Made by a program: the position numbers and the translations under genes
Shown here: positions 1-64,000 of the stretch, piece after piece
How positions within the stretch are numbered: position 1 is the first letter of the stretch
How the letters are laid out: each line of letters opens with the position of its first letter
The notes under the pieces: model-generated
Database searches by the model: none
What the model was told of the DNA's origin: nothing
What the model saw: only the letters and a program-made list of their open reading frames with translations
NCBI RefSeq assembly: GCF_018739865.1
Contig: NZ_JADOER010000011.1
Span: 248,001 to 312,000, forward strand
Reading direction: 5' to 3'
Length of the DNA stretch: 64,000 bases
From: Leptothoe kymatousa TAU-MAC 1615
GTDB lineage: Bacteria; Cyanobacteriota; Cyanobacteriia; Phormidesmidales; Phormidesmidaceae

Positions 1-272
1 TCCCAGCGATCGCTAGCACATAGGGCAAGTTCAAATTCGCGATCGCGAAGAATACCTAATAAATTAGCCCAGTCTGCTGGACTATTTTGTCCCCGATAAT
101 CAAACGGAATCACCTCACTGACGGCCTTAGAGACCCGATAAGCCGACTTGGAGCCAGGTTCGACAACTACCGAAATTTCAGAGTTGGGGTAGTTTTGCTT
201 AATCGTTGTTAAAGTTGGGAAAAACTGAAGCTGCTCGCTGATTCCACCAGGGACTAACGCCAGGACGTGCAT
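1..272 (-). CDS. Glycosyltransferase family 9 (heptosyltransferase-like), 5' part only
   Basis: This reverse-strand reading frame is absent from the ORF track because it runs off the left edge. It begins at an ATG read from 272; a TGA lies in frame a short way upstream, so the start is well fixed. The N-terminus reads MHVLALVPGGISEQLQFFPT, followed by a beta strand ending in VVVEPGSKSAYR. This is the pattern of the first Rossmann half of GT9/ADP-heptose:LPS heptosyltransferase-like proteins that are common in cyanobacteria. About 90 residues are visible. The family transfers sugars to cell-surface glycans, but the substrate cannot be read from this fragment. It is divergent from ispD with a 250-bp gap that should hold both promoters. 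Confidence 0.75.
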   Translation of the reverse strand, partial: MHVLALVPGGISEQLQFFPTLTTIKQNYPNSEISVVVEPGSKSAYRVSKAVSEVIPFDYRGQNSPADWANLLGILRDREFELALCASDRW

Positions 273-522
273 GGGCTCTGGATAATACTTCGCTACTCAT
301 TCTAGAGGAAGCTGGCAGCGCTAACGCTGTAGAAAAACGACTAAACACTGAAAATATAAAAATTGATTGCCCTAAATTCCTAGATAGCGCCTGTGCTAAG
401 GGTGATCTGTACATCAGCACCGACATTTTTTGAGACCATAGAAAATATCAATATTTGGTGAAATACTTGGCACGAGAAAGCCCTCACCACCAGCGATTGA
501 CGTATTTTCTTTTGAACACACC

Positions 523-1203
523 ATGCATCTACTCATACCAGCAGCAGGCGTTGGCAAGCGGATGGGCGCCGATGGCAATAAACTGCTCCTGACCTTGCTA
601 GATTTACCGATCCTTGGATGGACGTTGAAAGCCGCAGTGGATGCTAGCTCTATCGAATGGATCGGCATTATTTGCCAGGCCATTGATGAGCCCGTATTTC
701 AAGACATCGTGGCCCAACTCAACATTCAAAAACCCATTGTGTTTGTCCGTGGTGGCGATACGCGCCAAGCATCTGTGTGCAATGGCTTAGCCGCCCTCCC
801 GGCCCATGCCAAACACGTTTTAATTCACGATGGAGCCCGCTGCCTAGCCACCCCCAGCCTGTTCGATCGCTGCTCAAACGCATTCGCAACGTGCCAGGGC
901 TTTATTGCCGCCATCCCGGTCAAGGACACCATCAAACAGGTGGACAACCAGGGCATTATCGCAGCCACCCCCGACCGGGATGAGCTGTGGGCAGCCCAGA
1001 CCCCCCAAGGGTTTGATGTGGAATTGCTAAAAGATGCGCATCAAAAAGGAAAAACCCAGGATTGGTCAGTCACCGATGATGCCGCGTTATTTGAAAAATG
1101 CAAACTACCTGTCCACATTGTGGAAGGCGAAGAAACTAATTTGAAGGTAACCACACCCGTGGACCTAGCGATCGCAGAATTTATCCTACGAAAGCGATTT
1201 TAA
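523..1203 (+). CDS. ispD: 2-C-methyl-D-erythritol 4-phosphate cytidylyltransferase
   Basis: IspD couples MEP to CTP, giving CDP-ME, the third step of the plastid-type isoprenoid (MEP) pathway that supplies carotenoids, phytol and quinone side chains. The 226-residue length is normal. The N-terminal nucleotide-binding loop is visible as LIPAAGVGKRMG (residues 4-15), followed by the family motifs HDGARC, AAQTPQGF, TDDAALFE and the C-terminal GEETNLKVTTPVDLAIAE. These cover the CTP- and MEP-binding segments. The ATG start is supported by the position of the glycine-rich loop. The gene is monocistronic in appearance and is followed by a strong hairpin terminator shared with the convergent psb30. 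Confidence 0.96.
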   Translation: MHLLIPAAGVGKRMGADGNKLLLTLLDLPILGWTLKAAVDASSIEWIGIICQAIDEPVFQDIVAQLNIQKPIVFVRGGDTRQASVCNGLAALPAHAKHVLIHDGARCLATPSLFDRCSNAFATCQGFIAAIPVKDTIKQVDNQGIIAATPDRDELWAAQTPQGFDVELLKDAHQKGKTQDWSVTDDAALFEKCKLPVHIVEGEETNLKVTTPVDLAIAEFILRKRF

Positions 1204-1212
1204 AATTCCAGC

Positions 1213-1262
1213 AAAAACCCCGGCCTTTGGGAAAGATATCAATTCCAAAAGCCGGGGTTTTA
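1213..1262. terminator. Bidirectional intrinsic terminator between ispD and psb30
   Basis: A perfect 10-bp stem (AAACCCCGGC / GCCGGGGTTT) encloses a second partial stem, with A/T runs on both sides. It lies between the convergent ispD and psb30 genes and can serve both. Confidence 0.85.
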
Positions 1263-1267
1263 ATAAT

Positions 1268-1402
1268 TTAAAGGTCGCCGCCGCGTGCCACTAACAAAAA
1301 CACGATCACTGGACCCGAAATAACCACCATAGCCAATACAGCGAGCTGAGCGACTACGAGAAAATTAATACCGCCTAAACCCAAGATACCCAGAAGAGCC
1401 AT
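1268..1402 (-). CDS. psb30: Photosystem II reaction centre protein Psb30 (Ycf12)
   Basis: This 44-codon gene is too short for the ORF track. The reverse strand begins at ATG (1402), preceded by a clear GGAGG ribosome site about 5 nt upstream, and stops at TAA (1268). The product starts MALLGILGLGG and has one transmembrane helix with the family signature VVAQL, then VISGPVIVFLLVARGGDL at the C-terminus. Psb30/Ycf12 proteins share the VAQL...SGP...LL.ARxGxL pattern. Psb30 is a single-span thylakoid subunit at the periphery of photosystem II, near cytochrome b559, and helps stabilise the complex. It is convergent with ispD and has the shared terminator directly after its stop. Confidence 0.9.
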   Translation of the reverse strand: MALLGILGLGGINFLVVAQLAVLAMVVISGPVIVFLLVARGGDL

Positions 1403-1596
1403 TGAACCTCCGATGACCAGTTAACCGTACTTCTTGCGCCCAAGCGCATCGCCATTTTACCTGGTTCGAACCCATCAAGTTTAAGGAAGTTTACAAAATT
1501 CCAAGAAACTTGATCGCATCAGGCACTCACTTCTTCCCCATATCGGCTCCCACAGCCCCGTATCCTGGTAAAGCTATTACCCAAAGGAAAGCGGCC

Positions 1597-1968
1597 ATGG
1601 CCACCTGGCAATGCGTAAAAAACTGTGGTGCTTGCTGTAATCTCACCCCAGCCGATCGCCCTGAGCTCGAAACCTATCTCACCCCCGAGCAGCTTGAAAC
1701 CTACATGGGCATGGTGGGTGCCGATGGATGGTGCATCAACTACGACCACGAACAGCGTCTGTGCACTATTTATGAGAAACGCCCTAGCTTTTGCCGGGTG
1801 CAGCCGGAAACATTTATCAAAATGTTCGACATCACCGCAGACGAACTCAATGACTTCGCCATTGACTGCTGCCACGAACAAATTAGGGGTGTGTATGGAG
1901 CGAAAAGCGAGGAAATGGAGAGATTTAGCAGCGCAGTCGGGATAGGAGATGAAGGCAGCGGCAATTAA
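1597..1968 (+). CDS. YkgJ family cysteine-cluster protein
   Basis: The protein belongs to the YkgJ/PF03692 family, annotated as putative zinc- or iron-chelating. The ORF track starts at 1510, but the family N-terminus fits the internal ATG at 1597 (MATWQCVKNCGACCNL), which has AAAGGAAAG just upstream. That gives 123 residues. The cysteine pattern C-x3-C-x2-CC near the N-terminus, WCxNYD..QRLCTIYEKRPSFCRV in the middle and DCC near the end is the family metal-binding set. The exact biochemical role is not established for the family. It is a single gene between psb30 and the UPF0016 pair, with no obvious operon partner. Confidence 0.85.
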   Translation: MATWQCVKNCGACCNLTPADRPELETYLTPEQLETYMGMVGADGWCINYDHEQRLCTIYEKRPSFCRVQPETFIKMFDITADELNDFAIDCCHEQIRGVYGAKSEEMERFSSAVGIGDEGSGN

Positions 1969-2047
1969 GGGGGACGATTATTTCCCCCCACCTGCCAAAA
2001 CTTGTCCTTGTTATCGCCCTGGCAGATAATGAAAGAAATATGAAATC

Positions 2048-2410
2048 TTGACTGTGCCCTCTTCTTCCCCCATTCAACCGACCAACGACGATAAATCTGA
2101 TGCGCAGACTCCGGTCAAATCGGGGAGAGCGACGTTTTGGGGTGTTTTCCTATCCACATTCATCACCATTTTCTTGGCGGAGCTAGGCGACAAAACTCAA
2201 GTGGCCACGCTTTTAATTAGCGCCGAGTCCCACAGGCCCATCATGGTGTTTATTGGGGCAGCCTTAGCACTAATTTCCACCAGCTTGGTGGGGGTATTGG
2301 TGGGCCAATGGTTAGCCCGCCGTGTTTCCCCAGACACCTTAGATACCCTGGCCGGCATTCTCCTGCTGATTATCTCCGTGACCCTGGTGGCCGATGTAAT
2401 CGGAATTTAA
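2048..2410 (+). CDS. UPF0016/GDT1 family half-size cation transporter, first of a pair
   Basis: UPF0016 (TMEM165/GDT1/PAM71/Mnx) proteins move Mn2+ and Ca2+ across membranes; in cyanobacteria the Mnx/PAM71 member exports manganese across the thylakoid or plasma membrane. The signature E-x-G-D-(K/R)-(T/S) is visible as AELGDKTQ near residue 45, in the first of about three helices. The protein is about 120 residues and holds only one copy of the motif, where the classical family has two. The track start is TTG at 2048; a GTG two codons later is also possible, and neither has a strong ribosome site. It is followed 40 bp later by the complementary half, and the two probably form a heterodimer. 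Confidence 0.85.
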   Translation: MTVPSSSPIQPTNDDKSDAQTPVKSGRATFWGVFLSTFITIFLAELGDKTQVATLLISAESHRPIMVFIGAALALISTSLVGVLVGQWLARRVSPDTLDTLAGILLLIISVTLVADVIGI

Positions 2411-2450
2411 GCCCGTTTGATATCAGCCCTAAACTTACTGAAAATAGGCC

Positions 2451-2735
2451 ATGCCATTTGATTGGAATTTAATTGGAATTAGCTTTATCACCGTCTTTTT
2501 ATCGGAACTAGGCGATAAAAGCCAGCTGGCTGCCATTGCCCTCGGAGGTAGTTCTGACTCCCCCAAGGCCGTATTTTTTGGCACAGCCGGGGCGCTGGTG
2601 CTGGCGAGCTTTTTGGGCGTCCTGGTGGGGGAAGGAACAGCCCAAATTTTGCCCACACAGCTGGTAAAAGGCATCGCAGCCATTGGGTTTGCCTTGATGG
2701 CCATCCGATTACTCTGGCCCGACCCCTCCGAATAA
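2451..2735 (+). CDS. UPF0016/GDT1 family half-size cation transporter, second of a pair
   Basis: This 94-residue membrane protein carries the second UPF0016 signature, LSELGDKSQ, in its first helix, followed by two further helices (GALVLASFLGVLVG and IAAIGFALMAIRLLW). It has no long N-terminal extension, unlike the first half. The ATG start at 2451 fits, because the motif sits at the usual distance from it. The gene is 40 bp downstream of the other half on the same strand, so co-transcription is likely. Together the two proteins supply the two acidic motifs that form the pseudosymmetric ion path in full-length Mnx/PAM71 proteins. Assignment to Mn2+ rather than Ca2+ or H+ exchange is inference. 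Confidence 0.85.
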   Translation: MPFDWNLIGISFITVFLSELGDKSQLAAIALGGSSDSPKAVFFGTAGALVLASFLGVLVGEGTAQILPTQLVKGIAAIGFALMAIRLLWPDPSE

Positions 2736-2744
2736 CGGGGCTGC

Positions 2745-3296
2745 TTAGCGTTGCTCAGTAAACTGGGCCGCAATGTCGCTATAGCAAAGGCGGAGCAAAA
2801 AGCCGAGCAGCAAAAGCTTGATCGCCTCAGTTCCCCAGTAGACACCGTGCATCCAGTCCATGGCCTCTGGAACAGTAGCAGGCATGGTTGCGGGCAGATC
2901 TAACACCACCCCAATTGCGCCCATGGCAGGGGTGAGCACGTAGGCATAGAGCAAAGCGATCGCAACTAAACTGCCAGCCACCAATAGGGACCACCGGCTA
3001 CGGCTACCGCTTACCTCTATGGCACATTCAGCATGTCTGTGGCGCATGGCCAGCACACCGGTCAAAATCACACCGGACAGCAACATTTCGACATGGTTAA
3101 AGACTTCAAACAAGCTATAGCCGGCACTGGCAAAACTAGATGTGGTCATCATGCCCCCCATGTAGAGCATGGGCATAACAACTAGGTCGAGCATTAAGCT
3201 GCCCCCCAGCCAAAAGATAGCCACAAATAGAACTGCGCTATCCCAAGCAAACTGCTTTGGGGACAACTTCGGAAAAGACAACGAAAAAGATGTCAT
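2745..3296 (-). CDS. Four-helix membrane protein, possibly DUF4149-like
   Basis: I do not firmly recognise this gene. The track ORF begins at 3449, but its first 51 residues read through an upstream hairpin and have poor character; the ATG at 3296 (MTSFSLSFPKLSPKQFAWD) gives a sensible 183-residue protein. Four hydrophobic segments are visible: VLFVAIFWLGGSLMLDLVV, FEVFNHVEMLLSGVILTGVLA, WSLLVAGSLVAIALLYAYVL and WGTEAIKLLLLGFLLRL. The spacing and the GG...P turn after helix 1 resemble DUF4149/CopD-like small membrane proteins. It ends 9 bp from the stop of the second UPF0016 gene and is convergent with it. Confidence 0.6.
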   Translation of the reverse strand: MTSFSLSFPKLSPKQFAWDSAVLFVAIFWLGGSLMLDLVVMPMLYMGGMMTTSSFASAGYSLFEVFNHVEMLLSGVILTGVLAMRHRHAECAIEVSGSRSRWSLLVAGSLVAIALLYAYVLTPAMGAIGVVLDLPATMPATVPEAMDWMHGVYWGTEAIKLLLLGFLLRLCYSDIAAQFTEQR

Positions 3297-3363
3297 AGGT
3301 AAAACCAACGATATAGATGGGTATGTCCCAACGCTAGCGGATATATCGCTGGTCAAACGTGAA

Positions 3364-3395
3364 AAAACGTTGCAACCTATACATTGCAACGTTTT
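3364..3395 (-). terminator. Hairpin terminator after the GT2 gene
   Basis: A perfect 12-bp inverted repeat, AAAACGTTGCAA / TTGCAACGTTTT, is separated by 8 nt. On the reverse strand it is followed by six T residues, about 90 bp after the GT2 stop codon. It sits between the GT2 gene and the four-helix gene, so the latter probably has its own promoter. Confidence 0.75.
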
Positions 3396-3485
3396 CTTTA
3401 GACTTCGGTTGGGCCAGCCCCGTGGACGCTCCAACCAAGGGCCTGGCACCTAAACAAGAGGGTTTATTGGTCATCCAGCGCTACC

Positions 3486-4820
3486 TTAAGCACTGGCAGC
3501 CTCGCCGCCATGGATGGTTTTGACCCACTTCAAACGCTTGGGACGCACTGCCATGCGCGTGGTGGCAAAGGCCATCACAATAATCCAATGGGTCATGTAT
3601 AGGGTGCCTTGCACCGCCTTGACCATGGCCAATAGGGGAGAGATTTTCTCGGTGCGATAAATGCCCATGGCCATGCCCCAGTAGGACATCGCCACAGCAA
3701 AGGTGGTTAACGGAGCAAAAACTGGGGGCTGACGTAACGCGATCGCAACAATCAAATCCGGCACCGCCACAATGGGCAACATGTATTGCAAAATCCAATA
3801 CACCAACATATCAATGGACTTATTCCAGCCCAGCTGGTTGCGAAACAACAGTCGCCAATAATCCAGATATCGCTGGTAGCCACCTTCTGCCCAACGGTTG
3901 CGCTGATGCCAAAGTGCCTTGCCCGTGGTCACCCCCTCTTCTCCCACCGCCGGCATGGTCAAAAACCCAATATTCCATTGGTGCAAATGCAGCTGCACCG
4001 TTAGATCCAAATCATCCGTAATGGTCATTTCATTCCAACCACCACATTGGGCAATGGCCGCCTGCCGCACAAATTGACCATTTCCCCGCAGTTCACCAAT
4101 GCCGCAGCACGCCGCCCGTTGCTCTTGGTAGTAACGATCCAGGGCCATTTCTGCCGCCTGGCCCTGGGTCCAAAAATTAGTCCCCCGATTCACAATCGAC
4201 TTACGCACCTGAATCGCCCCGGTGCGCTCATTCATAAACAACGGCACCACCTGGCGTAATAGGTCGGCGGGCACCTGAGCGTCCGCATCAAATACCGCGA
4301 AAATTTCCCCCATGGCTCGGGTCCAGGCCAAATTCAGCGCCCCGGACTTACCGCCCGTGGCATCGGCCCCCCGGTGCAATACCTTGAGCTGGGGATACCC
4401 CTGGGCTAATCGGTCTAAAATCTTGCCCGTGCCATCGTCACTGTTATCGTCAATCACCCAGAGTTCATAGCGATCCTTGGGATAATCCAAGCTACAAAGT
4501 GATGTCACTAAGTTAGTGATCACAGCCGCTTCATTCTTGGCCGCCACCAAAAGGGACACCCGGGGCCAGGCATCCTCTGCCAACGTTGTCGGTATTGCCG
4601 CTTTATCGGGGCTGCGCGCATAGGTCGCATTCGCGATCGCAACCCTCAGAATGTAAAGCGCCACCAGCACAGTAACGCCCCATACAATTAGCTGTCCCCA
4701 TGCCGCCCAATGCAGCATCGCCGTCATCCCCCACAGCAGAACTAAAGCCGCCAATGCCTTAAGGCGACGTCCCTCCGAAAGATCATCTAGCGAAACATCC
4801 GATATCATTTCAGTCGCCAT
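3486..4820 (-). CDS. Membrane GT2, probable beta-monoglucosyldiacylglycerol synthase
   Basis: In cyanobacteria the GT2 enzyme MgdA (Synechocystis sll1377 type) puts glucose on diacylglycerol, the first step to galactolipids of the thylakoid. This protein has two N-terminal helices (about residues 20-60), a GT2 domain with LLVAAKNEA, VIDDNSDDGT and the metal-binding FDADAQV, then the acceptor/processivity segment HQRNRWAEGG and three or four C-terminal helices. The 444-residue length fits. The start at ATG 4820 (MATEMISDVSL) is preceded by AAGGAA; the track start at 4913 adds a poor segment. The QRNRWAEGG form matches my memory of cyanobacterial MgdA, but cellulose-synthase-like alternatives cannot be excluded without a search. 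It is monocistronic. Confidence 0.75.
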   Translation of the reverse strand: MATEMISDVSLDDLSEGRRLKALAALVLLWGMTAMLHWAAWGQLIVWGVTVLVALYILRVAIANATYARSPDKAAIPTTLAEDAWPRVSLLVAAKNEAAVITNLVTSLCSLDYPKDRYELWVIDDNSDDGTGKILDRLAQGYPQLKVLHRGADATGGKSGALNLAWTRAMGEIFAVFDADAQVPADLLRQVVPLFMNERTGAIQVRKSIVNRGTNFWTQGQAAEMALDRYYQEQRAACCGIGELRGNGQFVRQAAIAQCGGWNEMTITDDLDLTVQLHLHQWNIGFLTMPAVGEEGVTTGKALWHQRNRWAEGGYQRYLDYWRLLFRNQLGWNKSIDMLVYWILQYMLPIVAVPDLIVAIALRQPPVFAPLTTFAVAMSYWGMAMGIYRTEKISPLLAMVKAVQGTLYMTHWIIVMAFATTRMAVRPKRLKWVKTIHGGEAASA

Positions 4821-5063
4821 AGGTTCCTTACAGTGGGGATAGAAGTTACAGGTTATTAATATCTTATTGAAATCTGTTACATAGTATTGCTTTTCCCTAG
4901 GGCCACCTAGCAATCCTCTGCGCCAACAATGAACGGGGGCAAGGTTTCTGTGGGTACACTATGGCTAAGCTCATTAGATACACTGACTCCCCGTGTTTAG
5001 TCATGGCCCAGGTATCTAGTTGCCTCAATTGACCATATTGCCCAGACCCCACTGCTCAACACC

Positions 5064-5438
5064 ATGCCTATTGCAGACATTCAGCCCGCTCCCAAACAAG
5101 ATGTCGGCGTTTACATGCCCTACTACCAGGGCAACAAACGCAAAGCATTACCCTACGCCATTGGACTATACAAAAAGGGCAATCTGGAAGGCGAGCGCCG
5201 GATTGAAGGGGGGGAAAGCATTGCCTTTTTAGCCACATGGAACGTGTCCATGCTGCCGGCCGATCTAACACGATGCCGGATGCAATTTGCGGGTGACGCT
5301 GAGCTAACCTACGAGATCACCATGGCCACATTTGAATTCGTTGACTTTTTAATCGACGTCGTCACGGCCATACGCCTCAAGCGATCCCCTGATTTTTCCA
5401 AAAGCTTTTATCGCAGACTACTGAGAATGGATGATTAG
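5064..5438 (+). CDS. Conserved cyanobacterial protein, possibly EbsA-like
   Basis: This 124-residue soluble protein has no signal peptide. It opens with MPIADIQPAP, then the striking VYMPYYQGNKR and KKGNLEGERRIEGGESIAFL, and ends with an amphipathic segment SKSFYRRLLRM. The pattern resembles the cyanobacteria-only family annotated as EbsA, which in Synechococcus elongatus is needed for type IV pilus assembly and biofilm self-suppression. I make that link from memory of the motif only. No pilus gene is adjacent; the next gene is the Pta-N/DRTGG protein 137 bp downstream on the same strand. Confidence 0.6.
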   Translation: MPIADIQPAPKQDVGVYMPYYQGNKRKALPYAIGLYKKGNLEGERRIEGGESIAFLATWNVSMLPADLTRCRMQFAGDAELTYEITMATFEFVDFLIDVVTAIRLKRSPDFSKSFYRRLLRMDD

Positions 5439-5574
5439 AGTAGCCTACGGAGATCTACCGGCTATCCCCATCTACCCACTAAACACTTCGGCAAAAGTTA
5501 AGCTTTTTCCCGGTTCCAAATTACGCGCCATGGCACAATGAGAACTAGTCCTGTTGGTAGTTAGGAGTGATAGT

Positions 5575-6660
5575 GTGCCCCATCCATCCAAGCATCTGCT
5601 GATTGGCTCGACAGAGCCCTACAGCGGCAAGTCGGCCACCATAGCGGGGCTGGCTCTACAGCTTCGGGATCGCGGTATTGATATCGCCTATGCGAAACCA
5701 GTTGGGACCTGTCCCAGCGAGCAAGCGGGTCTTGATGAAGATGTGCAATTCATTTCTCAAATCCTCGAGCTGCCCACGGCGCGACTACGACCAACACTGC
5801 TCTCGTTAGATGCCCAGACCATCGAGCAGCAGCTAACCGAAGAAAATTCCGCCATTGACCCACAGCAAATGGCCACCTATTTAGATGGCCAAGGCGAGGA
5901 CCTGCTGTTAATTGAAGGGCCCGGCACACTAGAAGAAGGCACTCTCTTTGGCCTATCCCTATTGCAACTGGCCAGGGCCACTGAAGCCCAGGTGATGTTG
6001 GTCGCTCGGTTCCACTCAGTGTTGATTGTGGATGGTCTTTTAGCGGCCAAGCAAAAGTTAGGCGATCGCTTGATGGGGGTGCTCATCAATGACGTCCCTG
6101 ACAACCAGCTCCAGGCCGTGCAAACCAACGTAAAAAACTGCCTTGAACGTCATGGCATTCCAGTTTTAGGCATTTTACCCAGCACTCCCCTCATGCGCAG
6201 TGTGAGCGTTGGCGAACTTGTGCATCAGCTAAAAGCCGAGGTTCTCTGCTGCCAAGAGCGGATGGATTTGATGGTGCAGAGCTTAAGCATTGGTGCCATG
6301 AACGTCAACTCAGCGTTGAAGTACTTTCGCAAGGCTGACAACATGGCTGTGATTACCGGGGGTGACCGAGCCGACATTCAGTTAGCCGCGTTGGAAACCT
6401 CGACCCAATGTTTAGTGCTCACAGGCCACATCGCTCCGCGACCCGACATTATTAGCCGAGCTCAAGATTTAGAAGTGCCTATCCTGTCAGTTGACCTAGA
6501 CACGTTAACCACGGTGGAGATTATCGAACGTTCTTTTCAACAGGTCCGTTTGCAGGAGCCCATCAAGGTTCAGTGTATTCAGTTGCTGATGGAGAAACAC
6601 TTTGACGTACAGCGATTGATGAGCGAACTGAATTTATCCTCCCCTGCGGTCACAGCTTAA
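5575..6660 (+). CDS. Phosphotransacetylase N-terminal-like protein with DRTGG domain
   Basis: The protein joins an N-terminal P-loop domain of the BioD/cobyrinic-synthase type (GSTEPYSGKSATIAGL, residues about 11-26; VLINDVPDN around 186) to a C-terminal DRTGG domain (VITGGDRADIQLAAL). This is the architecture of the regulatory N-terminus of long bacterial Pta enzymes, but the catalytic phosphotransacetylase domain is absent, so enzyme activity as Pta is unlikely. A sensor or regulatory role is inference. The track starts at TTG 5554; the GTG at 5575 has AGGAG at ideal spacing and places the P-loop at the usual distance, so I prefer it (361 residues). A DprA-like gene follows 265 bp later. 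Confidence 0.85.
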   Translation: MPHPSKHLLIGSTEPYSGKSATIAGLALQLRDRGIDIAYAKPVGTCPSEQAGLDEDVQFISQILELPTARLRPTLLSLDAQTIEQQLTEENSAIDPQQMATYLDGQGEDLLLIEGPGTLEEGTLFGLSLLQLARATEAQVMLVARFHSVLIVDGLLAAKQKLGDRLMGVLINDVPDNQLQAVQTNVKNCLERHGIPVLGILPSTPLMRSVSVGELVHQLKAEVLCCQERMDLMVQSLSIGAMNVNSALKYFRKADNMAVITGGDRADIQLAALETSTQCLVLTGHIAPRPDIISRAQDLEVPILSVDLDTLTTVEIIERSFQQVRLQEPIKVQCIQLLMEKHFDVQRLMSELNLSSPAVTA

Positions 6661-6925
6661 GTCGGGGTCTACATCAATTCTGCATTAATAGTGTTGTTTC
6701 GTTGGAGGCTAACACCAGTAGCTGAACGTATCAGCTGACTGTCGCTGCCCCCGATACTGACATCGGATAGATAGGTCTTGCCTAAAGACGGCTAACAACC
6801 CCCAGAAGCTAGAAAATAATTTTCTTGTTGCGCACCAAATCCATCTGCCAGTGAAAGCAAGGTAGGTCTAAGGCCAAGGGTTTGGTAGAATTGGCCAGTC
6901 CCTTCATTAAAACTCTACAAAACCC

Positions 6926-7441
6926 TTGAGTCAGTCCCTTGATACACCCATCGAATCGCTTAAGGTAGACGATTTTCTGCAAGAGCTTGCTGCGATTCAG
7001 CAATCGGGCTCAAAGCGTATTGCTATCTTGGGTTCCAGGCATGTACCGATTACCCACCTGCGCTTGATTGAGCTAATGAGCTATGCGCTTGTGTTGGGCG
7101 GTAATCGTCTACTCACATCTGGAGCAACAGGGACAAACTCTGCGGCTATTCGTGGAGCAATGAAGGCGGACCCCAACCTATTGACGGTCATTCTGCCCCA
7201 AAGCCTCGACCACCAGCCGCGTGAGTCACGGGAGCAGCTAGATTCTGTCATTCATTTGGTCGAAAATTCTGCCAATGATCGCCTTAGCCTGGCAGAAGCG
7301 AGCGCTATCTGTAACCAGGAAATTATTTCTCGCTGCCAGCAGCTGATCTGTTTTGCGTTCCACGACAGCCACACCTTGCTAAAAACCTGCAAGGATGCGG
7401 AAGACCAGCGCAAGATTGTTACGTTGTTCTACTTCGACTAA
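6926..7441 (+). CDS. DprA/LOG-like Rossmann-fold protein
   Basis: This 171-residue protein has the nucleotide-binding pattern of the DprA/Smf and LOG superfamily: IAILGSRHV (about residues 32-40), then LLTSGATGTNSAAIRGAMKAD with the GATG...G turn, and LTVILPQSL. It corresponds to the short cyanobacterial family annotated as DNA recombination-mediator protein A, which lacks the extra domains of true DprA. A DNA-uptake role is therefore not assured. The start is TTG (6926) without a clear ribosome site. No better start lies nearby, and the first strand begins some 30 residues in. It follows the Pta-N/DRTGG gene on the same strand. Confidence 0.75.
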   Translation: MSQSLDTPIESLKVDDFLQELAAIQQSGSKRIAILGSRHVPITHLRLIELMSYALVLGGNRLLTSGATGTNSAAIRGAMKADPNLLTVILPQSLDHQPRESREQLDSVIHLVENSANDRLSLAEASAICNQEIISRCQQLICFAFHDSHTLLKTCKDAEDQRKIVTLFYFD

Positions 7442-7574
7442 TTAAACTAGAATCCGTCTACTCTACGGCAGCCCATTTATATGGTTGGGCCTAAGCTATC
7501 TGCCCTGGTCGGACACTTGAGCCGGAGCATCGCCGTCCTTCATTATTATCGTCATTCATCGGTTGGGTTGAGCT

Positions 7575-8012
7575 GTGAGCTTACTATCTGCACCAAATAT
7601 CTTTGTATATAGCCTGCCAGTGGCGGCGTTTCTGATTTATGTCCCCTACATGATTGTTGCCGCAGAGCGGGTCAAGCTGGCCCAATCTATGGACGAGCCG
7701 ATGGAGGTTTTTTCTCGGCCCAGATTTTATGCAGATCAGCTCCCCGACCATGCAAAGCGGGCTAATTGGGCGCATCAAAATTCGATTGAGTCGTTTATTT
7801 TGTATGCACCAGCCGCCGTGGTGGCCTACCTTACGGGTCAAGAAAGTACGGCTGCGTTGCTAGCCGTGGTGGCCTATCTTATAGCTCGGCTACTATTTTC
7901 AGCCTTTTATATTTTGAATGTGGCCCCATTGCGATCGCTCATGTTTGGCATTGGCAGCCTCAGTATTTTCAGCCTTTACTTAATGAGCTGCAAAAGCATC
8001 TGGCTACAATAG
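7575..8012 (+). CDS. MAPEG family membrane protein
   Basis: MAPEG proteins are four-helix membrane enzymes related to microsomal glutathione S-transferases and eicosanoid synthases. In bacteria most are uncharacterised. This 145-residue protein shows helix 1 (IFVYSLPVAAFLIYVPYMIVAA), the conserved loop with HAKRANWAHQNSIESF, in which the R-A..N..E pattern marks the glutathione-binding surface, then three more helices. The length is typical. The start is GTG (7575). It stands alone between the DprA-like and yajQ genes on the same strand, with gaps of 133 and 68 bp. Confidence 0.85.
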   Translation: MSLLSAPNIFVYSLPVAAFLIYVPYMIVAAERVKLAQSMDEPMEVFSRPRFYADQLPDHAKRANWAHQNSIESFILYAPAAVVAYLTGQESTAALLAVVAYLIARLLFSAFYILNVAPLRSLMFGIGSLSIFSLYLMSCKSIWLQ

Positions 8013-8080
8013 TTTCACGTCCCCAGGGGCTGGTGGGCATTGCCCACCCCCACCCACCTGTTGCATAATCAATCCTCACT

Positions 8081-8572
8081 ATGGCTTCCTCCTACTCCTT
8101 TGATGTTGTTAGTGACTTTGACCGCCAAGAACTGGTCAATGCCCTAGACCAGGTACGTCGCGAACTCAAAAGTCGCTATGACCTAAAAGACACCAAAACA
8201 ACACTGGACCTGGGGGAGACCAATATTGCCATTGAAACCGCCAGTGAAATGACGCTGCAGGCGGTACATACCTTAATTCAAACCAAGGCGGCAAAACGCA
8301 ATCTGTCACTGAAAATTTTTGAGTACGGCAATATCGATGCCGCTAGCGGCAACCGGGTTAGACAAGAGATTGAACTCAAAAAGGGACTGACCCAAGAAGT
8401 CGCGAAAAAAATCTCAAAAATGATTCGCGATAACCTGAAAAAGGTACAAGCTTCGATCCAAGGAGAAGCCGTACGGATTTCGGCCAAGTCTAAGGACGAT
8501 TTGCAAGCCGCTATTCAACTCATCAAAGAAGAAGACTGGCCCGTTGCTTTGCAATTTCAGAACTATCGCTAA
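8081..8572 (+). CDS. yajQ: YajQ family nucleotide-binding protein
   Basis: YajQ (UPF0234) is a small two-domain RNP-like protein that binds nucleotides and, in Xanthomonas, cyclic di-GMP to control transcription. The 163 residues cover the whole family: the start [14 protein letters not shown], the repeat [10 protein letters not shown], the central [32 protein letters not shown] and the C-terminal [15 protein letters not shown] with QFQNYR at the very end. The ATG start fits the invariant N-terminus. Identity as YajQ is secure; cyclic-di-GMP binding here is by homology only. Confidence 0.93.
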
Positions 8573-8584
8573 CCTTAGTATTCG

Positions 8585-9076
8585 TTATAAATCTAAGTGT
8601 AATAGCGTTGCACTGTCTTGATAGCCAAGGCTCTTGTAAAGTTGTCGCGCAGGTAGATTGTCCAATAGCACCTGCAAACTTAGTTGGTCGTAGCCTTGCT
8701 CAGCGGCCCAGTTTTGGGCATGGGTCATCAACCTACGGCCCCATCCTTGCCGACGGTGGGCAGGGTCAACATACACCAAATAAATATAGCCCTGCAGGGC
8801 GCCGGTGAGTTGATTGATTGATTGCCCTAACCAAAGGCAGCCAATAGCTTTGGGTTGGCTGGCCATGAAACCCACACGCGCAGTGGCCGCCGGTTCTAAC
8901 CACCACAGCATTGATGGCCCTGCCAAGTACAGTTCCACGGTTCTAGTTAAGTGGCCTACCTGAGTCGCCCCTAATTCCTGATAGGCCGTGGCCATCGTAG
9001 CTAAAAGCCTTGAACGATCTAAGCTAGAACCTTCAATCAAATGATATCCATCAGGCCAGTCAGACACCAAAGCCAT
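8585..9076 (-). CDS. GNAT family N-acetyltransferase
   Basis: The protein has the GNAT fold. The acetyl-CoA binding motif A is clear at YLVYVDPAHRRQGWGRRLM (R/Q-x-x-G-x-G/A), followed by motif B in LSLQVLLDNLPARQLYKSLGY. The substrate is not predictable. At 163 residues it is complete, starting with ATG at 9076. Its first 17 bp overlap the end of the small membrane-protein gene upstream on the same strand, so the two are probably translated from one message. It is convergent with yajQ, whose stop is 12 bp away. Confidence 0.88.
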   Translation of the reverse strand: MALVSDWPDGYHLIEGSSLDRSRLLATMATAYQELGATQVGHLTRTVELYLAGPSMLWWLEPAATARVGFMASQPKAIGCLWLGQSINQLTGALQGYIYLVYVDPAHRRQGWGRRLMTHAQNWAAEQGYDQLSLQVLLDNLPARQLYKSLGYQDSATLLHLDL

Positions 9077-9236
9077 TAAGCAACAACTTTCCGGCCATGG
9101 CTAACTCATCCCCATCAATGGGAGCCGGTGCCAGCATGTCGCTGGGGAGCCAAATGCGCGCACTCACCGCCACCATGGCGAACAAAAACACCAGCAAAAT
9201 CAAAAAAGGAATAACGTAGGAACGAATGATGGACAT
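9060..9236 (-). CDS. Small single-span membrane protein, function unknown
   Basis: I do not recognise this 58-residue protein. The track start is TTG (9245); the ATG at 9236 gives MSIIRSYVIPFLILLVFLFA. It has one strong transmembrane helix from about residue 8 to 28, then a short tail with PSDMLAPAPIDGDEL. Its 3' end overlaps the GNAT gene by 17 bp. Conserved overlap and a clean helix argue that it is real. It could be one of the many small cyanobacterial thylakoid proteins, but nothing here shows that. Confidence 0.6.
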   Translation of the reverse strand: MSIIRSYVIPFLILLVFLFAMVAVSARIWLPSDMLAPAPIDGDELAMAGKLLLNGFGV

Positions 9237-9326
9237 ATCAGACAATCAGAATAAATAAACTCGCATTAAGTATCGTAACGTTTTTGCAGGGTGGGCATTA
9301 CCCACCGTCGGGGTTAGCCCATGGGA

Positions 9327-11123
9327 TCAAGACCACATATCATCGTCATCCAAGCCAGGGCGAGGCACCGGAGCAATCGGCCGCTGATTTAGCTTGCGCA
9401 ACCACCACCAGCCAGCCACCGCAATAATTAGGGAGCACCAGCCCAACAACGACTGCAATAGCAAAAAGCCCCCCACCGCAAACATGGCACCAAACAGTAG
9501 CAACAACGCCGCTAAAACCCGCTGCGATTCCAGACCTAGATTTTGCAACGGTCTCACCCCAGTGCGTTGGCGCTGTCGCCGCCAGCCGGGGCCACCAGGT
9601 CGCACACGACGATAGAAGTCATCTAGGGTTTCGTCAGATTCAGGCGGAGTCAGCAACATAACGGTGACCCACACCACAGTGGTGATGCCCGCCGTGACTA
9701 GCAACCGCATCCCAAAGTCCTGAATCTGAATCACTTTCACCACACTGGTGAGCAATCCAATCACAAAGCCGGTGACCATGGAGCTGAGTTCAGCCGCGGC
9801 GTTAATGCGCCACCAGAACCAGCGCAAAATCAGCACCAGTCCTGGCCCAGTGCCGATGGCAATCACTAGACGAAATACGGTGGCCACATCGGAGGCAAAG
9901 AAGGCGGCGGTGGCGCCTAAGATGGTGACCAAAACTGAGGTGATGCGCCCTACATTGACCAGTTCGGTTTGGGTGGCATCGGGCTTGATAAAGCGACCGT
10001 AGAGATCGTTGGTGAGATAAGACGCACCCCAGTTAATCAGCGTGGAAACGGTGCTCATAAAGGCAGCAATGAGGGATGCCACCACCAAACCCAGCACCAC
10101 CGGGGGCAAAAAGTCGAGCATTAGCTTGGGATAGCCTAATTCTCGGTCAGCCAAGTCTGGGTAAATCGCCACCGCCGCCAGGGCCACGATAATCCAGGGC
10201 CAGGTGCGAATAACATAGTGCAAAATGTTGAAAAACCAGGCCGCTTTTTCCGCTTCGTTTTCATCTTTGGCCGCCACCAAACGCTGGATAAATTCTCCAC
10301 CGCCGTCGCTGCGGCGAAAGGACCACCACTGAAGAAACACATAGGCCATAAACGCACTGGCGGGGATGCCTGCCGCCGTACTCCAGCCAATGCCACCGCT
10401 GAAGGTAATGGGGACAATGCTGAGCACATCGAAGTCGGTGTTGGTTTGGGCCTGATTGATCAGGTTCTGCATACCGCCCACGGAGGAGACAGATGCGATC
10501 GCAACAATAATCGCCCCAATCAACGCTAGGAAAAACTGAAAAAAGTCCGTAGCAACAACTCCCCAGAGGCCAGAAAATCCCGCATAGAACAGCACCAAAA
10601 TGCTAACGACAATCACACTCCACAGCTTCATGCTGTCATTGGGTTCAATGCCGACGCTTTGCCATAGCTCTAACGCATCCACCACTTTGACCATGGCCAA
10701 CATGGCGTAGCCAATGCCGATGCAGTTAATGGGCACCGCAAACAGAAATGCTTTTACTCCGCGCAGCACAGCCGCCATTTTTCCGCCGTAGCGAATTTCC
10801 GTTAGCTCCGCATCGGTCACCACTTCAGATCGTCGCCACATGCGGGCAAACACATAGATCATCACCACATGGGCAATGCCGAAGCTCCACCATTCCCAGT
10901 TGCCAGCGATGCCACGGGAGCCCACCACACCGGCCACATAGAGTGGCGTATCGATGGAAAAGGTGGTGGCGGCCATGCTAGTACCGGCCAACCACCAGGG
11001 CAATGAACGCCCTGAGACAAAGAAATCAACAAGACTACCGGAGGCTTTACGAGATAGGTAAACACCTAGCACCATCGTAAAGATTAGGTAGGCCAATACT
11101 ATTAGCCAGTCAATGGGAAGCAT
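9327..11123 (-). CDS. Sodium:solute symporter family transporter
   Basis: The protein belongs to the SSS (SLC5) family, which imports sugars, amino acids, organic acids or vitamins with Na+. About 13 helices are visible. The N-terminal core signature LSRKASGSLVDFFVSGRSLPWWLAGTSMAATTFS is typical, as are FQWWSFRRSDGGGE-like and SLIAAFMSTVSTLINWGASYL segments in the later core. The C-terminus has an extra helical hairpin and a short acidic tail (DDDDMWS). The substrate is not deducible. The track start is TTG at 11144; the ATG at 11123 (MLPIDWLIVLAYL) places the first helix right at the N-terminus and gives 598 residues. It appears monocistronic. Confidence 0.88.
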   Translation of the reverse strand: MLPIDWLIVLAYLIFTMVLGVYLSRKASGSLVDFFVSGRSLPWWLAGTSMAATTFSIDTPLYVAGVVGSRGIAGNWEWWSFGIAHVVMIYVFARMWRRSEVVTDAELTEIRYGGKMAAVLRGVKAFLFAVPINCIGIGYAMLAMVKVVDALELWQSVGIEPNDSMKLWSVIVVSILVLFYAGFSGLWGVVATDFFQFFLALIGAIIVAIASVSSVGGMQNLINQAQTNTDFDVLSIVPITFSGGIGWSTAAGIPASAFMAYVFLQWWSFRRSDGGGEFIQRLVAAKDENEAEKAAWFFNILHYVIRTWPWIIVALAAVAIYPDLADRELGYPKLMLDFLPPVVLGLVVASLIAAFMSTVSTLINWGASYLTNDLYGRFIKPDATQTELVNVGRITSVLVTILGATAAFFASDVATVFRLVIAIGTGPGLVLILRWFWWRINAAAELSSMVTGFVIGLLTSVVKVIQIQDFGMRLLVTAGITTVVWVTVMLLTPPESDETLDDFYRRVRPGGPGWRRQRQRTGVRPLQNLGLESQRVLAALLLLFGAMFAVGGFLLLQSLLGWCSLIIAVAGWWWLRKLNQRPIAPVPRPGLDDDDMWS

Positions 11124-11319
11124 GGAGGTGCAGTTCTGAAGCAATCGCCCAAATCATCCCACACGGGGTCGCTGTCACCAAAGATTGTCGCAAAATGTCG
11201 TTAATCAGAACTTTGAAGGGATGGAGACATTTGTGAAGAATGCGATCTCATCCCCCCAATAGCCACGAAACCTCCCACTCTCCCCTGAAGTCTCCCAAAC
11301 AGTCCTCAAACACCGGCCC

Positions 11320-11838
11320 ATGCGACGTGTTATCCCCATCCTCTTTCTAGCCACCAGTGCCGCATTGCCCCTGACCTCAGACGCCAGGGCAGATGGCCTC
11401 TCATCGTCTCCCCTAGAAGGATTCCAGCGCTTAGATGACGCCACCCTTCCCACCAAAACCATCTCCGGCAGCTGTCCAGAAACCGTTACCTTTTGGCGTG
11501 AACGCTTTGAATTTGAACATGGCGCCTACACAGGGGTGATGCTCAATGTCGCCACCATCGGGCAAGGAGTCACAACAGTCAGTGACCACCAGGAACGATC
11601 CATCACCTATAAAACACCCCTGAAACCTCAGTTTTATAGCTGCATTGGCACCCTTAGCAGCGGTCCCCATCCGCCGCTCGAACACCGTCACCTTTACCAC
11701 CTTTGGTTTGAACAAGGCCATGTGGTTTTTCGCCTTGACCTAGGGCCCAAGCCAGCGGATGCCCTCCAACTATCCAGCCTTAGCCACCACGAAATTATTG
11801 GCCAATATCCCTACGCCCAATGGCTAGCGGCCCACTAA
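11320..11838 (+). CDS. Secreted protein of unknown function, paralogue 1
   Basis: I do not recognise the family. The 172-residue product has a signal peptide (MRRVIPILFLATSAALPLTS, cleavage likely after DARA). The mature part keeps two cysteines, SGSCPETV and FYSCIG, that probably form a disulphide, and ends with HEIIGQYPYAQWLA. It is homologous across its length to the next gene: both share LSS/LSP...F.R.DD..LP, GMMLxVxTxGQG, the cysteine pair and the IxGQYPYxxW ending. The gap is 48 bp, so they are a tandem duplication in one transcription unit. A periplasmic location is inferred from the signal peptide. Confidence 0.8.
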   Translation: MRRVIPILFLATSAALPLTSDARADGLSSSPLEGFQRLDDATLPTKTISGSCPETVTFWRERFEFEHGAYTGVMLNVATIGQGVTTVSDHQERSITYKTPLKPQFYSCIGTLSSGPHPPLEHRHLYHLWFEQGHVVFRLDLGPKPADALQLSSLSHHEIIGQYPYAQWLAAH

Positions 11839-11886
11839 AGCCAGGGGCTGTTTAGCCCTAACCGATACGCAAAATTCAGCTAAACC

Positions 11887-12429
11887 ATGACACTGACTCA
11901 ATTTCGCCCCCTAGCATTACTACTAATCAGCACAGTCTCCATTGCACCTTCCGCCATGGCCGAGGGCCTATCCCCCTCCAGTCGCGACACATTCGAACGA
12001 CGAGACGATATCGCCCTTCCCGTTGAAACCACCGCCGGTGATTGCCCCACAGAAATCCGAATCTGGCAAGAATCCGCCATCCAATTTGAAGCTGGGGACA
12101 GCATTGGCATGATGCTGGATGTCAGCACCATGGGCCAAGGAAAAACGGAATTTATGGACAGCCAACAGCAATCCGTTACGTTTCGCACACCGTTGAATCA
12201 GGCGTTCTATAACTGCGTTGGTTATTTAGGTGACGGCAACACCCTGGACGAGGCGGCTCAACACTATCGCCAGCTATACGATATTTGGTTTGGCCAGGGA
12301 CATGTTTATTTTCAGTTTGATATTGGTCCCATTGCTCCCCAGGCCGATGAGAATTGGTATTTTGCCAACATTACGCATCAAGACATTGTGGGGCAATATC
12401 CCTACGTTCGCTGGACCTTTGGGGATTAG
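11887..12429 (+). CDS. Secreted protein of unknown function, paralogue 2
   Basis: This 180-residue protein is the second copy of the tandem pair. The signal peptide is MTLTQFRPLALLLISTVSIA with a likely cut after AMA. The two cysteines are in AGDCPTEI and FYNCVG, and the C-terminus is ITHQDIVGQYPYVRWTFGD. Compared with paralogue 1 it has an insert around GNTLDEAAQHYRQLYDIWF. Its last 161 bp are repeated almost exactly at 13297-13457, with one mismatch, inside a truncated copy. The function is unknown. No lipoprotein box is seen. Confidence 0.8.
   Translation: MTLTQFRPLALLLISTVSIAPSAMAEGLSPSSRDTFERRDDIALPVETTAGDCPTEIRIWQESAIQFEAGDSIGMMLDVSTMGQGKTEFMDSQQQSVTFRTPLNQAFYNCVGYLGDGNTLDEAAQHYRQLYDIWFGQGHVYFQFDIGPIAPQADENWYFANITHQDIVGQYPYVRWTFGD
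12262..12422 (+). repeat. 161-bp direct repeat, copy A (inside paralogue 2)
   Basis: By direct comparison this 161-bp stretch matches 13297-13457 with a single substitution (ATATTTGG versus ATAGTTGG). The offset is 1035 bp. The stretch between the copies contains the VapBC-like module. Confidence 0.93.
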
Positions 12430-12443
12430 GATTTGATCTGTGG

Positions 12444-12824
12444 TCAACGGTTATAGGGTTGCTCCATACTCAAGCCTGGAACGATGCGATAGTGCTTCAC
12501 GTTGAACGTACAGAGGGTGGCACTACGTCCGACGGCACAAGCAGCAATTAGGGCATCAATCAGGCCAACTTTGTTAGACAGATGGTATGCCGTAAAGTCG
12601 GATAAAGCTCTAGCACAGTCAGTTTCAGTCGGCCAAACAATTGGTAATGGTGCGACTAGCTGTAAAACCTTGCGAACCTGTTGCTTGTTCTGAGCATCCT
12701 GAATCAACTCCATGACGGCAAAGCCAGGAATACTGGGTAAATCTGGGAGGGAAGCGAACCAAACCAGTGCAGGTTCGTAGCCCCGTTGGATATCAATTAT
12801 GACGTCGGTATCAACTATATACAT
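12444..12824 (-). CDS. PIN-domain toxin, VapC-like
   Basis: VapC toxins are PIN-fold RNases that cut tRNA or rRNA. The 126-residue product starts MYIVDTDVIIDIQRGYEP with the first acidic residue of the site (D5; D7 nearby), has E39 in AVMELIQDA, and the third cluster in GLIDALIAACAVG. The order and spacing match active PIN domains. The start codon is ATG. The gene lies 8 bp downstream of its probable antitoxin, forming a classical two-gene operon, and is convergent with secreted paralogue 2. Confidence 0.87.
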   Translation of the reverse strand: MYIVDTDVIIDIQRGYEPALVWFASLPDLPSIPGFAVMELIQDAQNKQQVRKVLQLVAPLPIVWPTETDCARALSDFTAYHLSNKVGLIDALIAACAVGRSATLCTFNVKHYRIVPGLSMEQPYNR

Positions 12825-12832
12825 CTGCGGCC

Positions 12833-13093
12833 CTAGCTACGCTCGCGATTTTCGGCAGCATGGCGTAACTTACGGGCATAGTCCTGGCTATCGGCGATAT
12901 CAGCACGAGAGCTGACCACTCCAATGGTTTCCCAATAAGCGACGAGGTCTAGTCCTGTTTTGGGAGGGTCCTGCAGAAAAGGACGAAATGCAAGTACACG
13001 CAGAATGTACTCTGCTAAGGGCAATTTGAGTTGAGATGCCTCGGCAGATAAATCGCTTTCTAGTTCAGATGGGAGTTCCAGACTAATTACCAT
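12833..13093 (-). CDS. Probable VapB-like antitoxin
   Basis: This 86-residue protein precedes the PIN toxin by 8 bp. The ORF track begins at 13162, but the ATG at 13093 gives MVISLELPSELESDLSAEAS, a ribbon-helix-helix-like N-terminus, and the upstream 23 residues look non-coding. The middle LPLAEYILRVLAF is a typical amphipathic helix, and the C-terminus (DYARKLRHAAENRERS) is charged, as in the toxin-wrapping tails of antitoxins. The role is inferred from position, size and the partner gene. Such antitoxins normally repress their own promoter. Confidence 0.75.
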   Translation of the reverse strand: MVISLELPSELESDLSAEASQLKLPLAEYILRVLAFRPFLQDPPKTGLDLVAYWETIGVVSSRADIADSQDYARKLRHAAENRERS

Positions 13094-13191
13094 TGCGCTT
13101 CTCTGCACGCTTACATCTGCGTTTAATGATATCGAATCTATCAATGCAACGCAGGATTGCATTCTCGCTTTATTGACTCAGAATTGATAGG

Positions 13192-13464
13192 CATGATGCT
13201 TATCCAACAGGTATCAGTAGGCACAGGAATTGTTGCCCCACAGATGGCTGCATTGGTGATTTTGGGAACAGCGATACCCTGGATAATGCGGCTCGTCACT
13301 ATCGCCAGCTATACGATAGTTGGTTTGGCCAGGGACATGTTTATTTTCAGTTTGATATTGGTCCCATTGCTCCCCAGGCCGATGAGAATTGGTATTTTGC
13401 CAACATTACGCATCAAGACATTGTGGGGCAATATCCCTACGTTCGCTGGACCTTTGGAGACTAA
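13192..13464 (+). pseudogene. Truncated copy of secreted paralogue 2
   Basis: The stretch repeats the 3' half of the secreted paralogue. It contains GCIGDFGNSDTLDNAARHYR, then the same residues to the QYPYVRWTFGD end and a TAA at 13462. The 161 bp at 13297-13457 are nearly identical to the intact gene; the upstream part (13192-13296) is diverged and shifted in frame, with fragments such as GGCATGATGCT still matching. There is no start codon or signal peptide in frame. The ORF track frame 13157-13537 covers a different, meaningless frame. Confidence 0.85.
13297..13457 (+). repeat. 161-bp direct repeat, copy B (inside truncated paralogue)
   Basis: This is the second copy of the repeat at 12262-12422, with one mismatch over 161 bp. 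Its 3' edge coincides with the end of the coding similarity, immediately before the remnant of a PIN toxin on the other strand. Confidence 0.93.
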
Positions 13465-13587
13465 CATCTCAGTATCGCCAGTGGCACAGAATACTCTGTT
13501 GCAAATGCTATTCCGAATATCCTTTGCTAGTTTCTGATCGCCACTAATAAACCAAAGGAAAATATGGGTGTCTAACAGGATTCTCAT
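13465..13587 (-). pseudogene. N-terminal remnant of a second PIN-domain toxin
   Basis: Reading from ATG at 13587, the frame gives MRILLDTHIFLWFISGDQKL, the standard N-terminus of VapC-like PIN toxins (LLDTHIFLWF.SGD). It continues for about 40 residues, then runs antisense into the duplicated secreted-protein fragment, where the sequence loses PIN character. The remaining PIN acidic residues are missing, so the toxin must be inactive. The ATG overlaps the TGA of the preceding antitoxin-like tail (ATGA), the usual coupling in antitoxin-toxin pairs. Confidence 0.8.
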
Positions 13588-14252
13588 TGCCCCTCAAATG
13601 CACTTAAAATTTCTTCCGGCAAAGGTGCATCGAAGTCATCAGGAACTGTAAATTCTCCAGCACACAGACCAAAGGGCCGTTGTGGACTAGCATTCAATAC
13701 CAAACCAAATAATTCCTGGATCGTCAGCTGCCAATCCCTGGCAAACATGGGTACAGAGATAATGTCATTTGGCCCATCCAATACGTCAGGTTCCCGTTTG
13801 GAATGGTAGATAAAGACGGTTTGTTCCACTGGATCAATTAACCAACCGACCTCAGTTCCGTGTCGCAAACAGTGCAGAATATTTTTCGTTACTTTTGTTT
13901 GGCTTTGATCTGGAGATAGGATCTCAATGGTCCAATCTGGCGCAGCCGAAAATGCGTTGAAAACCTTTCCATTCTCGTCACGAGGAATGCGGTCCCAGCG
14001 AAAAACGGCAATATCAGGAACCGTTGAACGACCACCAAAAGTGCAGCGTAATTAAGGAAATGCATGGGCAGTCCGTTTGGAGTTGACCACCCCGCTGATG
14101 GCAGGAACAAGCGCTCTTTGAATAATGCTATGGTTCCCCTGAGACATTGGCTTCTGGATGATTTGACCGTCGATGTATTCGCTGGCAGGCTTTGTTTCTG
14201 GTAGTTGTAAGAATTCTGTCAGGGTCGTTGGTTTCGATGGTGCCTGCATCAT
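13584..14252 (-). pseudogene. Uma2 gene with premature stop, fused to an antitoxin C-terminus
   Basis: Reading from ATG at 14252, the frame gives MMQAPSKPTTLTEFLQLPET, a Uma2 (DUF820) endonuclease-like start. It runs to a TAA at 14052-14054, in the spot where Uma2 proteins usually have FPELR (here FP*LR). The same frame then continues through RCTFGGRSTVPDIAVFRWDR, DWTIEILSPDQSQTKV and RHGTEVGWLIDPVEQTVF to the family end. A single codon change thus breaks it. The last about 35 residues, RPFGLCAGEFTVPDDFDAPLP onwards, are not Uma2 but resemble the C-terminus of Phd/YefM-type antitoxins, and their stop overlaps the PIN remnant. The ORF track shows this as two separate pieces. Confidence 0.82.
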
Positions 14253-14531
14253 TTGAGAGTATCCCGCTAGCCGCCAGATCAGCGCTCACTCACTATTTTA
14301 TCTAAAAACAAATTGGGGCGGATTTCAGCCATCTAGACTTTGACCCTACTGATTTCATTGATTTCAAAGTAGAGTGGTACGCTCTCAAGGCGGAATTGAT
14401 GGAGAGATAAACCTTGTGCCTAAGAACGCACCTTACATTTTGCTTGTTGCTGCTAAACGCAGTGCGCTACTACATCTATCGCTGAACGGATTCAAAGTAT
14501 TGCAAGGAAAGTCCCCTTAGTGGTGCAAATA
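14253..14531. other. Gene-poor stretch with possible coding debris
   Basis: No intact gene is seen. Two short forward frames of about 35 codons exist. One (14306-14410) ends FDPTDFIDFKVEWYALKAEL plus a few residues and looks like the tail of a lost gene; the other (14416-14520) starts at GTG with MPKNAPYILLVAAKRSALLH. Neither has enough support to be called a gene. The stretch continues the decayed area to its left. Confidence 0.4.
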
Positions 14532-15287
14532 CTAAAAATCCTCTTGTTCTAGTTCCTCAATTACCTGTAGCCCGCGGGCATCGCCCAGGTTCAAAATAGA
14601 CGCGCGGGCATCGTCCCGCACCCCCAAATCCTCATCGTCCACAAAGGTTTCAATCAACGCATCAATGGCGGTGGCATAGACCACGTTATAGGTGAGGTCT
14701 TTGCACAGCTCCCCAATGGACCAGGCACAGTTGCTGCGCACAATGGCGATGGGGTCGTTGCGCATGGTTTTTACCAATGCCGGAATCGCCTTGAGAATTG
14801 CGTCGAAGCTGATTTTTCCCATTTGCCCCAGGGCACTCGCCGCCCACAGCCGCACCACGGACATATCATTTTCAATGGAGTTTACTAAGGGAGCCACCGC
14901 CTTTTCATTTTGGCAATTTCCCAAGGCCCACACCACCGCCTTACGCACATAGCCGTGGGAATCCGACTGGAGCTGTTCGATCAACGCATCAACGGCAGTT
15001 TCACTCGGATTGCGTCCTAGGGCATAGGCCGCATTCACCCGCACCAAGGGGCTGTCATCCTTGAGCAGCTCAATTAATCGAGGAATCGCACGGGGCTCTT
15101 GAATTTTATAAAACGCGCGTGCTGCCAACATGCGCTGCTGAAGATTCTCTGACAGCAGCAACGGCAGCATCTGATCCGGGTTATAGCGAGGCGCTTCATC
15201 CTCTAAGGGGATGTCATCTAGCGGATCGATGGGGGCATCAAACCCCACCTCGGCGTCTAAAACATTAAGAGCATCAATATCGTCCAT
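14532..15287 (-). CDS. HEAT-repeat protein, IaiH-like
   Basis: The 251-residue protein starts at ATG 15287 (MDDIDALNVLDAEVG); the track adds nine poor residues. After an acidic N-terminus, about five PBS-lyase-type HEAT repeats follow, for instance PRAIPRLIELLKDDSPLVRVNAAYALG and ETAVDALIEQLQSDSHGYVRKAVVWALG. Size and repeat number match the cyanobacterial HEAT protein IaiH (Synechocystis slr1098 type), reported to work with IscA in iron-sulphur handling. CpcE/NblB-like bilin proteins are alternatives. It is 135 bp downstream of hemL on the same strand order (hemL is upstream on the reverse strand only after its own gap), so co-transcription is uncertain. Confidence 0.7.
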   Translation of the reverse strand: MDDIDALNVLDAEVGFDAPIDPLDDIPLEDEAPRYNPDQMLPLLLSENLQQRMLAARAFYKIQEPRAIPRLIELLKDDSPLVRVNAAYALGRNPSETAVDALIEQLQSDSHGYVRKAVVWALGNCQNEKAVAPLVNSIENDMSVVRLWAASALGQMGKISFDAILKAIPALVKTMRNDPIAIVRSNCAWSIGELCKDLTYNVVYATAIDALIETFVDDEDLGVRDDARASILNLGDARGLQVIEELEQEDF

Positions 15288-15422
15288 GGATGGTAAGCGG
15301 TGAGCAGCCCGCACGTAGATTAATAAAAGTCAGGTAATGGCTGACATCAACCATTACCCCAGATATGTCTATAAAAATGATGACTAGGCTACCGTTGAGG
15401 TAGCCTAAATTCCTCCAGCTAA

Positions 15423-16724
15423 CTAGATGGAGGAGAGGACAGTACGAGCGGCTGCCAATGTATTGGCAATGTCGTCGTCGGTGTGGGCAAGAGAGGTGAA
15501 GCCAGCTTCAAACTGGGAAGGGGCAAGGTATACCCCCTGCTCTAGCATGCCCCGATGGAAGCGGCTAAATTTCTCTAAATCAGCCTTCTTGGCATCGTCG
15601 TAGTTGTGCACCGGTCCTTCGGTGAAGAACATGCCGAACATGGCGCTAATGTTGCCACCGCATACGGCATGGCCGTTTTCGCGGGCAATTTCTAGTAAGC
15701 CGTTGATCAGCTTATTGGTGGTGGCTTCTAGCTGTTCGTAGGTGCCAGGACGACCGAGAATTTCTAGGGTTTTGATGCCTGCAGTCATGGCTAGTGGATT
15801 ACCGGACAGCGTACCCGCTTGGTAAACGGGGCCTGCGGGGGCAACCATTTCCATAATTTCGCGACGGCCACCGTAGGCACCCACGGGCAGACCACCGCCA
15901 ATAATTTTGCCGAGGGTGGTCAGGTCAGGGGTGACACCAAGCTTTTCTTGCACACCGCCGTAGGCAATGCGGAAACCGGTCATGACTTCATCAAAGACCA
16001 GCAGCGCATCGTTATCTTGGGTGATCTCCCGCAGGCCTTCGAGGAAACCGGCATCGGGGGTGACGAAGCCGGAGTTACCGACGATGGGCTCTAGAATGAC
16101 ACCGGAAATTTCACCGGGATGCTGAGCAAAGAGAGCTTTGACAGCCTCTAGGTCGTTGTAGGGCGCAGTTAGGGTGGCGGCTGTGGTGCTCTTGGGCACA
16201 CCGGGAGAATCGGGTAGACCCAGGGTGGCCACACCGGAACCGGCTTTGACCAAGAACATGTCGGCATGGCCGTGGTAGCAGCCTTCGAACTTGATGACTT
16301 TGTCACGACCGGTGAATGCCCGCATTAGGCGCAATACGGCCATACAGGCTTCGGTGCCGGAGTTAACGAAGCGCACCATTTCAATGCTGGGGACAGCACC
16401 AATCACCATCTCGGCCAATACATTTTCGAGATAGCAGGGGGCACCAAAACTGGTGCCTTTTTGCAGGGCGTCCACTAGGGCTGCATTGACTTCATCATTG
16501 GCATGGCCACAGATCGCAGGTCCCCAGGTGCCAACGTAGTCGATGTACTCATTGCCGTCTACATCCCAAATGTGGGAGCCCTTAACGCGGTCAAAGACGA
16601 TAGGCTGGCCGCCAACGGACTTGAATGCTCGCACAGGAGAACTGACGCCCCCGGGCATTAAGTTTTGGGCCGCCGAAAAAATCTCATCTGATTGGGTGGT
16701 TTTTAATGATGTGCTGGTAACCAA
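15423..16724 (-). CDS. hemL: Glutamate-1-semialdehyde 2,1-aminomutase
   Basis: HemL converts glutamate-1-semialdehyde to 5-aminolevulinate, the committed precursor of haem, chlorophyll and bilins by the C5 pathway. The 433-residue length is standard. Diagnostic segments include [24 protein letters not shown], the phosphate-binding [33 protein letters not shown] and the PLP lysine in [17 protein letters not shown], which falls at residue 273 as in the Synechococcus enzyme. The start codon is TTG (16724); it is preceded by AAGGAG six bases upstream, which supports this choice. The gene is divergent from hisIE. Confidence 0.97.
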
Positions 16725-16942
16725 CGGGCTCTCCTTATCGTTAAATTCGTTTACCTAAGGGGTTGATGACAGCCCGCGATGGCTGCCGTTGTCAATGATT
16801 GCTGAAGATTGCAGTATTCTCAATCCTAACGTTTGTGAGAGTGACGATTGCAATATGTTAAGGAATGTAGCGGTGCGGGTAAAGCCCTTGAGCTGAGACA
16901 ATGGGGCTGCACAAATTGCATTAATGCTGAACTGATACGGAC

Positions 16943-17584
16943 ATGAGTACTCCGCTTTCCTTTGCAGGCGCTATTCCCACTGACAAAATTCGCTACAACG
17001 ATCAGGGTTTAGTGCCTGCGATCGCACAAGACTATCTTGACGGCACCGTGCTCATGATGGCCTGGATGAACGAGGCATCGTTACAAAAAACCCTAGAAAC
17101 CGGTGATGTGTGGTATTGGAGCCGTTCCCGCCAGGAACTGTGGCATAAAGGGGCCACCTCAGGCCATTTGCAAAAGCTCAAGGCGATTCGCTACGACTGC
17201 GATAGCGATGCCCTGCTGCTCACCATTGAACAGGTGGGGGACATTGCCTGCCACACGGGGGAACGTAGCTGCTTCCACCAGGTGGACGGCGGCATAACCC
17301 CCCCGGCAGCGGACACCCTCTCCCAGGTATATGGGGTAATTTGCGATCGCAAGGCCAACCCCAAACCTGGCTCCTATACCAATAAGCTGCTGGCCGGTGG
17401 AGACAATTCGATCCTCAAAAAAATTGGCGAGGAAGCGGCTGAAGTGGTGATGGCCTGCAAAGATGACGAACCGGACGAGATCGCTGGGGAAGTGGCAGAT
17501 TTGATCTATCACACCCTGGTTGCGATCGCTCACCACGGCGTGGACATTAAGGACGTTTATCGCAAACTACAATCGCGCCGTTAA
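16943..17584 (+). CDS. hisIE: Bifunctional phosphoribosyl-AMP cyclohydrolase / phosphoribosyl-ATP diphosphatase
   Basis: HisIE performs the second and third steps of histidine synthesis. The HisI domain (residues about 1-115) has [31 protein letters not shown] and the zinc-binding cysteines in [10 protein letters not shown] and [14 protein letters not shown]. The HisE domain (about 125-213) shows the NTP-pyrophosphohydrolase-like helices with [16 protein letters not shown] and [12 protein letters not shown]. The ATG start at 16943 fits family N-termini. It is a single gene, 104 bp upstream of nurA on the same strand. Confidence 0.96.
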
Positions 17585-17688
17585 ACCGAATCAGGCCGTT
17601 CACCGGCAAGGGGGTATGCATGCCCCTACCGAAATCCTAAACCCGTGGCAAAATAGGGCAGTACAAATGCCCTACCTGTCCTCCGCCC

Positions 17689-18858
17689 ATGGCCATCAAA
17701 CCCTCCCAACTTCAAACGATTCTGTACGATAAGCGTCAGGATTTCGAAGGTTTTGCCAGGGGACAGCAAACGAACCTAGAACGCTACCAAAGCGCATGGC
17801 AGGCCCTGTGTGAAACCGAGGCGGCAGATCTCGACCCGTGGCTCAACAGTCGCCATGGCAACATCGGCGCTCGCCCGCTAGAAAACCTAGAAAGCAATAG
17901 CCATGGCATTTGCCCCAGCGGACTGCAATGGGATAACCGCGAACATAGCCTGCAATGGGTGAATGAACACCTCACCGGCATTACCACCTTTGCCGTGGAT
18001 GGCTCCCAGATTTTCCCGAGCAAAGATCTATCCCCCCCCATTGCACTGGTGCAAATTGGCTGGTTTGAAAACCCCCATACATCAGCCGCAGACTATATCA
18101 AAGATATTCAGCTAGATGTAATGACACCCAAGGACCTAGAACTGGGGGACACGTCCAAACCGTTGGATCGACTGGTGAATAAACACCGGTTCAAAATGGA
18201 AGTGGGCCGTCTGGTGAAGTATATAGAGACGGTACAAGCCCCGGAAAGCTGCCTAGTCTTTTTTGATGGGGCGCTGGTGGCCACCTTTGCCGATGCCTAT
18301 GAAGATGAGGATCGCAAAGAATATGTGGACGCCCTAGTGACCTTATTGGAGGCCAGTGAAACCCACCGAGTGCCGCTGGTGGGCTATGTGGACACTAGTT
18401 CTGCCCACGATCTCACCACTCTTTTGGAACATCATTCTGCTAGCGTTTCGATGATTCCAAAGGTGACCGACGCCCAGATGCTCAATCGCTATATGCAGTG
18501 GGGTGACTGCACAGCCATCTTTCAGTGCGATCGCCAAGGCATCCTCACCGAATATAAGCAGCATAAAGAGCGCGTTATTTTCACCTATCTCAAAACCAAC
18601 CAAGGCTATCCAGCTCGCATTGAAATGCCCCGCTGGATGCACGAAGCAGGCATTACCGACCGGGTGCTCAACTGGGTCCGTGCCGAAACCATTGTCGGTG
18701 GCGGCTACCCCTACGCCATTGAAACGGCTGACCAAACGGCTGTTTTACAAACCAGCGATCGGCAAATCTTTTTTCGCATTCTGCAAGACTGGGCCAGCCA
18801 CGAAGAGCTACAGCTGCGATGGTCTCGCAAAATGATGAGCAAACTACGACGGCGCTAA
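17689..18858 (+). CDS. NurA domain protein (DNA repair nuclease family)
   Basis: NurA is a 5'-3' nuclease that in archaea works with HerA, Mre11 and Rad50 in end resection. Cyanobacteria carry a divergent relative. The 389-residue protein shows the RNase-H-like core: FAVDGSQIFPSKD (first catalytic acid, about residue 104), CLVFFDGALVATF (about 186) and VGYVDTSSAHDL (about 230), and a C-terminal PRIEMP-like segment (ARIEMPRWM). ATG 17689 is a sound start. No herA helicase gene is adjacent, so the partner, if any, is elsewhere. Nuclease activity is by homology. Confidence 0.87.
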   Translation: MAIKPSQLQTILYDKRQDFEGFARGQQTNLERYQSAWQALCETEAADLDPWLNSRHGNIGARPLENLESNSHGICPSGLQWDNREHSLQWVNEHLTGITTFAVDGSQIFPSKDLSPPIALVQIGWFENPHTSAADYIKDIQLDVMTPKDLELGDTSKPLDRLVNKHRFKMEVGRLVKYIETVQAPESCLVFFDGALVATFADAYEDEDRKEYVDALVTLLEASETHRVPLVGYVDTSSAHDLTTLLEHHSASVSMIPKVTDAQMLNRYMQWGDCTAIFQCDRQGILTEYKQHKERVIFTYLKTNQGYPARIEMPRWMHEAGITDRVLNWVRAETIVGGGYPYAIETADQTAVLQTSDRQIFFRILQDWASHEELQLRWSRKMMSKLRRR

Positions 18859-19226
18859 AGTAACGGGACATTACAGATTCTCAGATTAGCTCCCCGTATT
18901 TCTAAGAAAATAATTGCTATTTCTCCCCACAAACCGCGATTAAGCATAAATACTTACATCAATCACCATCAAGGTTTAGGCCATCTAAACCCATGCGACG
19001 GCGAACCATGGGGATAGTCAATGGTGTATTAGACAATCATTGATTTTTATTTAGTTTGGTTTCGTTTCCGTACGTATTTTTTGGTTGCCCCCCAACCTAT
19101 CCCTAGACTAAAAGACGAACGGAGGACGAGAACTCCTTATATGACTGCATTTTGGGTAATTGTCCAAACCAGCAATTACCCTGCAGTTTTTTCCATGGCA
19201 CCGACCTTAAGAAAGGATTTGAACCC
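18859..19226 (+). other. cpcL upstream region with long leader
   Basis: The 368 bp between nurA and cpcL contain an AT-rich part around 19035-19080 that could hold the promoter, a GGAGG at 19121 and the leader ORF and hairpin listed separately. The run of GGTTGCCCCCCAACC is a small hairpin. No further gene is seen. Confidence 0.5.
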
Positions 19227-19230
19227 GTGA
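19141..19230 (+). CDS. Possible 29-residue leader peptide of cpcL
   Basis: An ATG at 19141 opens a frame reading MTAFWVIVQTSNYPAVFSMA and ending at TGA 19228-19230. The stop overlaps the GTG start of cpcL as GTGA, which would couple their translation. A GGAGG lies 15 nt before the ATG, which is longer than ideal. A terminator-like hairpin lies inside the frame. It is not in the ORF track because of its size. It may be a chance frame; conservation is untested. Confidence 0.35.
   Translation: MTAFWVIVQTSNYPAVFSMAPTLRKDLNP
19147..19190 (+). promoter_or_regulatory. Terminator-like hairpin in the cpcL leader (possible attenuator)
   Basis: GGGTAATT (19154-19161) and AATTACCC (19174-19181) form a perfect 8-bp stem with a 12-nt loop, extended by TGCA/TGCA across a small bulge. 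The stem is followed by TGCAGTTTTTTCC, that is, a run of six T. This is an intrinsic terminator shape only about 37 bp before the cpcL start, so it could set expression by attenuation or processing. Confidence 0.55.
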
Positions 19231-19967
19231 CTTTACCTTTGTTGAGCTATCCCAGCCGTTGTCAAAATCAACGTGTAAGTGGTTTTGAAATCCCCGGTGA
19301 TGAGCAGCCTCGTATTTTTTCAACCGCTCTGCTACCGGATGCCCAGGAAGTTGAAACGCTAGTGTTAGCTGCTTACCGCCGCATTTTTAATGAGCAACAA
19401 CTATTGTCGTGTCATCGCGATCGCTTTCTCGAATCGCAGCTACGCAGTAACCAGATTTCTGTAAAAGACTTTATCCGCGGATTGCTTCTCTCGGAATCCT
19501 TTAGACGCCTTAACTACGAATGCAGCAACAACTATCGCTTCGTAGACATGTGCGTACAAAGAGTTCTGGGTCGTCAAGTCTACGATCAGCGCGAAACCCT
19601 AGCCTGGTCAATTGTGCTGGCCACTGAGGGCATCCAGGGCTTTGTAGAAGCCCTGCTCAACAGTGATGAGTACATGGCAAACTTTGGTGAGGATACGGTG
19701 CCTTACCAGCGGCGACGCATTCTGCCTCAGCAAAGCATGGGCGAACTTCCCTTTGAGCGCATGCCCCGCTACGGTAGCGATCATTTAGAAACCCTCACCG
19801 CCCTCGGCAACGATTTCTCCGCCACTGGCGATGCCCTATTTGGCGACGGCATGCCCCCCGAAGGTCTGCGCAAAGTGGGTGCGGCCATTACTGTGGCAGG
19901 TGCCGTTGTGCTTACCAGCGGCCTGGTTGCCGTAATCCTTTCTTGGTTTGGTTGGATCAAGATCTAG
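19227..19967 (+). CDS. cpcL: Phycobilisome linker CpcL (membrane-anchored CpcG2 type)
   Basis: CpcL joins phycocyanin rods to the thylakoid without an allophycocyanin core and, in Synechocystis, feeds light mainly to photosystem I. The track starts at 19152, but family proteins start M(A/T)LPLLxYxPxSQNxRVxGxEIP; the GTG at 19227 gives MTLPLLSYPSRCQNQRVSGF, with AAAGGA about 10 nt upstream. The Pfam linker domain runs to about residue 170 (YRRIFNEQQ, SVKDFIRGLLLSESFR, NNYRFVDMCVQRVLGR). The last 30 residues hold a transmembrane helix, AAITVAGAVVLTSGLVAVIL, which separates CpcL from the soluble CpcG1. It ends with a good terminator and has no cpc operon neighbours. Confidence 0.92.
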   Translation: MTLPLLSYPSRCQNQRVSGFEIPGDEQPRIFSTALLPDAQEVETLVLAAYRRIFNEQQLLSCHRDRFLESQLRSNQISVKDFIRGLLLSESFRRLNYECSNNYRFVDMCVQRVLGRQVYDQRETLAWSIVLATEGIQGFVEALLNSDEYMANFGEDTVPYQRRRILPQQSMGELPFERMPRYGSDHLETLTALGNDFSATGDALFGDGMPPEGLRKVGAAITVAGAVVLTSGLVAVILSWFGWIKI

Positions 19968-19989
19968 CGTTTTCCTTCCACGAGCCCAT

Positions 19990-20023
19990 CAAAGCCTCGG
20001 GCCTAGGCCTGGGGCTTTTTTTT
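19990..20023 (+). terminator. Intrinsic terminator of cpcL
   Basis: AAAGCC ... GGCTTT encloses a GC-rich inner stem (GGGCC TA GGCC), followed by eight T. It lies 25 bp after the cpcL stop codon. Confidence 0.88.
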
Positions 20024-20041
20024 AGCTCCCACTCTCTAGAC

Positions 20042-21877
20042 CTACTCCCATTCATTAAATGTGGGTGGCGCTTGCCGGGAGTTGGAACGACGCGTATCTT
20101 GCCAAGCACTGCCAACGCCTTGCAAAATGCCCCGACCCACTAAGCCAATGCCGCGACCCACAACCTCCGTGAGAACATAGACCACGCTGCTGCCCACTAA
20201 GGCAACCAGCGCGCGAACACGAGGGCTAATGGCATCGCGAGTTTCCAATAGTAGGGTCATGGCCCAGGGCAACCCAGATAGCTGCTCTAGCTCTGTGCGA
20301 CGGGGCGCATAGATGGGCGCAAGCAAAATCCCCCGTGGCCCCAAGGTATATAGCCGATACTGACTCTCAAAAATTGCGGTGGGTTCGTTCACCAAATGAT
20401 TCCAACGATAGCGCCAGGATAGGTCGTTGCGAAATCGTTCAATATCTCGGGTGGAAATAATGCGGCGGCTGTACAACCCTTTTTTAATCACCTCCACATC
20501 CGCCAAACGGTTTAGTAGGGGTTGCATCACCCCATTGCCCATTTGGATCAATAGATTTTCCAGCAGTTTTTCACTGTGGATTAAGGCTTCGGGGGCAGTT
20601 GCCACATAGCTGGTACCCTCTACCACCATGGCGTCCTGAAATAACCAGTGGGATAGCAGCTCGGGCACCAAGGGAATGTGTTTGAGAATATCTCGCTCCA
20701 CGACTTCTTTTTCGTCATACAGCACCGCTACAAGTTCTTGCTCTACACCGTTCAGGGGCACTGTGTAGTAGCGGCCAAAAAACTCCTCTATGGTGGCCAC
20801 CCAAAGGTCTCGCAATATTTGGGGAGACTTATCGCGTAACTGGCCCGGTTGGGGCGCAGATTGGCGAAGATCGTCTAGCAAATCCTCAAACCGTCGGAGA
20901 ATAATAAATAGCAGCTCTCGCTTTTTATCAAGCCGTAAAATATCGATTTCTAATGGTTCTGCGGTGGTGTTTTGTAGGTCGGTTTGGAGCTTGGCAAAAA
21001 CGGCTTCAAACACCATATTTTGCACATCACCGCTACGCAAACTCAGGGGCGCTGCATCCGATTTGGTAATGGCGGCAGCGGCCCCCACAGAGGAGGGCAA
21101 ACGACTGGAAGCACGCTCACTGGGTGACTGAGTCTGAAAATTGGACTGACGCGTGGTCTTTTTGACCCAGGTGGCATCTGGGTATTGGCGGGTGGCCCAC
21201 AGCTGCCGCATACACCAGCGGGCAGCTTTTAGCTCACGCCGCTGACCGATTAAGACCTGACGTTCTAGCCAAGATAAATTGGGCCGGCGCAACTCAGCGG
21301 TGGCCTTAGCCAGCTGTTGATCGATTTTGTCCACCCCCGCAAGGCGCATACTGAGGCGCATGGCGGTGAGGGGCCCAGGAATTTTTGGGGGCAGTTGGGG
21401 TCGCCTGGTGGGTGTTTTTTGTTCATCCCTGGCCACAGAACGAATTAGCTGGGCTAATTCACGCACAGGCATGCTGCGGGTACCGTAGCCATCGGCCCCG
21501 ACCTGGCGAGCGGCGGCGGCTAAAACAGGCTCATCTCGAGCACTGAGCACCAGTACCGAGAGTTTGGGCAACTCGGTTTTAATGGATTTACAAAGTTGCA
21601 ACCCGGAACTACTAACCGGATCGCCCCCACTATCGTTGGCCCCCAAGCCCAAGTCCACAATGACGAGATCGATGGTGGCCTTGCCTCGCAGGGTGGGGTC
21701 GGTAAAGGCTTTGGCCTGGGTGCGATCGCACTTCCGAAGAATGTCCATGGCCTCAGAGGCATTGGCCGCTTCCGCCGCAATTTGAAACCCTGGTAACTGC
21801 TCTAACCACACCCGTAACCCCAACCGAAAGGTGGGGTCTTCATCCACCAGCATCAATTGCAAGGGACGTTCACTCAT
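20042..21877 (-). CDS. Response-regulator receiver fused to DUF3685 (Ycf55-like)
   Basis: The N-terminal 150 residues form a CheY-like receiver: LVDEDPTFR supplies the acidic pair, D75 in LVIVDLGLG is the phospho-acceptor and S112 in LVLSARD follows. The usual lysine of the last motif is arginine (GYGTRSMPVREL, R134). The long remainder is DUF3685, the family of plastid Ycf55, with RELLFIILRRFEDLLDDLR and RDIERFRNDLSWRYRWNHLV. A hydrophobic stretch near the C-terminus (ALVALVGSSVVYVLTEVVGRG) may contact membranes. No DNA-binding domain is seen, so the output is not classical. The start at ATG 21877 is preferred; 21892 is possible. It is convergent with cpcL. Confidence 0.85.
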   Translation of the reverse strand: MSERPLQLMLVDEDPTFRLGLRVWLEQLPGFQIAAEAANASEAMDILRKCDRTQAKAFTDPTLRGKATIDLVIVDLGLGANDSGGDPVSSSGLQLCKSIKTELPKLSVLVLSARDEPVLAAAARQVGADGYGTRSMPVRELAQLIRSVARDEQKTPTRRPQLPPKIPGPLTAMRLSMRLAGVDKIDQQLAKATAELRRPNLSWLERQVLIGQRRELKAARWCMRQLWATRQYPDATWVKKTTRQSNFQTQSPSERASSRLPSSVGAAAAITKSDAAPLSLRSGDVQNMVFEAVFAKLQTDLQNTTAEPLEIDILRLDKKRELLFIILRRFEDLLDDLRQSAPQPGQLRDKSPQILRDLWVATIEEFFGRYYTVPLNGVEQELVAVLYDEKEVVERDILKHIPLVPELLSHWLFQDAMVVEGTSYVATAPEALIHSEKLLENLLIQMGNGVMQPLLNRLADVEVIKKGLYSRRIISTRDIERFRNDLSWRYRWNHLVNEPTAIFESQYRLYTLGPRGILLAPIYAPRRTELEQLSGLPWAMTLLLETRDAISPRVRALVALVGSSVVYVLTEVVGRGIGLVGRGILQGVGSAWQDTRRSNSRQAPPTFNEWE

Positions 21878-21971
21878 GCCGCCTGATTCCATGTCACCGT
21901 TCTAGTATCCCCTACTAACTCAGCTTTGTGGCCTCAGCTTTGCGGTGTTAGTAGCCAACCAGCAAACCGGC

Positions 21972-23807
21972 TTAGTCATGATCTTGGTGATGATCGTCGT
22001 CGTCGTAGCCATCGTCATAGCCATCGTCCGCCGGGGCGCGTAAGGATTCGATATAGGCCCGTTCAGCATCCCACACAGCAATAGAATTGCGCGCTTCATT
22101 GTACAGAGCACGGCCTGGGGCAATGCGCGAAGCCACGACGATCGCATCTGACAACCGCCCTTGGTAAGCGAGCTCCTCCGCCTCATTCAAAATCGGACGA
22201 TCCTGAGCCACTTGGATGCGGGCGGTCCATTCTTTGATGGAATCCTGTGCTTGACCATAAAGCGCCCGCCCTTTTTCAATTTTGCGCGCTTCGGTAATGG
22301 CATCCCGCAGCTTGTTTTTACTCGCTAGCTCCAATGCCTTGCTATAGAGGGGCTGATCTTCGAGCACCTGAATCTGCTTGGTCCACTGGGCCACCTTAGT
22401 TTGGGCTTCCACCCGCAGGGCTCGACCCAATTCAACATTTTGCGCCTCTGCGATCGCAGCCTGCAAACTAGCCTTATCCCCCTTGTCAGCGAGCTGCTGA
22501 GCCCTCGCCAACAGGGGCCGATCCTCAATCCGCTCAATCTCTTTCAACCAATGGGCAATCAAGGTTTGGGCCTGCTGCCGCTGGGGACGTCCTTCCGCCA
22601 CTTCCTTAGCTTCTGCAATGGCCACCTGCAACGACGACTTTTGATTTAAATTGGCAATCAAGCTGGCACCGTAGAGCTTTTGCAGATCCTTTAGTTGCTC
22701 AGTCCACTGCCCGAGCTTCACTTCCGCCTCTGTATAAAAAGGACTACCACTTTCAATGCCCTTGAGGGCCTGAATGGCCTCCATTAAATTGACGATATCG
22801 CCATAGGTGGGCACCCACTGCTGATTAAACTTGGCCAGCCGCTGAGCGTGGGCCAAGTGCACTAAATCTTGCGCTTCTGGTGCCGTGGCTAGGTCCATGG
22901 GCACCTGCTGAATAATGGCAATGGCACCGGTTAGATCTTCTTGCTCCCATTTTTGGAACCCATGGTTGAGCAGCGTAGTTGCCCATTTTTCCAATAGGGG
23001 TTTCGCCTCGGGCCAGGCAGCACTTTGCATATCCATCTGCCGCACCAGGGTGAGCGCCTCCACCAGCTGATCCATATCGCCGCTATCGGCCATGGACTGA
23101 GCCCGAATTAGATTACGACGGGCATCTTCTTCCGATTTGATGTACTGGTCTAGATATTGGTACTTATCCTTGACCCAATGGTCGCTGGTTAGCCGCTTTA
23201 TGTCCCTTAGCTGCTTGCGGGCCCCACTCCAGTTTTGATTTGCCACATCCTCTTTAACGGCGGCTACGAGTTCATTTCCCCTCTCCCATTCTTGCTGCCA
23301 TGCATCTAGAGCCTCCAGCACCTGGGGATGGTTTTCTGCCCGCTCAGGGATATAGCCCAATAGCTCATTGGCGCGCCCTAGGTTGCCCGCCTGCATGCGC
23401 TGCTGGGCCAGCTTAAATACGCCTTTCGACCAGCGGTTGGTCTCGTCCTGGGAGTCTTGATACAGGGGGTGGGTGTCTTGCCAGCTGGCCACCAGCTGCA
23501 CCCCCGCCACTAAGTCTTGCTCCGCCCCGGACACGGATGCCTGGCGTGCACAGTAAAGCCGCTCGCTGTCGGCACTAAATCTAAAGATGCGATCGCAGTC
23601 TGGCAAAGGCGGCAGTCGGGTAATAAATGCGATCGCCCAAATTCCCAGAGCGCTAGAAGCCCCTAATATCAACAACCACAAAGTCGGCCAAAACCACCCA
23701 GCACCCAACTTAAACCCAACAGAGCGTCGCTTCGTCAAGACAAGCGCAACATTCTCTCCAGAGGAGGACGAAGCAAATTGCTGTGGATCCGTAGGTGTGG
23801 CTGTCAT
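21972..23807 (-). CDS. Cyanobacterial repeat-containing membrane protein, His/Asp-rich tail
   Basis: I do not recognise a named function. The 611-residue protein has one transmembrane helix (FWPTLWLLILGASSALGIWAIAF, about residues 39-61), so the large C-terminal part probably lies outside the cytoplasm. This part is helical and made of a degenerate repeat of about 50 residues, best seen from residue 370: LQVAIAEAKEVAEGRP...A..LI..W.KEIERIEDRPLL, repeated as LQAAIAEAQNVELGRALR, LRDAITEARKIEKGRALY and LSDAIVVASRIAPGRALY. The end, DDGYDDGYDDDDHHQDHD, is a candidate metal-binding tail. It lies 94 bp upstream of the receiver-DUF3685 gene on the same strand; a functional link is inference. Confidence 0.8.
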   Translation of the reverse strand: MTATPTDPQQFASSSSGENVALVLTKRRSVGFKLGAGWFWPTLWLLILGASSALGIWAIAFITRLPPLPDCDRIFRFSADSERLYCARQASVSGAEQDLVAGVQLVASWQDTHPLYQDSQDETNRWSKGVFKLAQQRMQAGNLGRANELLGYIPERAENHPQVLEALDAWQQEWERGNELVAAVKEDVANQNWSGARKQLRDIKRLTSDHWVKDKYQYLDQYIKSEEDARRNLIRAQSMADSGDMDQLVEALTLVRQMDMQSAAWPEAKPLLEKWATTLLNHGFQKWEQEDLTGAIAIIQQVPMDLATAPEAQDLVHLAHAQRLAKFNQQWVPTYGDIVNLMEAIQALKGIESGSPFYTEAEVKLGQWTEQLKDLQKLYGASLIANLNQKSSLQVAIAEAKEVAEGRPQRQQAQTLIAHWLKEIERIEDRPLLARAQQLADKGDKASLQAAIAEAQNVELGRALRVEAQTKVAQWTKQIQVLEDQPLYSKALELASKNKLRDAITEARKIEKGRALYGQAQDSIKEWTARIQVAQDRPILNEAEELAYQGRLSDAIVVASRIAPGRALYNEARNSIAVWDAERAYIESLRAPADDGYDDGYDDDDHHQDHD

Positions 23808-24420
23808 GGGTGGCGGTTTGTTAAGGGAAGACGTATCTTGACTTGCCTGTGCTGACGCAGGTAATCAGGGCAGTAAATACCCTATTTGGCGGAACTTAAT
23901 AAAAAGCTCTGCCCACTGATTTAGAGAATGAACATACTGTCTAAGAACAAAACCAGAAAGCGCCAAGGGAAAGCGCCAAGGGGATAAGTCCATACTCCGA
24001 ATAAATAGCAATTATTAAATTGGAATTTTTGCTGACATTGTAGAGGCAATTGACCGAAATACAGTGGGTTTTGACAAAAACCTTTGCTAAAAAACCGCTG
24101 CCACAAAAAAAATCGCCGCCGGATTGCAACAAAAGACTTCACCAAAAAGGCTGATTCTCTAGATAAATCAGGCATTCTGCCAGTTTAGTAATCCCATTTA
24201 AGACACTTCAGAACCTCAAGACAAAACTGTCACGCTTCGTAGCAGAGTCCGTCACCAGCCCCATATGTTGCTAAAGATTACGCCCCCACCTTGCCAATGA
24301 AATCCTCCAAGTAAGGACATACAAAAAAGCGGTAGGCAAGATATGCCTACCGCTTTTTCCTACAGGCGGGCACCTATGTCCCCGCCCCTTAGTGATGTCA
24401 TGCAGTCACCTGCGACTCAG
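23808..24420. other. 613-bp non-coding stretch around the groEL terminator
   Basis: The track ORF 23921-24175 has low-complexity aromatic content and no ribosome site, and I do not accept it. GAAAGCGCCAAGG occurs twice in tandem near 23956. The groEL terminator lies at 24324-24358. Otherwise nothing is recognised. Confidence 0.6.
24324..24358 (-). terminator. groEL terminator
   Basis: A perfect 15-bp inverted repeat, AAAAAGCGGTAGGCA / TGCCTACCGCTTTTT, has a 5-nt loop. It lies 62 bp after the groEL stop and has T runs on either strand, so it can also stop transcription from the left. Confidence 0.92.
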
Positions 24421-26055
<1,635 letters not shown>

Positions 26056-26098
26056 TTAACCTATGGTTTCAGAACGTTTTAGAGGGGTCTGGGGTGGA

Positions 26099-26130
26099 AG
26101 GAGCGGACTCCTAAAGGAGCGGACTCCTAA
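26099..26130. repeat. Tandem 16-bp palindromic repeat between groES and groEL
   Basis: AGGAGCGGACTCCTAA occurs twice back to back. Each unit folds as AGGAG/CTCCT. It lies 47 bp upstream of the groEL start in the groES-groEL message, where it could act as a processing or translation element. Confidence 0.85.
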
Positions 26131-26291
26131 ATGCTTCAGTCTTGAATTTGGAACCCCCAAGGGCAGGTCCTTGGGCACTGGCCTTTAAGTCAAGACACCT
26201 AGGCTGACCTACGCATCAAAAAGTCAACTATTCCTGACTTTTCTTGCATAGCGCTTTGGCCAATACTCCAAATTCAAAGTTTCGTGCTGGG

Positions 26292-26603
26292 TTAACCAAC
26301 GACGGCTAGGATGTCTTTCTCAGAAAGCAGTACATAGTCATCGCCACCAAGCTTAATGTCAGTGCCGGCATACTTGGAATAAAGCACCTTATTACCGACT
26401 TCTACATCAGGGGCCTGACGACTGCCGTCATCACCACGCTTACCAGGACCTACAGCAGTAACTTCGCCAACTTGAGGCTTTTCCTTAGCTGTATCGGGTA
26501 ACAAGATGCCGCCAGCGGTCTTTTCTTCAGATGCGCTGACTTTGATAAGAACGCGATCACCTAGGGGAGTGACGCTAGAAACACTCAAAGAAATGGCTGC
26601 CAT
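26292..26603 (-). CDS. groES: Co-chaperonin GroES (Cpn10)
   Basis: GroES is the heptameric lid of the GroEL cage. The track adds nine residues (start 26630); the family N-terminus fits ATG at 26603 ([20 protein letters not shown]), giving 103 residues. The mobile loop [19 protein letters not shown], the [10 protein letters not shown] strand and the C-terminal [14 protein letters not shown] are all present. GroES is first in the operon, 128 bp downstream of a perfect CIRCE operator. Confidence 0.97.
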
Positions 26604-26992
26604 AGTTTTCTCCGAACTCTGATAGATCAATCATTCGGCAATTGCACCAAAGCGGTTTGTACCCGCTTGAGCAGTCCCCTTTACCAACTGAAAGGGTTTG
26701 ATAGAGGAAGACGCTGCAACCTAAACACGGTTTAGCACTCTCTATTGCCGAGTGCTAATTTATCGTTTGAAGAGCAGTCATAGCAATATATTGATCGGTA
26801 CGGGTTCCCGTACTCAGAGGGGCAATGTTGCAACAAATGAACTTTATTGTTTCCACACACTGATCTTTACCGTTACTTCAGGTTGGATTAAAAATCCCCC
26901 GTATTATTTATATGTGTGGGTGCCATCTGTAGTTGTTGATACGTACTTACTTAGTGCATATGCTGACACGCTGTCTAGCAATTGCTCCATTT
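26604..26992. other. Divergent intergenic region of groES and the haemagglutinin-type gene
   Basis: The 389 bp hold the CIRCE operator and the groES promoter on one side and the leader of the FHA-type gene on the other. The track ORF 26752-27090 overlaps both and is not accepted. No further gene is seen. Confidence 0.6.
26732..26758 (-). promoter_or_regulatory. CIRCE element (HrcA operator) of groESL
   Basis: TTAGCACTC - 9 nt - GAGTGCTAA matches the CIRCE consensus exactly. HrcA binds such elements and represses heat-shock operons until stress. It stands 129 bp ahead of the groES start codon. Confidence 0.97.
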
Positions 26993-28333
26993 ATGAAACT
27001 CAAACTCATTTATCTGCTTTTGACAGCCGCCCCCTTATGGGTATGCGGTTTGCAGCGGGTTGCTTCGGCTCAGCTTGCTACACCTTCTAAACCATCAGGC
27101 CCCGCATCAACTCTAATTCATCCGACAACGCCCGCTACAGCTGTTGAGCAGAATTCTAATCAATTTAATATTACTGGTGGACAGGCTTCTGGTGGAGCGG
27201 CCCCCAACGTTATCCATCAGTTTGATCGCTTTGATGTTCGCAATGGCGATCAAGCGAACTTTATTGTCGCCCCTAATGTTTCCAACGTTGTTAGCCTAAT
27301 CGATAGCCCCCAGCCGTCGTCGATATATGGCACGTTGCAAATTCAGAGCAATGTGCCCAACGTTGCTAGCAACGCTAATCTTATCCTTGTCAACCCTGAA
27401 GGGTTGGTCTTTGGGGAAAGCATCCAGCTCAATCTATCTGGGGATTTAACGGCTACCACCGCCTCGGGCTTACTGTTTTCAGATACCTATCATTTAGATA
27501 TTGATGGTGTGGTCAGCCGCGCCATCATCCCTGGGCAAGACAATACAGGCAATACCAATCCCAGCGTAGCTAATTTAACCGGTCCCCCCACCGGCTATGT
27601 CTTTACAGATAGCGATCGCAGTTTGCCGATCACCAATCCACTTTCAACCGCACTGCCCGTAGGCAGCATTCACAACAAGGGCACGCTGGCACTAGAGCCC
27701 CAATCCACCCTGACCCTCTTGGGCCGATACGTTCAAAATGACGGCGATATCGTTGCCTCTGGAGGCACAGCCAACCTAGTCGCCGTCACAGGAGATAACT
27801 TAGTCCGACTGAGTCAGCCCAATAATATTTTGGCCCTGGAGCTCATCTCAACGGATGCGATCGCTCTACAGTCAGCCGCAGGTATCCCCCAAACCATCAC
27901 CGGCGGCGATGCGTCCCAGGCCAACCGGATCCAATCCAATACCAATGGGTCCCAAAGCCTCACCAGCAATTCATCCCTAACCACAGCCCCAGGCAGTGTG
28001 CTGGTGCGCGGCAGCATTGATGTATCCGATCGCAATGGTCAGGGCACCGTTAACATTACGGCCGAACAAATTAATGTCATTGGCAGCGAAATTAGCGCCA
28101 ACGGCATTAATCAAGGTGGCTTCGTCTCCATTGGCACCGAGAGTGGAATCATCACCGAAGATGTCATGGTTAATCGCAGCTCGGCGGTCTCTGCCAATGC
28201 GTCAGCCGGCCAAGGCGGCACCATCAAGATTCGGGCGGCAGACACCATTCGACTCTATGGCGATGCAACGGCCAACGGCACCAGCCCAGGCAACCTGGAC
28301 CTGAAAGCTGGCCAAACCTTAGACGTTCGGTAA
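26993..28333 (+). CDS. Filamentous-haemagglutinin-type secreted protein (TPS domain)
   Basis: The protein belongs to the two-partner-secretion exoprotein family. The ATG at 26993 gives a signal peptide MKLKLIYLLLTAAPLWVCGL with a cut after ASA; the track start (26933) is further upstream. The TPS/haemagg_act domain covers roughly residues 70-260 and shows NVIHQFDRFDVRNGDQANFI, SLIDSPQPSSIYGTLQI and NLILVNPEGLVFGESIQL, where most members have NPNGI. The rest is beta-helix-like. With 446 residues it is short for the family, which often exceeds 800. No TpsB/FhaC-type outer-membrane transporter is adjacent, so export would depend on a gene elsewhere. Confidence 0.87.
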   Translation: MKLKLIYLLLTAAPLWVCGLQRVASAQLATPSKPSGPASTLIHPTTPATAVEQNSNQFNITGGQASGGAAPNVIHQFDRFDVRNGDQANFIVAPNVSNVVSLIDSPQPSSIYGTLQIQSNVPNVASNANLILVNPEGLVFGESIQLNLSGDLTATTASGLLFSDTYHLDIDGVVSRAIIPGQDNTGNTNPSVANLTGPPTGYVFTDSDRSLPITNPLSTALPVGSIHNKGTLALEPQSTLTLLGRYVQNDGDIVASGGTANLVAVTGDNLVRLSQPNNILALELISTDAIALQSAAGIPQTITGGDASQANRIQSNTNGSQSLTSNSSLTTAPGSVLVRGSIDVSDRNGQGTVNITAEQINVIGSEISANGINQGGFVSIGTESGIITEDVMVNRSSAVSANASAGQGGTIKIRAADTIRLYGDATANGTSPGNLDLKAGQTLDVR

Positions 28334-28733
28334 TGCCCCCATAGCCATTTGCATTGGGCACACCGAACACACCGATCCGATCCGTCACCCAAGAGCCCCC
28401 ATCCAACTTTAAACAGCTGTGCTTCTCCAAAAGTACAGCTGTTTTTTAATGCCCGGACACCCAACCCAGAGCCCCACAGAGCCATCCCTTGCACAAAATC
28501 TAAGTAATTTCACGCACAAACAAGGAAAATTGATGTCTTTTTTCAATGAAGCTTACGTATTTCCAAGGAGCTTAAGACCACAGTAATGACATCCTTGAGA
28601 TGAATTAATAACAGCTAAAAAGCAAGCGTAAGCCCCACAACAGGCACTCAAAACACTGAGGTTTCAAACACAAAAATCAGTTCTTTTTGATACATACGCT
28701 TGCTAGCAGTTGAGATAGTGAGGTCTTGAAATC
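28334..28733. other. Non-coding stretch after the FHA-type gene
   Basis: It contains the terminator at 28411 and then AT-rich sequence that probably includes the promoter of the next gene. No gene was found. Confidence 0.6.
28411..28447 (+). terminator. Intrinsic terminator of the FHA-type gene
   Basis: AAACAGCTGT (28411-28420) and ACAGCTGTTT (28435-28444) form a perfect 10-bp stem followed by TTTTTT. It lies 78 bp after the stop codon. Confidence 0.88.
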
Positions 28734-29663
28734 ATGTTTGGAATTCTTCGCCGCCACCTTAGTGTCGCCAGCCTGGCAAGCCTTGGCTTACTGGCCATCT
28801 GCAGCCAAGCAGCCAAGGCCACTTGCTTAACCAATAGCTGCCCATACAACAGCCTAGGCTTCAGCACCGCCTCCAACAACGTCCAAATCACCAACATTCT
28901 GGGCACTGGCACTCTCCAGACTCCATATGTTATTTACCAAGACGTATGGGGTTTGGACTTTTCCCTAGCCATCACCGGGCTCAACCATGCACCACAACAC
29001 TCTATTTTTGGCCGCCCAGGTTTCGCCATTAGCATTGTCTCTCGCAACCTAACTGGAGAATTTTGGAGCTTCTACGATCATGAGCTTCAAGAAACAGCCG
29101 GTTTTGCAAGCAATGACAACGATGGATTATCCTTTGCCCAAGATATTCTTGACGGTCGCCCTAACAGCTCTGCCCACTACGACAACGCAGACGAAATAAC
29201 TGATGTACGAGACTTTATCAATTTCCATGGAGGTAACGGAGTAGAGCCAGGGGAGCAGGTTCGGTTTAATTACTTCATTACCGATACCATTCCCAATGCG
29301 CAGTTCTACGTGCGGCAACGCCCCAACTTTCGCACCAATACCGTACCGACCAATGCCGCTGCCCTTCCGAGCACTGTGCCCACCACCGCAAAGCCAGCGG
29401 TCCCTGCATTATCATCAACCACGGCTAATGCTCCGGGGGCTGAATCGACAACCACCCATAGCCCATCGTCGTCGGCACAGCCCCTCAGTCAACCGGCGAC
29501 ATCGAGCAATTCACAAACTACAACTCCCCTGAAGCAAGCTTCCATACCCGAACCCACAATGCAGGTCGGTCTAGGCTTACTGGGCATGTATTTTTTGACT
29601 CGATTTGTTAAGCAAAGTCGGAAATGTATCGATGAATCCGCCTGCTTTAGTAAACAATTGTAA
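28734..29663 (+). CDS. Secreted protein with PEP-CTERM-like C-terminus
   Basis: The 309-residue protein has a signal peptide (HLSVASLASLGLLAICSQAA, cut near AKA) and a mature domain of about 170 residues that I do not recognise (QDVWGLDFSLAITGLNHAPQ, SFYDHELQETAGF). Then comes a Thr/Ser/Pro/Ala-rich linker of about 70 residues. The end is SIPEPTMQVGLGLLGMYFLT followed by RFVKQSRK, which is the PEP - hydrophobic helix - basic cluster pattern of PEP-CTERM proteins handled by exosortase. Eleven residues follow the basic cluster, more than usual. Surface or exopolysaccharide-linked sorting is inference. Confidence 0.75.
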   Translation: MFGILRRHLSVASLASLGLLAICSQAAKATCLTNSCPYNSLGFSTASNNVQITNILGTGTLQTPYVIYQDVWGLDFSLAITGLNHAPQHSIFGRPGFAISIVSRNLTGEFWSFYDHELQETAGFASNDNDGLSFAQDILDGRPNSSAHYDNADEITDVRDFINFHGGNGVEPGEQVRFNYFITDTIPNAQFYVRQRPNFRTNTVPTNAAALPSTVPTTAKPAVPALSSTTANAPGAESTTTHSPSSSAQPLSQPATSSNSQTTTPLKQASIPEPTMQVGLGLLGMYFLTRFVKQSRKCIDESACFSKQL

Positions 29664-29805
29664 TTGTCGTCAACCAGACAAAGTTCTCAGACTATAGCAA
29701 ATACAAGTGCCATGGATGATACATCTAGTGATAATCTTTTACATGGCACTTTGAAAGTAAAAATTAAAATTAAAAGTCGCCGCAGTAGCTAAAACCCTAG
29801 GATAA

Positions 29806-31269
<1,464 letters not shown>

Positions 31270-31303
31270 TTCTCCTTCTCTCATCTGGCAAGAATTCTAG
31301 CTT

Positions 31304-31363
31304 GGTGAGTGGTGAGCGGTGTGATGCATGAGATTGTTTCATCACTCACTACTCACTACTCAC
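31304..31363. repeat. Imperfect inverted repeat between atpD and atpC
   Basis: GGTGAGTGGTGAGCGGTGTG with GATG at its end pairs, allowing G-U, with CATCACTCACTACTCACTAC and CAC after it, giving arms of about 22 nt. The right arm is a tandem ACTCACT microrepeat. The hairpin lies in the atpD-atpC intercistronic gap. Confidence 0.75.
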
Positions 31364-31389
31364 TATTCACTTTTAAGTTTTAGAGTTTT

Positions 31390-31797
31390 ATGGCATTAGC
31401 AGTGCGTGTAATAGCTCCCGACAAAACTATTTGGGATGCTGAAGCGGAAGAGGTTGTGCTGCCTAGTACAACTGGTCAATTGGGTATTTTGAGCGGTCAC
31501 GCTCCTTTACTGACAGCTCTGGACATTGGCGTGTTGCGGGTTCGATCCAATAAGGATTGGATTGCGATCGCACTAATGGGCGGATTTGCTGAAATCGAAG
31601 ACAACGAAGTTACTGTCTTGGTCAATGGCGCCGAGCGTGGTGATAGCATTGACCTTTCTGCAGCCGAAGCAGAGTATACCTCTGCCAAAACTGAAGCAGA
31701 GGGCGTTGCTTCTGATGACAAGCAGGCTGTTATTCAGGCTACTAAGTCCCTGAAAAAGGCACGGGCTCGCGTTCAAGCTGCTGGCGGTAGTATTTAA
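31390..31797 (+). CDS. atpC: ATP synthase F1 subunit epsilon
   Basis: Epsilon (atpE in plastid nomenclature) is part of the rotating stalk and inhibits wasteful ATP hydrolysis. The 135 residues show the N-terminal beta-sandwich (VRVIAPDKTIWDAEAEEVVLPS, GQLGILSGHAPLLTAL, GGFAEIEDNEVTVL) and the C-terminal helical hairpin from about residue 85. Length is normal. The gene is followed by a very strong terminator, so atpD-atpC forms a two-gene unit. Confidence 0.97.
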   Translation: MALAVRVIAPDKTIWDAEAEEVVLPSTTGQLGILSGHAPLLTALDIGVLRVRSNKDWIAIALMGGFAEIEDNEVTVLVNGAERGDSIDLSAAEAEYTSAKTEAEGVASDDKQAVIQATKSLKKARARVQAAGGSI

Positions 31798-31822
31798 CCG
31801 ACTGAGCTTGCAAGTAATTGGT

Positions 31823-31862
31823 AAAAAGGGCTGGCTGTTTAGAAAACAGCCAGCCCTTTTTT
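31823..31862 (+). terminator. Intrinsic terminator of atpD-atpC
   Basis: AAAAAGGGCTGGCTGTTT and AACAGCCAGCCCTTTTTT form an almost perfect long stem with a tiny loop, followed by T-rich sequence, 25 bp after the atpC stop. Confidence 0.93.
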
Positions 31863-31880
31863 ATTGTTTTTTACGACTAC

Positions 31881-31925
31881 AGCAAAGAGCCCGCCAAGGA
31901 CCTAAACCTTGACGGGCTCTTTGCT
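31881..31925 (-). terminator. Long hairpin downstream of psrp3
   Basis: AGCAAAGAGCCCGCCAAGG pairs with CCTTGACGGGCTCTTTGCT around a 7-nt loop, with one mismatch that becomes a G-U pair on the reverse strand. It lies 20 bp past the psrp3 stop. No long T run follows, so it may stop transcription weakly or protect the 3' end. Confidence 0.65.
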
Positions 31926-31944
31926 AAATCATTGACGGACTAAA

Positions 31945-32244
31945 TCATGAACTACCAGTAAACGCAACATCGGGAAACTTATCAGCTGCTTTTTGCATGG
32001 TCTGAGATTTTCCGCCCTCTTGCCAATAGTTGATGATTTCAGTGGCTTGGTTCAACAAATCAATGCGCTCTTCTTCAGCAATCCAAGTTTTGGACTCAAG
32101 CTCTGTCTTCATCTGGTCCCACGCATCATTACGGGGCCAGAAAAAGTAAGAGGTCAGCGGACTCGATCCCTTGCCCACTACTTGATCCACTGCGAGAGCC
32201 ACATCCTTGTCGAGCCAGAGAACCTTTAAGATAAATCGAGACAA
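31945..32244 (-). CDS. psrp3: Ribosomal protein PSRP-3 (Ycf65-like)
   Basis: PSRP-3/Ycf65 (cS23) is a small-subunit ribosomal protein of plastids and cyanobacteria. The conserved core is unmistakable: [39 protein letters not shown] and [22 protein letters not shown]. The track uses an upstream start (32277). The family N-terminus fits the TTG at 32244 ([11 protein letters not shown]), which has GGAGG six bases upstream, giving 99 residues. The gene is convergent with atpD-atpC. Confidence 0.93.
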
Positions 32245-32275
32245 TGAATACCTCCGCTGTACGCCTCTTGGCTTC

Positions 32276-32311
32276 AAAACTACACGGTCTAGTTTAAAAC
32301 TACACGGTCTA
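32276..32311. repeat. Two direct copies of a 16-bp motif upstream of psrp3
   Basis: AAAACTACACGGTCTA occurs at 32276-32291 and 32296-32311, a 20-bp period. It lies in the divergent region between psrp3 and the HAD gene and may be a paired regulator-binding site. Confidence 0.7.
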
Positions 32312-32369
32312 TAATTCTAGCGCATTCATTGCCTTAATCACATCAAAACTTCATTCTTATATCTCCACA

Positions 32370-33161
32370 ATGCCTAATCCCATTGCCCTAGCGATTTTTG
32401 ACATCGATGGTGTTGTCCGTGATGTTGGCGGATCCTATCGACGGGCCATTGCCGATACGGTCGAACACTTTACCAACGGTGATTATCGCCCCACACCGAC
32501 GGACCTGGATCAGCTTAAAAGTGAGGGCATTTGGAACAATGATTGGAAAGCGTCCCAGGAGCTGATCAAACGCCATGGCCAAGCATCCGGCAATGCTTAC
32601 ACCGGTGACTACGATGCCATTGTGGATTATTTTCAAGAGCAGTATCGCGGCAAAGGCGAGGACCCCAGCCAATGGACGGGTTACATTACCCAGGAACCCG
32701 TCTTAATGACCGCGAACTACCTCAACGAATTAGCCAAGGGGGGTGTCCCGTCCGCATTTTTTAGCGGTGCCACCCGAGGATCCGCCAACTACATCTTGCG
32801 ACAGCGCATTGGCCTGGAAAATCCTATTTTAGTTGCCATGGAGGATGCCCCCGGTAAACCCGATCCAACGGGGCTATACATGACGGTGAAACACCTTGAG
32901 AAATCTGTCCCACCTGGGTTACCCGTGCTGTACGCCGGAGACACCGTCGCCGATATGGCCACTATCACCGCAGCGCGAGCGGAATTTCCCCAGCGGCGAT
33001 GGCTAGGCGTGGGCATTTTGCCGCCCCATGTACAAACCAATGCCGATTATCAAAACCGCTATGGCGACACCCTCAAACAAAGCGGTGCGGCCTTGGTTTT
33101 ACCCCATGTTGAACAGCTAACGGCTAGCGCCATTGGCACGTTGCTGGAGCAGACGGCTTAG
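32370..33161 (+). CDS. HAD-superfamily phosphatase, TIGR01548-type
   Basis: This 263-residue HAD subfamily IA protein has motif I in LAIFDIDGVVRDVGGSYRRA (nucleophile D10, acid D12), motif II in SAFFSGATRG, motif III lysine in GKPDPTGLYM and motif IV in YAGDTVADMATI. The V-R-D-V-G-G-S-Y-R-R-A form is that of the TIGR01548 group found in cyanobacteria and some other bacteria. The substrate is unknown; sugar or small phosphate esters are likely. The ATG start is well placed. It is divergent from psrp3. Confidence 0.88.
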   Translation: MPNPIALAIFDIDGVVRDVGGSYRRAIADTVEHFTNGDYRPTPTDLDQLKSEGIWNNDWKASQELIKRHGQASGNAYTGDYDAIVDYFQEQYRGKGEDPSQWTGYITQEPVLMTANYLNELAKGGVPSAFFSGATRGSANYILRQRIGLENPILVAMEDAPGKPDPTGLYMTVKHLEKSVPPGLPVLYAGDTVADMATITAARAEFPQRRWLGVGILPPHVQTNADYQNRYGDTLKQSGAALVLPHVEQLTASAIGTLLEQTA

Positions 33162-33349
33162 GCATTGCCCCCGAGGAAACAACAATCTGCTCCAGTTGAG
33201 GAACCAACCCCATAAACGGCACAGTCGGTAAAATCAGCTACCGATGAAATGGTAGTTTAGGCGACAGCTATTAACAGCACTCGCTTTCTCACATCGATCG
33301 GGCTGGATGTGCTGTTATCGGCTCTCCATCCCTGTTTTTTGCCACTACT

Positions 33350-34849
33350 ATGAGTCCACTGTCATTTTTACTGTCGTTGTACGCTGCTATTCCGGCGGCT
33401 CTATCCCTTCAGCCTGCAGTAAACCAGGGGTCTGTAACACCATCTATTACGTCCTTCACCCCAAACAGTGAAATCGCCCAAACCCAGGGCGATGTTATTC
33501 CCCACATTCAAGAAGTGCGGCCATTGCCGGGGGCATTGGATACTGTTCCTGTCTTTAATAGCAACAGCCCAGAGATTATTAATGACGAGGGCATTCTCCT
33601 CTCCACCTTTCCCTCCCGTGGCAAAGCGACGCCCGACGCCCATTTAGACTATGCCTTTGAAGGGCGCTTTGATATTTTTGCTCACCATGTGGTGCAAGCC
33701 CAGGGCGACCGAGATACCCGCACCCGCTACCTGGGCATTGTGGTTCACAACCCCAGCCGCAGACCGGTCACCCTGCGGTTTCGAGAAGCCGCTAGCTACC
33801 TCAGCCAAGAAGCTCCCTGGCATGGCCGCAGTGATGTAGAGCTCAACCTTGCCAGCACACAATTCTCAGGCCCCGGCAGCCGTCTGATGAATGAGATTCT
33901 GCGCGATCGCAGGCAGGCCCTCTGGTCTCAACCCATCACCATTCCAGGGCGAGAATCTTATTTACTGATGAATGCCCCCATCCCGGTGCGTCGCTTAGCC
34001 GTACCGACCGATGGCAGCCTGGCCCCCGATAGCGAACTACTCCCCCCCCTGCCCGACACCCTGGGGGGCAACCGCAGCAATGCCCGTTCCACACTGATCC
34101 GCCTTTCCAGTAGTGGGCCAGTCTACGTAGCCAGCTTAAGCATGTTGGCCCCTGCAACCGCCAACGGCGGCGAACGCGTCCCCAGATTAAACGAATGGCT
34201 ACAGATTTTGGCCAATAGCCCATTAGCAACACCACGGGACCACGCCCCCTCACGTCCTGGGTCGCGCGCCACGCCCTTTATCTATGGTCGAGTCGCTGGC
34301 GTTAGTCAAGGGTCGCGCTGGCAAGCGACCCTGACCGATCGGCGCTCCAACAAACTCAATATTCCAAATCCAGGCGAACAACTTTCCTACGCCCTCAGCA
34401 CAGTTGACCGCAACACCTTTGGCACCAGACAAATCCAAAGCGCCCCCATGGTGCGGCGTTATCGGGATACGGCCCACCGGGCCCACGGCAACTATGGCAC
34501 CGAGTATGACCTCACACTCCCGCTCCACAACCCTACGGATCAGCCACAAAAAGTCGCCCTATCCGTTCAAACACCGCTGCAAAACGAAACTATCAAAAAC
34601 GCCCTAACGTTTTTAAATCCCCATAGCTCACGAATTTTCTTTCGCGGCACCATCTTATTTTTGTATGCCAACGATCGGGGCGAACGTAAAGCGGATTATA
34701 TTCACCTTGTCCAACGCCGTGGACAAGTGGGGCCACCCCTAGTAGAGCTCACCCTAGAACCTGGAGAAAACAGATCCGTAGAGGTGCAATTTCTCTATCC
34801 CCCCGATGCTACACCGCCCCAAGTACTGACCTTAACCACCGAAGAGTAG
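33350..34849 (+). CDS. DUF3370 secreted protein
   Basis: The 499-residue protein matches the cyanobacteria-specific DUF3370 family of secreted proteins of unknown function. It has an N-terminal signal (SFLLSLYAAIPAALSL), then VRPLPGALDTVPVFNSNSPE, FEGRFDIFAHHVV, LGIVVHNPSRRPVTLRF, GPGSRLMNEILRDRR and a C-terminal beta-rich part with PLHNPTDQPQKVALSVQTPL. The repeated NP(S/T) strands suggest Ig-like sandwich folds. No membrane anchor is visible. It stands alone, 188 bp after the HAD gene. Confidence 0.85.
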   Translation: MSPLSFLLSLYAAIPAALSLQPAVNQGSVTPSITSFTPNSEIAQTQGDVIPHIQEVRPLPGALDTVPVFNSNSPEIINDEGILLSTFPSRGKATPDAHLDYAFEGRFDIFAHHVVQAQGDRDTRTRYLGIVVHNPSRRPVTLRFREAASYLSQEAPWHGRSDVELNLASTQFSGPGSRLMNEILRDRRQALWSQPITIPGRESYLLMNAPIPVRRLAVPTDGSLAPDSELLPPLPDTLGGNRSNARSTLIRLSSSGPVYVASLSMLAPATANGGERVPRLNEWLQILANSPLATPRDHAPSRPGSRATPFIYGRVAGVSQGSRWQATLTDRRSNKLNIPNPGEQLSYALSTVDRNTFGTRQIQSAPMVRRYRDTAHRAHGNYGTEYDLTLPLHNPTDQPQKVALSVQTPLQNETIKNALTFLNPHSSRIFFRGTILFLYANDRGERKADYIHLVQRRGQVGPPLVELTLEPGENRSVEVQFLYPPDATPPQVLTLTTEE

Positions 34850-35016
34850 GTGACACCCCCCTTGGCAAGGGCAGCGTGCAACAGACAACCAGCTGCGAAA
34901 CATCAACCAAGCGAAACCGCCTGTTTTTATAGAGGAAACGACAGCAACAGCGTCCGCCTCATCGAACCAGGAGCTTATCCATGGCAACCTAAGGTTACGT
35001 GCAGTCGCTCAATCGA

Positions 35017-35718
35017 TTACTTCGCTGGCTGGGGATATTCGTAGGATTGAGCAACGCCACCACCATTGCCTGCCACCATGGAATGGTGATCATTCATCAC
35101 AGGCTTAGGTAGATCATTTTGGGGCGGAGCCTTGTCTATGTGGACATAGCGAGACTCATCCTCAGCCGGAGGAATTTGATTCAACAGTGAAATAATGTAA
35201 TCGCGATGGGGATGCTGTTCTAGCCAGGCACGAATTCCTAAAGCCTGGGCATAGTCGTCATCACCTAAGGCACTGCGATAGGTCTCTTCTAAAACTCGAT
35301 TAAATTCGGCCTGACGAATCTGGGACTGCCAGGGCTCTGAAAAGACTAAGTGCACCTTGTTGTGGATATTGCAGGCCTTAAGAATTTCCCATTCGCCTTT
35401 GTCAAACCAGCTGCCACCACAGTGGGAGCAACGATCTAAATAGAACTCTAACCCGTGGCCCACTTTCGCGCGACGCATCAGGTGATGACACTCAGGGCAA
35501 AAGGTGGCACGGCTATTATCGGCAACCTCTAAGCGATCGCTTAAATCCACATGGTCGCAAGGCTTAATGGGTTCATCATTGGTTTCCCACTCCAACCAAT
35601 GCCAATAGTCATAGGAAGAAATCCACTGCCCTTCGCAGGCTTCACAGGCATGGACTGCTAAAAATTCATTCAAGCGATCGCGCTTTAAGGAAGAGGTCTG
35701 ACAACAGGGACAATGCAT
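35017..35718 (-). CDS. Zinc-ribbon protein, zf-TFIIB family
   Basis: The 233-residue protein has two zf-TFIIB-type zinc sites. The first is CPCCQTS...CEACEGQW (residues 3-31); the second is FCPECHHLMRR...DRCSHCGGSWFDKGEWE (about 73-110). The C-terminal half is helical and ends with a Pro/Asn-rich tail. Such proteins are common in cyanobacteria, with no defined role; a nucleic-acid or protein-binding function is inferred from the zinc ribbon. The ATG start directly precedes the first CxxC. It is monocistronic and reads toward the DUF3370 gene. Confidence 0.83.
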   Translation of the reverse strand: MHCPCCQTSSLKRDRLNEFLAVHACEACEGQWISSYDYWHWLEWETNDEPIKPCDHVDLSDRLEVADNSRATFCPECHHLMRRAKVGHGLEFYLDRCSHCGGSWFDKGEWEILKACNIHNKVHLVFSEPWQSQIRQAEFNRVLEETYRSALGDDDYAQALGIRAWLEQHPHRDYIISLLNQIPPAEDESRYVHIDKAPPQNDLPKPVMNDHHSMVAGNGGGVAQSYEYPQPAK

Positions 35719-36221
35719 AACAGAAGACTGATTAAACGTCTTTAACGGACATGGAATAACGCCTGATGCACGCCATTCAGGAATAGCAAAAATTCATAAA
35801 GAAAGTGACAGCTAATATTTTTTGAACCGCGTTAGCTTTCACTTTAATAGACTTATTCAATAGATGACAGAATAATTAGAAATTTGCCACATTTTGATAA
35901 ATAACTAAGCTCCGTAAACTGTCTTGAATCTGCCAAAAGGCGCATGAATTTACAGACTTGTTGTCGGCAAAGCATGACTAAGAAAATGCAGTCCCCTTTG
36001 GGAAAAGCCTTTACCACAATGATCTCAGCTAGCTACAAGAAAATTAAACCCGATTCTTTTCTTTAATCAAATTCGGCCACTTGTCTGAAATCCTCAAAGA
36101 TTGAGTTCTACATAGTTAATAGTTTGTTACTCAATTAAGCTCGTATTTAAAGCCAACAGTTCATTCTTAAGAACCAGTAGATAATCAGTATTAAAAAACT
36201 ATAAAATTCTGGCTTATAGTT
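35719..36221. other. AT-rich 503-bp non-coding stretch
   Basis: The region is AT-rich, with many poly-A/T runs. It holds no ORF of note and probably contains the promoter of the zinc-ribbon gene. It separates two reverse-strand genes. No RNA gene was recognised. Confidence 0.55.
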
Positions 36222-37241
36222 TTAGGCTAATAACCAGTTTGAAATATCAGTTGTTGATTGAATAACGTGCATACCCGCGTCAGCAAACCGCTGGTATGCC
36301 TCATCAGCGGCGGCGGAAAAATCGACGACCTCAGGCACCACTACGGGAGAACTGCAATCTTCCAATAAGTAAATTTTTTGAGCTAGGCCCGCATCGATTT
36401 GTTGAATTTCACTGAGCAAGTCATCAATGGTCCACGCGACACAGTGACTTTTTGCCTGCCCTGCGATCGCAACCGCATCAAAGGTTAACAAGTGTTGAAT
36501 CAGCGCCTGATTTTTCGTCGCCACCGATTGCCCGGCCCCATTATCCAAAACCTCTGGCCGCAGCACCGAGTAATTCTCAGTGAGCGGGTTGCTGCCCTTT
36601 AATTCAAACCGCGTCTGCGCCTGGCGGGCCAAATTATGAAAGAAACAAGCCTCCTCAAATGCGGAGACCAAACTATGGCCAATGCCCCCCAACATAGAAT
36701 GGTAGGGCCACACCGTCAGAGGATATTTGCCATCTGCGCTCAGCCGTTTTACATAGTGCAGGGCAAACTCTTCTAGCTGCTCTAGCGGCATGCCCAGACT
36801 CGGCACAATGGCAGGATTTACGCGCCAGTGGCCAGCGCGCACCGCATCTAACTCCACCATGGTCATCGGAGCAGGCATGCGGCCCTCACCATCGACCCAA
36901 AACGCAGCATGAAAAATCTGCACGGCTTTATGGGTATCCATCGTCGGCACAATTTCGGTGATATGCCCCAGGTTGCGATACACGAATTCGCACAAACGTC
37001 GCGTATCGTCAACGGCACCATGGCCAGACGCGCCCCCCACAAATAGTTCAAACCCAGGAATACAAAACGTATTTTGCACATCAATGGCCAACAGACATAG
37101 CCTAGGGCTGTCTGCCACCGCCGGTTGAACGCCATGGCTTTGCGCCCAGGATTGGGCCTGGATGGCCCGCTGCTCATAGGGCACACGCCACACCTCCCCC
37201 ACAGTGTCAGCGGTAAAGAACTCAGGAATTGGCAGGGCCAT
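36222..37241 (-). CDS. Isochorismatase/nicotinamidase-like hydrolase
   Basis: The protein belongs to the cysteine hydrolase superfamily that includes nicotinamidase PncA. D54 in LLAIDVQNTF and C267 in AGQAKSHCVAWTIDDL fit the catalytic Asp and Cys, and PTMDTHKAVQIFH supplies a metal-type DxH. At 339 residues it is much longer than PncA (about 200), with an inserted segment (about residues 120-235) between Asp and Cys. The substrate therefore remains open. ATG 37241 follows TTGGAGA at good spacing. It is upstream-facing from the ADP-ribosylglycohydrolase gene (180 bp), both on the reverse strand, and an NrtR-like regulator lies next to them, which points to NAD metabolism. Confidence 0.83.
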   Translation of the reverse strand: MALPIPEFFTADTVGEVWRVPYEQRAIQAQSWAQSHGVQPAVADSPRLCLLAIDVQNTFCIPGFELFVGGASGHGAVDDTRRLCEFVYRNLGHITEIVPTMDTHKAVQIFHAAFWVDGEGRMPAPMTMVELDAVRAGHWRVNPAIVPSLGMPLEQLEEFALHYVKRLSADGKYPLTVWPYHSMLGGIGHSLVSAFEEACFFHNLARQAQTRFELKGSNPLTENYSVLRPEVLDNGAGQSVATKNQALIQHLLTFDAVAIAGQAKSHCVAWTIDDLLSEIQQIDAGLAQKIYLLEDCSSPVVVPEVVDFSAAADEAYQRFADAGMHVIQSTTDISNWLLA

Positions 37242-37266
37242 GGTGTGGGTCTCCAAAAATAATTAA

Positions 37267-37452
37267 GCCGTAGTTTTATGCATTCAGTAGGGGCATATGC
37301 GCCGCCAACAGTGAAGCCATAGTTTTATGCATTCAGTAGAGGCATGTGCGCCGCAAACAGTGAAGCCGTAGTTTATATACTCAGTAGAGGCATGGGCGCC
37401 GCCAACAGTGAAGCCATAGTTTTATGCATTCAGTAGGGGCATATGCGCCGCC
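37267..37452. repeat. 49-bp tandem repeat, about 3.8 copies
   Basis: The unit GCCATAGTTTTATGCATTCA plus 29 bp recurs at 37267, 37316, 37365 (48 bp) and 37413, with a few substitutions. The last copy holds the final nine codons and the stop of the ADP-ribosylglycohydrolase gene, so the array probably arose by expansion of this gene's 3' end into the spacer. Confidence 0.92.
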
Positions 37453-38210
37453 TTAAACTGAACAATTAGGGTCTTGAGACGCTCATCTAGAATGCTCCAA
37501 ACGCGATCGCTGATCGCCTCGGGCACCTCTCCATAGAAAGCCTCAGCAATACTCCCCGTAATACAGGTGAGCGTATCAGCATCGCCCCCCAGGGAAACGG
37601 CATTGCGAATGGCATCGGTAAAGCTGGTGGATTCGAGAAAGGCAGTGATGGCCTCGGGGACGGTCTGCTGACAAGACTCGTTAAAGGTATAGCCCGGGCG
37701 AATTTGGTTCAGGGTACGACTGAGATCGTAGCCAAACTGATGTTCCACATACTGCCTAATCGCCGGTTTTGACTGCCCCTGACGGGCAAGGAAAATAGCT
37801 GCCGCCGTCGCTTGAGCCCCCTTAACTCCCTCTGGGTGGTTGTGGGTCACGATCGCTGTTTGCTTCGCCGCTTGTAACACAGCCTCCAATGTTTGATGGG
37901 CATAGGCCACCGGACTCACCCGCATCGCCGCACCATTGCCCCAGCTGTTATAGGGTTCGCCCTGGGCAGCAGCGGCCCAACGCTGAAACCGAGCGCCATA
38001 GCCACCACATGGATTGGGATAAAACCGATAAAACCGCTTAAACGCATCACCATAGCCACCGCCGTGGAGTACTACATCAGCCACCGCCACCGTCAAAATA
38101 GTGTCATCGGTAAACGTGCTTTGATCTGTAAACAATGGAAAATCTTTGGTCTTGTGAGCGTCAAACTCATAAACAGAGCCAATGATGTCTCCTGCAATTG
38201 CACCGAGCAT
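37422..38210 (-). CDS. ADP-ribosylglycohydrolase family protein
   Basis: The family (DraG/ARH) removes ADP-ribose from proteins or small molecules using two metal ions. The 262-residue protein has the three metal-binding motifs: LGAIAGDIIGSVYEF at the N-terminus, STFTDDTILTVAVAD (about residue 33-47), and GGDADTLTCITGSIAEAFYG near 210-228. These are intact, so it should be active. The C-terminus (AAHMPLLNA) lies in the tandem repeat array. It is divergent from the NrtR-like gene, with an 80-bp spacer carrying a palindrome. The biological target is unknown; free ADP-ribose turnover would fit the Nudix neighbour. Confidence 0.92.
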   Translation of the reverse strand: MLGAIAGDIIGSVYEFDAHKTKDFPLFTDQSTFTDDTILTVAVADVVLHGGGYGDAFKRFYRFYPNPCGGYGARFQRWAAAAQGEPYNSWGNGAAMRVSPVAYAHQTLEAVLQAAKQTAIVTHNHPEGVKGAQATAAAIFLARQGQSKPAIRQYVEHQFGYDLSRTLNQIRPGYTFNESCQQTVPEAITAFLESTSFTDAIRNAVSLGGDADTLTCITGSIAEAFYGEVPEAISDRVWSILDERLKTLIVQFKAAHMPLLNA

Positions 38211-38234
38211 AGAACCAAAATAAAGAAAAACTTT

Positions 38235-38249
38235 GTGTATTTATTACAC
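38235..38249. promoter_or_regulatory. Palindrome in the divergent ADP-ribosylglycohydrolase/nrtR spacer
   Basis: GTGTA-TTTAT-TACAC is a perfect inverted repeat with a 5-nt centre in the 80-bp region between the two divergent start codons. A dimeric winged-helix regulator such as the adjacent NrtR-like protein is a candidate to bind it. This is inference from position and symmetry. Confidence 0.5.
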
Positions 38250-38290
38250 TAAGGTTATTTTGGTTATAGCGAATTAGCCTTAGATCGTCA

Positions 38291-38983
38291 ATGGCCCATA
38301 GCTACGATTACCCTAGACCAGCAGTGACGGTTGACTGTGTGGTCTTTGGCCTCGGCAAAACCGATCAATTGCAAGTTTTATTGATTCAGCGCCAGCTCCC
38401 ACCGTTTGTGGGGCAGTGGGCCTTGCCGGGTGGTTTTGTGCGGCCAGATGAAGCGTTGGAGCAGGCCGCTCGCCGCGAACTGGGTGAGGAAACGGGCGTA
38501 AAGGGCGTATTTCTGGAGCAGCTACAGGCCTATGGACAACCTCAGCGCGATCCGAGGGGACACACAATCACCGTGGCGTTCTATGCATTGGTAAATCTTT
38601 GGGACTATCAGGTGAAGGCGGCAACTGATGCCAAACAAGCGTGCTGGTGGGCCATTGGCCGCCAGCCAAACCTCGCCTTCGACCATGGGAAAATTATGCA
38701 GGATGCGATCGCAGCACTGCGCACCTCCATTCGCCACCGACCCATCGGATTTGAATTACTGCCCCAAAAGTTCACCCTAAGTCAGCTACAGCGCCTCTAC
38801 GAAATTGTGCTAGATCGCCCCTTTGACAAGCGCAATTTTCGCAAAAAACTGCTCAAGCTCGACATCCTCATAGACTTAGACGAAAAGGAAACCAACGTTG
38901 CCCACCGAGCCGCCCAGCTCTACAAGTTCGACGATGTTAAATATAAACAGCTAGCCAAGACAGGCTTCAACTTCGATCTCTAA
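38291..38983 (+). CDS. NrtR-like Nudix regulator
   Basis: The architecture is an N-terminal Nudix domain (about residues 8-145) and a C-terminal winged helix (about 155-230, with PQKFTLSQLQRLYEIVLDRP and KRNFRKKLLKLDIL), as in NrtR, the repressor of NAD-biosynthesis genes that responds to ADP-ribose. The Nudix box is complete: G48-x5-E54-x7-REL-G-EE-T-G-V70. It may therefore still hydrolyse ADP-ribose-type substrates rather than only sense them. The neighbours (ADP-ribosylglycohydrolase, nicotinamidase-like) agree with a role in NAD/ADP-ribose control. The ATG start is clear. Confidence 0.88.
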   Translation: MAHSYDYPRPAVTVDCVVFGLGKTDQLQVLLIQRQLPPFVGQWALPGGFVRPDEALEQAARRELGEETGVKGVFLEQLQAYGQPQRDPRGHTITVAFYALVNLWDYQVKAATDAKQACWWAIGRQPNLAFDHGKIMQDAIAALRTSIRHRPIGFELLPQKFTLSQLQRLYEIVLDRPFDKRNFRKKLLKLDILIDLDEKETNVAHRAAQLYKFDDVKYKQLAKTGFNFDL

Positions 38984-38989
38984 TAATGG

Positions 38990-39901
38990 CTATCCCAACA
39001 GGGAATAAATATTGCCATCAATGAGCAAATGGGTGATGCCCTTCGCCTGGAGATAGGAAGACGTCTTCGTAATAATTTGGCCATCGGGCACTTTGATAAT
39101 TCGCTGATTGCGCCGCGAAAACCGACGGGCCACCCGATGATTATCAAAGACCGGCAGCGTCAAAGCAGACTCTTGCTCTACCGGAATCGTGCCGAGCTCA
39201 GCAAACTCCTTGAGGGGATGGGTAATCAATTCTGACAGGCGATCGACGACCAAATAGCACGTGCGAGGAAATACGGCATCGGAGATCGGCATAATCTCCA
39301 CCGAATTGCCCACCAGGGAAGACTCGTCGCCCCCTATGTCATCGCCATCGTCATCAAACTCATCGTCATCATCAAACTCCGCATCCAGATCATTATCGAG
39401 GTCTTCATCCTCAAGATCGTCATCGCCTAGATCATCGAGGTCATCTAGATCTTCATCATCCAACGACTTTTTCTTACGAAGAACGGGCTCAGTCAATAAT
39501 TCTGTGGCCACCGCTGAAACGTCATCTGCATCTTTACCGCCACTGGGTTCCCCATCGGCTTCTGCCAATAGCTCTAGCTGCCCTGCATCTACAGCCTGAG
39601 TTTCCCCATCCGCAGACACCGCCCGAGAACGCTTTCTCGCACGGCGTATTGGTTTTGCCGGTGGCTCTGCCTGGGGCGAGTTTTCACTATCGGCGGCGGC
39701 AACTTTTTCCGACGGCGCAGAACGCTTTTGGGCGATCAGCGCCCGGTATTCATCCTCCGGCATCTGCATCTTTAAAATACGACTGACGGTGCTGGTACTC
39801 ACGCCATAACGTGTGGCAATGGTAGAGGTGGTCTCCCCTGGTTGGCGATAAATCTCAACCACATCACGTTTATCAGCGTCAGACAATTTGCGCGGTGCCA
39901 T
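38990..39901 (-). CDS. HTH protein with acidic linker, cyanobacteria type
   Basis: Residues 1-50 form a transposase-like HTH (LSDADKRDVVEIYRQPGETT, then IATRYGVSTSTVSRILKM), which probably binds DNA. A charged region with a basic stretch (IRRARKRSRA) follows, then about 60 residues of almost only Asp/Glu (DDEDLDDLDDLGDDDLEDED and on). The last about 110 residues form an ordered domain (ISDAVFPRTCYLVVDRLSEL, IIKVPDGQIITKTSSYL) ending in GNIYSLLG. There is no DDE catalytic domain, so it is not a transposase. The function is unknown. The serine-rich ORF on the other strand is a shadow of the acidic run. Confidence 0.82.
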   Translation of the reverse strand: MAPRKLSDADKRDVVEIYRQPGETTSTIATRYGVSTSTVSRILKMQMPEDEYRALIAQKRSAPSEKVAAADSENSPQAEPPAKPIRRARKRSRAVSADGETQAVDAGQLELLAEADGEPSGGKDADDVSAVATELLTEPVLRKKKSLDDEDLDDLDDLGDDDLEDEDLDNDLDAEFDDDDEFDDDGDDIGGDESSLVGNSVEIMPISDAVFPRTCYLVVDRLSELITHPLKEFAELGTIPVEQESALTLPVFDNHRVARRFSRRNQRIIKVPDGQIITKTSSYLQAKGITHLLIDGNIYSLLG

Positions 39902-39963
39902 ACAACAACACCCTCAAGGGCAGGTAAAAACGTTTTTCTAGTATGCCAGGTTTAGGCCGAGTG

Positions 39964-41007
39964 TCATGCCCGACGACGTGATCCCCGGCGCGACCTTTTA
40001 GAAACGTTATATTCGATGGCCGCTCCAGCCGCAAAAAACAAGGCCGAGAAGGTCCAAAATACTTCCCATAGTGCACCTTCCGTATAGTTATCGCCAGAAG
40101 CAGCAAACGCCATATCAGCGATATATAAACAGAAGGTTGCGATCGCAATTAGTTTCCAAGATTGCGAAAAACGCCCCCCCCAGAACGCCACTAACAATGC
40201 CGCCGCAATCACCACAAGAAAGCAATCAGCAATCACGTACATAAGCACCACAGGATCAGAAAACTTCTCCAAAGCAGTATCCAAAGACTGGGCCCAAGCC
40301 GGCGCAGGTAACAGCCCTGCAACCACCTCTTCCGCCGCATCTTCAGACACAGGTGCCGCAATCGCCTCACCCTCCGCTGGCTCACTCGAAGGCACTTCAA
40401 TCGGCTCTACCACTGATTCAGTTTCCGCCGGAGGCGCCGCTTGACTAATAACATCATACTCAGCCGCAATAGCCGGTTGTGCCCCTAGCTGAGCACTAGC
40501 TGATGGCAAACCATAGTTCAGCACACAGGCTAAAATCACCCCCACCGAACCAATGGCAAAAATCATGATCCATTGAGGAATCGTCAGATCAATACGTCGA
40601 GGCAATGCCGCCAACAACATACCGATGGCCATGGCAATGTAACTAATAAAATAAAAGCCATCACCCAAAGATACGGATGGGTCCAAGCCCCACACAGTGC
40701 CCCACAGGAAGAAGAACACATTGCCCGCCGCATAGGCCAACATAGCAAGGCCTAAAGCCAGCCATACGGTTCGACCACTGATAATCTGCGAACTTCCAGA
40801 ATTACGAATACACAGATAGGACGCCAGCAAAAATGCAAAAATTTCTAAAAAAGTAATCGAGACCAAAAACCAACCTGGCCTAGCCGCTTCTCCGGGTGCA
40901 AGCGCACCAAATAGTAGAAAGAATAGTACGGAAAGTACGCCCCAACCGAGACATAGAACCAAGGTAGACTGCGAATTGGCTTGAAAAGCCTTGGAAGACT
41001 GCGTCAA
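39964..41007 (-). CDS. Polytopic membrane protein, unknown function
   Basis: The 347-residue protein has about seven helices: five in the first 170 residues (LVLCLGWGVLSVLFFLLFGA, FLVSITFLEIFAFLLASYLC, VWLALGLAMLAYAAGNVFFF and others), a Glu/Pro/Ala-rich loop of about 70 residues (PAETESVVEPIEVPSSEPAE) and two more helices before a basic tail (SKRSRRGSRRRA). I do not recognise the family. The start is TTG (41007) with GGGAG seven bases upstream. It precedes the HTH gene by 62 bp on the same strand, so the two may share a transcript. Confidence 0.75.
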   Translation of the reverse strand: MTQSSKAFQANSQSTLVLCLGWGVLSVLFFLLFGALAPGEAARPGWFLVSITFLEIFAFLLASYLCIRNSGSSQIISGRTVWLALGLAMLAYAAGNVFFFLWGTVWGLDPSVSLGDGFYFISYIAMAIGMLLAALPRRIDLTIPQWIMIFAIGSVGVILACVLNYGLPSASAQLGAQPAIAAEYDVISQAAPPAETESVVEPIEVPSSEPAEGEAIAAPVSEDAAEEVVAGLLPAPAWAQSLDTALEKFSDPVVLMYVIADCFLVVIAAALLVAFWGGRFSQSWKLIAIATFCLYIADMAFAASGDNYTEGALWEVFWTFSALFFAAGAAIEYNVSKRSRRGSRRRA

Positions 41008-41292
41008 AGCTCTACTCCCTAATGCAATAACACCGAAAATTATGCAGCATAGGCAATATTTAAACTGCTCAGCTGACCGTTGAGGGACGAAGTCCCCCTT
41101 AGAAGTCCATCACCCCATAGGATGATTCAACACCACAACTGGGAAACAAAGGACATACTCCTACGTCCTCATATCTACCAGGTAAATTTATCAAGTTCGA
41201 TAAATATATAATTTACGCAAACGCAGCATACCCACAAAGTACGCCAAAAGCCACGGTTTGCAAAAAAAAGCAATGCCTACGGTAGAGTCAAG

Positions 41293-41964
41293 CTACTGCC
41301 AAAGTTGGCCGCTAGATAACTCCTTAAGCCACTTTAGAAATGCATCTCGCTCCGTGGGCGACAGTTCATCTAGAGCTTCTAACGCCCGGTCAGTAAAATT
41401 AGAACGGCCAAAATAGCTTCTGCCAATACGATGTAGTTCCTTAAATATCGTATTGAGATGGCTCGTCTGCCACGGTGGCAACGATGCTGAAAATGGATCT
41501 AGTTTAAGTATCCCCGTTACAGATTCCGCCGAGCCCAAGTCAGGCAAATGTAGTTGGGCACCTACCGCCGCCAAATCTCCCTCAAAACGTTTAGCCTGCT
41601 TACCTCCCATCAAATCAGCCACATCTTCATACATCGCCTGAATAATCAAAATACCGGCTTTCACAAAGATGGCACTGACACCATTCACAGCAGTCTGTAC
41701 AGGTTGAGCCCCCTTAGAAGATTGCTCTAAATTAATTTTGCCCCAAACACTAAATCGCTCTGGCTCTTCGAGGAGAACACAGGCTTTACCACGATTGTCA
41801 GTTAAATCTCGCCACAGGGTATGCGCTTCTTCCTCTTGAGCAGCATTAAAAACACTCAGCAGACGAAATGTCTGCCCTTGATAGGACAAGATCGGAATCT
41901 TTTGTTCTTTAGACGGATGCTGAAAGCTACCGATTTCTACATCCTGACGCTTTAAGATGAACAT
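41293..41964 (-). CDS. Conserved cyanobacterial protein (Npun_F0813-like)
   Basis: The 223-residue protein begins MFILKRQDVEIGSFQHPSKE and continues ILSYQGQTFRLLSVFNAAQE, ALWRDLTDN-like (TLWRDLTDNRGKACVLLEEP) and ERFSVWGKI. I recall this pattern from the cyanobacteria-only family labelled Npun_F0813, which has no known function. There is no signal peptide or membrane segment. A C-terminal helical part contains ALDELSPTERDAFLKWLKEL. It stands alone. Confidence 0.75.
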   Translation of the reverse strand: MFILKRQDVEIGSFQHPSKEQKIPILSYQGQTFRLLSVFNAAQEEEAHTLWRDLTDNRGKACVLLEEPERFSVWGKINLEQSSKGAQPVQTAVNGVSAIFVKAGILIIQAMYEDVADLMGGKQAKRFEGDLAAVGAQLHLPDLGSAESVTGILKLDPFSASLPPWQTSHLNTIFKELHRIGRSYFGRSNFTDRALEALDELSPTERDAFLKWLKELSSGQLWQ

Positions 41965-42311
41965 GGTGTCGCTGATAAATGCTAACCCAAAGGGTTTGAT
42001 GCTACTGACTTGAGCGAGTAAACCATTAGTCAGACGATGGGCATTTGCTGACTTCTAAGTAAATCCAACCTAACTCACTACGATAGTAGAAAACCGTTGA
42101 CTAAAACCATCACGTGCCTCAGCGTACCCAGTTCCGTACGCCGCACCGACAGTCGCCGTTTTGAGGGCTTCATGAATATGAGAGATTGCGCACAACCTCA
42201 CTGAACCGATAAGCTTAGTTTGAAACTATGATCAGAATGGTGATAATTAAATCACTATCTTTAGGTGAATGCCTATTAAGAAAGTTGAGTCGCCACTGAC
42301 TCAATAGGTAA
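41965..42311. other. Non-coding stretch before tRNA-Arg
   Basis: No gene was found. It should contain the tRNA promoter and that of the reverse-strand gene at 41293. ATGATCAGAATGGTGATAAT near 42228 is AT-rich and close to the tRNA. Confidence 0.5.
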
Positions 42312-42384
<73 letters not shown>

Positions 42385-42411
42385 TTTTATTGTCAAAGCA
42401 GTATCCAATAG

Positions 42412-42639
42412 CTAGCTGTTTTCTTTAGGTGGGCTAATGATCGCCTGCTCTTCCAAAAGTTTCAGCATGGTAATGAGAGTTTCTATCTTGGCCCCCTTAT
42501 AGCGTTTGCGCTCGCGCTGCTCCAGCGCCTGTTTACTCACGCCCAGGGCATTGGCCGCATCAGTCATGGTGGGAAAAACTAGCTTCCTCGCAGCAATCAG
42601 TCTTTCCGGTAGGTTTTCTAGCCAGTCAGATGCTTTCAT
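42412..42639 (-). CDS. Small HTH protein, Cro/XRE-like
   Basis: The 75-residue protein has a helix-turn-helix in TMTDAANALGVSKQALEQRER, with the typical A..LGVS...L spacing. The rest is helical. There is no toxin partner in reading distance, and its target is unknown. The ATG start is supported by the family-like N-terminal helix. It lies 27 bp from the 3' end of tRNA-Arg on the opposite strand, a position often occupied by accessory genes, although no attachment-site repeat was found. Confidence 0.65.
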   Translation of the reverse strand: MKASDWLENLPERLIAARKLVFPTMTDAANALGVSKQALEQRERKRYKGAKIETLITMLKLLEEQAIISPPKENS

Positions 42640-42987
42640 GGTGACGTCAACCTATAGTTTGGCAAATCAATATAGCTAATCCAATTTAGGCTGTCAACGG
42701 GGATCGCCTAGCAGCAAGGGATACAGCAGTTATGTTGCGACTACCCAGAGAAAGTCTTGACCATGGCCAAACGCGGGCTCTACAGCAGATGTGCTCAAGC
42801 TTCGTAAATTTTCAGGATACTGAATGGCGTCAAAATCCGTAAAAATTCTGACTGTTCCGTGAATTTTCCAGATCAGCCCTGTCGTTGTAAATCCCCATTC
42901 TCCTAGGGGGAATGCTGAAAACAGCGTCAGCCAGGCAAGCTTAGAAAAGAACGCTATAACATCACCATTTTCCTAGGTTTTATCGCC
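42640..42987. other. Divergent region between the small HTH gene and the HpsE-like GT2
   Basis: It contains an imperfect inverted pair, CCTATAGTTTGG and CCAATTTAGG, just upstream of the HTH gene, which could be an operator. GCCTAGCAGC is GC-rich. No gene was found. Confidence 0.45.
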
Positions 42988-44034
42988 ATGATTAGCGTAT
43001 TAGAACATGTCGATCGTCTTGTTAGTTTAAGACATGTATTTAGTCGCCTTTTTCCTAATAAGGTCGGTTTGGATTTTTCAGTAGCGATTCCCACCTACAA
43101 CGGAGGAAGTCGTTTGCCCATGGTGCTTGAGTGCCTACGCTGGCAGCTAAATGCCCACGAACTGAGTTGGGAAGTCATCGTAGTTGATAACAACAGCACC
43201 GATAACACAGCGGAGATCGTCCACAAATATCAAAAACAGTGGAATCAGCAGATCCCTTTGCGCTATGCATTTGAAGCAAAGCAAGGAGCTGCCTACGCTC
43301 GTCAAAAAGCGATTCAAATTGCCACCAGTCCTCTGATTGGCTTTCTAGATGACGACACGTTACCGGATATGACCTGGTTGGTGGCTGCGTATCGCTTTGC
43401 CGAAAACTATCCTAAAGCGGGCGTGATCGCCAGTCGTATCCGAGGAAATTTCGAAACTGAGCCGCCTGAAAATTTTGAGCGCATTGCTGCACTTCTGGCG
43501 TTAACAGAACGAGGCTCTGCCCCCATGATGTATGACCCAAGCCAGAAAGTGATCCCCCCCTCAGCAGGGATGGTCGTTAGGCGTCAGGTATGGTTGGATA
43601 ACGTTCCTAAAGAACTGGTGCTGACCGGTCGCACTGCCAAAAGCATGCTAACTGGGGAAGATACCGAATCTATTCTTCATATCCAACGAGCTGGCTGGGA
43701 AATCTGGTACAACCCCCACATGCGCCTACAACATCAAATTCCTGCGGCTCGATTAACTCGCCAATATCTGAAAAAGCTTTGTCGCGGGATTGGTCTGAGT
43801 CGTTACCGGACTCGCATGCTGAGCTGCAATCCATGGCAACGAGCCCCTATGCTTGTGCTCTATACCATCAACGATGTACGCAAAATTCTGCTCCACTGCC
43901 TCCGCTATCGCCAGGCAGTTTGGAACGATGATGTGGCCGCTTGCGAACTCACACTCTACACGGCCAGCCTGGCCAGCCCATTTTTCATGGCCCGTCGCCA
44001 TCTCAATCAACGCTTTCACAAAAGCGGAGCATAG
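42988..44034 (+). CDS. Glycosyltransferase family 2, HpsE-like
   Basis: The GT-A fold is clear: SVAIPTYNGGSRLPMVLECL (about residues 32-51), VIVVDNNSTDNTAEIV, AKQGAAYARQKAI, and the metal site FLDDDTLPD (D-x-D type). A later GEDTES is the usual catalytic ED. The C-terminal part is helical and basic. The size (348) and motif set resemble HpsE, a GT2 of the hormogonium polysaccharide locus in filamentous cyanobacteria. No other hps gene is adjacent, so the exact glycan is not shown. The start is ATG. Confidence 0.8.
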   Translation: MISVLEHVDRLVSLRHVFSRLFPNKVGLDFSVAIPTYNGGSRLPMVLECLRWQLNAHELSWEVIVVDNNSTDNTAEIVHKYQKQWNQQIPLRYAFEAKQGAAYARQKAIQIATSPLIGFLDDDTLPDMTWLVAAYRFAENYPKAGVIASRIRGNFETEPPENFERIAALLALTERGSAPMMYDPSQKVIPPSAGMVVRRQVWLDNVPKELVLTGRTAKSMLTGEDTESILHIQRAGWEIWYNPHMRLQHQIPAARLTRQYLKKLCRGIGLSRYRTRMLSCNPWQRAPMLVLYTINDVRKILLHCLRYRQAVWNDDVAACELTLYTASLASPFFMARRHLNQRFHKSGA

Positions 44035-44050
44035 CTGGCCTAGCCCAACT

Positions 44051-44623
44051 TCACCGTTGCAAATAGGCTTGCAAACGATCCACATCCTCTGGCAAAACAA
44101 CATTGAATTTACCAATGGCAGGGGCACCGCTATCATCGGCCGTAATCTCTAGCCAGTAGGCATAAAGATTGCCTAAACGCACATCTCCCTCGGTGGAGAA
44201 TGGCGCAATGCCATAGCTATTGAGACGCTCGGCTCGACGATAATCGGCATAAATATCCGCCCCATAAATCGTTCGTAGCGATTCTTCTAATCGTTCTAGG
44301 GTGACGGGTTCATCATAATCAACCAGAATAAACTCCTCACGACGAACAACGTTGATATTGGCACGCTGATTGGGCCAAACGCCGTTGCCACCGGAGGCTT
44401 GAAACCCGCCAATGGGAAACACACTCGCTTGAAATGTAAAGCGACGCGACGGCACATCTACTCGATGAACCCGCAGGCCTTCCTGGCGATCTGCCTGTAA
44501 CGTAGGATGGCCCTGCATCCAGGTTTTGGCATCATCCACAGACTGCCCTGGCAATGCGTAGCTTGGGCCACATAGCAAACACCACGGCAAGCCTAAACTA
44601 AACGCCAATCGCTTCAGTCCCAT
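44051..44623 (-). CDS. Secreted protein of unknown function
   Basis: The track frame begins at 44875 inside ffh, which is an artefact. The ATG at 44623 (MGLKRLAFSLGLPWCLLCGP) or 44635 opens a signal peptide with a cut after SYA. The mature protein, about 170 residues, has VPSRRFTFQASVFPIGGFQA, the acidic REEFILVDYDEPVTLERLEE and a C-terminal FNVVLPEDVDRLQAYLQ. I do not recognise it. It lies 100 bp downstream of ffh on the same strand and is convergent with the HpsE-like gene. Confidence 0.72.
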   Translation of the reverse strand: MGLKRLAFSLGLPWCLLCGPSYALPGQSVDDAKTWMQGHPTLQADRQEGLRVHRVDVPSRRFTFQASVFPIGGFQASGGNGVWPNQRANINVVRREEFILVDYDEPVTLERLEESLRTIYGADIYADYRRAERLNSYGIAPFSTEGDVRLGNLYAYWLEITADDSGAPAIGKFNVVLPEDVDRLQAYLQR

Positions 44624-44723
44624 ATGCTTTCCCATACATTTAGTCGATAGCCACAACTTCAACTTATGTTGATTAGCGTGCCCAGTCCAGCCCAATCCGT
44701 ATACGTTTGATTCTGCAGAGCGA

Positions 44724-46208
44724 TTAAAGGGTGCCAAACCCTTTCTTTTTTTTATTCTTTTTCTTATTCTTTTTCGAACCTGTGTTGTAACCACGAAATC
44801 CTGGACGGGGACCACCGCCACCCATACCGGGCATGCCGCCCATTCCGGGCATGCCGCCCATTCCGGGAAAACCACCCATTCCTGGCATGCCGCCCATACC
44901 TGGCATGCCGCCTTGTCCCATTTGCTGCATCATGGAACGCATTTTCTGAAAATCGCTGACTAATTTACTGACATCTTTATCGCCATAGCCGGCACCTCTG
45001 GCAATCCGACGACGGCGACTGGGGGAATTGGCCAACAGATCAGGATCTTCTCGTTCCTGCTTCGTCATGGAGCTAATCATGGCTTCACAACGGCGCAGCT
45101 GTTTTTCTCCCTGCTGTAGCTGATCGGCCGATAGCTTGTTGGACATACCGGGAATCAGTTTCATGATGCCGGTTAATGACCCCATATTTTTCATTAGCCG
45201 GGTCTGCTTCAGGAAGTCGTTGAAATCAAACCGAGCTTCTAAGATTTTGGCCTGTAGCTGTTCGGCATCGGCAATGTCGACTTCTTCTTGGGCTTTTTCT
45301 ACCAGGGTGAGCACATCGCCCATGCCCAAAATGCGGGAGGCCATGCGGTCAGGATAGAAGGGCTGTAGGGCTTCTACCTTTTCGCCGACGCCGATAAACT
45401 TAATGGGCTTGCCAGAGATTTGACGAATTGAGAGGGCGGCACCACCACGGGCGTCGCCATCCATTTTGGTGAGGATGGCACCGGTGATGCCAATCTGGTC
45501 ATGAAATGTCTGGGTTAATGTGGCCGCTTCTTGGCCAGTCATGGCATCCACCACCAACAAAACTTCGTTGGGGGAGATGGCCGTTTTAACATTTTCCAAC
45601 TCGACCATCATGTCCTGGTCAATCTGCAATCGACCAGCAGTATCCACGATGACCGTGTCAATGCCATCTGCTTTAGCCTTAGCAATACCGGCTTTAGCAA
45701 TATCAACGGGATTGGCGTCGGTGCCCATTTCGAACACCGGCACATCAATTTGCTTACCTAGGGTAATTAGCTGATCTACCGCTGCTGGACGATAAACGTC
45801 GGTGGCCACCAGCATGGCAGAACGTTCTTGTTTGCGCAGATGGAGGGCTAATTTAGCAGATGCTGTGGTTTTACCGGTACCTTGTAAACCAGCCATCAGC
45901 ACAACAGTTGGCTTACTATCGGCATCTGCCAATGGCTCATTGGCATCCCCCATTAGGGCCACTAACTCGTCGTAGACAATTTTGATAAATTGCTGATCGG
46001 GGGCAACGCCGGCAACGACCTCGGCCCCTTGGGCTTTTTCTTGCACATCGGCAACAAAATCTTTGACGACGTTTAAGCTGACATCAGCTTCTAGCAACGC
46101 ACGTCTAACTTCCCGAAGCGCCTCTTTAATATTGGCATCAGAGATTTTATCTTGGCCGCGCAGGGTTTTCCAGGCGGATTCAAATCGTTCTGAAAGGGCT
46201 TCAAACAT
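44724..46208 (-). CDS. ffh: Signal recognition particle protein Ffh (SRP54)
   Basis: Ffh binds signal sequences and 4.5S RNA and, through FtsY, delivers ribosomes to the membrane. The 494 residues show the N domain (FEALSERFESAWKTLRGQDK), the G domain (GLQGTGKTTASAKLAL, DVYRPAAVDQL, DTAGRLQID, TKMDGDARGG) and the M domain (FDFNDFLKQ, SRRRRIARGAG). The C-terminus is unusual in carrying about six repeats of GMGGMPGMGG and then a lysine-rich end (KKNKKKNKKKK). Met/Gly-rich M-domain tails are common in cyanobacterial Ffh. The gene is divergent from the methyltransferase. Confidence 0.97.
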   Translation of the reverse strand: MFEALSERFESAWKTLRGQDKISDANIKEALREVRRALLEADVSLNVVKDFVADVQEKAQGAEVVAGVAPDQQFIKIVYDELVALMGDANEPLADADSKPTVVLMAGLQGTGKTTASAKLALHLRKQERSAMLVATDVYRPAAVDQLITLGKQIDVPVFEMGTDANPVDIAKAGIAKAKADGIDTVIVDTAGRLQIDQDMMVELENVKTAISPNEVLLVVDAMTGQEAATLTQTFHDQIGITGAILTKMDGDARGGAALSIRQISGKPIKFIGVGEKVEALQPFYPDRMASRILGMGDVLTLVEKAQEEVDIADAEQLQAKILEARFDFNDFLKQTRLMKNMGSLTGIMKLIPGMSNKLSADQLQQGEKQLRRCEAMISSMTKQEREDPDLLANSPSRRRRIARGAGYGDKDVSKLVSDFQKMRSMMQQMGQGGMPGMGGMPGMGGFPGMGGMPGMGGMPGMGGGGPRPGFRGYNTGSKKNKKKNKKKKGFGTL

Positions 46209-46362
46209 GGGGAGAAGGAAATCAATTAACCGAGGTATTGTTCCATACTAATCGCTTTACCTACGTCTACCGAACATCTGTCCAGATTCGATTTGGATCG
46301 GATTCCACCCCATGGAACCGTAATTGGCTTGCTATGCTGCTGTAGATGTACGTGGCAGACGG

Positions 46363-47331
46363 ATGGACGGTGACAAGCAACGAGCACCGAATAATCGCAC
46401 CCTAGTGCTGAATGATGACGATCGTCAGACCTATGGCAGACAGTTAGTTCATCTAGATGCACCGGCCTCACATCAGGCGATGCAAAATATTACGCTCTGC
46501 CAGGACACGTTTGTTGCATTGCCACTTTTGCCGGACCATTTTGTGGATTTATTGGTGGTTGATCCGCCCTATAACCGATCTAAGGTGTTCAATCAGTCAA
46601 CGTTTAACCGGCGCTCCCCGGAGGCCTATGCCAGCTGGCTAGATGGTTGGCTATCCCAAACCATTCGACTGCTACGGCCTAATGCATCTGCCTATATATG
46701 CTGCGACTGGCAATCGTCGCCGATGGTGTACAGCGTTTTTGCAAAGTATTTTACGATTCGCAGCCGGATTACGTGGGAGCGTGAAAAGGGGCGGGGATCA
46801 AAACATAATTGGAAGAATTCGTCGGAAGATATTTGGTTTGGCACGTTATCGGATGACTATTGGTTTGATGTGGATGCGGTCAAGTTAAAACGTCGAGTCA
46901 TTGCTCCATATCGCGATCGCAACGGCAACCCCAAAGACTGGCAAACCACCGACAGCGGCAAATTCCGCATCACCCACCCATCTAACCTATGGACCGACAT
47001 CTCCATCCCCTTCTGGTCCATGCCCGAAAACACTGACCACCCCACCCAGAAACCCGAAAAACTAATTGCCAAAATCATCCTAGCCAGCAGTCGTCCCCAA
47101 GACTTAGTGTTCGATCCGTTTCTAGGCTCTGGAACAACGTCAGTGGTCGCCAAAAAGCTAAATCGCCGCTACCTCGGCATTGAACTAGACAAAGATTACG
47201 CCTGCATCGCAGAAAAACGCCTTGCCTTAGCGGACACCGATCCCAACATTCAAGGCTATGCAGGCGGATACTTCTGGGAGCGCAATAGTCTCACATCTCA
47301 ACAACAGGCCCGGCGCCAACAAAAAACGTAG
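46363..47331 (+). CDS. Orphan site-specific DNA methyltransferase
   Basis: The motif order is that of beta-class N6-adenine/N4-cytosine methyltransferases: catalytic motif LLVVDPPYNRSKVFN near the N-terminus (about residue 67), SAM-binding VFDPFLGSGTTSVVAKKL near the C-terminus. REKGRGSKHNWKNSSEDIWF and IPFWSMPENTDHPTQKPEKL lie between. I recall this set from solitary cyanobacterial enzymes related to Synechocystis M.Ssp6803II (GGCC, N4-cytosine), but DPPY is more usual for adenine enzymes, so the target is open. No restriction endonuclease gene is adjacent. The track start is TTG 46324; ATG 46363 is preferred. Confidence 0.87.
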   Translation: MDGDKQRAPNNRTLVLNDDDRQTYGRQLVHLDAPASHQAMQNITLCQDTFVALPLLPDHFVDLLVVDPPYNRSKVFNQSTFNRRSPEAYASWLDGWLSQTIRLLRPNASAYICCDWQSSPMVYSVFAKYFTIRSRITWEREKGRGSKHNWKNSSEDIWFGTLSDDYWFDVDAVKLKRRVIAPYRDRNGNPKDWQTTDSGKFRITHPSNLWTDISIPFWSMPENTDHPTQKPEKLIAKIILASSRPQDLVFDPFLGSGTTSVVAKKLNRRYLGIELDKDYACIAEKRLALADTDPNIQGYAGGYFWERNSLTSQQQARRQQKT

Positions 47332-48031
47332 CGATGGCTTGGCTTCGGGGCAAAATCGCCCCCAGCACCGTTAGCCCCAAAACAGCCCCACCCTGGAAAT
47401 ATAGTGCCGACTATTCCCTGGAATCATCAGCCCCAGTTGCATTAACTTTGTTCAACAACAAAAAAGATTGATGTATTCGTTCCATTTTCCGTAAGAATAG
47501 GGTTGTTCCTGGACAGTCATTAACTTTTCTAAAAACTGGCCCACGGTAACTGCAGGTTCCATTGCGGTTAGCTCATAATAGGAACAACTAATTCAGTACA
47601 AATATCCGTAGATATCAGGATTGTCGCAACAACAAGATTGTGAACTGTCAATTGAGTAATCTCCGTAAATCAAGCTCAATTGTTGGGTTGTCTATCAAAC
47701 GTTAGTAGCTCTTCTGGAATCAGCGGCATCTGTACAGGGGATGCTGTCTAGGCTCGGTAGGTTTTCACCCAGAGCCATGAAATTCCACAGCATGTGCCGA
47801 CATCGAGAGCCCTTCTTTCGAAATGCTTAAGGAAACCGACCCTAAAGTTTACGGCTTTGGCTGGTTTCGTTAGTAGTTTGAAGTAGCGGCTGGGTCTGGC
47901 AGTTCAGTGACTCATCGATATCCCAGTCTAAGCAAGGGATTCGGATAATTCAATCAAGCTTTTTGGCAATGGTTCATTGCCAGGGCAACCCATATATCAC
48001 AACAGTTCTAAGGAGGGTATTGGAAGCAGCT
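47332..48031. other. Long non-coding stretch, possible structured leader or RNA
   Basis: No ORF with coding character is found in 700 bp. AAGGAGGG occurs at about 48010, upstream of the next gene. A stem-loop can form at 47832-47868 (GAAACC/GGTTTC plus CTAAAG/CTTTGG). I could not match the region to tmRNA, 6S RNA, RNase P RNA or a known riboswitch. Confidence 0.45.
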
Positions 48032-48676
48032 ATGGGCGCATCTAAGTTCAAGCGAATCGGTAAACAGGGGCTTTTAATCTTTACGCTCGTTTCCCTCATT
48101 GGTGGTCTAAAAGCTGCCAGTAACTTTGCCAATGTTGCTGATGCTGTGGTGCCTGCCCCCTCATCCGAGAACCCAGCCTCCCCACAGTCTGAGCTGGAGT
48201 ATTTAGTCTGTAGTGAAGCCGCTGACTGGCAACGCCCCACGACAGAACAGCAACAAAAACAACTCACCACCGATGCACGCTATGGCGAGTTGGTAAACGA
48301 TAAAGAATTTCAAGCATTTGCCCAGAACTTTTGGCACCACGATGCCTTGAGTTTTACGACCTATGGTCTCAGTGCCCGGATGGAGCCCGTTAATCTATCG
48401 GGTTTGTGGTCAGTGGCTGATGATGTATGGCATCGCTGCTATAGCGAAAACGAAGGTAACGCCATCAATGCAGGTGATTTGGCTGAAACTTGGCTGATGA
48501 ATTACCAAGTTGTTGATCTGCAGTGGCAAGACGATCACTACGCGATGGTGGTCGAACCCAAGGCTCGCGGCATGCAAGTGGTACAGTTTGCCCGTCAAGA
48601 AAACGTAGCCGATTTACCTCTTACCATTACCACTCGGCAAGGAGACGTGGTTGAGCACTATGGCGCAGATTGGTAG
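48032..48676 (+). CDS. Membrane-anchored or secreted protein, unknown
   Basis: I do not recognise this gene. The track start is ATG 47963; the ATG at 48032 (MGASKFKRIGKQGLLIFTLV) gives a 214-residue protein with a basic N-terminus and one hydrophobic segment (GLLIFTLVSLIGGLKAASNF), so it is anchored or exported. AAGGAGGG lies 14 nt upstream, too far to be ideal; a TTG four codons earlier is also possible. The mature part is acidic, with LVCSEAADWQRPTTEQQQKQ and a C-terminal LQWQDDHYAMVVEPKARGMQ. It is a single gene after a 700-bp gap. Confidence 0.65.
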   Translation: MGASKFKRIGKQGLLIFTLVSLIGGLKAASNFANVADAVVPAPSSENPASPQSELEYLVCSEAADWQRPTTEQQQKQLTTDARYGELVNDKEFQAFAQNFWHHDALSFTTYGLSARMEPVNLSGLWSVADDVWHRCYSENEGNAINAGDLAETWLMNYQVVDLQWQDDHYAMVVEPKARGMQVVQFARQENVADLPLTITTRQGDVVEHYGADW

Positions 48677-48961
48677 TGCTGAGCTGAGTTAGCATCGTGC
48701 AGCACCATGACCGAGTGCTGTGGTTGGGCAGACCCGTTAACCAGCAACACTCAGGAGCTGTTAAGAAACGACTTCACGGCTTAGTTTGGAAAGGCTGATT
48801 AAGCCATGATTTCAAGTGACAAGGCCATGATTTTAATTTTTAACAAACCCTAAATGCATTTGGTGCATAGCTCACCCTATCGTCACCGAACAGTACAATA
48901 GGGGTTACTCCAGCGTTTTGTCTGGAGCTCGTGCCATGCGCATTGACCATTCAACAGCTCC

Positions 48962-50599
48962 ATGACCACCACCCTATCGTCTTCAGCAAATCTTGATGCC
49001 GCCGTTGAGCAGCGTCGTAATTTTGCGATTATCTCCCACCCGGACGCGGGTAAAACCACCCTGACAGAAAAACTACTGCTCTATGGAGGTGCCATTCATG
49101 AAGCAGGTTCTGTCAAAGCACGTCGTGCCCAACGCCATGCGGTTTCTGACTGGATGGAACTAGAGCAACAGCGGGGCATTTCCATTACCTCGACGGTGCT
49201 GCAGTTTACCTACAACGACTATCGGATCAATCTGCTGGACACACCGGGTCACCAAGACTTTAGTGAAGACACCTATCGCACCTTAGCAGCGGCGGATAAT
49301 GCCGTCATGCTAGAAGATGCAGCCAAGGGATTGGAACCCCAGACCCGCAAGCTGTTTGAAGTGTGTAAAATGCGGGGGCTGCCGATTTTCACCTTCTTTA
49401 ATAAGTTAGACCGGCCTGGCCAGGAACCGCTGGCCCTATTAGATGAAATTGAAAAAGAGCTAGAGCTATTTACCTATGCGGTGAACTGGCCGATTGGCAT
49501 GGGAGATCGGTTTAAGGGGGTGTTTGATCGCCAGAAAAAACAAGTGCACCTATTTGAGCGGTCAGCCCATGGTAGTAAGGCCGCTGAGGATACGGTCTTG
49601 GAATGGGGCGATCCCCGCATTGAAGAACTGATCAATGACGATGAGGTGTACGGTCAGTTTCTAGAAGAACTAGAAATGCTCGATGAGCTAGGACCGGAAC
49701 TAGAGCTGGACCTAGTCCACAGTGGTGAAATGACGCCGGTGTTCTTTGGTAGCGCCATGACCAATTTTGGGGTGGAGCTATTTTTAGAGTCATTTTTGGA
49801 CTTTGCCCTCAAGCCCTGCCCTAGGGAAAGTACAGTGGGGATGGTGCCCCCCACCCGAGAAGACTTTTCGGGGTTTGTATTCAAACTCCAGGCCAACATG
49901 GACCCCCGCCATCGCGATCGCGTCGCCTTTGTGCGCATTTGCTCGGGCAAGTTCGAAAAAGACATGGTGGTAAACCATGCCCGGTCTGGCAAGAACGTGC
50001 GTCTGTCCCATCCACAAAAGTTGTTTGGGCAAGGGCGTGAATCGTTAGATGCCGCCTATCCAGGCGATGTGATTGGTCTCAATAACCCAGGGGTGTTTGC
50101 CATTGGCGACACTATTTACCAGGGCAAAAAGCTGGAATACGAAGGCATTCCGTTTTTCTCCCCTGAGTTGTTTGCCTATCTAAAGAACCCCAACCCTTCT
50201 AAATTCAAGCAGTTTCGCAAGGGCGTAACAGAATTGCGCGAAGAAGGGGCGGTACAGATTATGTACTCCGCCGATGAATCTAAGCGCGATCCGATCTTGG
50301 CCGCCGTGGGGCAGCTACAGTTTGAAGTGGTACAGTTTCGTCTGCGCAACGAGTACAACGTTGACACCAGGCTAGAAATGTTGCCCTACGGCGTCGCTCG
50401 CTGGGTGACCGGTGGCTGGGACGCCTTAAAGGATGCAGGTCGTTTATTTAATACGGTTACGGTGAAGGATAGTTATGGCCGTCCGGTGCTGCTATTCCGC
50501 AATGAGTGGAACTGTCAGCAAGTGGAAGGGGAACATCCTAAACTGGCATTGAGTAAAACCGCTCCGGTGGTATCTGGCAAGGAACCCGACGAGATCTAG
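48962..50599 (+). CDS. prfC: Peptide chain release factor 3
   Basis: RF3 is a GTPase that removes RF1/RF2 from the ribosome after termination. The 545-residue protein has G1 [18 protein letters not shown] (about residue 25), the RF3-specific [20 protein letters not shown]3 [18 protein letters not shown]4 FFNKLDRPG and the RF3 C-terminal domains with [18 protein letters not shown]-like [20 protein letters not shown]. The start at ATG is correct for the family. It is 28 bp upstream of the cysteine desulfurase gene, so the two probably share a transcript. Confidence 0.97.
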
Positions 50600-50627
50600 G
50601 GCCATAGGCGCAGGGAATAGGGCAATT

Positions 50628-51806
50628 ATGCAAATCTATTTAGACTACAGCGCTACAACACCGACACGCCCAGAAGCGATCGCAACCATGGAGTCTGCGA
50701 TGAAAGCCACCTGGGGTAATCCATCCAGTTTGCACGACTGGGGCAGTCGGTCGGCCACCACCTTAGAAATTGCCCGGATGCAGGTGGCGGATCTAATGGA
50801 TGCTGCGGCCAATGGCATCGTATTTACCGCCAGCGGGTCCGAAGCCAACAACCTGGCCATCATGGGGGTGGCGCAGCAATATCGTAAGCCGCGCCACATT
50901 ATTACCTCGGCGGTGGAACATTCAGCCGTGCTTAAACCGTTAGAACGGTTAGGGCAGCTGGGGTGGGACATCACCTATTTGCCAGTGGACTGTTACGGTC
51001 GGGTGAGTCCAACAGATTTAGCCGCGGCCCTGCGGGAAGACACGGTACTTGTCTCGGTGATTTATGGCCAAAGCGAAGTGGGCACGGTGCAACCCATTGC
51101 CGACCTGGCTAAGGTGATCGGGCAGAGCCCGTGGCAGCCACTGTTTCATTGCGATGCCGTGCAAGGGGCAGGTCGATTGCCCCTTGACGTGCGGCAATTG
51201 GGGGTAGATTTACTGTCCATCTCTAGCCATAAGATCTATGGCCCCCAGGGGGCTGGAGCCCTATATATCAAGCCTAAAACTGAATTATTACCCTTAATTA
51301 ATGGGGGTGGTCAGGAAAATCAGATGCGTTCTGGCACCCAGGCGGTACCCATCATTGCTGGGTTTGGGATAGCGGCCGAACTCGCTAAACAAGAACTGAT
51401 AGCAGAATCCCAGCGATTAATGGGACTGCGCGATCGCTTAATTGAACAACTACAACACCATCCTGACCTGGTGCTGACTGGGCATCCCCAACAGCGGCTG
51501 CCCCACCATGTCAGTTTCTATTTACCCCATGCCGATGGACATCAGGTATCGGGTAAAACACTGGTACGTCAGCTAAACCTAGCGGGGATCGGCATTAGTG
51601 CAGGTTCAGCCTGCCACAGCGGCAAGCTTACCCCCAGCCCTATCCTAAAAGCCATGGGTTTTAGCGATGCTGCCGCAAAAACAGGCATTCGCTTAACCCT
51701 AGGACATCAGACCACGCAAGCCGATGTGGATTGGGCTGCCATGGTCTTAAAACAGATTATTGACCGAGTAATGGAAAGCCAACGGACCACGGCAGGAGTC
51801 GCATAA
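50628..51806 (+). CDS. Cysteine desulfurase (NifS/IscS class)
   Basis: The enzyme takes sulphur from cysteine via a persulphide for Fe-S clusters and thiolation. The 392-residue protein has IYLDYSATTPTRPEA at the N-terminus, ASGSEANNLAIMG, HCDAVQGAGRLPLD, the PLP lysine K202 in SISSHKIYGPQGAG, and the active-site cysteine in GISAGSACHSGKLTPSPIL (about residue 335). The PLP-contact motif NNE(V/I)GT of IscS reads GQSEVGT here, so the usual second Asn is Ser; this may be a trait of the cyanobacterial clade. It follows prfC by 28 bp. No isc or suf genes are adjacent. Confidence 0.92.
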   Translation: MQIYLDYSATTPTRPEAIATMESAMKATWGNPSSLHDWGSRSATTLEIARMQVADLMDAAANGIVFTASGSEANNLAIMGVAQQYRKPRHIITSAVEHSAVLKPLERLGQLGWDITYLPVDCYGRVSPTDLAAALREDTVLVSVIYGQSEVGTVQPIADLAKVIGQSPWQPLFHCDAVQGAGRLPLDVRQLGVDLLSISSHKIYGPQGAGALYIKPKTELLPLINGGGQENQMRSGTQAVPIIAGFGIAAELAKQELIAESQRLMGLRDRLIEQLQHHPDLVLTGHPQQRLPHHVSFYLPHADGHQVSGKTLVRQLNLAGIGISAGSACHSGKLTPSPILKAMGFSDAAAKTGIRLTLGHQTTQADVDWAAMVLKQIIDRVMESQRTTAGVA

Positions 51807-51959
51807 CGTATTCCATCGTGATGGCCAGCTAATAAAATTCTTTACCCTAGAATTGAACGAAGGAATGTCCTATGGATTTGGCTATGCCCCCTCCGCCACC
51901 GGCTTTAGTTGTAGAGGGAGATAATAGCAGCCCATCCTGGGATAAGGAGATCTGTGGGC

Positions 51960-52541
51960 ATGATTGCTAGTCCAGAATATCTAACGGTTACCGAGTATTT
52001 GGCGTTTGAGAGAACGAGCTCGCTCAAACATGAATATCGCAGTGGCCAAATGTATGCCATGGCAGGGGCCAGCAACAACCATGTGATTATTGCTGGCAAT
52101 TTATTTTCGATTCTACGGGTGGGTCTGCGAGGTCGTGGATGTCGCCCTTATATTTCAGATACTAAGGTTCGCATTGAGAAAACGAACAGTTACTACTATC
52201 CAGACATAGTGGTGAGCTGCAATCCAAAGGAAAGTGGCTTAAACGACTTTCTAAAATCGCCCTGTTTGGTGGTGGAAGTTTTGTCAGACACAACCGAGGC
52301 CTTTGACCGTGGGGATAAATTTCGTGACTATCGAGCGTTGGAAAGCTTAGACGAATATGTCTTAGTGAGCCAGAACATCGTAGCGGTTGAGGTGTTTCGG
52401 CGAAATGCTTCTGGCCAGTGGGTTTTGAGCACCTATGAAGTAGGGGATAGCATCCACCTACAGAGTATTGATATGACTGTTGACGTAGCTGAACTCTATG
52501 AAGATGTGGAATTTGAGCCCAGCCCCTCCGTACTCGGATAA
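51960..52541 (+). CDS. Uma2 family endonuclease-like protein
   Basis: Uma2 (DUF820) proteins are abundant in cyanobacteria and have a PD-(D/E)xK-like fold. Their role is unsettled. The 193-residue protein has EYLAFERTSSLKHEYRSGQM, the catalytic-type YYYPDIVVSC (about residue 75) and SPCLVVEVLSDTTEAFDRGD, with D and E in place. The start is at ATG 51960 or GTG 51954; AAGGAG lies 4-10 bases upstream. In contrast to the broken Uma2 at 13584-14252 this copy is intact. It is a single gene, 153 bp after the desulfurase. Confidence 0.9.
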   Translation: MIASPEYLTVTEYLAFERTSSLKHEYRSGQMYAMAGASNNHVIIAGNLFSILRVGLRGRGCRPYISDTKVRIEKTNSYYYPDIVVSCNPKESGLNDFLKSPCLVVEVLSDTTEAFDRGDKFRDYRALESLDEYVLVSQNIVAVEVFRRNASGQWVLSTYEVGDSIHLQSIDMTVDVAELYEDVEFEPSPSVLG

Positions 52542-52962
52542 ACGCGCATAAGCTGCCCTATCCTGGGTCCTGATCAAACCAAAATATAATCTCTTGCCTC
52601 GTCGTTGCCGGTCTTTCAATCTTTATTGGCTAAGCGACAGGACGTGCCGTGGTGATTACACTGGTCAAGCGTGCTTGAGACGTTTGCGCTGCCTGCCAAT
52701 GGCTAACAGGTAGCGGAGTTAGGTAAACGCCACATATTTCCAGGGTCTTTTGAGCCGAAGCTATCACCCCATTAAACAATGGCTCTCTGCGGCTGCCTCA
52801 CTATGAGACTAGGGTTAGGTCAGCGATCGCAGACAATATTGGGGGTGCCAAACCTTAAATTTAGTGGGCCTCTGCCCCCATTGCCCAAGAATCAACCAAT
52901 TAAACTACCTAAAAAGTCAGATAATTAGAAAAGATTAATTGTTGAAAGCGAAAAATCTAACC
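52542..52962. other. Non-coding stretch of 421 bp
   Basis: No gene or clear RNA was found. CAGCGATCGCAGAC near 52824 includes a HIP1 octamer. The 3' part is AT-rich and likely has the promoter of the DUF1995 gene. Confidence 0.5.
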
Positions 52963-53679
52963 ATGTCTGACCTGCCTACTAGTCTTGAGGAAACCATCGA
53001 TCAAGCCATTGCCTCCACCAAGGCAGCCATTGAAGATGGCGTTACCCGCTTGCAGGTCGAAATGGTAATCCCAGAACTTAAGCAGCAGCCCATTGCAGAA
53101 CGGTTCTTAGGGCTGTTTGAGGATCTGGGGATCAATCAATTTAAGGTGCTGTTTCCCGATGCTGGGGCAGCCGCCCTGGCAAAGCGCGACTGGAATGAGC
53201 CGGACTTTACGATTCGCGGCATTAACGAAATCCAAGCGGCCATCGACCCTGACGACGATGCCATCCTGGTGGTAAATCCATCGGCGGTTGAAGTGCAGGA
53301 TGTGGAAAAGCTGTGCAATGAAGCCCAGGATCGCCCGGTGATTATTTTGAACCCCGCCTTAGAAGATGTGAGCGTTGTGGGCATTGGCTATGCTGCACGT
53401 CAGCTGCGGGAGCGGTTTTTGAGCACGTTGACATCGTGCTATTACTACCGACCCTTGGAAGATGCGGCGGTCTTGCGACGACACCCGGGGAGTTGGCAAG
53501 TGTGGCAGGATGTGGGCGAAAAATATGAGCTGCAGGCTGAGCTGCCAGAACGGCCATCGAGTGAGGAGCTAGACAGAATTCTTTATGGCGGTGGGGAAGA
53601 CGAGACGAGTAGTGCGCCTAAACCGAAAAAAAGCCTGCTGGGCGAGGTGCAAAAGTTTCTACGGGCCTTGAGTCAGTAG
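52963..53679 (+). CDS. DUF1995 family protein
   Basis: DUF1995 occurs in cyanobacteria and plants (LPA3/LPA19-related thylakoid proteins). The 238-residue protein starts MSDLPTSLEETIDQAIASTK; the track TTG at 52939 is further upstream. Segments that fit the family are LQVEMVIPELKQQPIAERFL, DDAILVVNPSAVEVQDVEKL, VIILNPALEDVSVVGIGYAA and RQLRERFLSTLTSCYYYRPL. It has no signal peptide. A role in photosystem II assembly is suggested by plant relatives only. The DUF456 gene follows 94 bp downstream. Confidence 0.85.
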   Translation: MSDLPTSLEETIDQAIASTKAAIEDGVTRLQVEMVIPELKQQPIAERFLGLFEDLGINQFKVLFPDAGAAALAKRDWNEPDFTIRGINEIQAAIDPDDDAILVVNPSAVEVQDVEKLCNEAQDRPVIILNPALEDVSVVGIGYAARQLRERFLSTLTSCYYYRPLEDAAVLRRHPGSWQVWQDVGEKYELQAELPERPSSEELDRILYGGGEDETSSAPKPKKSLLGEVQKFLRALSQ

Positions 53680-53773
53680 GTACGGTATTTCCGACATTAG
53701 AATCGTTGTCATGCCAACCATTAGACCGCTAGAGTACAGGTGCTAGTACTCATTGAAAATTAGATACGCAAAC

Positions 53774-54337
53774 ATGGCTATAGGGCTGATTATTCTTTAT
53801 TGGGTCCTGCTTATTGTGATGGCAGCTGGCATTGTGGGTGCCTTTATTCCTGCATTTCCAGGGATTGGGCTAATTGTGATTGCCATTGCGATGTGGGGCG
53901 CGATCGCAGGTTTCACCCAATCTGTCATCATCGCCCTGGGGATTGCCATTGCCATTTTTGCCCTAACCACCGCCATTGATTACCTGGCAGGCTACATGGG
54001 GGCCAAAAAAGTAGGCGCTAGCAACTGGGGCCAAACCGGAGCCATTATTGGCATGGTGCTCGGCTTGTTGGGCCTACTCCCGGCCCTGCCCATCGGTGGA
54101 CCAATTTTTGGCCTGTTGTTCGGCTCCATGCTAGGGGCGTTTGTCGGCGAAATGCTCCATCGCCGTGACCTGGCCTTACCAGCCCGCTTCAAGCTGGGGA
54201 CAAAAGTGAGCCTTGCTATTGTGGTCAGCTCGTTGCTAGGCAACGTTTTAGCGGGGCTATTGTCTATCATTGCCACAGGGACGTTCCTAGTGGCCACCTG
54301 GTCTAACGTTATGGTCCCCGTCCTGTCTAACCTATAG
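53774..54337 (+). CDS. DUF456 family membrane protein
   Basis: The 187-residue protein (ATG 53774; the track start TTG 53753 adds seven residues) has about five helices and many small residues. The DUF456 signature is visible as GAFIPAFPGIGLIVIAIAMWGAI and DYLAGYMGAKKVGASNWG, with the G(A/S)..K..GAS pattern and LPIGGPIFGLLFGSMLGAFV. The family function is unknown. It lies 94 bp after the DUF1995 gene on the same strand. Confidence 0.85.
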   Translation: MAIGLIILYWVLLIVMAAGIVGAFIPAFPGIGLIVIAIAMWGAIAGFTQSVIIALGIAIAIFALTTAIDYLAGYMGAKKVGASNWGQTGAIIGMVLGLLGLLPALPIGGPIFGLLFGSMLGAFVGEMLHRRDLALPARFKLGTKVSLAIVVSSLLGNVLAGLLSIIATGTFLVATWSNVMVPVLSNL

Positions 54338-54390
54338 GTGGCAAAGACGGCGCGGATATCCAAATAAGATAGGCGGTTTCTCCAGGAAGC

Positions 54391-54440
54391 GAGAGTTCAG
54401 AATTAGGAATTAGGAGTTCGAAATTAGGAGTTCAGAACTC
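54391..54440. repeat. AATTAGGAGTTC-type short repeats
   Basis: ATTAGGAATTAGGAGTTCGA and AATTAGGAGTTCAG follow each other, a simple heptamer-like repeat common in cyanobacterial spacers. A related run (CTAATTCCTAATTCTCC) occurs near 60795. Confidence 0.7.
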
Positions 54441-54507
54441 CCTGCATTTCCTAACATAAGTTGCTATCCCCAGCGCACCTCAATAAACCTCAGCGATGTG
54501 TAGCATC

Positions 54508-55023
54508 ATGGCCCACCCAGAGCATCTCGAAATTTTGCAAACCGGGGTCAGGGTGTGGAATCGGTGGCGACAGGACCATGCAGAGGTACGCCCCAACCTG
54601 CGAGCGGCTGACCTACAAGGGGCTGACTTAGCAGGGTTTAATCTACAAGGGGCCTATTTGAGCCAAGCGAATTTAAGCCACGCCTATCTTTTTGAAGCAA
54701 ATCTGGCCAACACAAATTTCTACAGGGCCAACCTCAGCCACTGCTGTTTGATTGGCGCTAATCTCAGCCACGCCTACTGCGCGGATACGAATTTGTACCA
54801 CGCGTATCTGTCCCACGCCAATCTGACGGAAACATATTTTGGCCATGCCAATTTAGAAAAGGCCAACCTGACTGATAGCCAGGTGGATCAGGCCTATTTT
54901 AGTGAGGCAAATATCAAAGAAACTGATTTTACCGGCGTGCAAGATTTAGGCCCTATCCAACTGCGGCTAGCCCATTATCATGAGCTAGCCATTTTGACAG
55001 CGGCGGGGGCTAAAACGCCCTAA
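54508..55023 (+). CDS. Pentapeptide repeat protein
   Basis: The protein has about 20 repeats of A(D/N)LxX, from residue 34 on: LRAADLQGADLAGFNLQGAY, LSQANLSHAYLFEANLANTN and so on. These fold as a right-handed quadrilateral beta-helix. His/Tyr-rich turns (LSHAY, LYHAY, FGHANL) are a feature of this one. An N-terminal helix (HPEHLEILQTGVRVWNRWRQ) and a C-terminal segment cap the helix. No function is predictable; cyanobacteria have many such proteins. ATG 54508 is chosen over 54496 because the helix starts there. It is convergent with the aminotransferase, whose stop is 3 bp away. Confidence 0.88.
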   Translation: MAHPEHLEILQTGVRVWNRWRQDHAEVRPNLRAADLQGADLAGFNLQGAYLSQANLSHAYLFEANLANTNFYRANLSHCCLIGANLSHAYCADTNLYHAYLSHANLTETYFGHANLEKANLTDSQVDQAYFSEANIKETDFTGVQDLGPIQLRLAHYHELAILTAAGAKTP

Positions 55024-55025
55024 GG

Positions 55026-56225
55026 TTAGACCGTCACAGAAGACGGATAGCGCACCCCTGCGTCTTTAAGCCGCTGGATGGCTTCCTGTAGCCGAGCTTC
55101 TTCTGCAATTAAACTAACCCGCACAAAGCCTTCACCACCTTCGCCAAAGGCACTACCCGGGGTGACCACAACACCGGTTTTTTGCAACACATCCAGGGCA
55201 AAATCAGCGGCGGTCATCTCCGGCGGGCAAGGCACCCACAGATACATGGTGGCCTTGGTCTTGGGCACGGTCCAGCCCAGCTCGGCTAAGCCTTTAATGA
55301 GAAAGTCTCGGCGCGTGCTATAGCGATCGCACACCTCTTCTAAATAGGAATCCGGCAGATTCAAGGCTGTTTCCGCTGCTGTTTGAATCGCAGAGAAAAT
55401 GCCGTAGTCCATATTAGTTTTGAGGGTGCGCAGCCCTTGGATAACGTGGCGGTTGCCCACCACAAAGCCCACACGCCAACCGGCCATATTGTAGGTTTTG
55501 GAAAGGGTGTGAAACTCTACGCTAAACTCTTTTGCCCCTGGAATTTCCAGCACACTGGTGGGTTGATAGCCGTCAAAGGCGAGTTCGGCATAGCACAGGT
55601 CGTGCACCAGCATGATTTCGTAGTGCTTGGCAAAGGCCACGATCTCCTCAAAGAACGCGCGCGGGGCCGTGGCACCGGTGGGGTTGTTGGGATAGTTAAA
55701 GTACAACACCTTTGCCTTGCGGGCAACGGCTTCGGGAATGGTGGAAATGTCGATCAGCCAGTCATTTTCCGGCGTTAGCATGAGGGGATGGATCTGGGCA
55801 TTTGCGATCGCAGGTCCCCGAAAATGGGCTGGGTAAGACGGTGTGGGCACCAGCACCGTATCCCCCGGATCCAAATAGGCCAGGGCCAAGTGCGTCAAAC
55901 CTTCCTTAGAGCCCAACAAAGGCAACGCCTCGCCTTCCGGGTCTAAGCTGACACCATAGCGGCGATGGTACCAGGCAGTAATGGCATTGCGGAAACTCGC
56001 CGTCCCTTCAAAGGGAGGATAACCATGGTGGTTAGGATCGGCCAGGGCCTTTTGGGCCGCTTCCACCACCGGGGCCGGTGTGGGGCCACCCGGATTTCCC
56101 ATGCCTAGATCAATCAAGTCCAGCCCCTGGGCACGGGCATTGGCCTTCAGTTCATCCAAACGAGCAAAGGCGTAGGGAGGCAATTGCTCAAGTCGCTGTG
56201 CTTTCTTCATCCAAGCTGGGGTCAT
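55026..56225 (-). CDS. Class I/II PLP-dependent aminotransferase
   Basis: The 399-residue fold-type I aminotransferase has FARLDELKANARAQGLDLID and LGMGNPGGPTP at the N-terminus, NYPNNPTGATAPRAFFEEIV, VHDLCYAELAFDG and the PLP lysine in FHTLSKTYNMAGWRVGF. These are shared by the AlaC, DapL2 and aspartate aminotransferase groups, and the substrate is not certain; an LL-diaminopimelate or alanine/aspartate enzyme is most likely. The ATG start is at 56225. The dehydrogenase gene lies 11 bp upstream on the same strand, forming an operon. It is convergent with the pentapeptide-repeat gene. Confidence 0.88.
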   Translation of the reverse strand: MTPAWMKKAQRLEQLPPYAFARLDELKANARAQGLDLIDLGMGNPGGPTPAPVVEAAQKALADPNHHGYPPFEGTASFRNAITAWYHRRYGVSLDPEGEALPLLGSKEGLTHLALAYLDPGDTVLVPTPSYPAHFRGPAIANAQIHPLMLTPENDWLIDISTIPEAVARKAKVLYFNYPNNPTGATAPRAFFEEIVAFAKHYEIMLVHDLCYAELAFDGYQPTSVLEIPGAKEFSVEFHTLSKTYNMAGWRVGFVVGNRHVIQGLRTLKTNMDYGIFSAIQTAAETALNLPDSYLEEVCDRYSTRRDFLIKGLAELGWTVPKTKATMYLWVPCPPEMTAADFALDVLQKTGVVVTPGSAFGEGGEGFVRVSLIAEEARLQEAIQRLKDAGVRYPSSVTV

Positions 56226-56236
56226 GCCTTACCTCC

Positions 56237-57379
56237 TCATGACTGATGTGACGGTGATTGGGCTTTAGACAATTTGGCCACGGATGGCTCTCGCCGACAG
56301 GGCGCGGTAGTGGATACCATCGCCGCCATTACCTGCTGAGGACTGACCTCAAAAGGCAAATGATGAATATCTGAATTGGGCTGACAGGCAAACTCAGCCG
56401 CCTGCCGCAGATCCAAAAGAGACATTTCCCCTAACCCCAAATCGCCTAGGGTCATTGGAAGACCAATTTGGCCATAGACCCGTAACAACTGCTGCCGTGC
56501 TGCCACGGCTAGCTCATTGCTCGATTCCATTTCCTCTAGGCGCAGTTGCACCAAGATACCATAGGCGACTTTCTCACCATGGAGCATACTGTGGCTAGCA
56601 GGAATTTGGGTCAGACCATTGTGTACCGCATGGGCCGCCACTGTACGGCACTGGGCTCCACCCATGCCACCAATCACCCCCGCCATCAGCACAGAGGCGT
56701 CTACCACTTCTCGCCAGTCGTCACCGCCGGGGTTGTCTAAGGCCGCGGCAGATTTTTGAAACAGAATATCTCGAAGGACTCGCGCTTGCTGCACCGCACC
56801 AATAATTAAAGTTTTGGCAGAATGACCACTGCTGACGGACGCTTCGTACCACTTTGCAATGGCATCGCCAATGCCCGCCACCAGAGTGCGCTTAGGTGCC
56901 GTCGCCACAAGGTCATAATCTAGCAACAACAGTTCTGGGCAAGTGGGCAAGCCCACATCGTAGCGAAAGGCCCCACGCTCCGAGTACACATTGGACAAGG
57001 CGGTCCACCCAGCACAGGTGGCCGCCGATGTGGGGATAGTCACCACCGGCAGCTGGGTTTGATAGGCAACCAATTTTGCTGTGTCCAGGGCTTTACCACC
57101 CCCTACACCAATAATCACATCAGCCCGGTGTTCCTTCACCGCCTGTTGCAAAGAGATCAAGGCAGTTTCACAACAATCAGTTTTATAGGAAGCCTGAGCG
57201 GCACTCAGCCCCTGGAGCATCTGCGCAAAAAATGGTTTGGCCGCCTGCAACGTGCGATCTCCACCAATTAGCAAGGGACGCTCCCCTAACCGGGCAATGT
57301 GCGGTGCTGCCTGGGATAAAATACCAGACCCGCGAACTACCTGGGCTGGCGCCACCATTAATGTGGATGAGGTAGACAT
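56237..57379 (-). CDS. Iron-containing alcohol dehydrogenase family, GldA-like
   Basis: The 380-residue protein belongs to the GldA branch of the family. It shows the NAD-binding VIIGVGGGKALDTAKLVAY (about residue 88) and metal ligands in GIGDAIAKWYEA (Asp, about 172), AAHAVHNGL and SHSMLHGEKVAYG (His). The substrate could be glycerol or another polyol, or a 2-oxo acid. A C-terminal tail of about 25 residues is extra. The ATG start is clear. It is first in an operon with the aminotransferase (11 bp). Confidence 0.87.
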   Translation of the reverse strand: MSTSSTLMVAPAQVVRGSGILSQAAPHIARLGERPLLIGGDRTLQAAKPFFAQMLQGLSAAQASYKTDCCETALISLQQAVKEHRADVIIGVGGGKALDTAKLVAYQTQLPVVTIPTSAATCAGWTALSNVYSERGAFRYDVGLPTCPELLLLDYDLVATAPKRTLVAGIGDAIAKWYEASVSSGHSAKTLIIGAVQQARVLRDILFQKSAAALDNPGGDDWREVVDASVLMAGVIGGMGGAQCRTVAAHAVHNGLTQIPASHSMLHGEKVAYGILVQLRLEEMESSNELAVAARQQLLRVYGQIGLPMTLGDLGLGEMSLLDLRQAAEFACQPNSDIHHLPFEVSPQQVMAAMVSTTAPCRREPSVAKLSKAQSPSHQS

Positions 57380-57534
57380 AGCTTGTGAATTCTCAACAGT
57401 TCGAAAAACGTATTAACAAAATTGAAACAGAAGCTAGTCAGCTGAAGTCTGACTAAAGCAACCATAGTGAGTGAAATTTTTCGAAACGTGACACGATTTA
57501 TCGCCTGCACGCCAAACAAAAAATTCAGATTTTA

Positions 57535-58050
57535 TTAACTATCAGCCACCGCTCGGGCCTTCGCTAAAGCAGCGCGAGATAGCTGAGTGCGATAGCCCGA
57601 CTCAGCCTGGGCATCGGGTTGAACCTGGCCCAAATACAGCAAATCAGAAATGGCCGGTGCGCGATGAACAATCGTACGGGCCCTAATCAGAGGCGCTTGC
57701 CCAGCACCATCCAGCTGGCTGGGATTAAATGAATTAATAGCCGCCTGCTGGAGCGTCGCTTCCAGTTGCTCCTCAGTAATAGTGGCGGGAACAGCAATCA
57801 CTAGCTGGGAGGCTCCGGAGTCAAACACCGTAGTGTAAGGAATCGCCCCTTCAATCGTAGTCGGTACCAGGGGTTGAAAACTGAGGCCAAACAACCCAGC
57901 AGTGAGCACACCACAAAATCCAGTCGTGCCCACCAATCTGAAGCGAATCCCCCACTTGGCCAAAAACGCCAGCACCGCCAAAGCCGCAAAGGCTAATGTG
58001 GCGAAGCCCATCCATTTGGTTGCCTCTAGAAAAAGTTCGGGAGTTGGCAT
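57535..58050 (-). CDS. ycf51: Ycf51 family protein
   Basis: The 171-residue membrane protein matches Ycf51/DUF2518: an N-terminal helix pair (WMGFATLAFAALAVLAFLAK and LVGTTGFCGVLTAGLFGLSF) followed by a soluble domain with VFDSGASQLVIAVPATITEE and RARTIVHRAPAISDLLYLGQ. Ycf51 is kept in algal plastids and cyanobacteria and has no proven function; thylakoid association is likely. The ATG start is well placed. It is a single gene. Confidence 0.88.
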   Translation of the reverse strand: MPTPELFLEATKWMGFATLAFAALAVLAFLAKWGIRFRLVGTTGFCGVLTAGLFGLSFQPLVPTTIEGAIPYTTVFDSGASQLVIAVPATITEEQLEATLQQAAINSFNPSQLDGAGQAPLIRARTIVHRAPAISDLLYLGQVQPDAQAESGYRTQLSRAALAKARAVADS

Positions 58051-58210
58051 AGCAAACTAGCGCTTTTGAATTGTAATCAGCATAACGCTATTAATCCTAT
58101 CAGTGGAGACGGTTTTTCAGGGGTAGGCACGAGAAACCAACGACTGATTTTGCTAATGCATCAGCGGGACAGGGCTTACTAGAAACTGTCTACGGAAAAT
58201 CATTGGGAGC

Positions 58211-59608
58211 ATGCTAAATCGATTTCGGGCGCTGGGTTTGTTAACACTAGCGCTGAGTAGCTTAGGCTTAGTGGGCTGGAACTGGAGAAACCAGAACAAT
58301 ACCCAAACGCTACCGCAAGATCCCTATGTTCAAGTTTTCTTGAACCACAGAAACACCAATAGCTATAGGGATCCCTACCGGGGGCACCAGCGCACTGGTG
58401 ACAACCTGGAACAAATACTGATTGATGCGATTCATCAGGCCAACATGTCTGTTGATGTAGCGGTTCAGGAACTGAACCTACCGGACATCGCCCAAGCCCT
58501 GATCGATAAAGCCAACGAGGGCGTGATCGTCAGAGTGATTTTAGAAAATCAATACAGCCAGCCCTGGAGCCAGAAAAACCTGAGCGGGATAGCCGACCAA
58601 GACCGCTACAGTCGAGGAAAACAGGAAAATTTATGGGCATTTGGGGATCTCAATGGAGATGGACAGATTGCCTCGGGGGAAGCCGCCCAAAGAGATGCGG
58701 TTTTCATGTTGCGCCAGGCGGGTATTCCCATCGTCGATGATACGGATGATGGCAGCAAGGGCAGCGGCTTAATGCACCACAAGTTTGTGGTGGTGGACAA
58801 TCGCCAAGTGCTGACCGGCACCGCAAACTTTACACTTTCGGGCATCCATGGAGACTGGCTGGTGCCAGAAAGTCTTGGCAATGCCAATGCGCTGCTGAAC
58901 ATCCAAAGTGAGGCACTGGCGACAGCCTACCGTCAGGAATTTGAGCTGATGTGGGGCGATGGGCCAGCCGGGGCAGACAATAGTGCCTTTGGTTCACCGA
59001 AACCCATACGACCCACCCAAACGGTAATGTTGCCCGGGGGTGACGTCACCGTTCAATTTTCTCCCCACCGCAAAGACACGCCCTGGGAACAAACCACCAA
59101 CGGAGTGATCGCTAGCACCCTGAGTAAAGCGACCCAATCGACGGATCTAGCCCTATTTGTGTTTACGGATCAGGGCGTTGCCAATGCCCTCCAGGCGAAT
59201 GCCAAGCTCCAGGTGCGTACTTTGATTGACCGTAGTTTTATTTATCGCTATCACAGCGAGGCCTTGGATATGTTGGGGCTAGCGCTACCCGACGGTCGTT
59301 GTCAATATGAAAAAGAGAATCGCCCCTGGAGTAAGGCCATTGCTGAGGTGGGCTATCCAGAACTCGCAGATGGCGACAAACTCCACCACAAGTTTGCAGT
59401 CTTGGATAATCGCACGGTCATCATTGGCTCCCATAACTGGAGTAAGGCTGCCAACCACACCAATGATGAGAATCTTTTGATTATTGACAATCCCACCGTA
59501 GCCCAACACTTTACCCAAGAGTTTGAGCGACTTTACCAGAATGCAAATTTAGGCAAAACAGAGTATCTGTTGCAGCAGATGCAGAAGACTCAGAAAAAAT
59601 GTGGCTAG
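58211..59608 (+). CDS. Phospholipase-D-like protein with EF-hand-type insert
   Basis: Two PLD half-sites are present: GLMHHKFVVVDNRQVLTGTA-NF around residue 188 and KLHHKFAVLDNRTVIIGSHN around 397, each with an HxK(x4)D motif in the form HHK..VVDN. The N-terminal part has a signal-like helix (LTLALSSLGLVGW), so the protein is probably exported or anchored. Between the first beta core and the first HKD lies D146-LNGDGQIASG-E157, a textbook EF-hand loop (DxNxDGxIxxxE), so calcium may affect activity. Its target (lipid or nucleic acid) is unknown. The ATG start has GGGAG upstream. 465 residues. Confidence 0.87.
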   Translation: MLNRFRALGLLTLALSSLGLVGWNWRNQNNTQTLPQDPYVQVFLNHRNTNSYRDPYRGHQRTGDNLEQILIDAIHQANMSVDVAVQELNLPDIAQALIDKANEGVIVRVILENQYSQPWSQKNLSGIADQDRYSRGKQENLWAFGDLNGDGQIASGEAAQRDAVFMLRQAGIPIVDDTDDGSKGSGLMHHKFVVVDNRQVLTGTANFTLSGIHGDWLVPESLGNANALLNIQSEALATAYRQEFELMWGDGPAGADNSAFGSPKPIRPTQTVMLPGGDVTVQFSPHRKDTPWEQTTNGVIASTLSKATQSTDLALFVFTDQGVANALQANAKLQVRTLIDRSFIYRYHSEALDMLGLALPDGRCQYEKENRPWSKAIAEVGYPELADGDKLHHKFAVLDNRTVIIGSHNWSKAANHTNDENLLIIDNPTVAQHFTQEFERLYQNANLGKTEYLLQQMQKTQKKCG

Positions 59609-59647
59609 GGGGGCGGTGATGCATGCACCCCTCCCACAGGATGCGGG

Positions 59648-60640
59648 CTATTTTCTAATTTTTTCTAGTTTTGACCGCACTCGCTTATAGAAGAGATAAA
59701 GCCGTCGCTGCCGTGTCAGGCTCGGAATATCGGCGGGATGCTGCTGACAATAGTCAAAAAACTGATTGAGTTCTTCTAGGATTGAGCCTAAACGGGGCAC
59801 TAGCTGAGCTTCTCTATAGGGGGCGAAAAAGCTATCGGATAAATTACTGGGCTGCCAGTGGGCTAACACATTTGCAATGCGTTGCACATCGTATCCGGTG
59901 GCATAACCGGCGATCTTATAACAGTTTTCGCCAGGATCGAGGAAATCGGACAGGGCGTGGTTCACGCTGGAAAATACCTGACAGCCACAGGCAAGGGCTT
60001 CCATGGGGGGTAGGCCAAACCCTTCGGTCAAACGATATTGGGTCCAGTATTCAGCGGAATCGTAGAGGTAGATTTTAGCGCGATTGAACAATGCCATCAG
60101 GTCATCGACAAATGAGTCGATGACAACTACGTTAAATCTCTTTTGGAGTGCGGGCACCAGCTGTTGGCTAACGTATTCAGAAGATTTTCTAGCCTGGACG
60201 AGAATGTCAATATCTCGTTCTAGATTTTGATTTTGCACCGTCGCTGGCAGCTGATTGGGTAGCCAATAGAGGAGAGAATTTTGCGATCGCGCCCCCCAAT
60301 ATCCCATCGTATTACGACTGACCGACAAAATCGGCACCTGGGGTGGCAGCGAGAACCCATATCCCGAACTATGGGCATGGTAAATCACATGGCAGCCAGA
60401 GAGTTTTTTCAGTAGCTTAGGCACATCAAATCCCCAGCTAACAACAAAGATATAGCGACTCAGCTCAGGTTCTTGTAAAACATCCTCAAGAAACAGATGG
60501 TCGTCTTCCCGCTGCCGGTAGGTGACAACCGCCGCATCACACACCTGCTGAGCTAGCGCCAACGTATTCAGCTCCGCAAACAACCCACCACAATAAAACG
60601 AACGGGTGGTTCCTGGCAGCAGAAAATACAGCTTTCTCAT
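59648..60640 (-). CDS. Glycosyltransferase, GT4-like
   Basis: The track frame begins at 60724, but ATG 60640 (MRKLYFLLPGTTRSFYCGGL) has the expected start of a GT-B N-domain. The C-terminal domain has EGFGLPPMEALACGCQVFSS, the GT4 EX7E-type donor site (E..GLPP.EA), and SVNHALSDFLDPGENCYKIA. A middle part (NQNLERDIDILVQARKSSEY) reads as the inter-domain start. The acceptor and sugar are unknown. 330 residues. It stands alone, opposite to the PLD-like gene. Confidence 0.83.
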   Translation of the reverse strand: MRKLYFLLPGTTRSFYCGGLFAELNTLALAQQVCDAAVVTYRQREDDHLFLEDVLQEPELSRYIFVVSWGFDVPKLLKKLSGCHVIYHAHSSGYGFSLPPQVPILSVSRNTMGYWGARSQNSLLYWLPNQLPATVQNQNLERDIDILVQARKSSEYVSQQLVPALQKRFNVVVIDSFVDDLMALFNRAKIYLYDSAEYWTQYRLTEGFGLPPMEALACGCQVFSSVNHALSDFLDPGENCYKIAGYATGYDVQRIANVLAHWQPSNLSDSFFAPYREAQLVPRLGSILEELNQFFDYCQQHPADIPSLTRQRRLYLFYKRVRSKLEKIRK

Positions 60641-61017
60641 CAAACAACGTTCCGGACTAGTGGCGTCCAGTATTTTAACGGATCGTTCCCCAGGGACCAT
60701 TGTGGATTTAGGGTAATCCCACAACGCCGAATGATTTGCGAGGCATCTAGAACGTCGGAGGTCGAAAGTCGGAGGTCGGAATGCCCTCTTGCCTAATTCC
60801 TAATTCTCCCCCGGCGTAGCCAATAAAACACTATTAGTTTCATAGATAGAACCCATCTATCCCATGCTTTGTTGATCCAAAGTTTCATCCGTAGATTAGG
60901 AACCATAGCAATTGCCCCACAGGCTAGTTGCTAGTCAGGTGATGTAACCGCAAGCTTATCGGGATATCCGCTGTTCTCATCCATCTGACCCATCGATACA
61001 CCTTCGAGGAGGTTCTC
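60641..61017. other. Non-coding stretch with simple repeats
   Basis: GTCGGAGGTCGAAAGTCGGAGGTCG (60753-60778) is a short direct repeat, followed by CCTAATTCCTAATTCTCC. Promoters for the two divergent genes should be here. No gene was found. Confidence 0.5.
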
Positions 61018-61311
61018 ATGAACACCTTCCCCTCCGACATTCAAGACATCGAAGTACAGCGTCTACGACTCGAAAAACTCTGCCAACCCACCCCAGCCCA
61101 AAAGCTTACAACGGTATCTGGTCGTTGGCTGCGTCAGGCAGGGCAGTGGCTGGTCAAGGCTCTCACCGAAGGTGATCAGCTCCGAATTCGCACTCAGTCC
61201 ACCCAGCAGGGAACCGTTTGGCACGTGCATGATCCCATCGGTGGCACCGACCACATGTTTGCTTCGGAAGAAGGGCTACGCACGTGGCTAGAGCAACGCT
61301 ACAGCCTGTAG
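61018..61311 (+). CDS. Small conserved cyanobacterial protein, unknown
   Basis: The 97-residue soluble protein begins at ATG 61018 with GGAGG at ideal spacing. It has a helical N-terminus (IQDIEVQRLRLEKLCQPTPA), then LRQAGQWLVKALTEGDQLRI and a small C-terminal beta part with GTVWHVHDPIGGTDHMFAS. I do not recognise a named family. The strong ribosome site and charged composition argue that it is real. It precedes tatA by 182 bp on the same strand. Confidence 0.72.
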   Translation: MNTFPSDIQDIEVQRLRLEKLCQPTPAQKLTTVSGRWLRQAGQWLVKALTEGDQLRIRTQSTQQGTVWHVHDPIGGTDHMFASEEGLRTWLEQRYSL

Positions 61312-61493
61312 TCTATAGATCCCAGCTCGGGACTGCAATCCTAATACAGCTTGCAGTCCCCCCCATTAGGTATCCTCAAAACTTTTGGTCCTGAGGGTGC
61401 GATCGCTCCCCCCAGGGTTAAGAACTCCGGTATCCTTCGCTGATGTCTTAATTAGCTACGGTATAGTATTTGAGATATTCATCGAAAGTTGCC

Positions 61494-61682
61494 ATGTTCG
61501 GTTTAGGTTGGCCAGAAGTCGGAATTATCGCCATCGTCGCCGTTTTAATTTTTGGGCCAAAAAAAATCCCAGAATTGGGGAGTGCCCTGGGTAAAACCCT
61601 ACGCGGTTTTAAAGACGAGATGGATGCTGAAACAACAGACTATGAAGACGCTGACTACGTCGAAGATACGGAACAAAGTTGA
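61494..61682 (+). CDS. tatA: Sec-independent translocase protein TatA
   Basis: TatA forms the pore-forming assembly of the twin-arginine pathway, moving folded proteins across plasma or thylakoid membranes. The track start (61470) is too early; ATG 61494 gives MFGLGWPEVGIIAIVAVLIF, then the hinge FGPKKIPELGSALGKTLRGF, the classical TatA/B helix-hinge-amphipathic helix. The C-terminus (DAETTDYEDADYVEDTEQS) is acidic. 62 residues, with Gly-rather-than-Pro B-type features absent, so TatA/E is preferred over TatB. A terminator follows at 61767. Confidence 0.93.
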   Translation: MFGLGWPEVGIIAIVAVLIFGPKKIPELGSALGKTLRGFKDEMDAETTDYEDADYVEDTEQS

Positions 61683-61766
61683 TTGGTCCTAGTCTGAGTA
61701 TGTAGTAGGTACATGGTTGGAGCTACCTACTACTAGCAAGCGTCTAGTGAGCATATAGTAGGCATG

Positions 61767-61801
61767 ACAGGAAGATGGCGATGCCACCTTCCTGTTTTTT
61801 T
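61767..61801 (+). terminator. Intrinsic terminator downstream of tatA
   Basis: ACAGGAAG/CTTCCTGT with inner TGGC/GCCA, followed by TTTTTTTA. It lies 85 bp after the tatA stop. Confidence 0.88.
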
Positions 61802-61899
61802 ATCCAGTTTTTTGTCCACCGTCGAAACAGCCGAAGGGCATGCCCTTTGGGATGCCCCCAAACAAGGGCATGTTCCCTGACAACAAACGGCGGCCCAGC

Positions 61900-63195
61900 T
61901 TAAATTCCCAACCGCTGATAAACCTTATCCAGATTTCTCAACTGATAGTCTGGGTTAAACGCCTCCTTAATTTCTTCAGGCGATAGATTTTCCTTCACCT
62001 GGGCATCTGCAGAAATCAGCGCCTGAAAATCGCCGCCCTCAACATTCCAAGCCTCATGGGCACAGCGTTGCACAATGCCATAGGCATCCTCGCGAGCAAT
62101 CCCCTTTTCCACCAGGGACAGCAGCACCCGCTGACTAAACACCACCCCGCCGTACATGTTCATATTACGCTTCATGTTCTCGGGGTAAACCTGCAGATTT
62201 TGAATTAGCTTAGTCGTCTCCACCAACATAAAGTGGGTCAGAATACAGCTGTCTGGGAAAATCACCCGTTCAACAGAACTATGGGAAATATCTCGCTCGT
62301 GCCATAGGGCCACATTTTCTAGAGCCGCCAAAGCATTGGTACGAATCAGGCGGGCCAGTCCGGTTAACCGCTCAGACTTAATCGGGTTGCGCTTGTGGGG
62401 CATGGCCGAAGACCCCTTTTGGCCCTTGGCAAAAAACTCTTCCACTTCCAGCACGTCGGTGCGCTGTAGGTTACGAATTTCCACCGCAAACCGCTCAATT
62501 GAGGCCGCCAACCCGGCCAGAGTGGTCATAAATTCAGCGTGCACATCCCTAGAAATCACCTGGGTGGATGCGGTATCTGGCTTCAGGCCAAGCTTTTGGC
62601 AAGTAAGCGCTTCAATTTCTGGATCAATATTGGCGTAGGTGCCCACCGCACCCGATATTTGGCCCACCGCAATTTCATCATGGATGCGGCACAGGCGCTC
62701 ACGGTGGCGCAGCACTTCTGCCAGCCAACCCGCTAGCTTAAAGCCAAAGGTCATGGGTTCGGCGTGGATCCCGTGGGAGCGGCCAATCATCACCGTATTA
62801 CGATGGTCCTGGGCCTTGGTGCGAATCACCTGAATCAGTTTTTCCACATGGGACAAAATCACCTTGTGACTCGCTACGATCTGGAGAGAAAGCGCCGTAT
62901 CTAGCACATCGGAGCTGGTCATTCCCAAGTGAATATAGCGCCCCGCATCGCCCACATATTCATTGACGTTGGTCAAGAACGCAATTACGTCGTGGCGGAC
63001 TTCAGCCTCAATTTCTAGAATGCGTGCTACGTCAAACTTGGCCTTGGCTTTGATTTCGTCCACCGCTTCCTGAGGAATTCGGCCCAGGTCAGCTTGAGCT
63101 TCACAGACGGCGATTTCAACCTGAAGCCAGGTCTGGAATTTATACTCGTCGGTCCAAAGTTCGCCCATCTCGGGCAGGGTGTAACGTTCAATCAA
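61900..63195 (-). CDS. purB: Adenylosuccinate lyase
   Basis: PurB splits fumarate from SAICAR and from adenylosuccinate in purine synthesis. Signatures seen: VNEYVGDAGRYIHLGMTSSD, GRSHGIHAEPMTFGFKLAG (catalytic His), SSAMPHKRNPIKSERLTGLA (the fumarase-superfamily signature, with the flexible loop Ser) and AHEAWNVEGGDF. Cyanobacterial PurB usually begins MIERYTLPEMG; the TTG at 63195 gives exactly this and 431 residues, the normal length. The track start GTG 63264 would add 23 residues. Neither has a strong ribosome site, so the start is uncertain. Single gene. Confidence 0.95.
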   Translation of the reverse strand: MIERYTLPEMGELWTDEYKFQTWLQVEIAVCEAQADLGRIPQEAVDEIKAKAKFDVARILEIEAEVRHDVIAFLTNVNEYVGDAGRYIHLGMTSSDVLDTALSLQIVASHKVILSHVEKLIQVIRTKAQDHRNTVMIGRSHGIHAEPMTFGFKLAGWLAEVLRHRERLCRIHDEIAVGQISGAVGTYANIDPEIEALTCQKLGLKPDTASTQVISRDVHAEFMTTLAGLAASIERFAVEIRNLQRTDVLEVEEFFAKGQKGSSAMPHKRNPIKSERLTGLARLIRTNALAALENVALWHERDISHSSVERVIFPDSCILTHFMLVETTKLIQNLQVYPENMKRNMNMYGGVVFSQRVLLSLVEKGIAREDAYGIVQRCAHEAWNVEGGDFQALISADAQVKENLSPEEIKEAFNPDYQLRNLDKVYQRLGI

Positions 63196-63418
63196 AACTC
63201 GTGTCGCAGGATACAACCGATCTATTGTACGCGGGCGGTCCCTACTTACTAAATCGAAATTCACAATAGTGCGAATTTGATTACATCACTGTTAATCAAA
63301 TCGCTGTTGTTGATTTAGCCCCCAAGGCTCCGCTCCCTCACCCTCAAGCTGCTAGATCAGGAATAGCCCCTGGCCGCTGTGTATCTCAAGGTCATCGCGC
63401 AGCAACCCTAATCAATCT

Positions 63419-64000
63419 ATGCCATCCCACATGACAACATGGCTACTCCATGGCTTAGACACGGCCCATGGCAATTTACCTTTCATGGTGTGGAATAGCT
63501 TTTTAGCCCTGATTCCATTGATTTTAAGTTTTTGGTTATTTCGAGGCCGGGGTAGCCATAGACGTCACTGGCCTTGGTGGATCGGATTTACTCTGTTTGT
63601 TGCCTTTCTCCCCAATGCCCCCTATGTGCTGACCGATATTATTCACCTGGTCAAAGATATTCGGATGGGCACATCGGTATGGGCGATCGCACTAATTTTA
63701 ATTCCCCAATATTTTCTCTTTATCGGCTTTGGTGTGGCCACCTATACGCTTTCGCTAGTGAATTTAGGTCGTTACCTAAGTCGGGAGGGAAAATGCCGCT
63801 GGGTACTACCGGCGGAACTCACACTCCATGGCCTCACAGCCCTAGGTATTTATTTAGGTCGTTTTCTACGATTTAACAGTTGGGATTTAGTCACTAGCCC
63901 CTTGGCCGTTATGGGAAATACCCTGGCATTATTATTGTCTAAGTGGCCCCTCGCAGTGATGTTTGGGACATTTATAATTTTGGCCGTGGTGTATTGGCTG
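63419..64000 (+). CDS. DUF1361 membrane protein, 5' part only
   Basis: This frame is not in the ORF track because it runs off the right edge. It opens at ATG 63419 (MPSHMTTWLLHGLDTAHGNL) and stays open for 194 codons. Five or more helices are visible. The DUF1361 signature is present: FVAFLPNAPYVLTDIIHL, and ALGIYLGRFLRFNSWDLV with the conserved GR..R.NSWD. The family function is unknown. The track ORF 63574-63876 is a shadow in another frame. Confidence 0.85.
   Translation, partial: MPSHMTTWLLHGLDTAHGNLPFMVWNSFLALIPLILSFWLFRGRGSHRRHWPWWIGFTLFVAFLPNAPYVLTDIIHLVKDIRMGTSVWAIALILIPQYFLFIGFGVATYTLSLVNLGRYLSREGKCRWVLPAELTLHGLTALGIYLGRFLRFNSWDLVTSPLAVMGNTLALLLSKWPLAVMFGTFIILAVVYWL

Follow-up and report, generated by a model that had tools for sequence, protein, structure and literature searches.

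The locus lies in a window of 64,000 nucleotides, the whole stretch of DNA analysed here, from the genome of Leptothoe kymatousa TAU-MAC 1615 (G000), which is metagenome-assembled, comprises 18 contigs, and is an estimated 75% complete. Two paralogous secreted-protein genes, par1 (11320–11838) and par2 (11887–12429), are located on the plus strand; they are approximately 40% identical, and neither has a match in Pfam or NCBIfam. The intact par2 has an orthologue beside an SSS symporter gene in all eight genomes of the genus. The tandem pair (11320–12429) was seen only in the window genome, each of the other seven having one intact gene. Downstream, the minus strand carries a gene for a VapC-type PIN-domain toxin (12444–12824; PF01850, E = 2e-8, 35.3 bits against a cut-off of 23.6), whose stop codon is about 15 bp away from that of par2, and the NCBIfam VapC equivalogs match this toxin below their cut-off only. 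Directly upstream of the toxin gene is that of a VapB/CopG-like antitoxin (12833–13097, or with a longer start; minus strand), which matches CopG_antitoxin below the cut-off (E = 0.013). This pairing is kept in most of the loci compared, which span several families.

A truncated second copy of par follows on the plus strand (13248–13464). Its 5' end is missing, and its 3' tail is open in the par2 frame to a stop codon of its own. It is adjoined by the remnant of a second PIN/VapC-like gene (13465–13587, minus strand), which was recognized by reading the translation and has no Pfam match; only the N-terminal part is left, cut off at the par tail. Next comes an older cargo, a frameshifted Uma2 gene (13584–14252, minus strand) that is split over three frames. 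An intact homologue stands beside a par tail in the congener G002 (L024 5424–5987), and the G002 protein in turn has a close homologue (90% protein identity), also intact, beside the tail of an ArsR-family gene in G059. A HEAT-repeat protein gene (14532–15314, minus strand) closes the locus; it is the right-hand neighbour of par in relatives free of cargo.

Ungapped comparison confirmed the repeat reported by an earlier, sequence-only reading of this DNA: positions 12262–12422, within the 3' end of par2, recur on the same strand at 13297–13457 (161 bp, offset 1035) with a single mismatch at 12284, and the toxin and antitoxin genes of the vapBC-type pair are the only genes between the copies. 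At this offset, the tract is bounded by mismatches at 12260 and 12261 on the left and at 12423 and 12426 on the right. The wider match (12213–12428 and 13248–13463) spans 216 sites and has 93% identity. Of its 16 mismatches, 15 lie outside the tract; the tract is approximately 99% identical, and the blocks on either side approximately 70%. Among 200,000 permutations, none reached so long a stretch with at most one mismatch. Because divergence returns sharply on both sides, the identity represents a tract within two diverged gene copies, for which gene conversion from one par copy to the other is the best explanation. The sequence-only reading had proposed a recent gene conversion or partial duplication; the sharp tract fits conversion between the copies and lends the first of these proposals partial support.

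The same pattern bears on the possibility that a single insertion of vapBC copied some 200 bp from the 3' end of the resident par gene and that the copies diverged later. The layout resembles that reported for Helicobacter restriction-modification genes (PMC1643837 and PMC3031569). However, a target duplication predicts even divergence rather than a nearly identical tract between diverged blocks, and the copies at the ArsR locus described below are alleles of different lineages, not duplicates. We consider this explanation improbable. An error of assembly would be conceivable in an incomplete, metagenome-assembled genome of 18 contigs, where repeats are prone to misjoining, but the two copies have distinct flanks and several private differences, and the order par, toxin–antitoxin pair, par tail, and Uma2 is also found in the independent genome G002. 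Misassembly is therefore scarcely credible.

The two par copies end in TTT GGA GAC TAA and TTT GGG GAT TAG, respectively, and these differences are synonymous; the codon differences between the copies as a whole comprise 9 non-synonymous and 4 synonymous changes. The tail has a lineage-specific insertion of six residues in common with par2, which is its closest sequence. Furthermore, weak similarity to par at about 13165–13247 (plus strand; shuffle p ~0.015), possibly a degraded 5' remnant, suggests that the second copy was formerly longer. These features bear on another origin, a decayed tandem paralogue: vapBC would have inserted between par2 and a former par3, which lost its 5' part and had its 3' end converted by par2. 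The tandem arrangement of par1 and par2, the weak upstream extension, and the common insertion are in its favour. Against it, the other seven genomes of the genus each hold one intact par gene, and a local paralogue leaves unexplained why the truncated-tail layout recurs with varied cargos at unrelated genes (ArsR, GNAT, glmS, cysS, and ligase). We regard this origin as possible but rather unlikely.

The par site was compared among congeners, which include Leptolyngbya sp. PCC 7375, Leptolyngbya sp. Heron Island J, Leptolyngbya cf. ectocarpi LEGE 11479, and Adonisia turfae. This comparison revealed the module-free state for which the sequence-only reading had proposed to look. In G005 and G006, a single par copy is followed by a short spacer and then the HEAT-repeat gene, with no cargo; genomes with only one repeat copy do exist, and these two are congeners of the window genome, not strains of one species. 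Other genomes carry other insertions at this site. G003 has a putative membrane protein gene, and G004 (PCC 7375) has, between par and the HEAT-repeat gene (L026 8316–11080), an IS630-type transposase gene and an AAA_15 ATPase gene with a DUF3226 partner, the latter two possibly forming a defence pair. In G002, an unrelated toxin–antitoxin pair (DUF433/DUF5615) comes after par, and beyond it lie a truncated par tail and the intact homologue of the window Uma2 gene. A tree of the flanking genes groups G002 with G001 and G006, apart from G000. As G002 nevertheless carries the same Uma2 gene as the window, this cargo was either lost in some lineages or transferred.

No mobile element was recognized at the repeat. 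A search of the window sequence with a threshold of 30 bp found no inverted repeats of at least that length, and no transposase gene marks the ends of the insert, the vapBC pair lying alone between the copies. The repeat ends have no mobile element, integrase, or att site, and the repeat itself is native host gene sequence. These results speak against the suggestion of the sequence-only reading that the module may excise by recombination, that is, that vapBC enters and leaves through the repeats as recombination sites. Single-copy relatives do exist, and a repeat of 161 bp is long enough for RecA-dependent deletion. However, the repeat ends lack an integrase or att site, the integron attC site of related modules is absent from the window, the single-copy relatives hold no other trace of vapBC, and none of the genomes compared shows a reversal. 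A RecA-type deletion between the par copies is possible, and it would merely restore one gene end. We regard an excisable module as highly unlikely.

vapBC was missing from all seven other genomes of the genus, whereas homologues of its toxin in other cyanobacterial families are 85–88% identical at the protein level. Related modules resemble it in DNA sequence up to the vapC stop codon on one side and to near the vapB start, at most about 13144, on the other. Judged from this distribution, the window vapBC is a foreign, horizontally acquired module. In most of its relatives, an attC-type integron site lies straight after vapC (sites in L087–L112). A covariance model built from 18 such sites was run on 29 genomes and detected attC-type sites in 26. 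Integron integrases exceeded the cut-off in 43 of the 97 genomes searched; the 75% complete G000 gave no integrase match above the cut-off. No attC site was detected after the window vapC or elsewhere in the window, and this site was either lost or never there. As the window has no attC site, the idea that its repeat stems from attC was discarded.

Flanking repeats are not peculiar to the window. Six of 34 vapBC loci have direct repeats on either side, no more than 200 bp from each end, compared with 0.57% of control windows from the same regions. The six include the index case, one attC case, and one dispersed-repeat case, the remaining three being L089, L094, and L095. Repeats other than gene tails were left out as cases, namely those at L096 and L102, which are attC copies, and that at L105, a dispersed 42-bp repeat. 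L089 was likewise left out; its repeat lies beside attC cores, upstream of an XPB-like helicase gene, and is of a different kind from the gene-tail repeats. At this locus (G056), a sequence of 83 bp that comes after an attC core occurs both before vapB and after the attC site of vapC (5907–5989 and 6878–6960, in the orientation that places vapC on the minus strand).

The layout of an intact gene, cargo, and a 5'-truncated tail of the same gene was found at par, ArsR, GNAT, glmS, cysS, and DNA-ligase genes. The cargo behind the ArsR-family gene is vapBC in G014, DUF433/DUF5615 in G032, Uma2 in G059, and GFA with a ribbon-helix-helix gene in G062; behind the GNAT gene of G079, it is vapBC. Scans of approximately 1.5 Mb in four genomes added cases at glmS (G059), cysS (G014), and the ATP-dependent DNA ligase gene (G079), the last with a UPF0175/DUF3368-like pair as cargo. 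Ten events were counted in total, including the two par cases.

The GNAT and ArsR loci revealed where the tails come from. The GNAT gene is directly followed by vapBC in G083 and G080 (truncated in G080), and by DUF433/DUF5615 in G069. G079 combines both arrangements: its GNAT–vapBC part has the G083-type junction, its GNAT tail leads into DUF433/DUF5615 with the G069-type downstream sequence, and each half matches its source. After vapC, the G079 sequence tracks G083 as far as GCGATCGC and then switches to the GNAT gene, while G083 continues elsewhere. In G069, an attC-type site (L161 6610–6701) was observed just upstream of the GNAT gene, which therefore may have come in as part of a cassette array. 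At the ArsR loci, all four tails are closer to the full gene of another species than to that of their own genome: 91% identity to G074 against 70% to its own gene in G014, 86% to G062 against 81% in G059, 90% to G059 against 79% in G062, and, by a small margin, 90% to G059 against 88% in G032. From these sequence matches, we conclude that the GNAT and ArsR events each joined two haplotypes of a single locus and did not arise through duplication by an inserting element.

We modestly favor the same kind of event for the window: two haplotypes of one chromosomal site were probably fused, placing par–vapBC before a 5'-truncated par end, the PIN remnant, and Uma2. The resident locus would have recombined with incoming DNA that carried par and the horizontally moving vapBC. 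At one end the exchange would have been homologous, within par or upstream of it, and at the other an illegitimate joint would have formed inside the resident par gene. The product would be an intact gene, one cargo, the truncated gene, and a second cargo. Gene conversion between the par copies would afterwards have rendered 161 bp nearly identical. For the window par locus, we infer this common origin, the route of entry (transformation, for example), and the direction of conversion. Two observations count against a fusion at the window: the closeness of the tail to par2, including the common six-residue insertion, which fits a paralogue formed in place as well, and the excess of non-synonymous codon differences. 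Neither the donor haplotype, with par directly followed by the window vapBC, nor the resident haplotype, with par, PIN, and Uma2 but without vapBC, was found for the par locus, and its history is therefore argued by analogy. The proposal of the sequence-only reading that the repeat may record how the module entered is strengthened in part, by the single-copy relatives without the module and by the same scar at other loci, while the step at the window itself rests on that analogy. The layout looks like the scar left by fusing two versions of one chromosomal site, not like a self-excising mobile element.

The GNAT joint of G079 falls exactly at the HIP1 octamer GCGATCGC. Joints at this octamer or a one-base variant occur in 4 of the 10 events (par of G002, ArsR of G032, GNAT of G079, and glmS of G059), whereas the expected share of positions that close to one is approximately 2.6%. 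The two events found after the HIP1 idea had been formed (cysS and ligase) have joints elsewhere. This idea is a mere lead, because it was drawn partly from the same events and the two later ones lack HIP1. That cyanobacteria stack toxin–antitoxin pairs and other cargo behind host genes by haplotype fusion, with joints preferring HIP1, is thus a doubtful generalization at present. If it is true, the over-abundant octamer would act as a recombination breakpoint.

The window locus alone is a modest finding, and the recurring architecture is of more interest. Long direct repeats around addiction modules have been interpreted as target duplications that a mobile module creates. Our results suggest that at least some of these repeats are scars of the fusion of two haplotypes at one locus. 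Such fusion would account for the accumulation of transposase-free gene modules behind certain host genes. It also offers a simple sequence test, namely whether the truncated tail is more similar to the gene of its own host or to that of another lineage.

Insertion with long target duplication is known from the restriction-modification genes of Helicobacter pylori (Nobusato et al. 2000, Gene 259:99), as described in PMC1643837, PMC3031569, and PMC4978471. Both there and here, a selfish-type module is flanked by a long direct repeat of host sequence, the cargo is of a similar class (addiction-type modules, a putative nuclease), and relatives show the single-copy state (here the congeners G005 and G006). 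In contrast to that pattern, the cargo here is often a toxin–antitoxin pair, relatives carry integron attC sites, and the hosts are cyanobacteria. In a long target duplication, both copies come from one target. The ArsR tails, as alleles of other lineages, do not; the window shows diverged blocks around an identical tract. The GNAT and ArsR loci show that the two copies may stem from alleles of separate lineages, so such a repeat need not be a duplication created on insertion. In the literature on toxin–antitoxin modules with flanking direct repeats, no direct precedent was found beyond the Helicobacter pattern, and the haplotype-fusion reading was not found in the literature searched, which covered few subscription journals.

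The module itself resembles type II VapBC or PIN–CopG pairs in that its PIN toxin gene is immediately preceded, in the same orientation, by a small antitoxin gene. It differs from the typical pair in the weak match of the antitoxin to CopG_antitoxin, and its toxin–antitoxin function is predicted. Relatives of this vapBC resemble integron cassettes, or attC clusters that lack an integrase (CALIN), in the attC-type site usually found right after vapC, and integron integrases are common in these cyanobacteria. In contrast, the window copy has no attC site, and the duplicated gene tails do not start at attC cores; therefore, cassette recombination alone does not create the repeat. The proposed route resembles homology-facilitated illegitimate recombination (PMC3240628), which combines homology on one side with illegitimate joining on the other and can yield a donor gene and cargo fused to a truncated resident gene. 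That process is known from laboratory transformation and conjugation, whereas here we infer it from natural genomes, in which one joint is resolved to a single octamer.

Follow-up and report, generated by a model that had tools for sequence, protein, structure and literature searches.

The gene at positions 58211-59608 (+ strand) of the window, i.e., the whole 64,000-nucleotide stretch of Leptothoe kymatousa DNA analyzed here, starts with ATG and encodes a 465-amino acid protein of the phospholipase D (PLD) superfamily in which, judging from its sequence family, residues D146-E157 form the loop of a genuine single EF-hand predicted to bind Ca2+. It is an HKD enzyme into which an EF-hand has been built. 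In the literature searched, which included few subscription journals, we found no description of an EF-hand paired with a PLD-like enzyme in cyanobacteria. We propose that the protein is probably an exported, envelope-anchored two-HKD phosphodiesterase, a nuclease whose substrate would be extracellular or periplasmic DNA, with an EF-hand that would bind Ca2+ and a putative link to DNA uptake. A single copy of the gene was found in the host genome, whose assembly is 75% complete.

Architecture and location of the protein

A Pfam search with the 465-residue protein matched PLDc_2 over two stretches (E 1.1e-41) and also the PLDc active-site motif. It can be assigned to the PLD superfamily on the basis of its two HxKx4D motifs, in which the catalytic residues are conserved. 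HKD motif 1 (HHKFVVVD, residues 189-196; 58775-58798, + strand) is followed by GTANFT, and H189, K191, D196, and N206 are invariant. HKD motif 2 (HHKFAVLD, residues 392-399; 59384-59407, + strand) is followed by GSHNWSKAAN..NDENLLII, and in this region H392, K394, D399, G406, S407, N409, and E420 are invariant in the homologue alignment. The AlphaFold2 model, run on a 65-sequence family alignment, has a mean pLDDT of 91.9 and a pTM of 0.90.

The EF-hand hairpin is inserted between a strand terminating in the conserved E112-N-Q-Y115 and the helix that leads to HKD motif 1. According to DSSP on the model, it comprises an E helix (residues 132-145; 58604-58645, + strand), whose R-Y-x-E-F-x-x-L/F-V signature is kept in the homologues, a loop (146-154), a helix at 155-161, and a further helix at 163-169, with confidences of 91-98 over the block. 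The calcium loop proper, D146-E157 (DLNGDGQIASGE), is encoded at 58646-58681 (+ strand), and the F helix, which begins at loop position 10 as in the canonical EF-hand arrangement, is encoded together with the following helix at 58673-58717 (+ strand). D162, located between these two helices, is invariant in the homologue alignment. The original prediction had described this open reading frame and placed the loop after the first strand region and ahead of the first HKD motif, exactly as we find it; the loop is modelled with pLDDT values above 90 as part of a helix-loop-helix and not as a buried beta-turn.

Several features support the proposal that the protein is exported. Residues 1-29 (58211-58297, + strand) form a hydrophobic putative export signal or membrane anchor, modelled with low confidence, which has no lipobox, as is also the case in the close relatives L001, L069, L082, and L008. 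Using a crude regular expression, a lipobox-like motif was detected in 92 of the 140 homologues having an N-terminus. The window protein has two cysteines only, Cys364 (59300-59302, + strand) and Cys464 (59600-59602, + strand), and 148 of the 158 rows of the alignment have both, suggesting that they form a disulfide outside the cytoplasm. From these sequence features, we conclude that the enzyme is a putatively exported and envelope-anchored protein.

A lone EF-hand within an HKD enzyme

The homologues were collected from 80 loci of a genome collection, 40 regions retrieved in a survey covering 292 genomes from the phylum, and one Vibrio plasmid relative, and 146 distinct sequences were aligned for the loop counts. 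The loop is present in 125 of them, including the window protein, i.e., it is kept in most close homologues, whereas its absence from all of them would have spoken against the insert. Position 1 is D and position 12 is E in all 125; position 3 is always N or D, position 5 always D, N, or S, and position 9 mostly S or T. The entropies of the ligand positions 1, 3, 5, and 12 are thus 0, 0.65, 0.55, and 0 bits, respectively, whereas positions 2, 4, 7, 10, and 11 vary freely (2.4-3.2 bits). The window loop has 12 residues with acidic or amide ligands at positions 1, 3, 5, and 12, as expected for an EF-hand. The strict PROSITE-type pattern of 13 residues is satisfied by 91 of the 125 loop-bearing homologues, and the window protein departs from it only at position 13 (A158).

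The hairpin of the window protein taken in isolation did not match any Pfam EF-hand model, and this is what could be expected if the loop were a surface turn that matches DxNxDG by accident. Nevertheless, such a coincidence is extremely improbable and is contradicted by the ligand positions kept in 125 homologues, by the helix-loop-helix model, and by profile matches to the calmodulin family. Hairpins of the homologues match the Pfam models EF-hand_5, EF-hand_1, and EF-hand_6, with E-values for EF-hand_5 that reach 3.5e-6 when segments of 45 residues are searched and a best score of 26.7 bits vs a cut-off of 25.9. A family profile of the 45-residue hairpin retrieved 463 distinct PDB sequences with E-values no higher than 0.5, and nearly all of the best 60 of these 463 are named EF-hand calcium-binding proteins; the top match is 2m7n, a protein with four EF-hands (5e-14), and calmodulins appear near 1e-8. 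Thus, while the window sequence alone is ambiguous, its family establishes the EF-hand well beyond chance, which bears out the calcium loop originally proposed. The hairpin resembles calmodulin-type EF-hands in its 12-residue loop (D1, N3, D5, E12), in the F helix that follows, and in the profile matches, but it differs from them, and from dockerins, in that a lone loop sits inside an enzyme domain. A dockerin was also considered and rejected, since there is a single loop and only one homologue gave a weak dockerin match (E 0.053).

To place the loop in the history of the family, we have built a tree from the PLD core, excluding the columns of the insert, by a quick method that leaves many branches weakly supported. 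The loop requires six changes on this tree. Both the deepest cyanobacterial branches and the relatives from Bdellovibrionota, a group in which the gene occurs in about 10% of 192 sampled genomes, have the loop, and it is absent in the distant outgroups, i.e., the Vibrio plasmid protein (L111) and two non-photosynthetic members of the phylum (L147, L148). This distribution reads as a loop that is ancestral in the family, gained once and then lost or degraded about five times. Loss or degradation is seen in a Cyanobium-like clade (L063, L120-L123) and in Laspinema (L055, L056). In family f13 (L112-L117), the entire EF-hand helical hairpin is cleanly missing and the HKD motifs are retained, so that these proteins are natural loop-minus enzymes. 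A divergent loop-less clade (L067, L072, L073, L080), which may represent a second paralogue within the family, has the two helices joined by a short turn. Three Bdellovibrionota proteins (L163, L168, L172) form a supported clade with an enlarged degenerate loop (e.g., DAYGDRDGKPSLAE), in which the metal site may have been altered or lost. Judging from the alignment and the tree, the insert is old and under selection for its ligand pattern. As a separate observation, the homologues L076/L155, from a Burkholderiales metagenome-assembled genome, and G257:C1:360630-361918 are split in two adjacent frames, either by a frameshift, by decay, or by an assembly error.

HKD enzymes catalyze through a phosphohistidine and use no metal. 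The persistence of intact HKD motifs after loss of the loop agrees with this metal-free chemistry and indicates that neither the site nor Ca2+ is needed for catalysis in general. We propose that the loop would bind one Ca2+ at the concentrations found in the envelope, and that this ion would stabilize, and possibly adjust, the hairpin flanking the catalytic cleft, taking no part in catalysis. A structural calcium site fits the data equally well as a calcium-responsive one. A purely structural role, where one permanent Ca2+ rigidifies the cleft-shaping insert and senses nothing, is a rather good prospect and is compatible with a nuclease; it is in line with a lone loop instead of a cooperative pair, with an envelope location exposed to external Ca2+, and with the losses, which often leave a short turn in place of the loop and keep part of the E helix and the F helix. 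The strict retention of the ligands across wide divergence would, however, be equally expected of a sensor. The EF-hand described here is a conserved case, from bacteria, of an HKD enzyme that incorporates a calcium loop, and the natural loop-minus relatives provide built-in controls for it.

Nature of the substrate

The PLD-like character attributed to the protein holds as far as superfamily and intact HKD motifs are concerned, but its reading as a phospholipase is weak and is better narrowed to a probable nuclease. The best PDB sequence matches are mitochondrial cardiolipin hydrolase (mitoPLD), Nuc, and NucT, and the context of motif 2, GS-N-[WF]-[ST]..A...N.EN, resembles that of Nuc in the alignment. 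Among the NCBIfam models, NucT scores highest but stays below its curated cut-off (82 vs 297 bits), and the protein is not assigned as NucT; the cut-offs of the bacterial cardiolipin synthase TIGR04265 (24.6 vs 290 bits) and of the DISARM protein DrmC (62.7 vs 133 bits) were not reached either.

The Foldseek search with the model gave 7e0m, a bacterial PLD from Serratia plymuthica, as best match, followed among the top neighbours by the ssDNA exonucleases PLD3 and PLD4. The first of these, like the window protein a two-HKD bacterial fold, is annotated as a phospholipase D, and its homology is remote, with a weak sequence match (E 0.0078) and 15% identity. PLD3 and PLD4, the animal lysosomal 5' exonucleases, share with the window protein two HKD motifs per chain, an N-terminal anchor, and a similar fold, but they are eukaryotic and only 15-17% identical to it. 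To our knowledge, they have no EF-hand insert.

NucT and Nuc have one HKD motif per chain and have been described as dimeric. Nuc from Salmonella and NucT from Helicobacter pylori share HKD catalysis and the motif-2 context with the window protein, and NucT also its envelope location, but they have no EF-hand, whereas here two HKD motifs in one chain are combined with the EF-hand insert. NucT has been assayed in 1 mM EDTA (PMC5714352).

A C-terminal helix-hairpin-helix (HhH) domain, HHH_3, was found in 36 of 65 sampled homologues, in many of which a ComEA-type HhH follows the residue equivalent to Cys464. The tail of one of them (L006) scores above the cut-off of the ComEA HhH model TIGR00426 (58.4 vs 53.1) and matches the ComEA structures 2duy and 8dss, and the C-terminal extensions of the homologues have a median pI of 9.5. 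ComEA, the competence DNA receptor, has no catalytic domain, and the window protein, like its nearest clade, has no ComEA-type HhH tail. None of the loop-less rows carries the tail, and there are too few independent pairs for a loop-tail correlation. A nuclease-superfamily domain joined to a ComEA-like HhH is also seen in the DNase/HhH fusions of the DNaseTA type, described in a paper that names PLDc_SF among the HhH architectures in a figure legend; in the passages of that paper covered here, PLD fusions are not the object of study and the EF-hand is not mentioned (PMC4777378).

The NucT, Nuc, and mitoPLD sequence neighbours, the PLD3/PLD4 folds, and the ComEA-type tails of the homologues suggest a nuclease rather than a phospholipase, and DNA is most likely the substrate in preference to lipid. 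The fact that the top fold match is annotated as phospholipase D and that the window protein itself has no DNA-binding tail counts against this assignment. A true exported phospholipase D or transphosphatidylase activated by calcium would suit that fold match and the membrane anchoring, but we consider it quite unlikely given that the sequence neighbours of solved structure are mostly nucleases or mitoPLD, that the context of motif 2 is Nuc-like, and that more than half of the sampled homologues have ComEA-type DNA-binding tails.

Co-distribution with comEC and genomic context

The putative link of the protein to DNA uptake comes from its co-distribution with comEC, detected as PF03772, over the 139 genomes of the same class (cyanobacteria) in the 292-genome survey, with counts collated by hand from the survey lists. 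The two genes agree in 133 of the 139 genomes, with 112 having both and 21 neither. The six discordant genomes comprise three with the PLD-family gene and no comEC match, i.e., the window's own genome (G000, 75% complete), G101, and G278, and three with the reverse (G051, G157, G264). A Fisher test gave 1e-16, a value computed with 18 double absences instead of 21, which takes no account of relatedness and should not be treated as a probability. The double absences belong to three lineages (the f20 members with small genomes, f21, and part of the genus g47 of f6), and the co-distribution is thus confounded by relatedness, with effectively three loss lineages. The f20 group also lacks kaiA, which served as control gene, but kaiA is kept in f21 (G111, G123) and in the genomes G147, G183, and G268 of g47 despite the loss of comEC and the PLD-family gene, indicating that the shared loss in these two lineages is not simply the loss of every gene. 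Among the non-photosynthetic members of the phylum, comEC often occurs where there is no PLD-family gene, and this counts against an essential role.

A near-equal alternative is that the same exported nuclease degrades environmental DNA for nutrients such as phosphate or purines and not for uptake, with Ca2+ as a fold stabilizer, a role whose chances we put a little short of even. A membrane anchor fits either job. NucT of H. pylori has been reported to act in purine salvage as well as in transformation (PMC5714352), and the main text of the transformation screen in Synechococcus elongatus mentions neither "nuclease" nor "phospholipase" (PMC7125226), which likewise counts against an essential role. 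Against the nutrient role, there were no Pho-box repeats upstream of 129 homologues, where matches were no more frequent than in shuffled sequence, and the co-distribution with comEC includes the losses in the two lineages that keep kaiA.

For the processing of double-stranded DNA in the cyanobacterial envelope ahead of ComEC, a review enters ComA with "nuclease activity?" (PMC7690421). A conserved anchored nuclease that has a DNA-binding tail in many species and is co-lost with comEC would be a concrete candidate for this step. As a more speculative and on balance doubtful extension, the family might be a so far unrecognised nuclease that processes DNA during natural competence in cyanobacteria, an envelope-tethered functional counterpart of EndA, often with a ComEA-type clamp, that would be switched or stabilized by Ca2+ through the EF-hand.

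Concerning the origin of the gene, a phage source was discarded as no phage record was found, and so was a plasmid source, the only plasmid relatives being Vibrio proteins at 36%, of which the one examined has no insert. In 41 of 75 loci, outside the window, the gene lies near a protein containing MQIYLDYSATT, by eye a cysteine-desulfurase-like start, which gives no functional hint. Finally, the matches to the clock gene kaiA in two f20 genomes (G264:C1:1508381-1508560 and G141:C29:99517-99696) contain stop codons and are possible pseudogenes.
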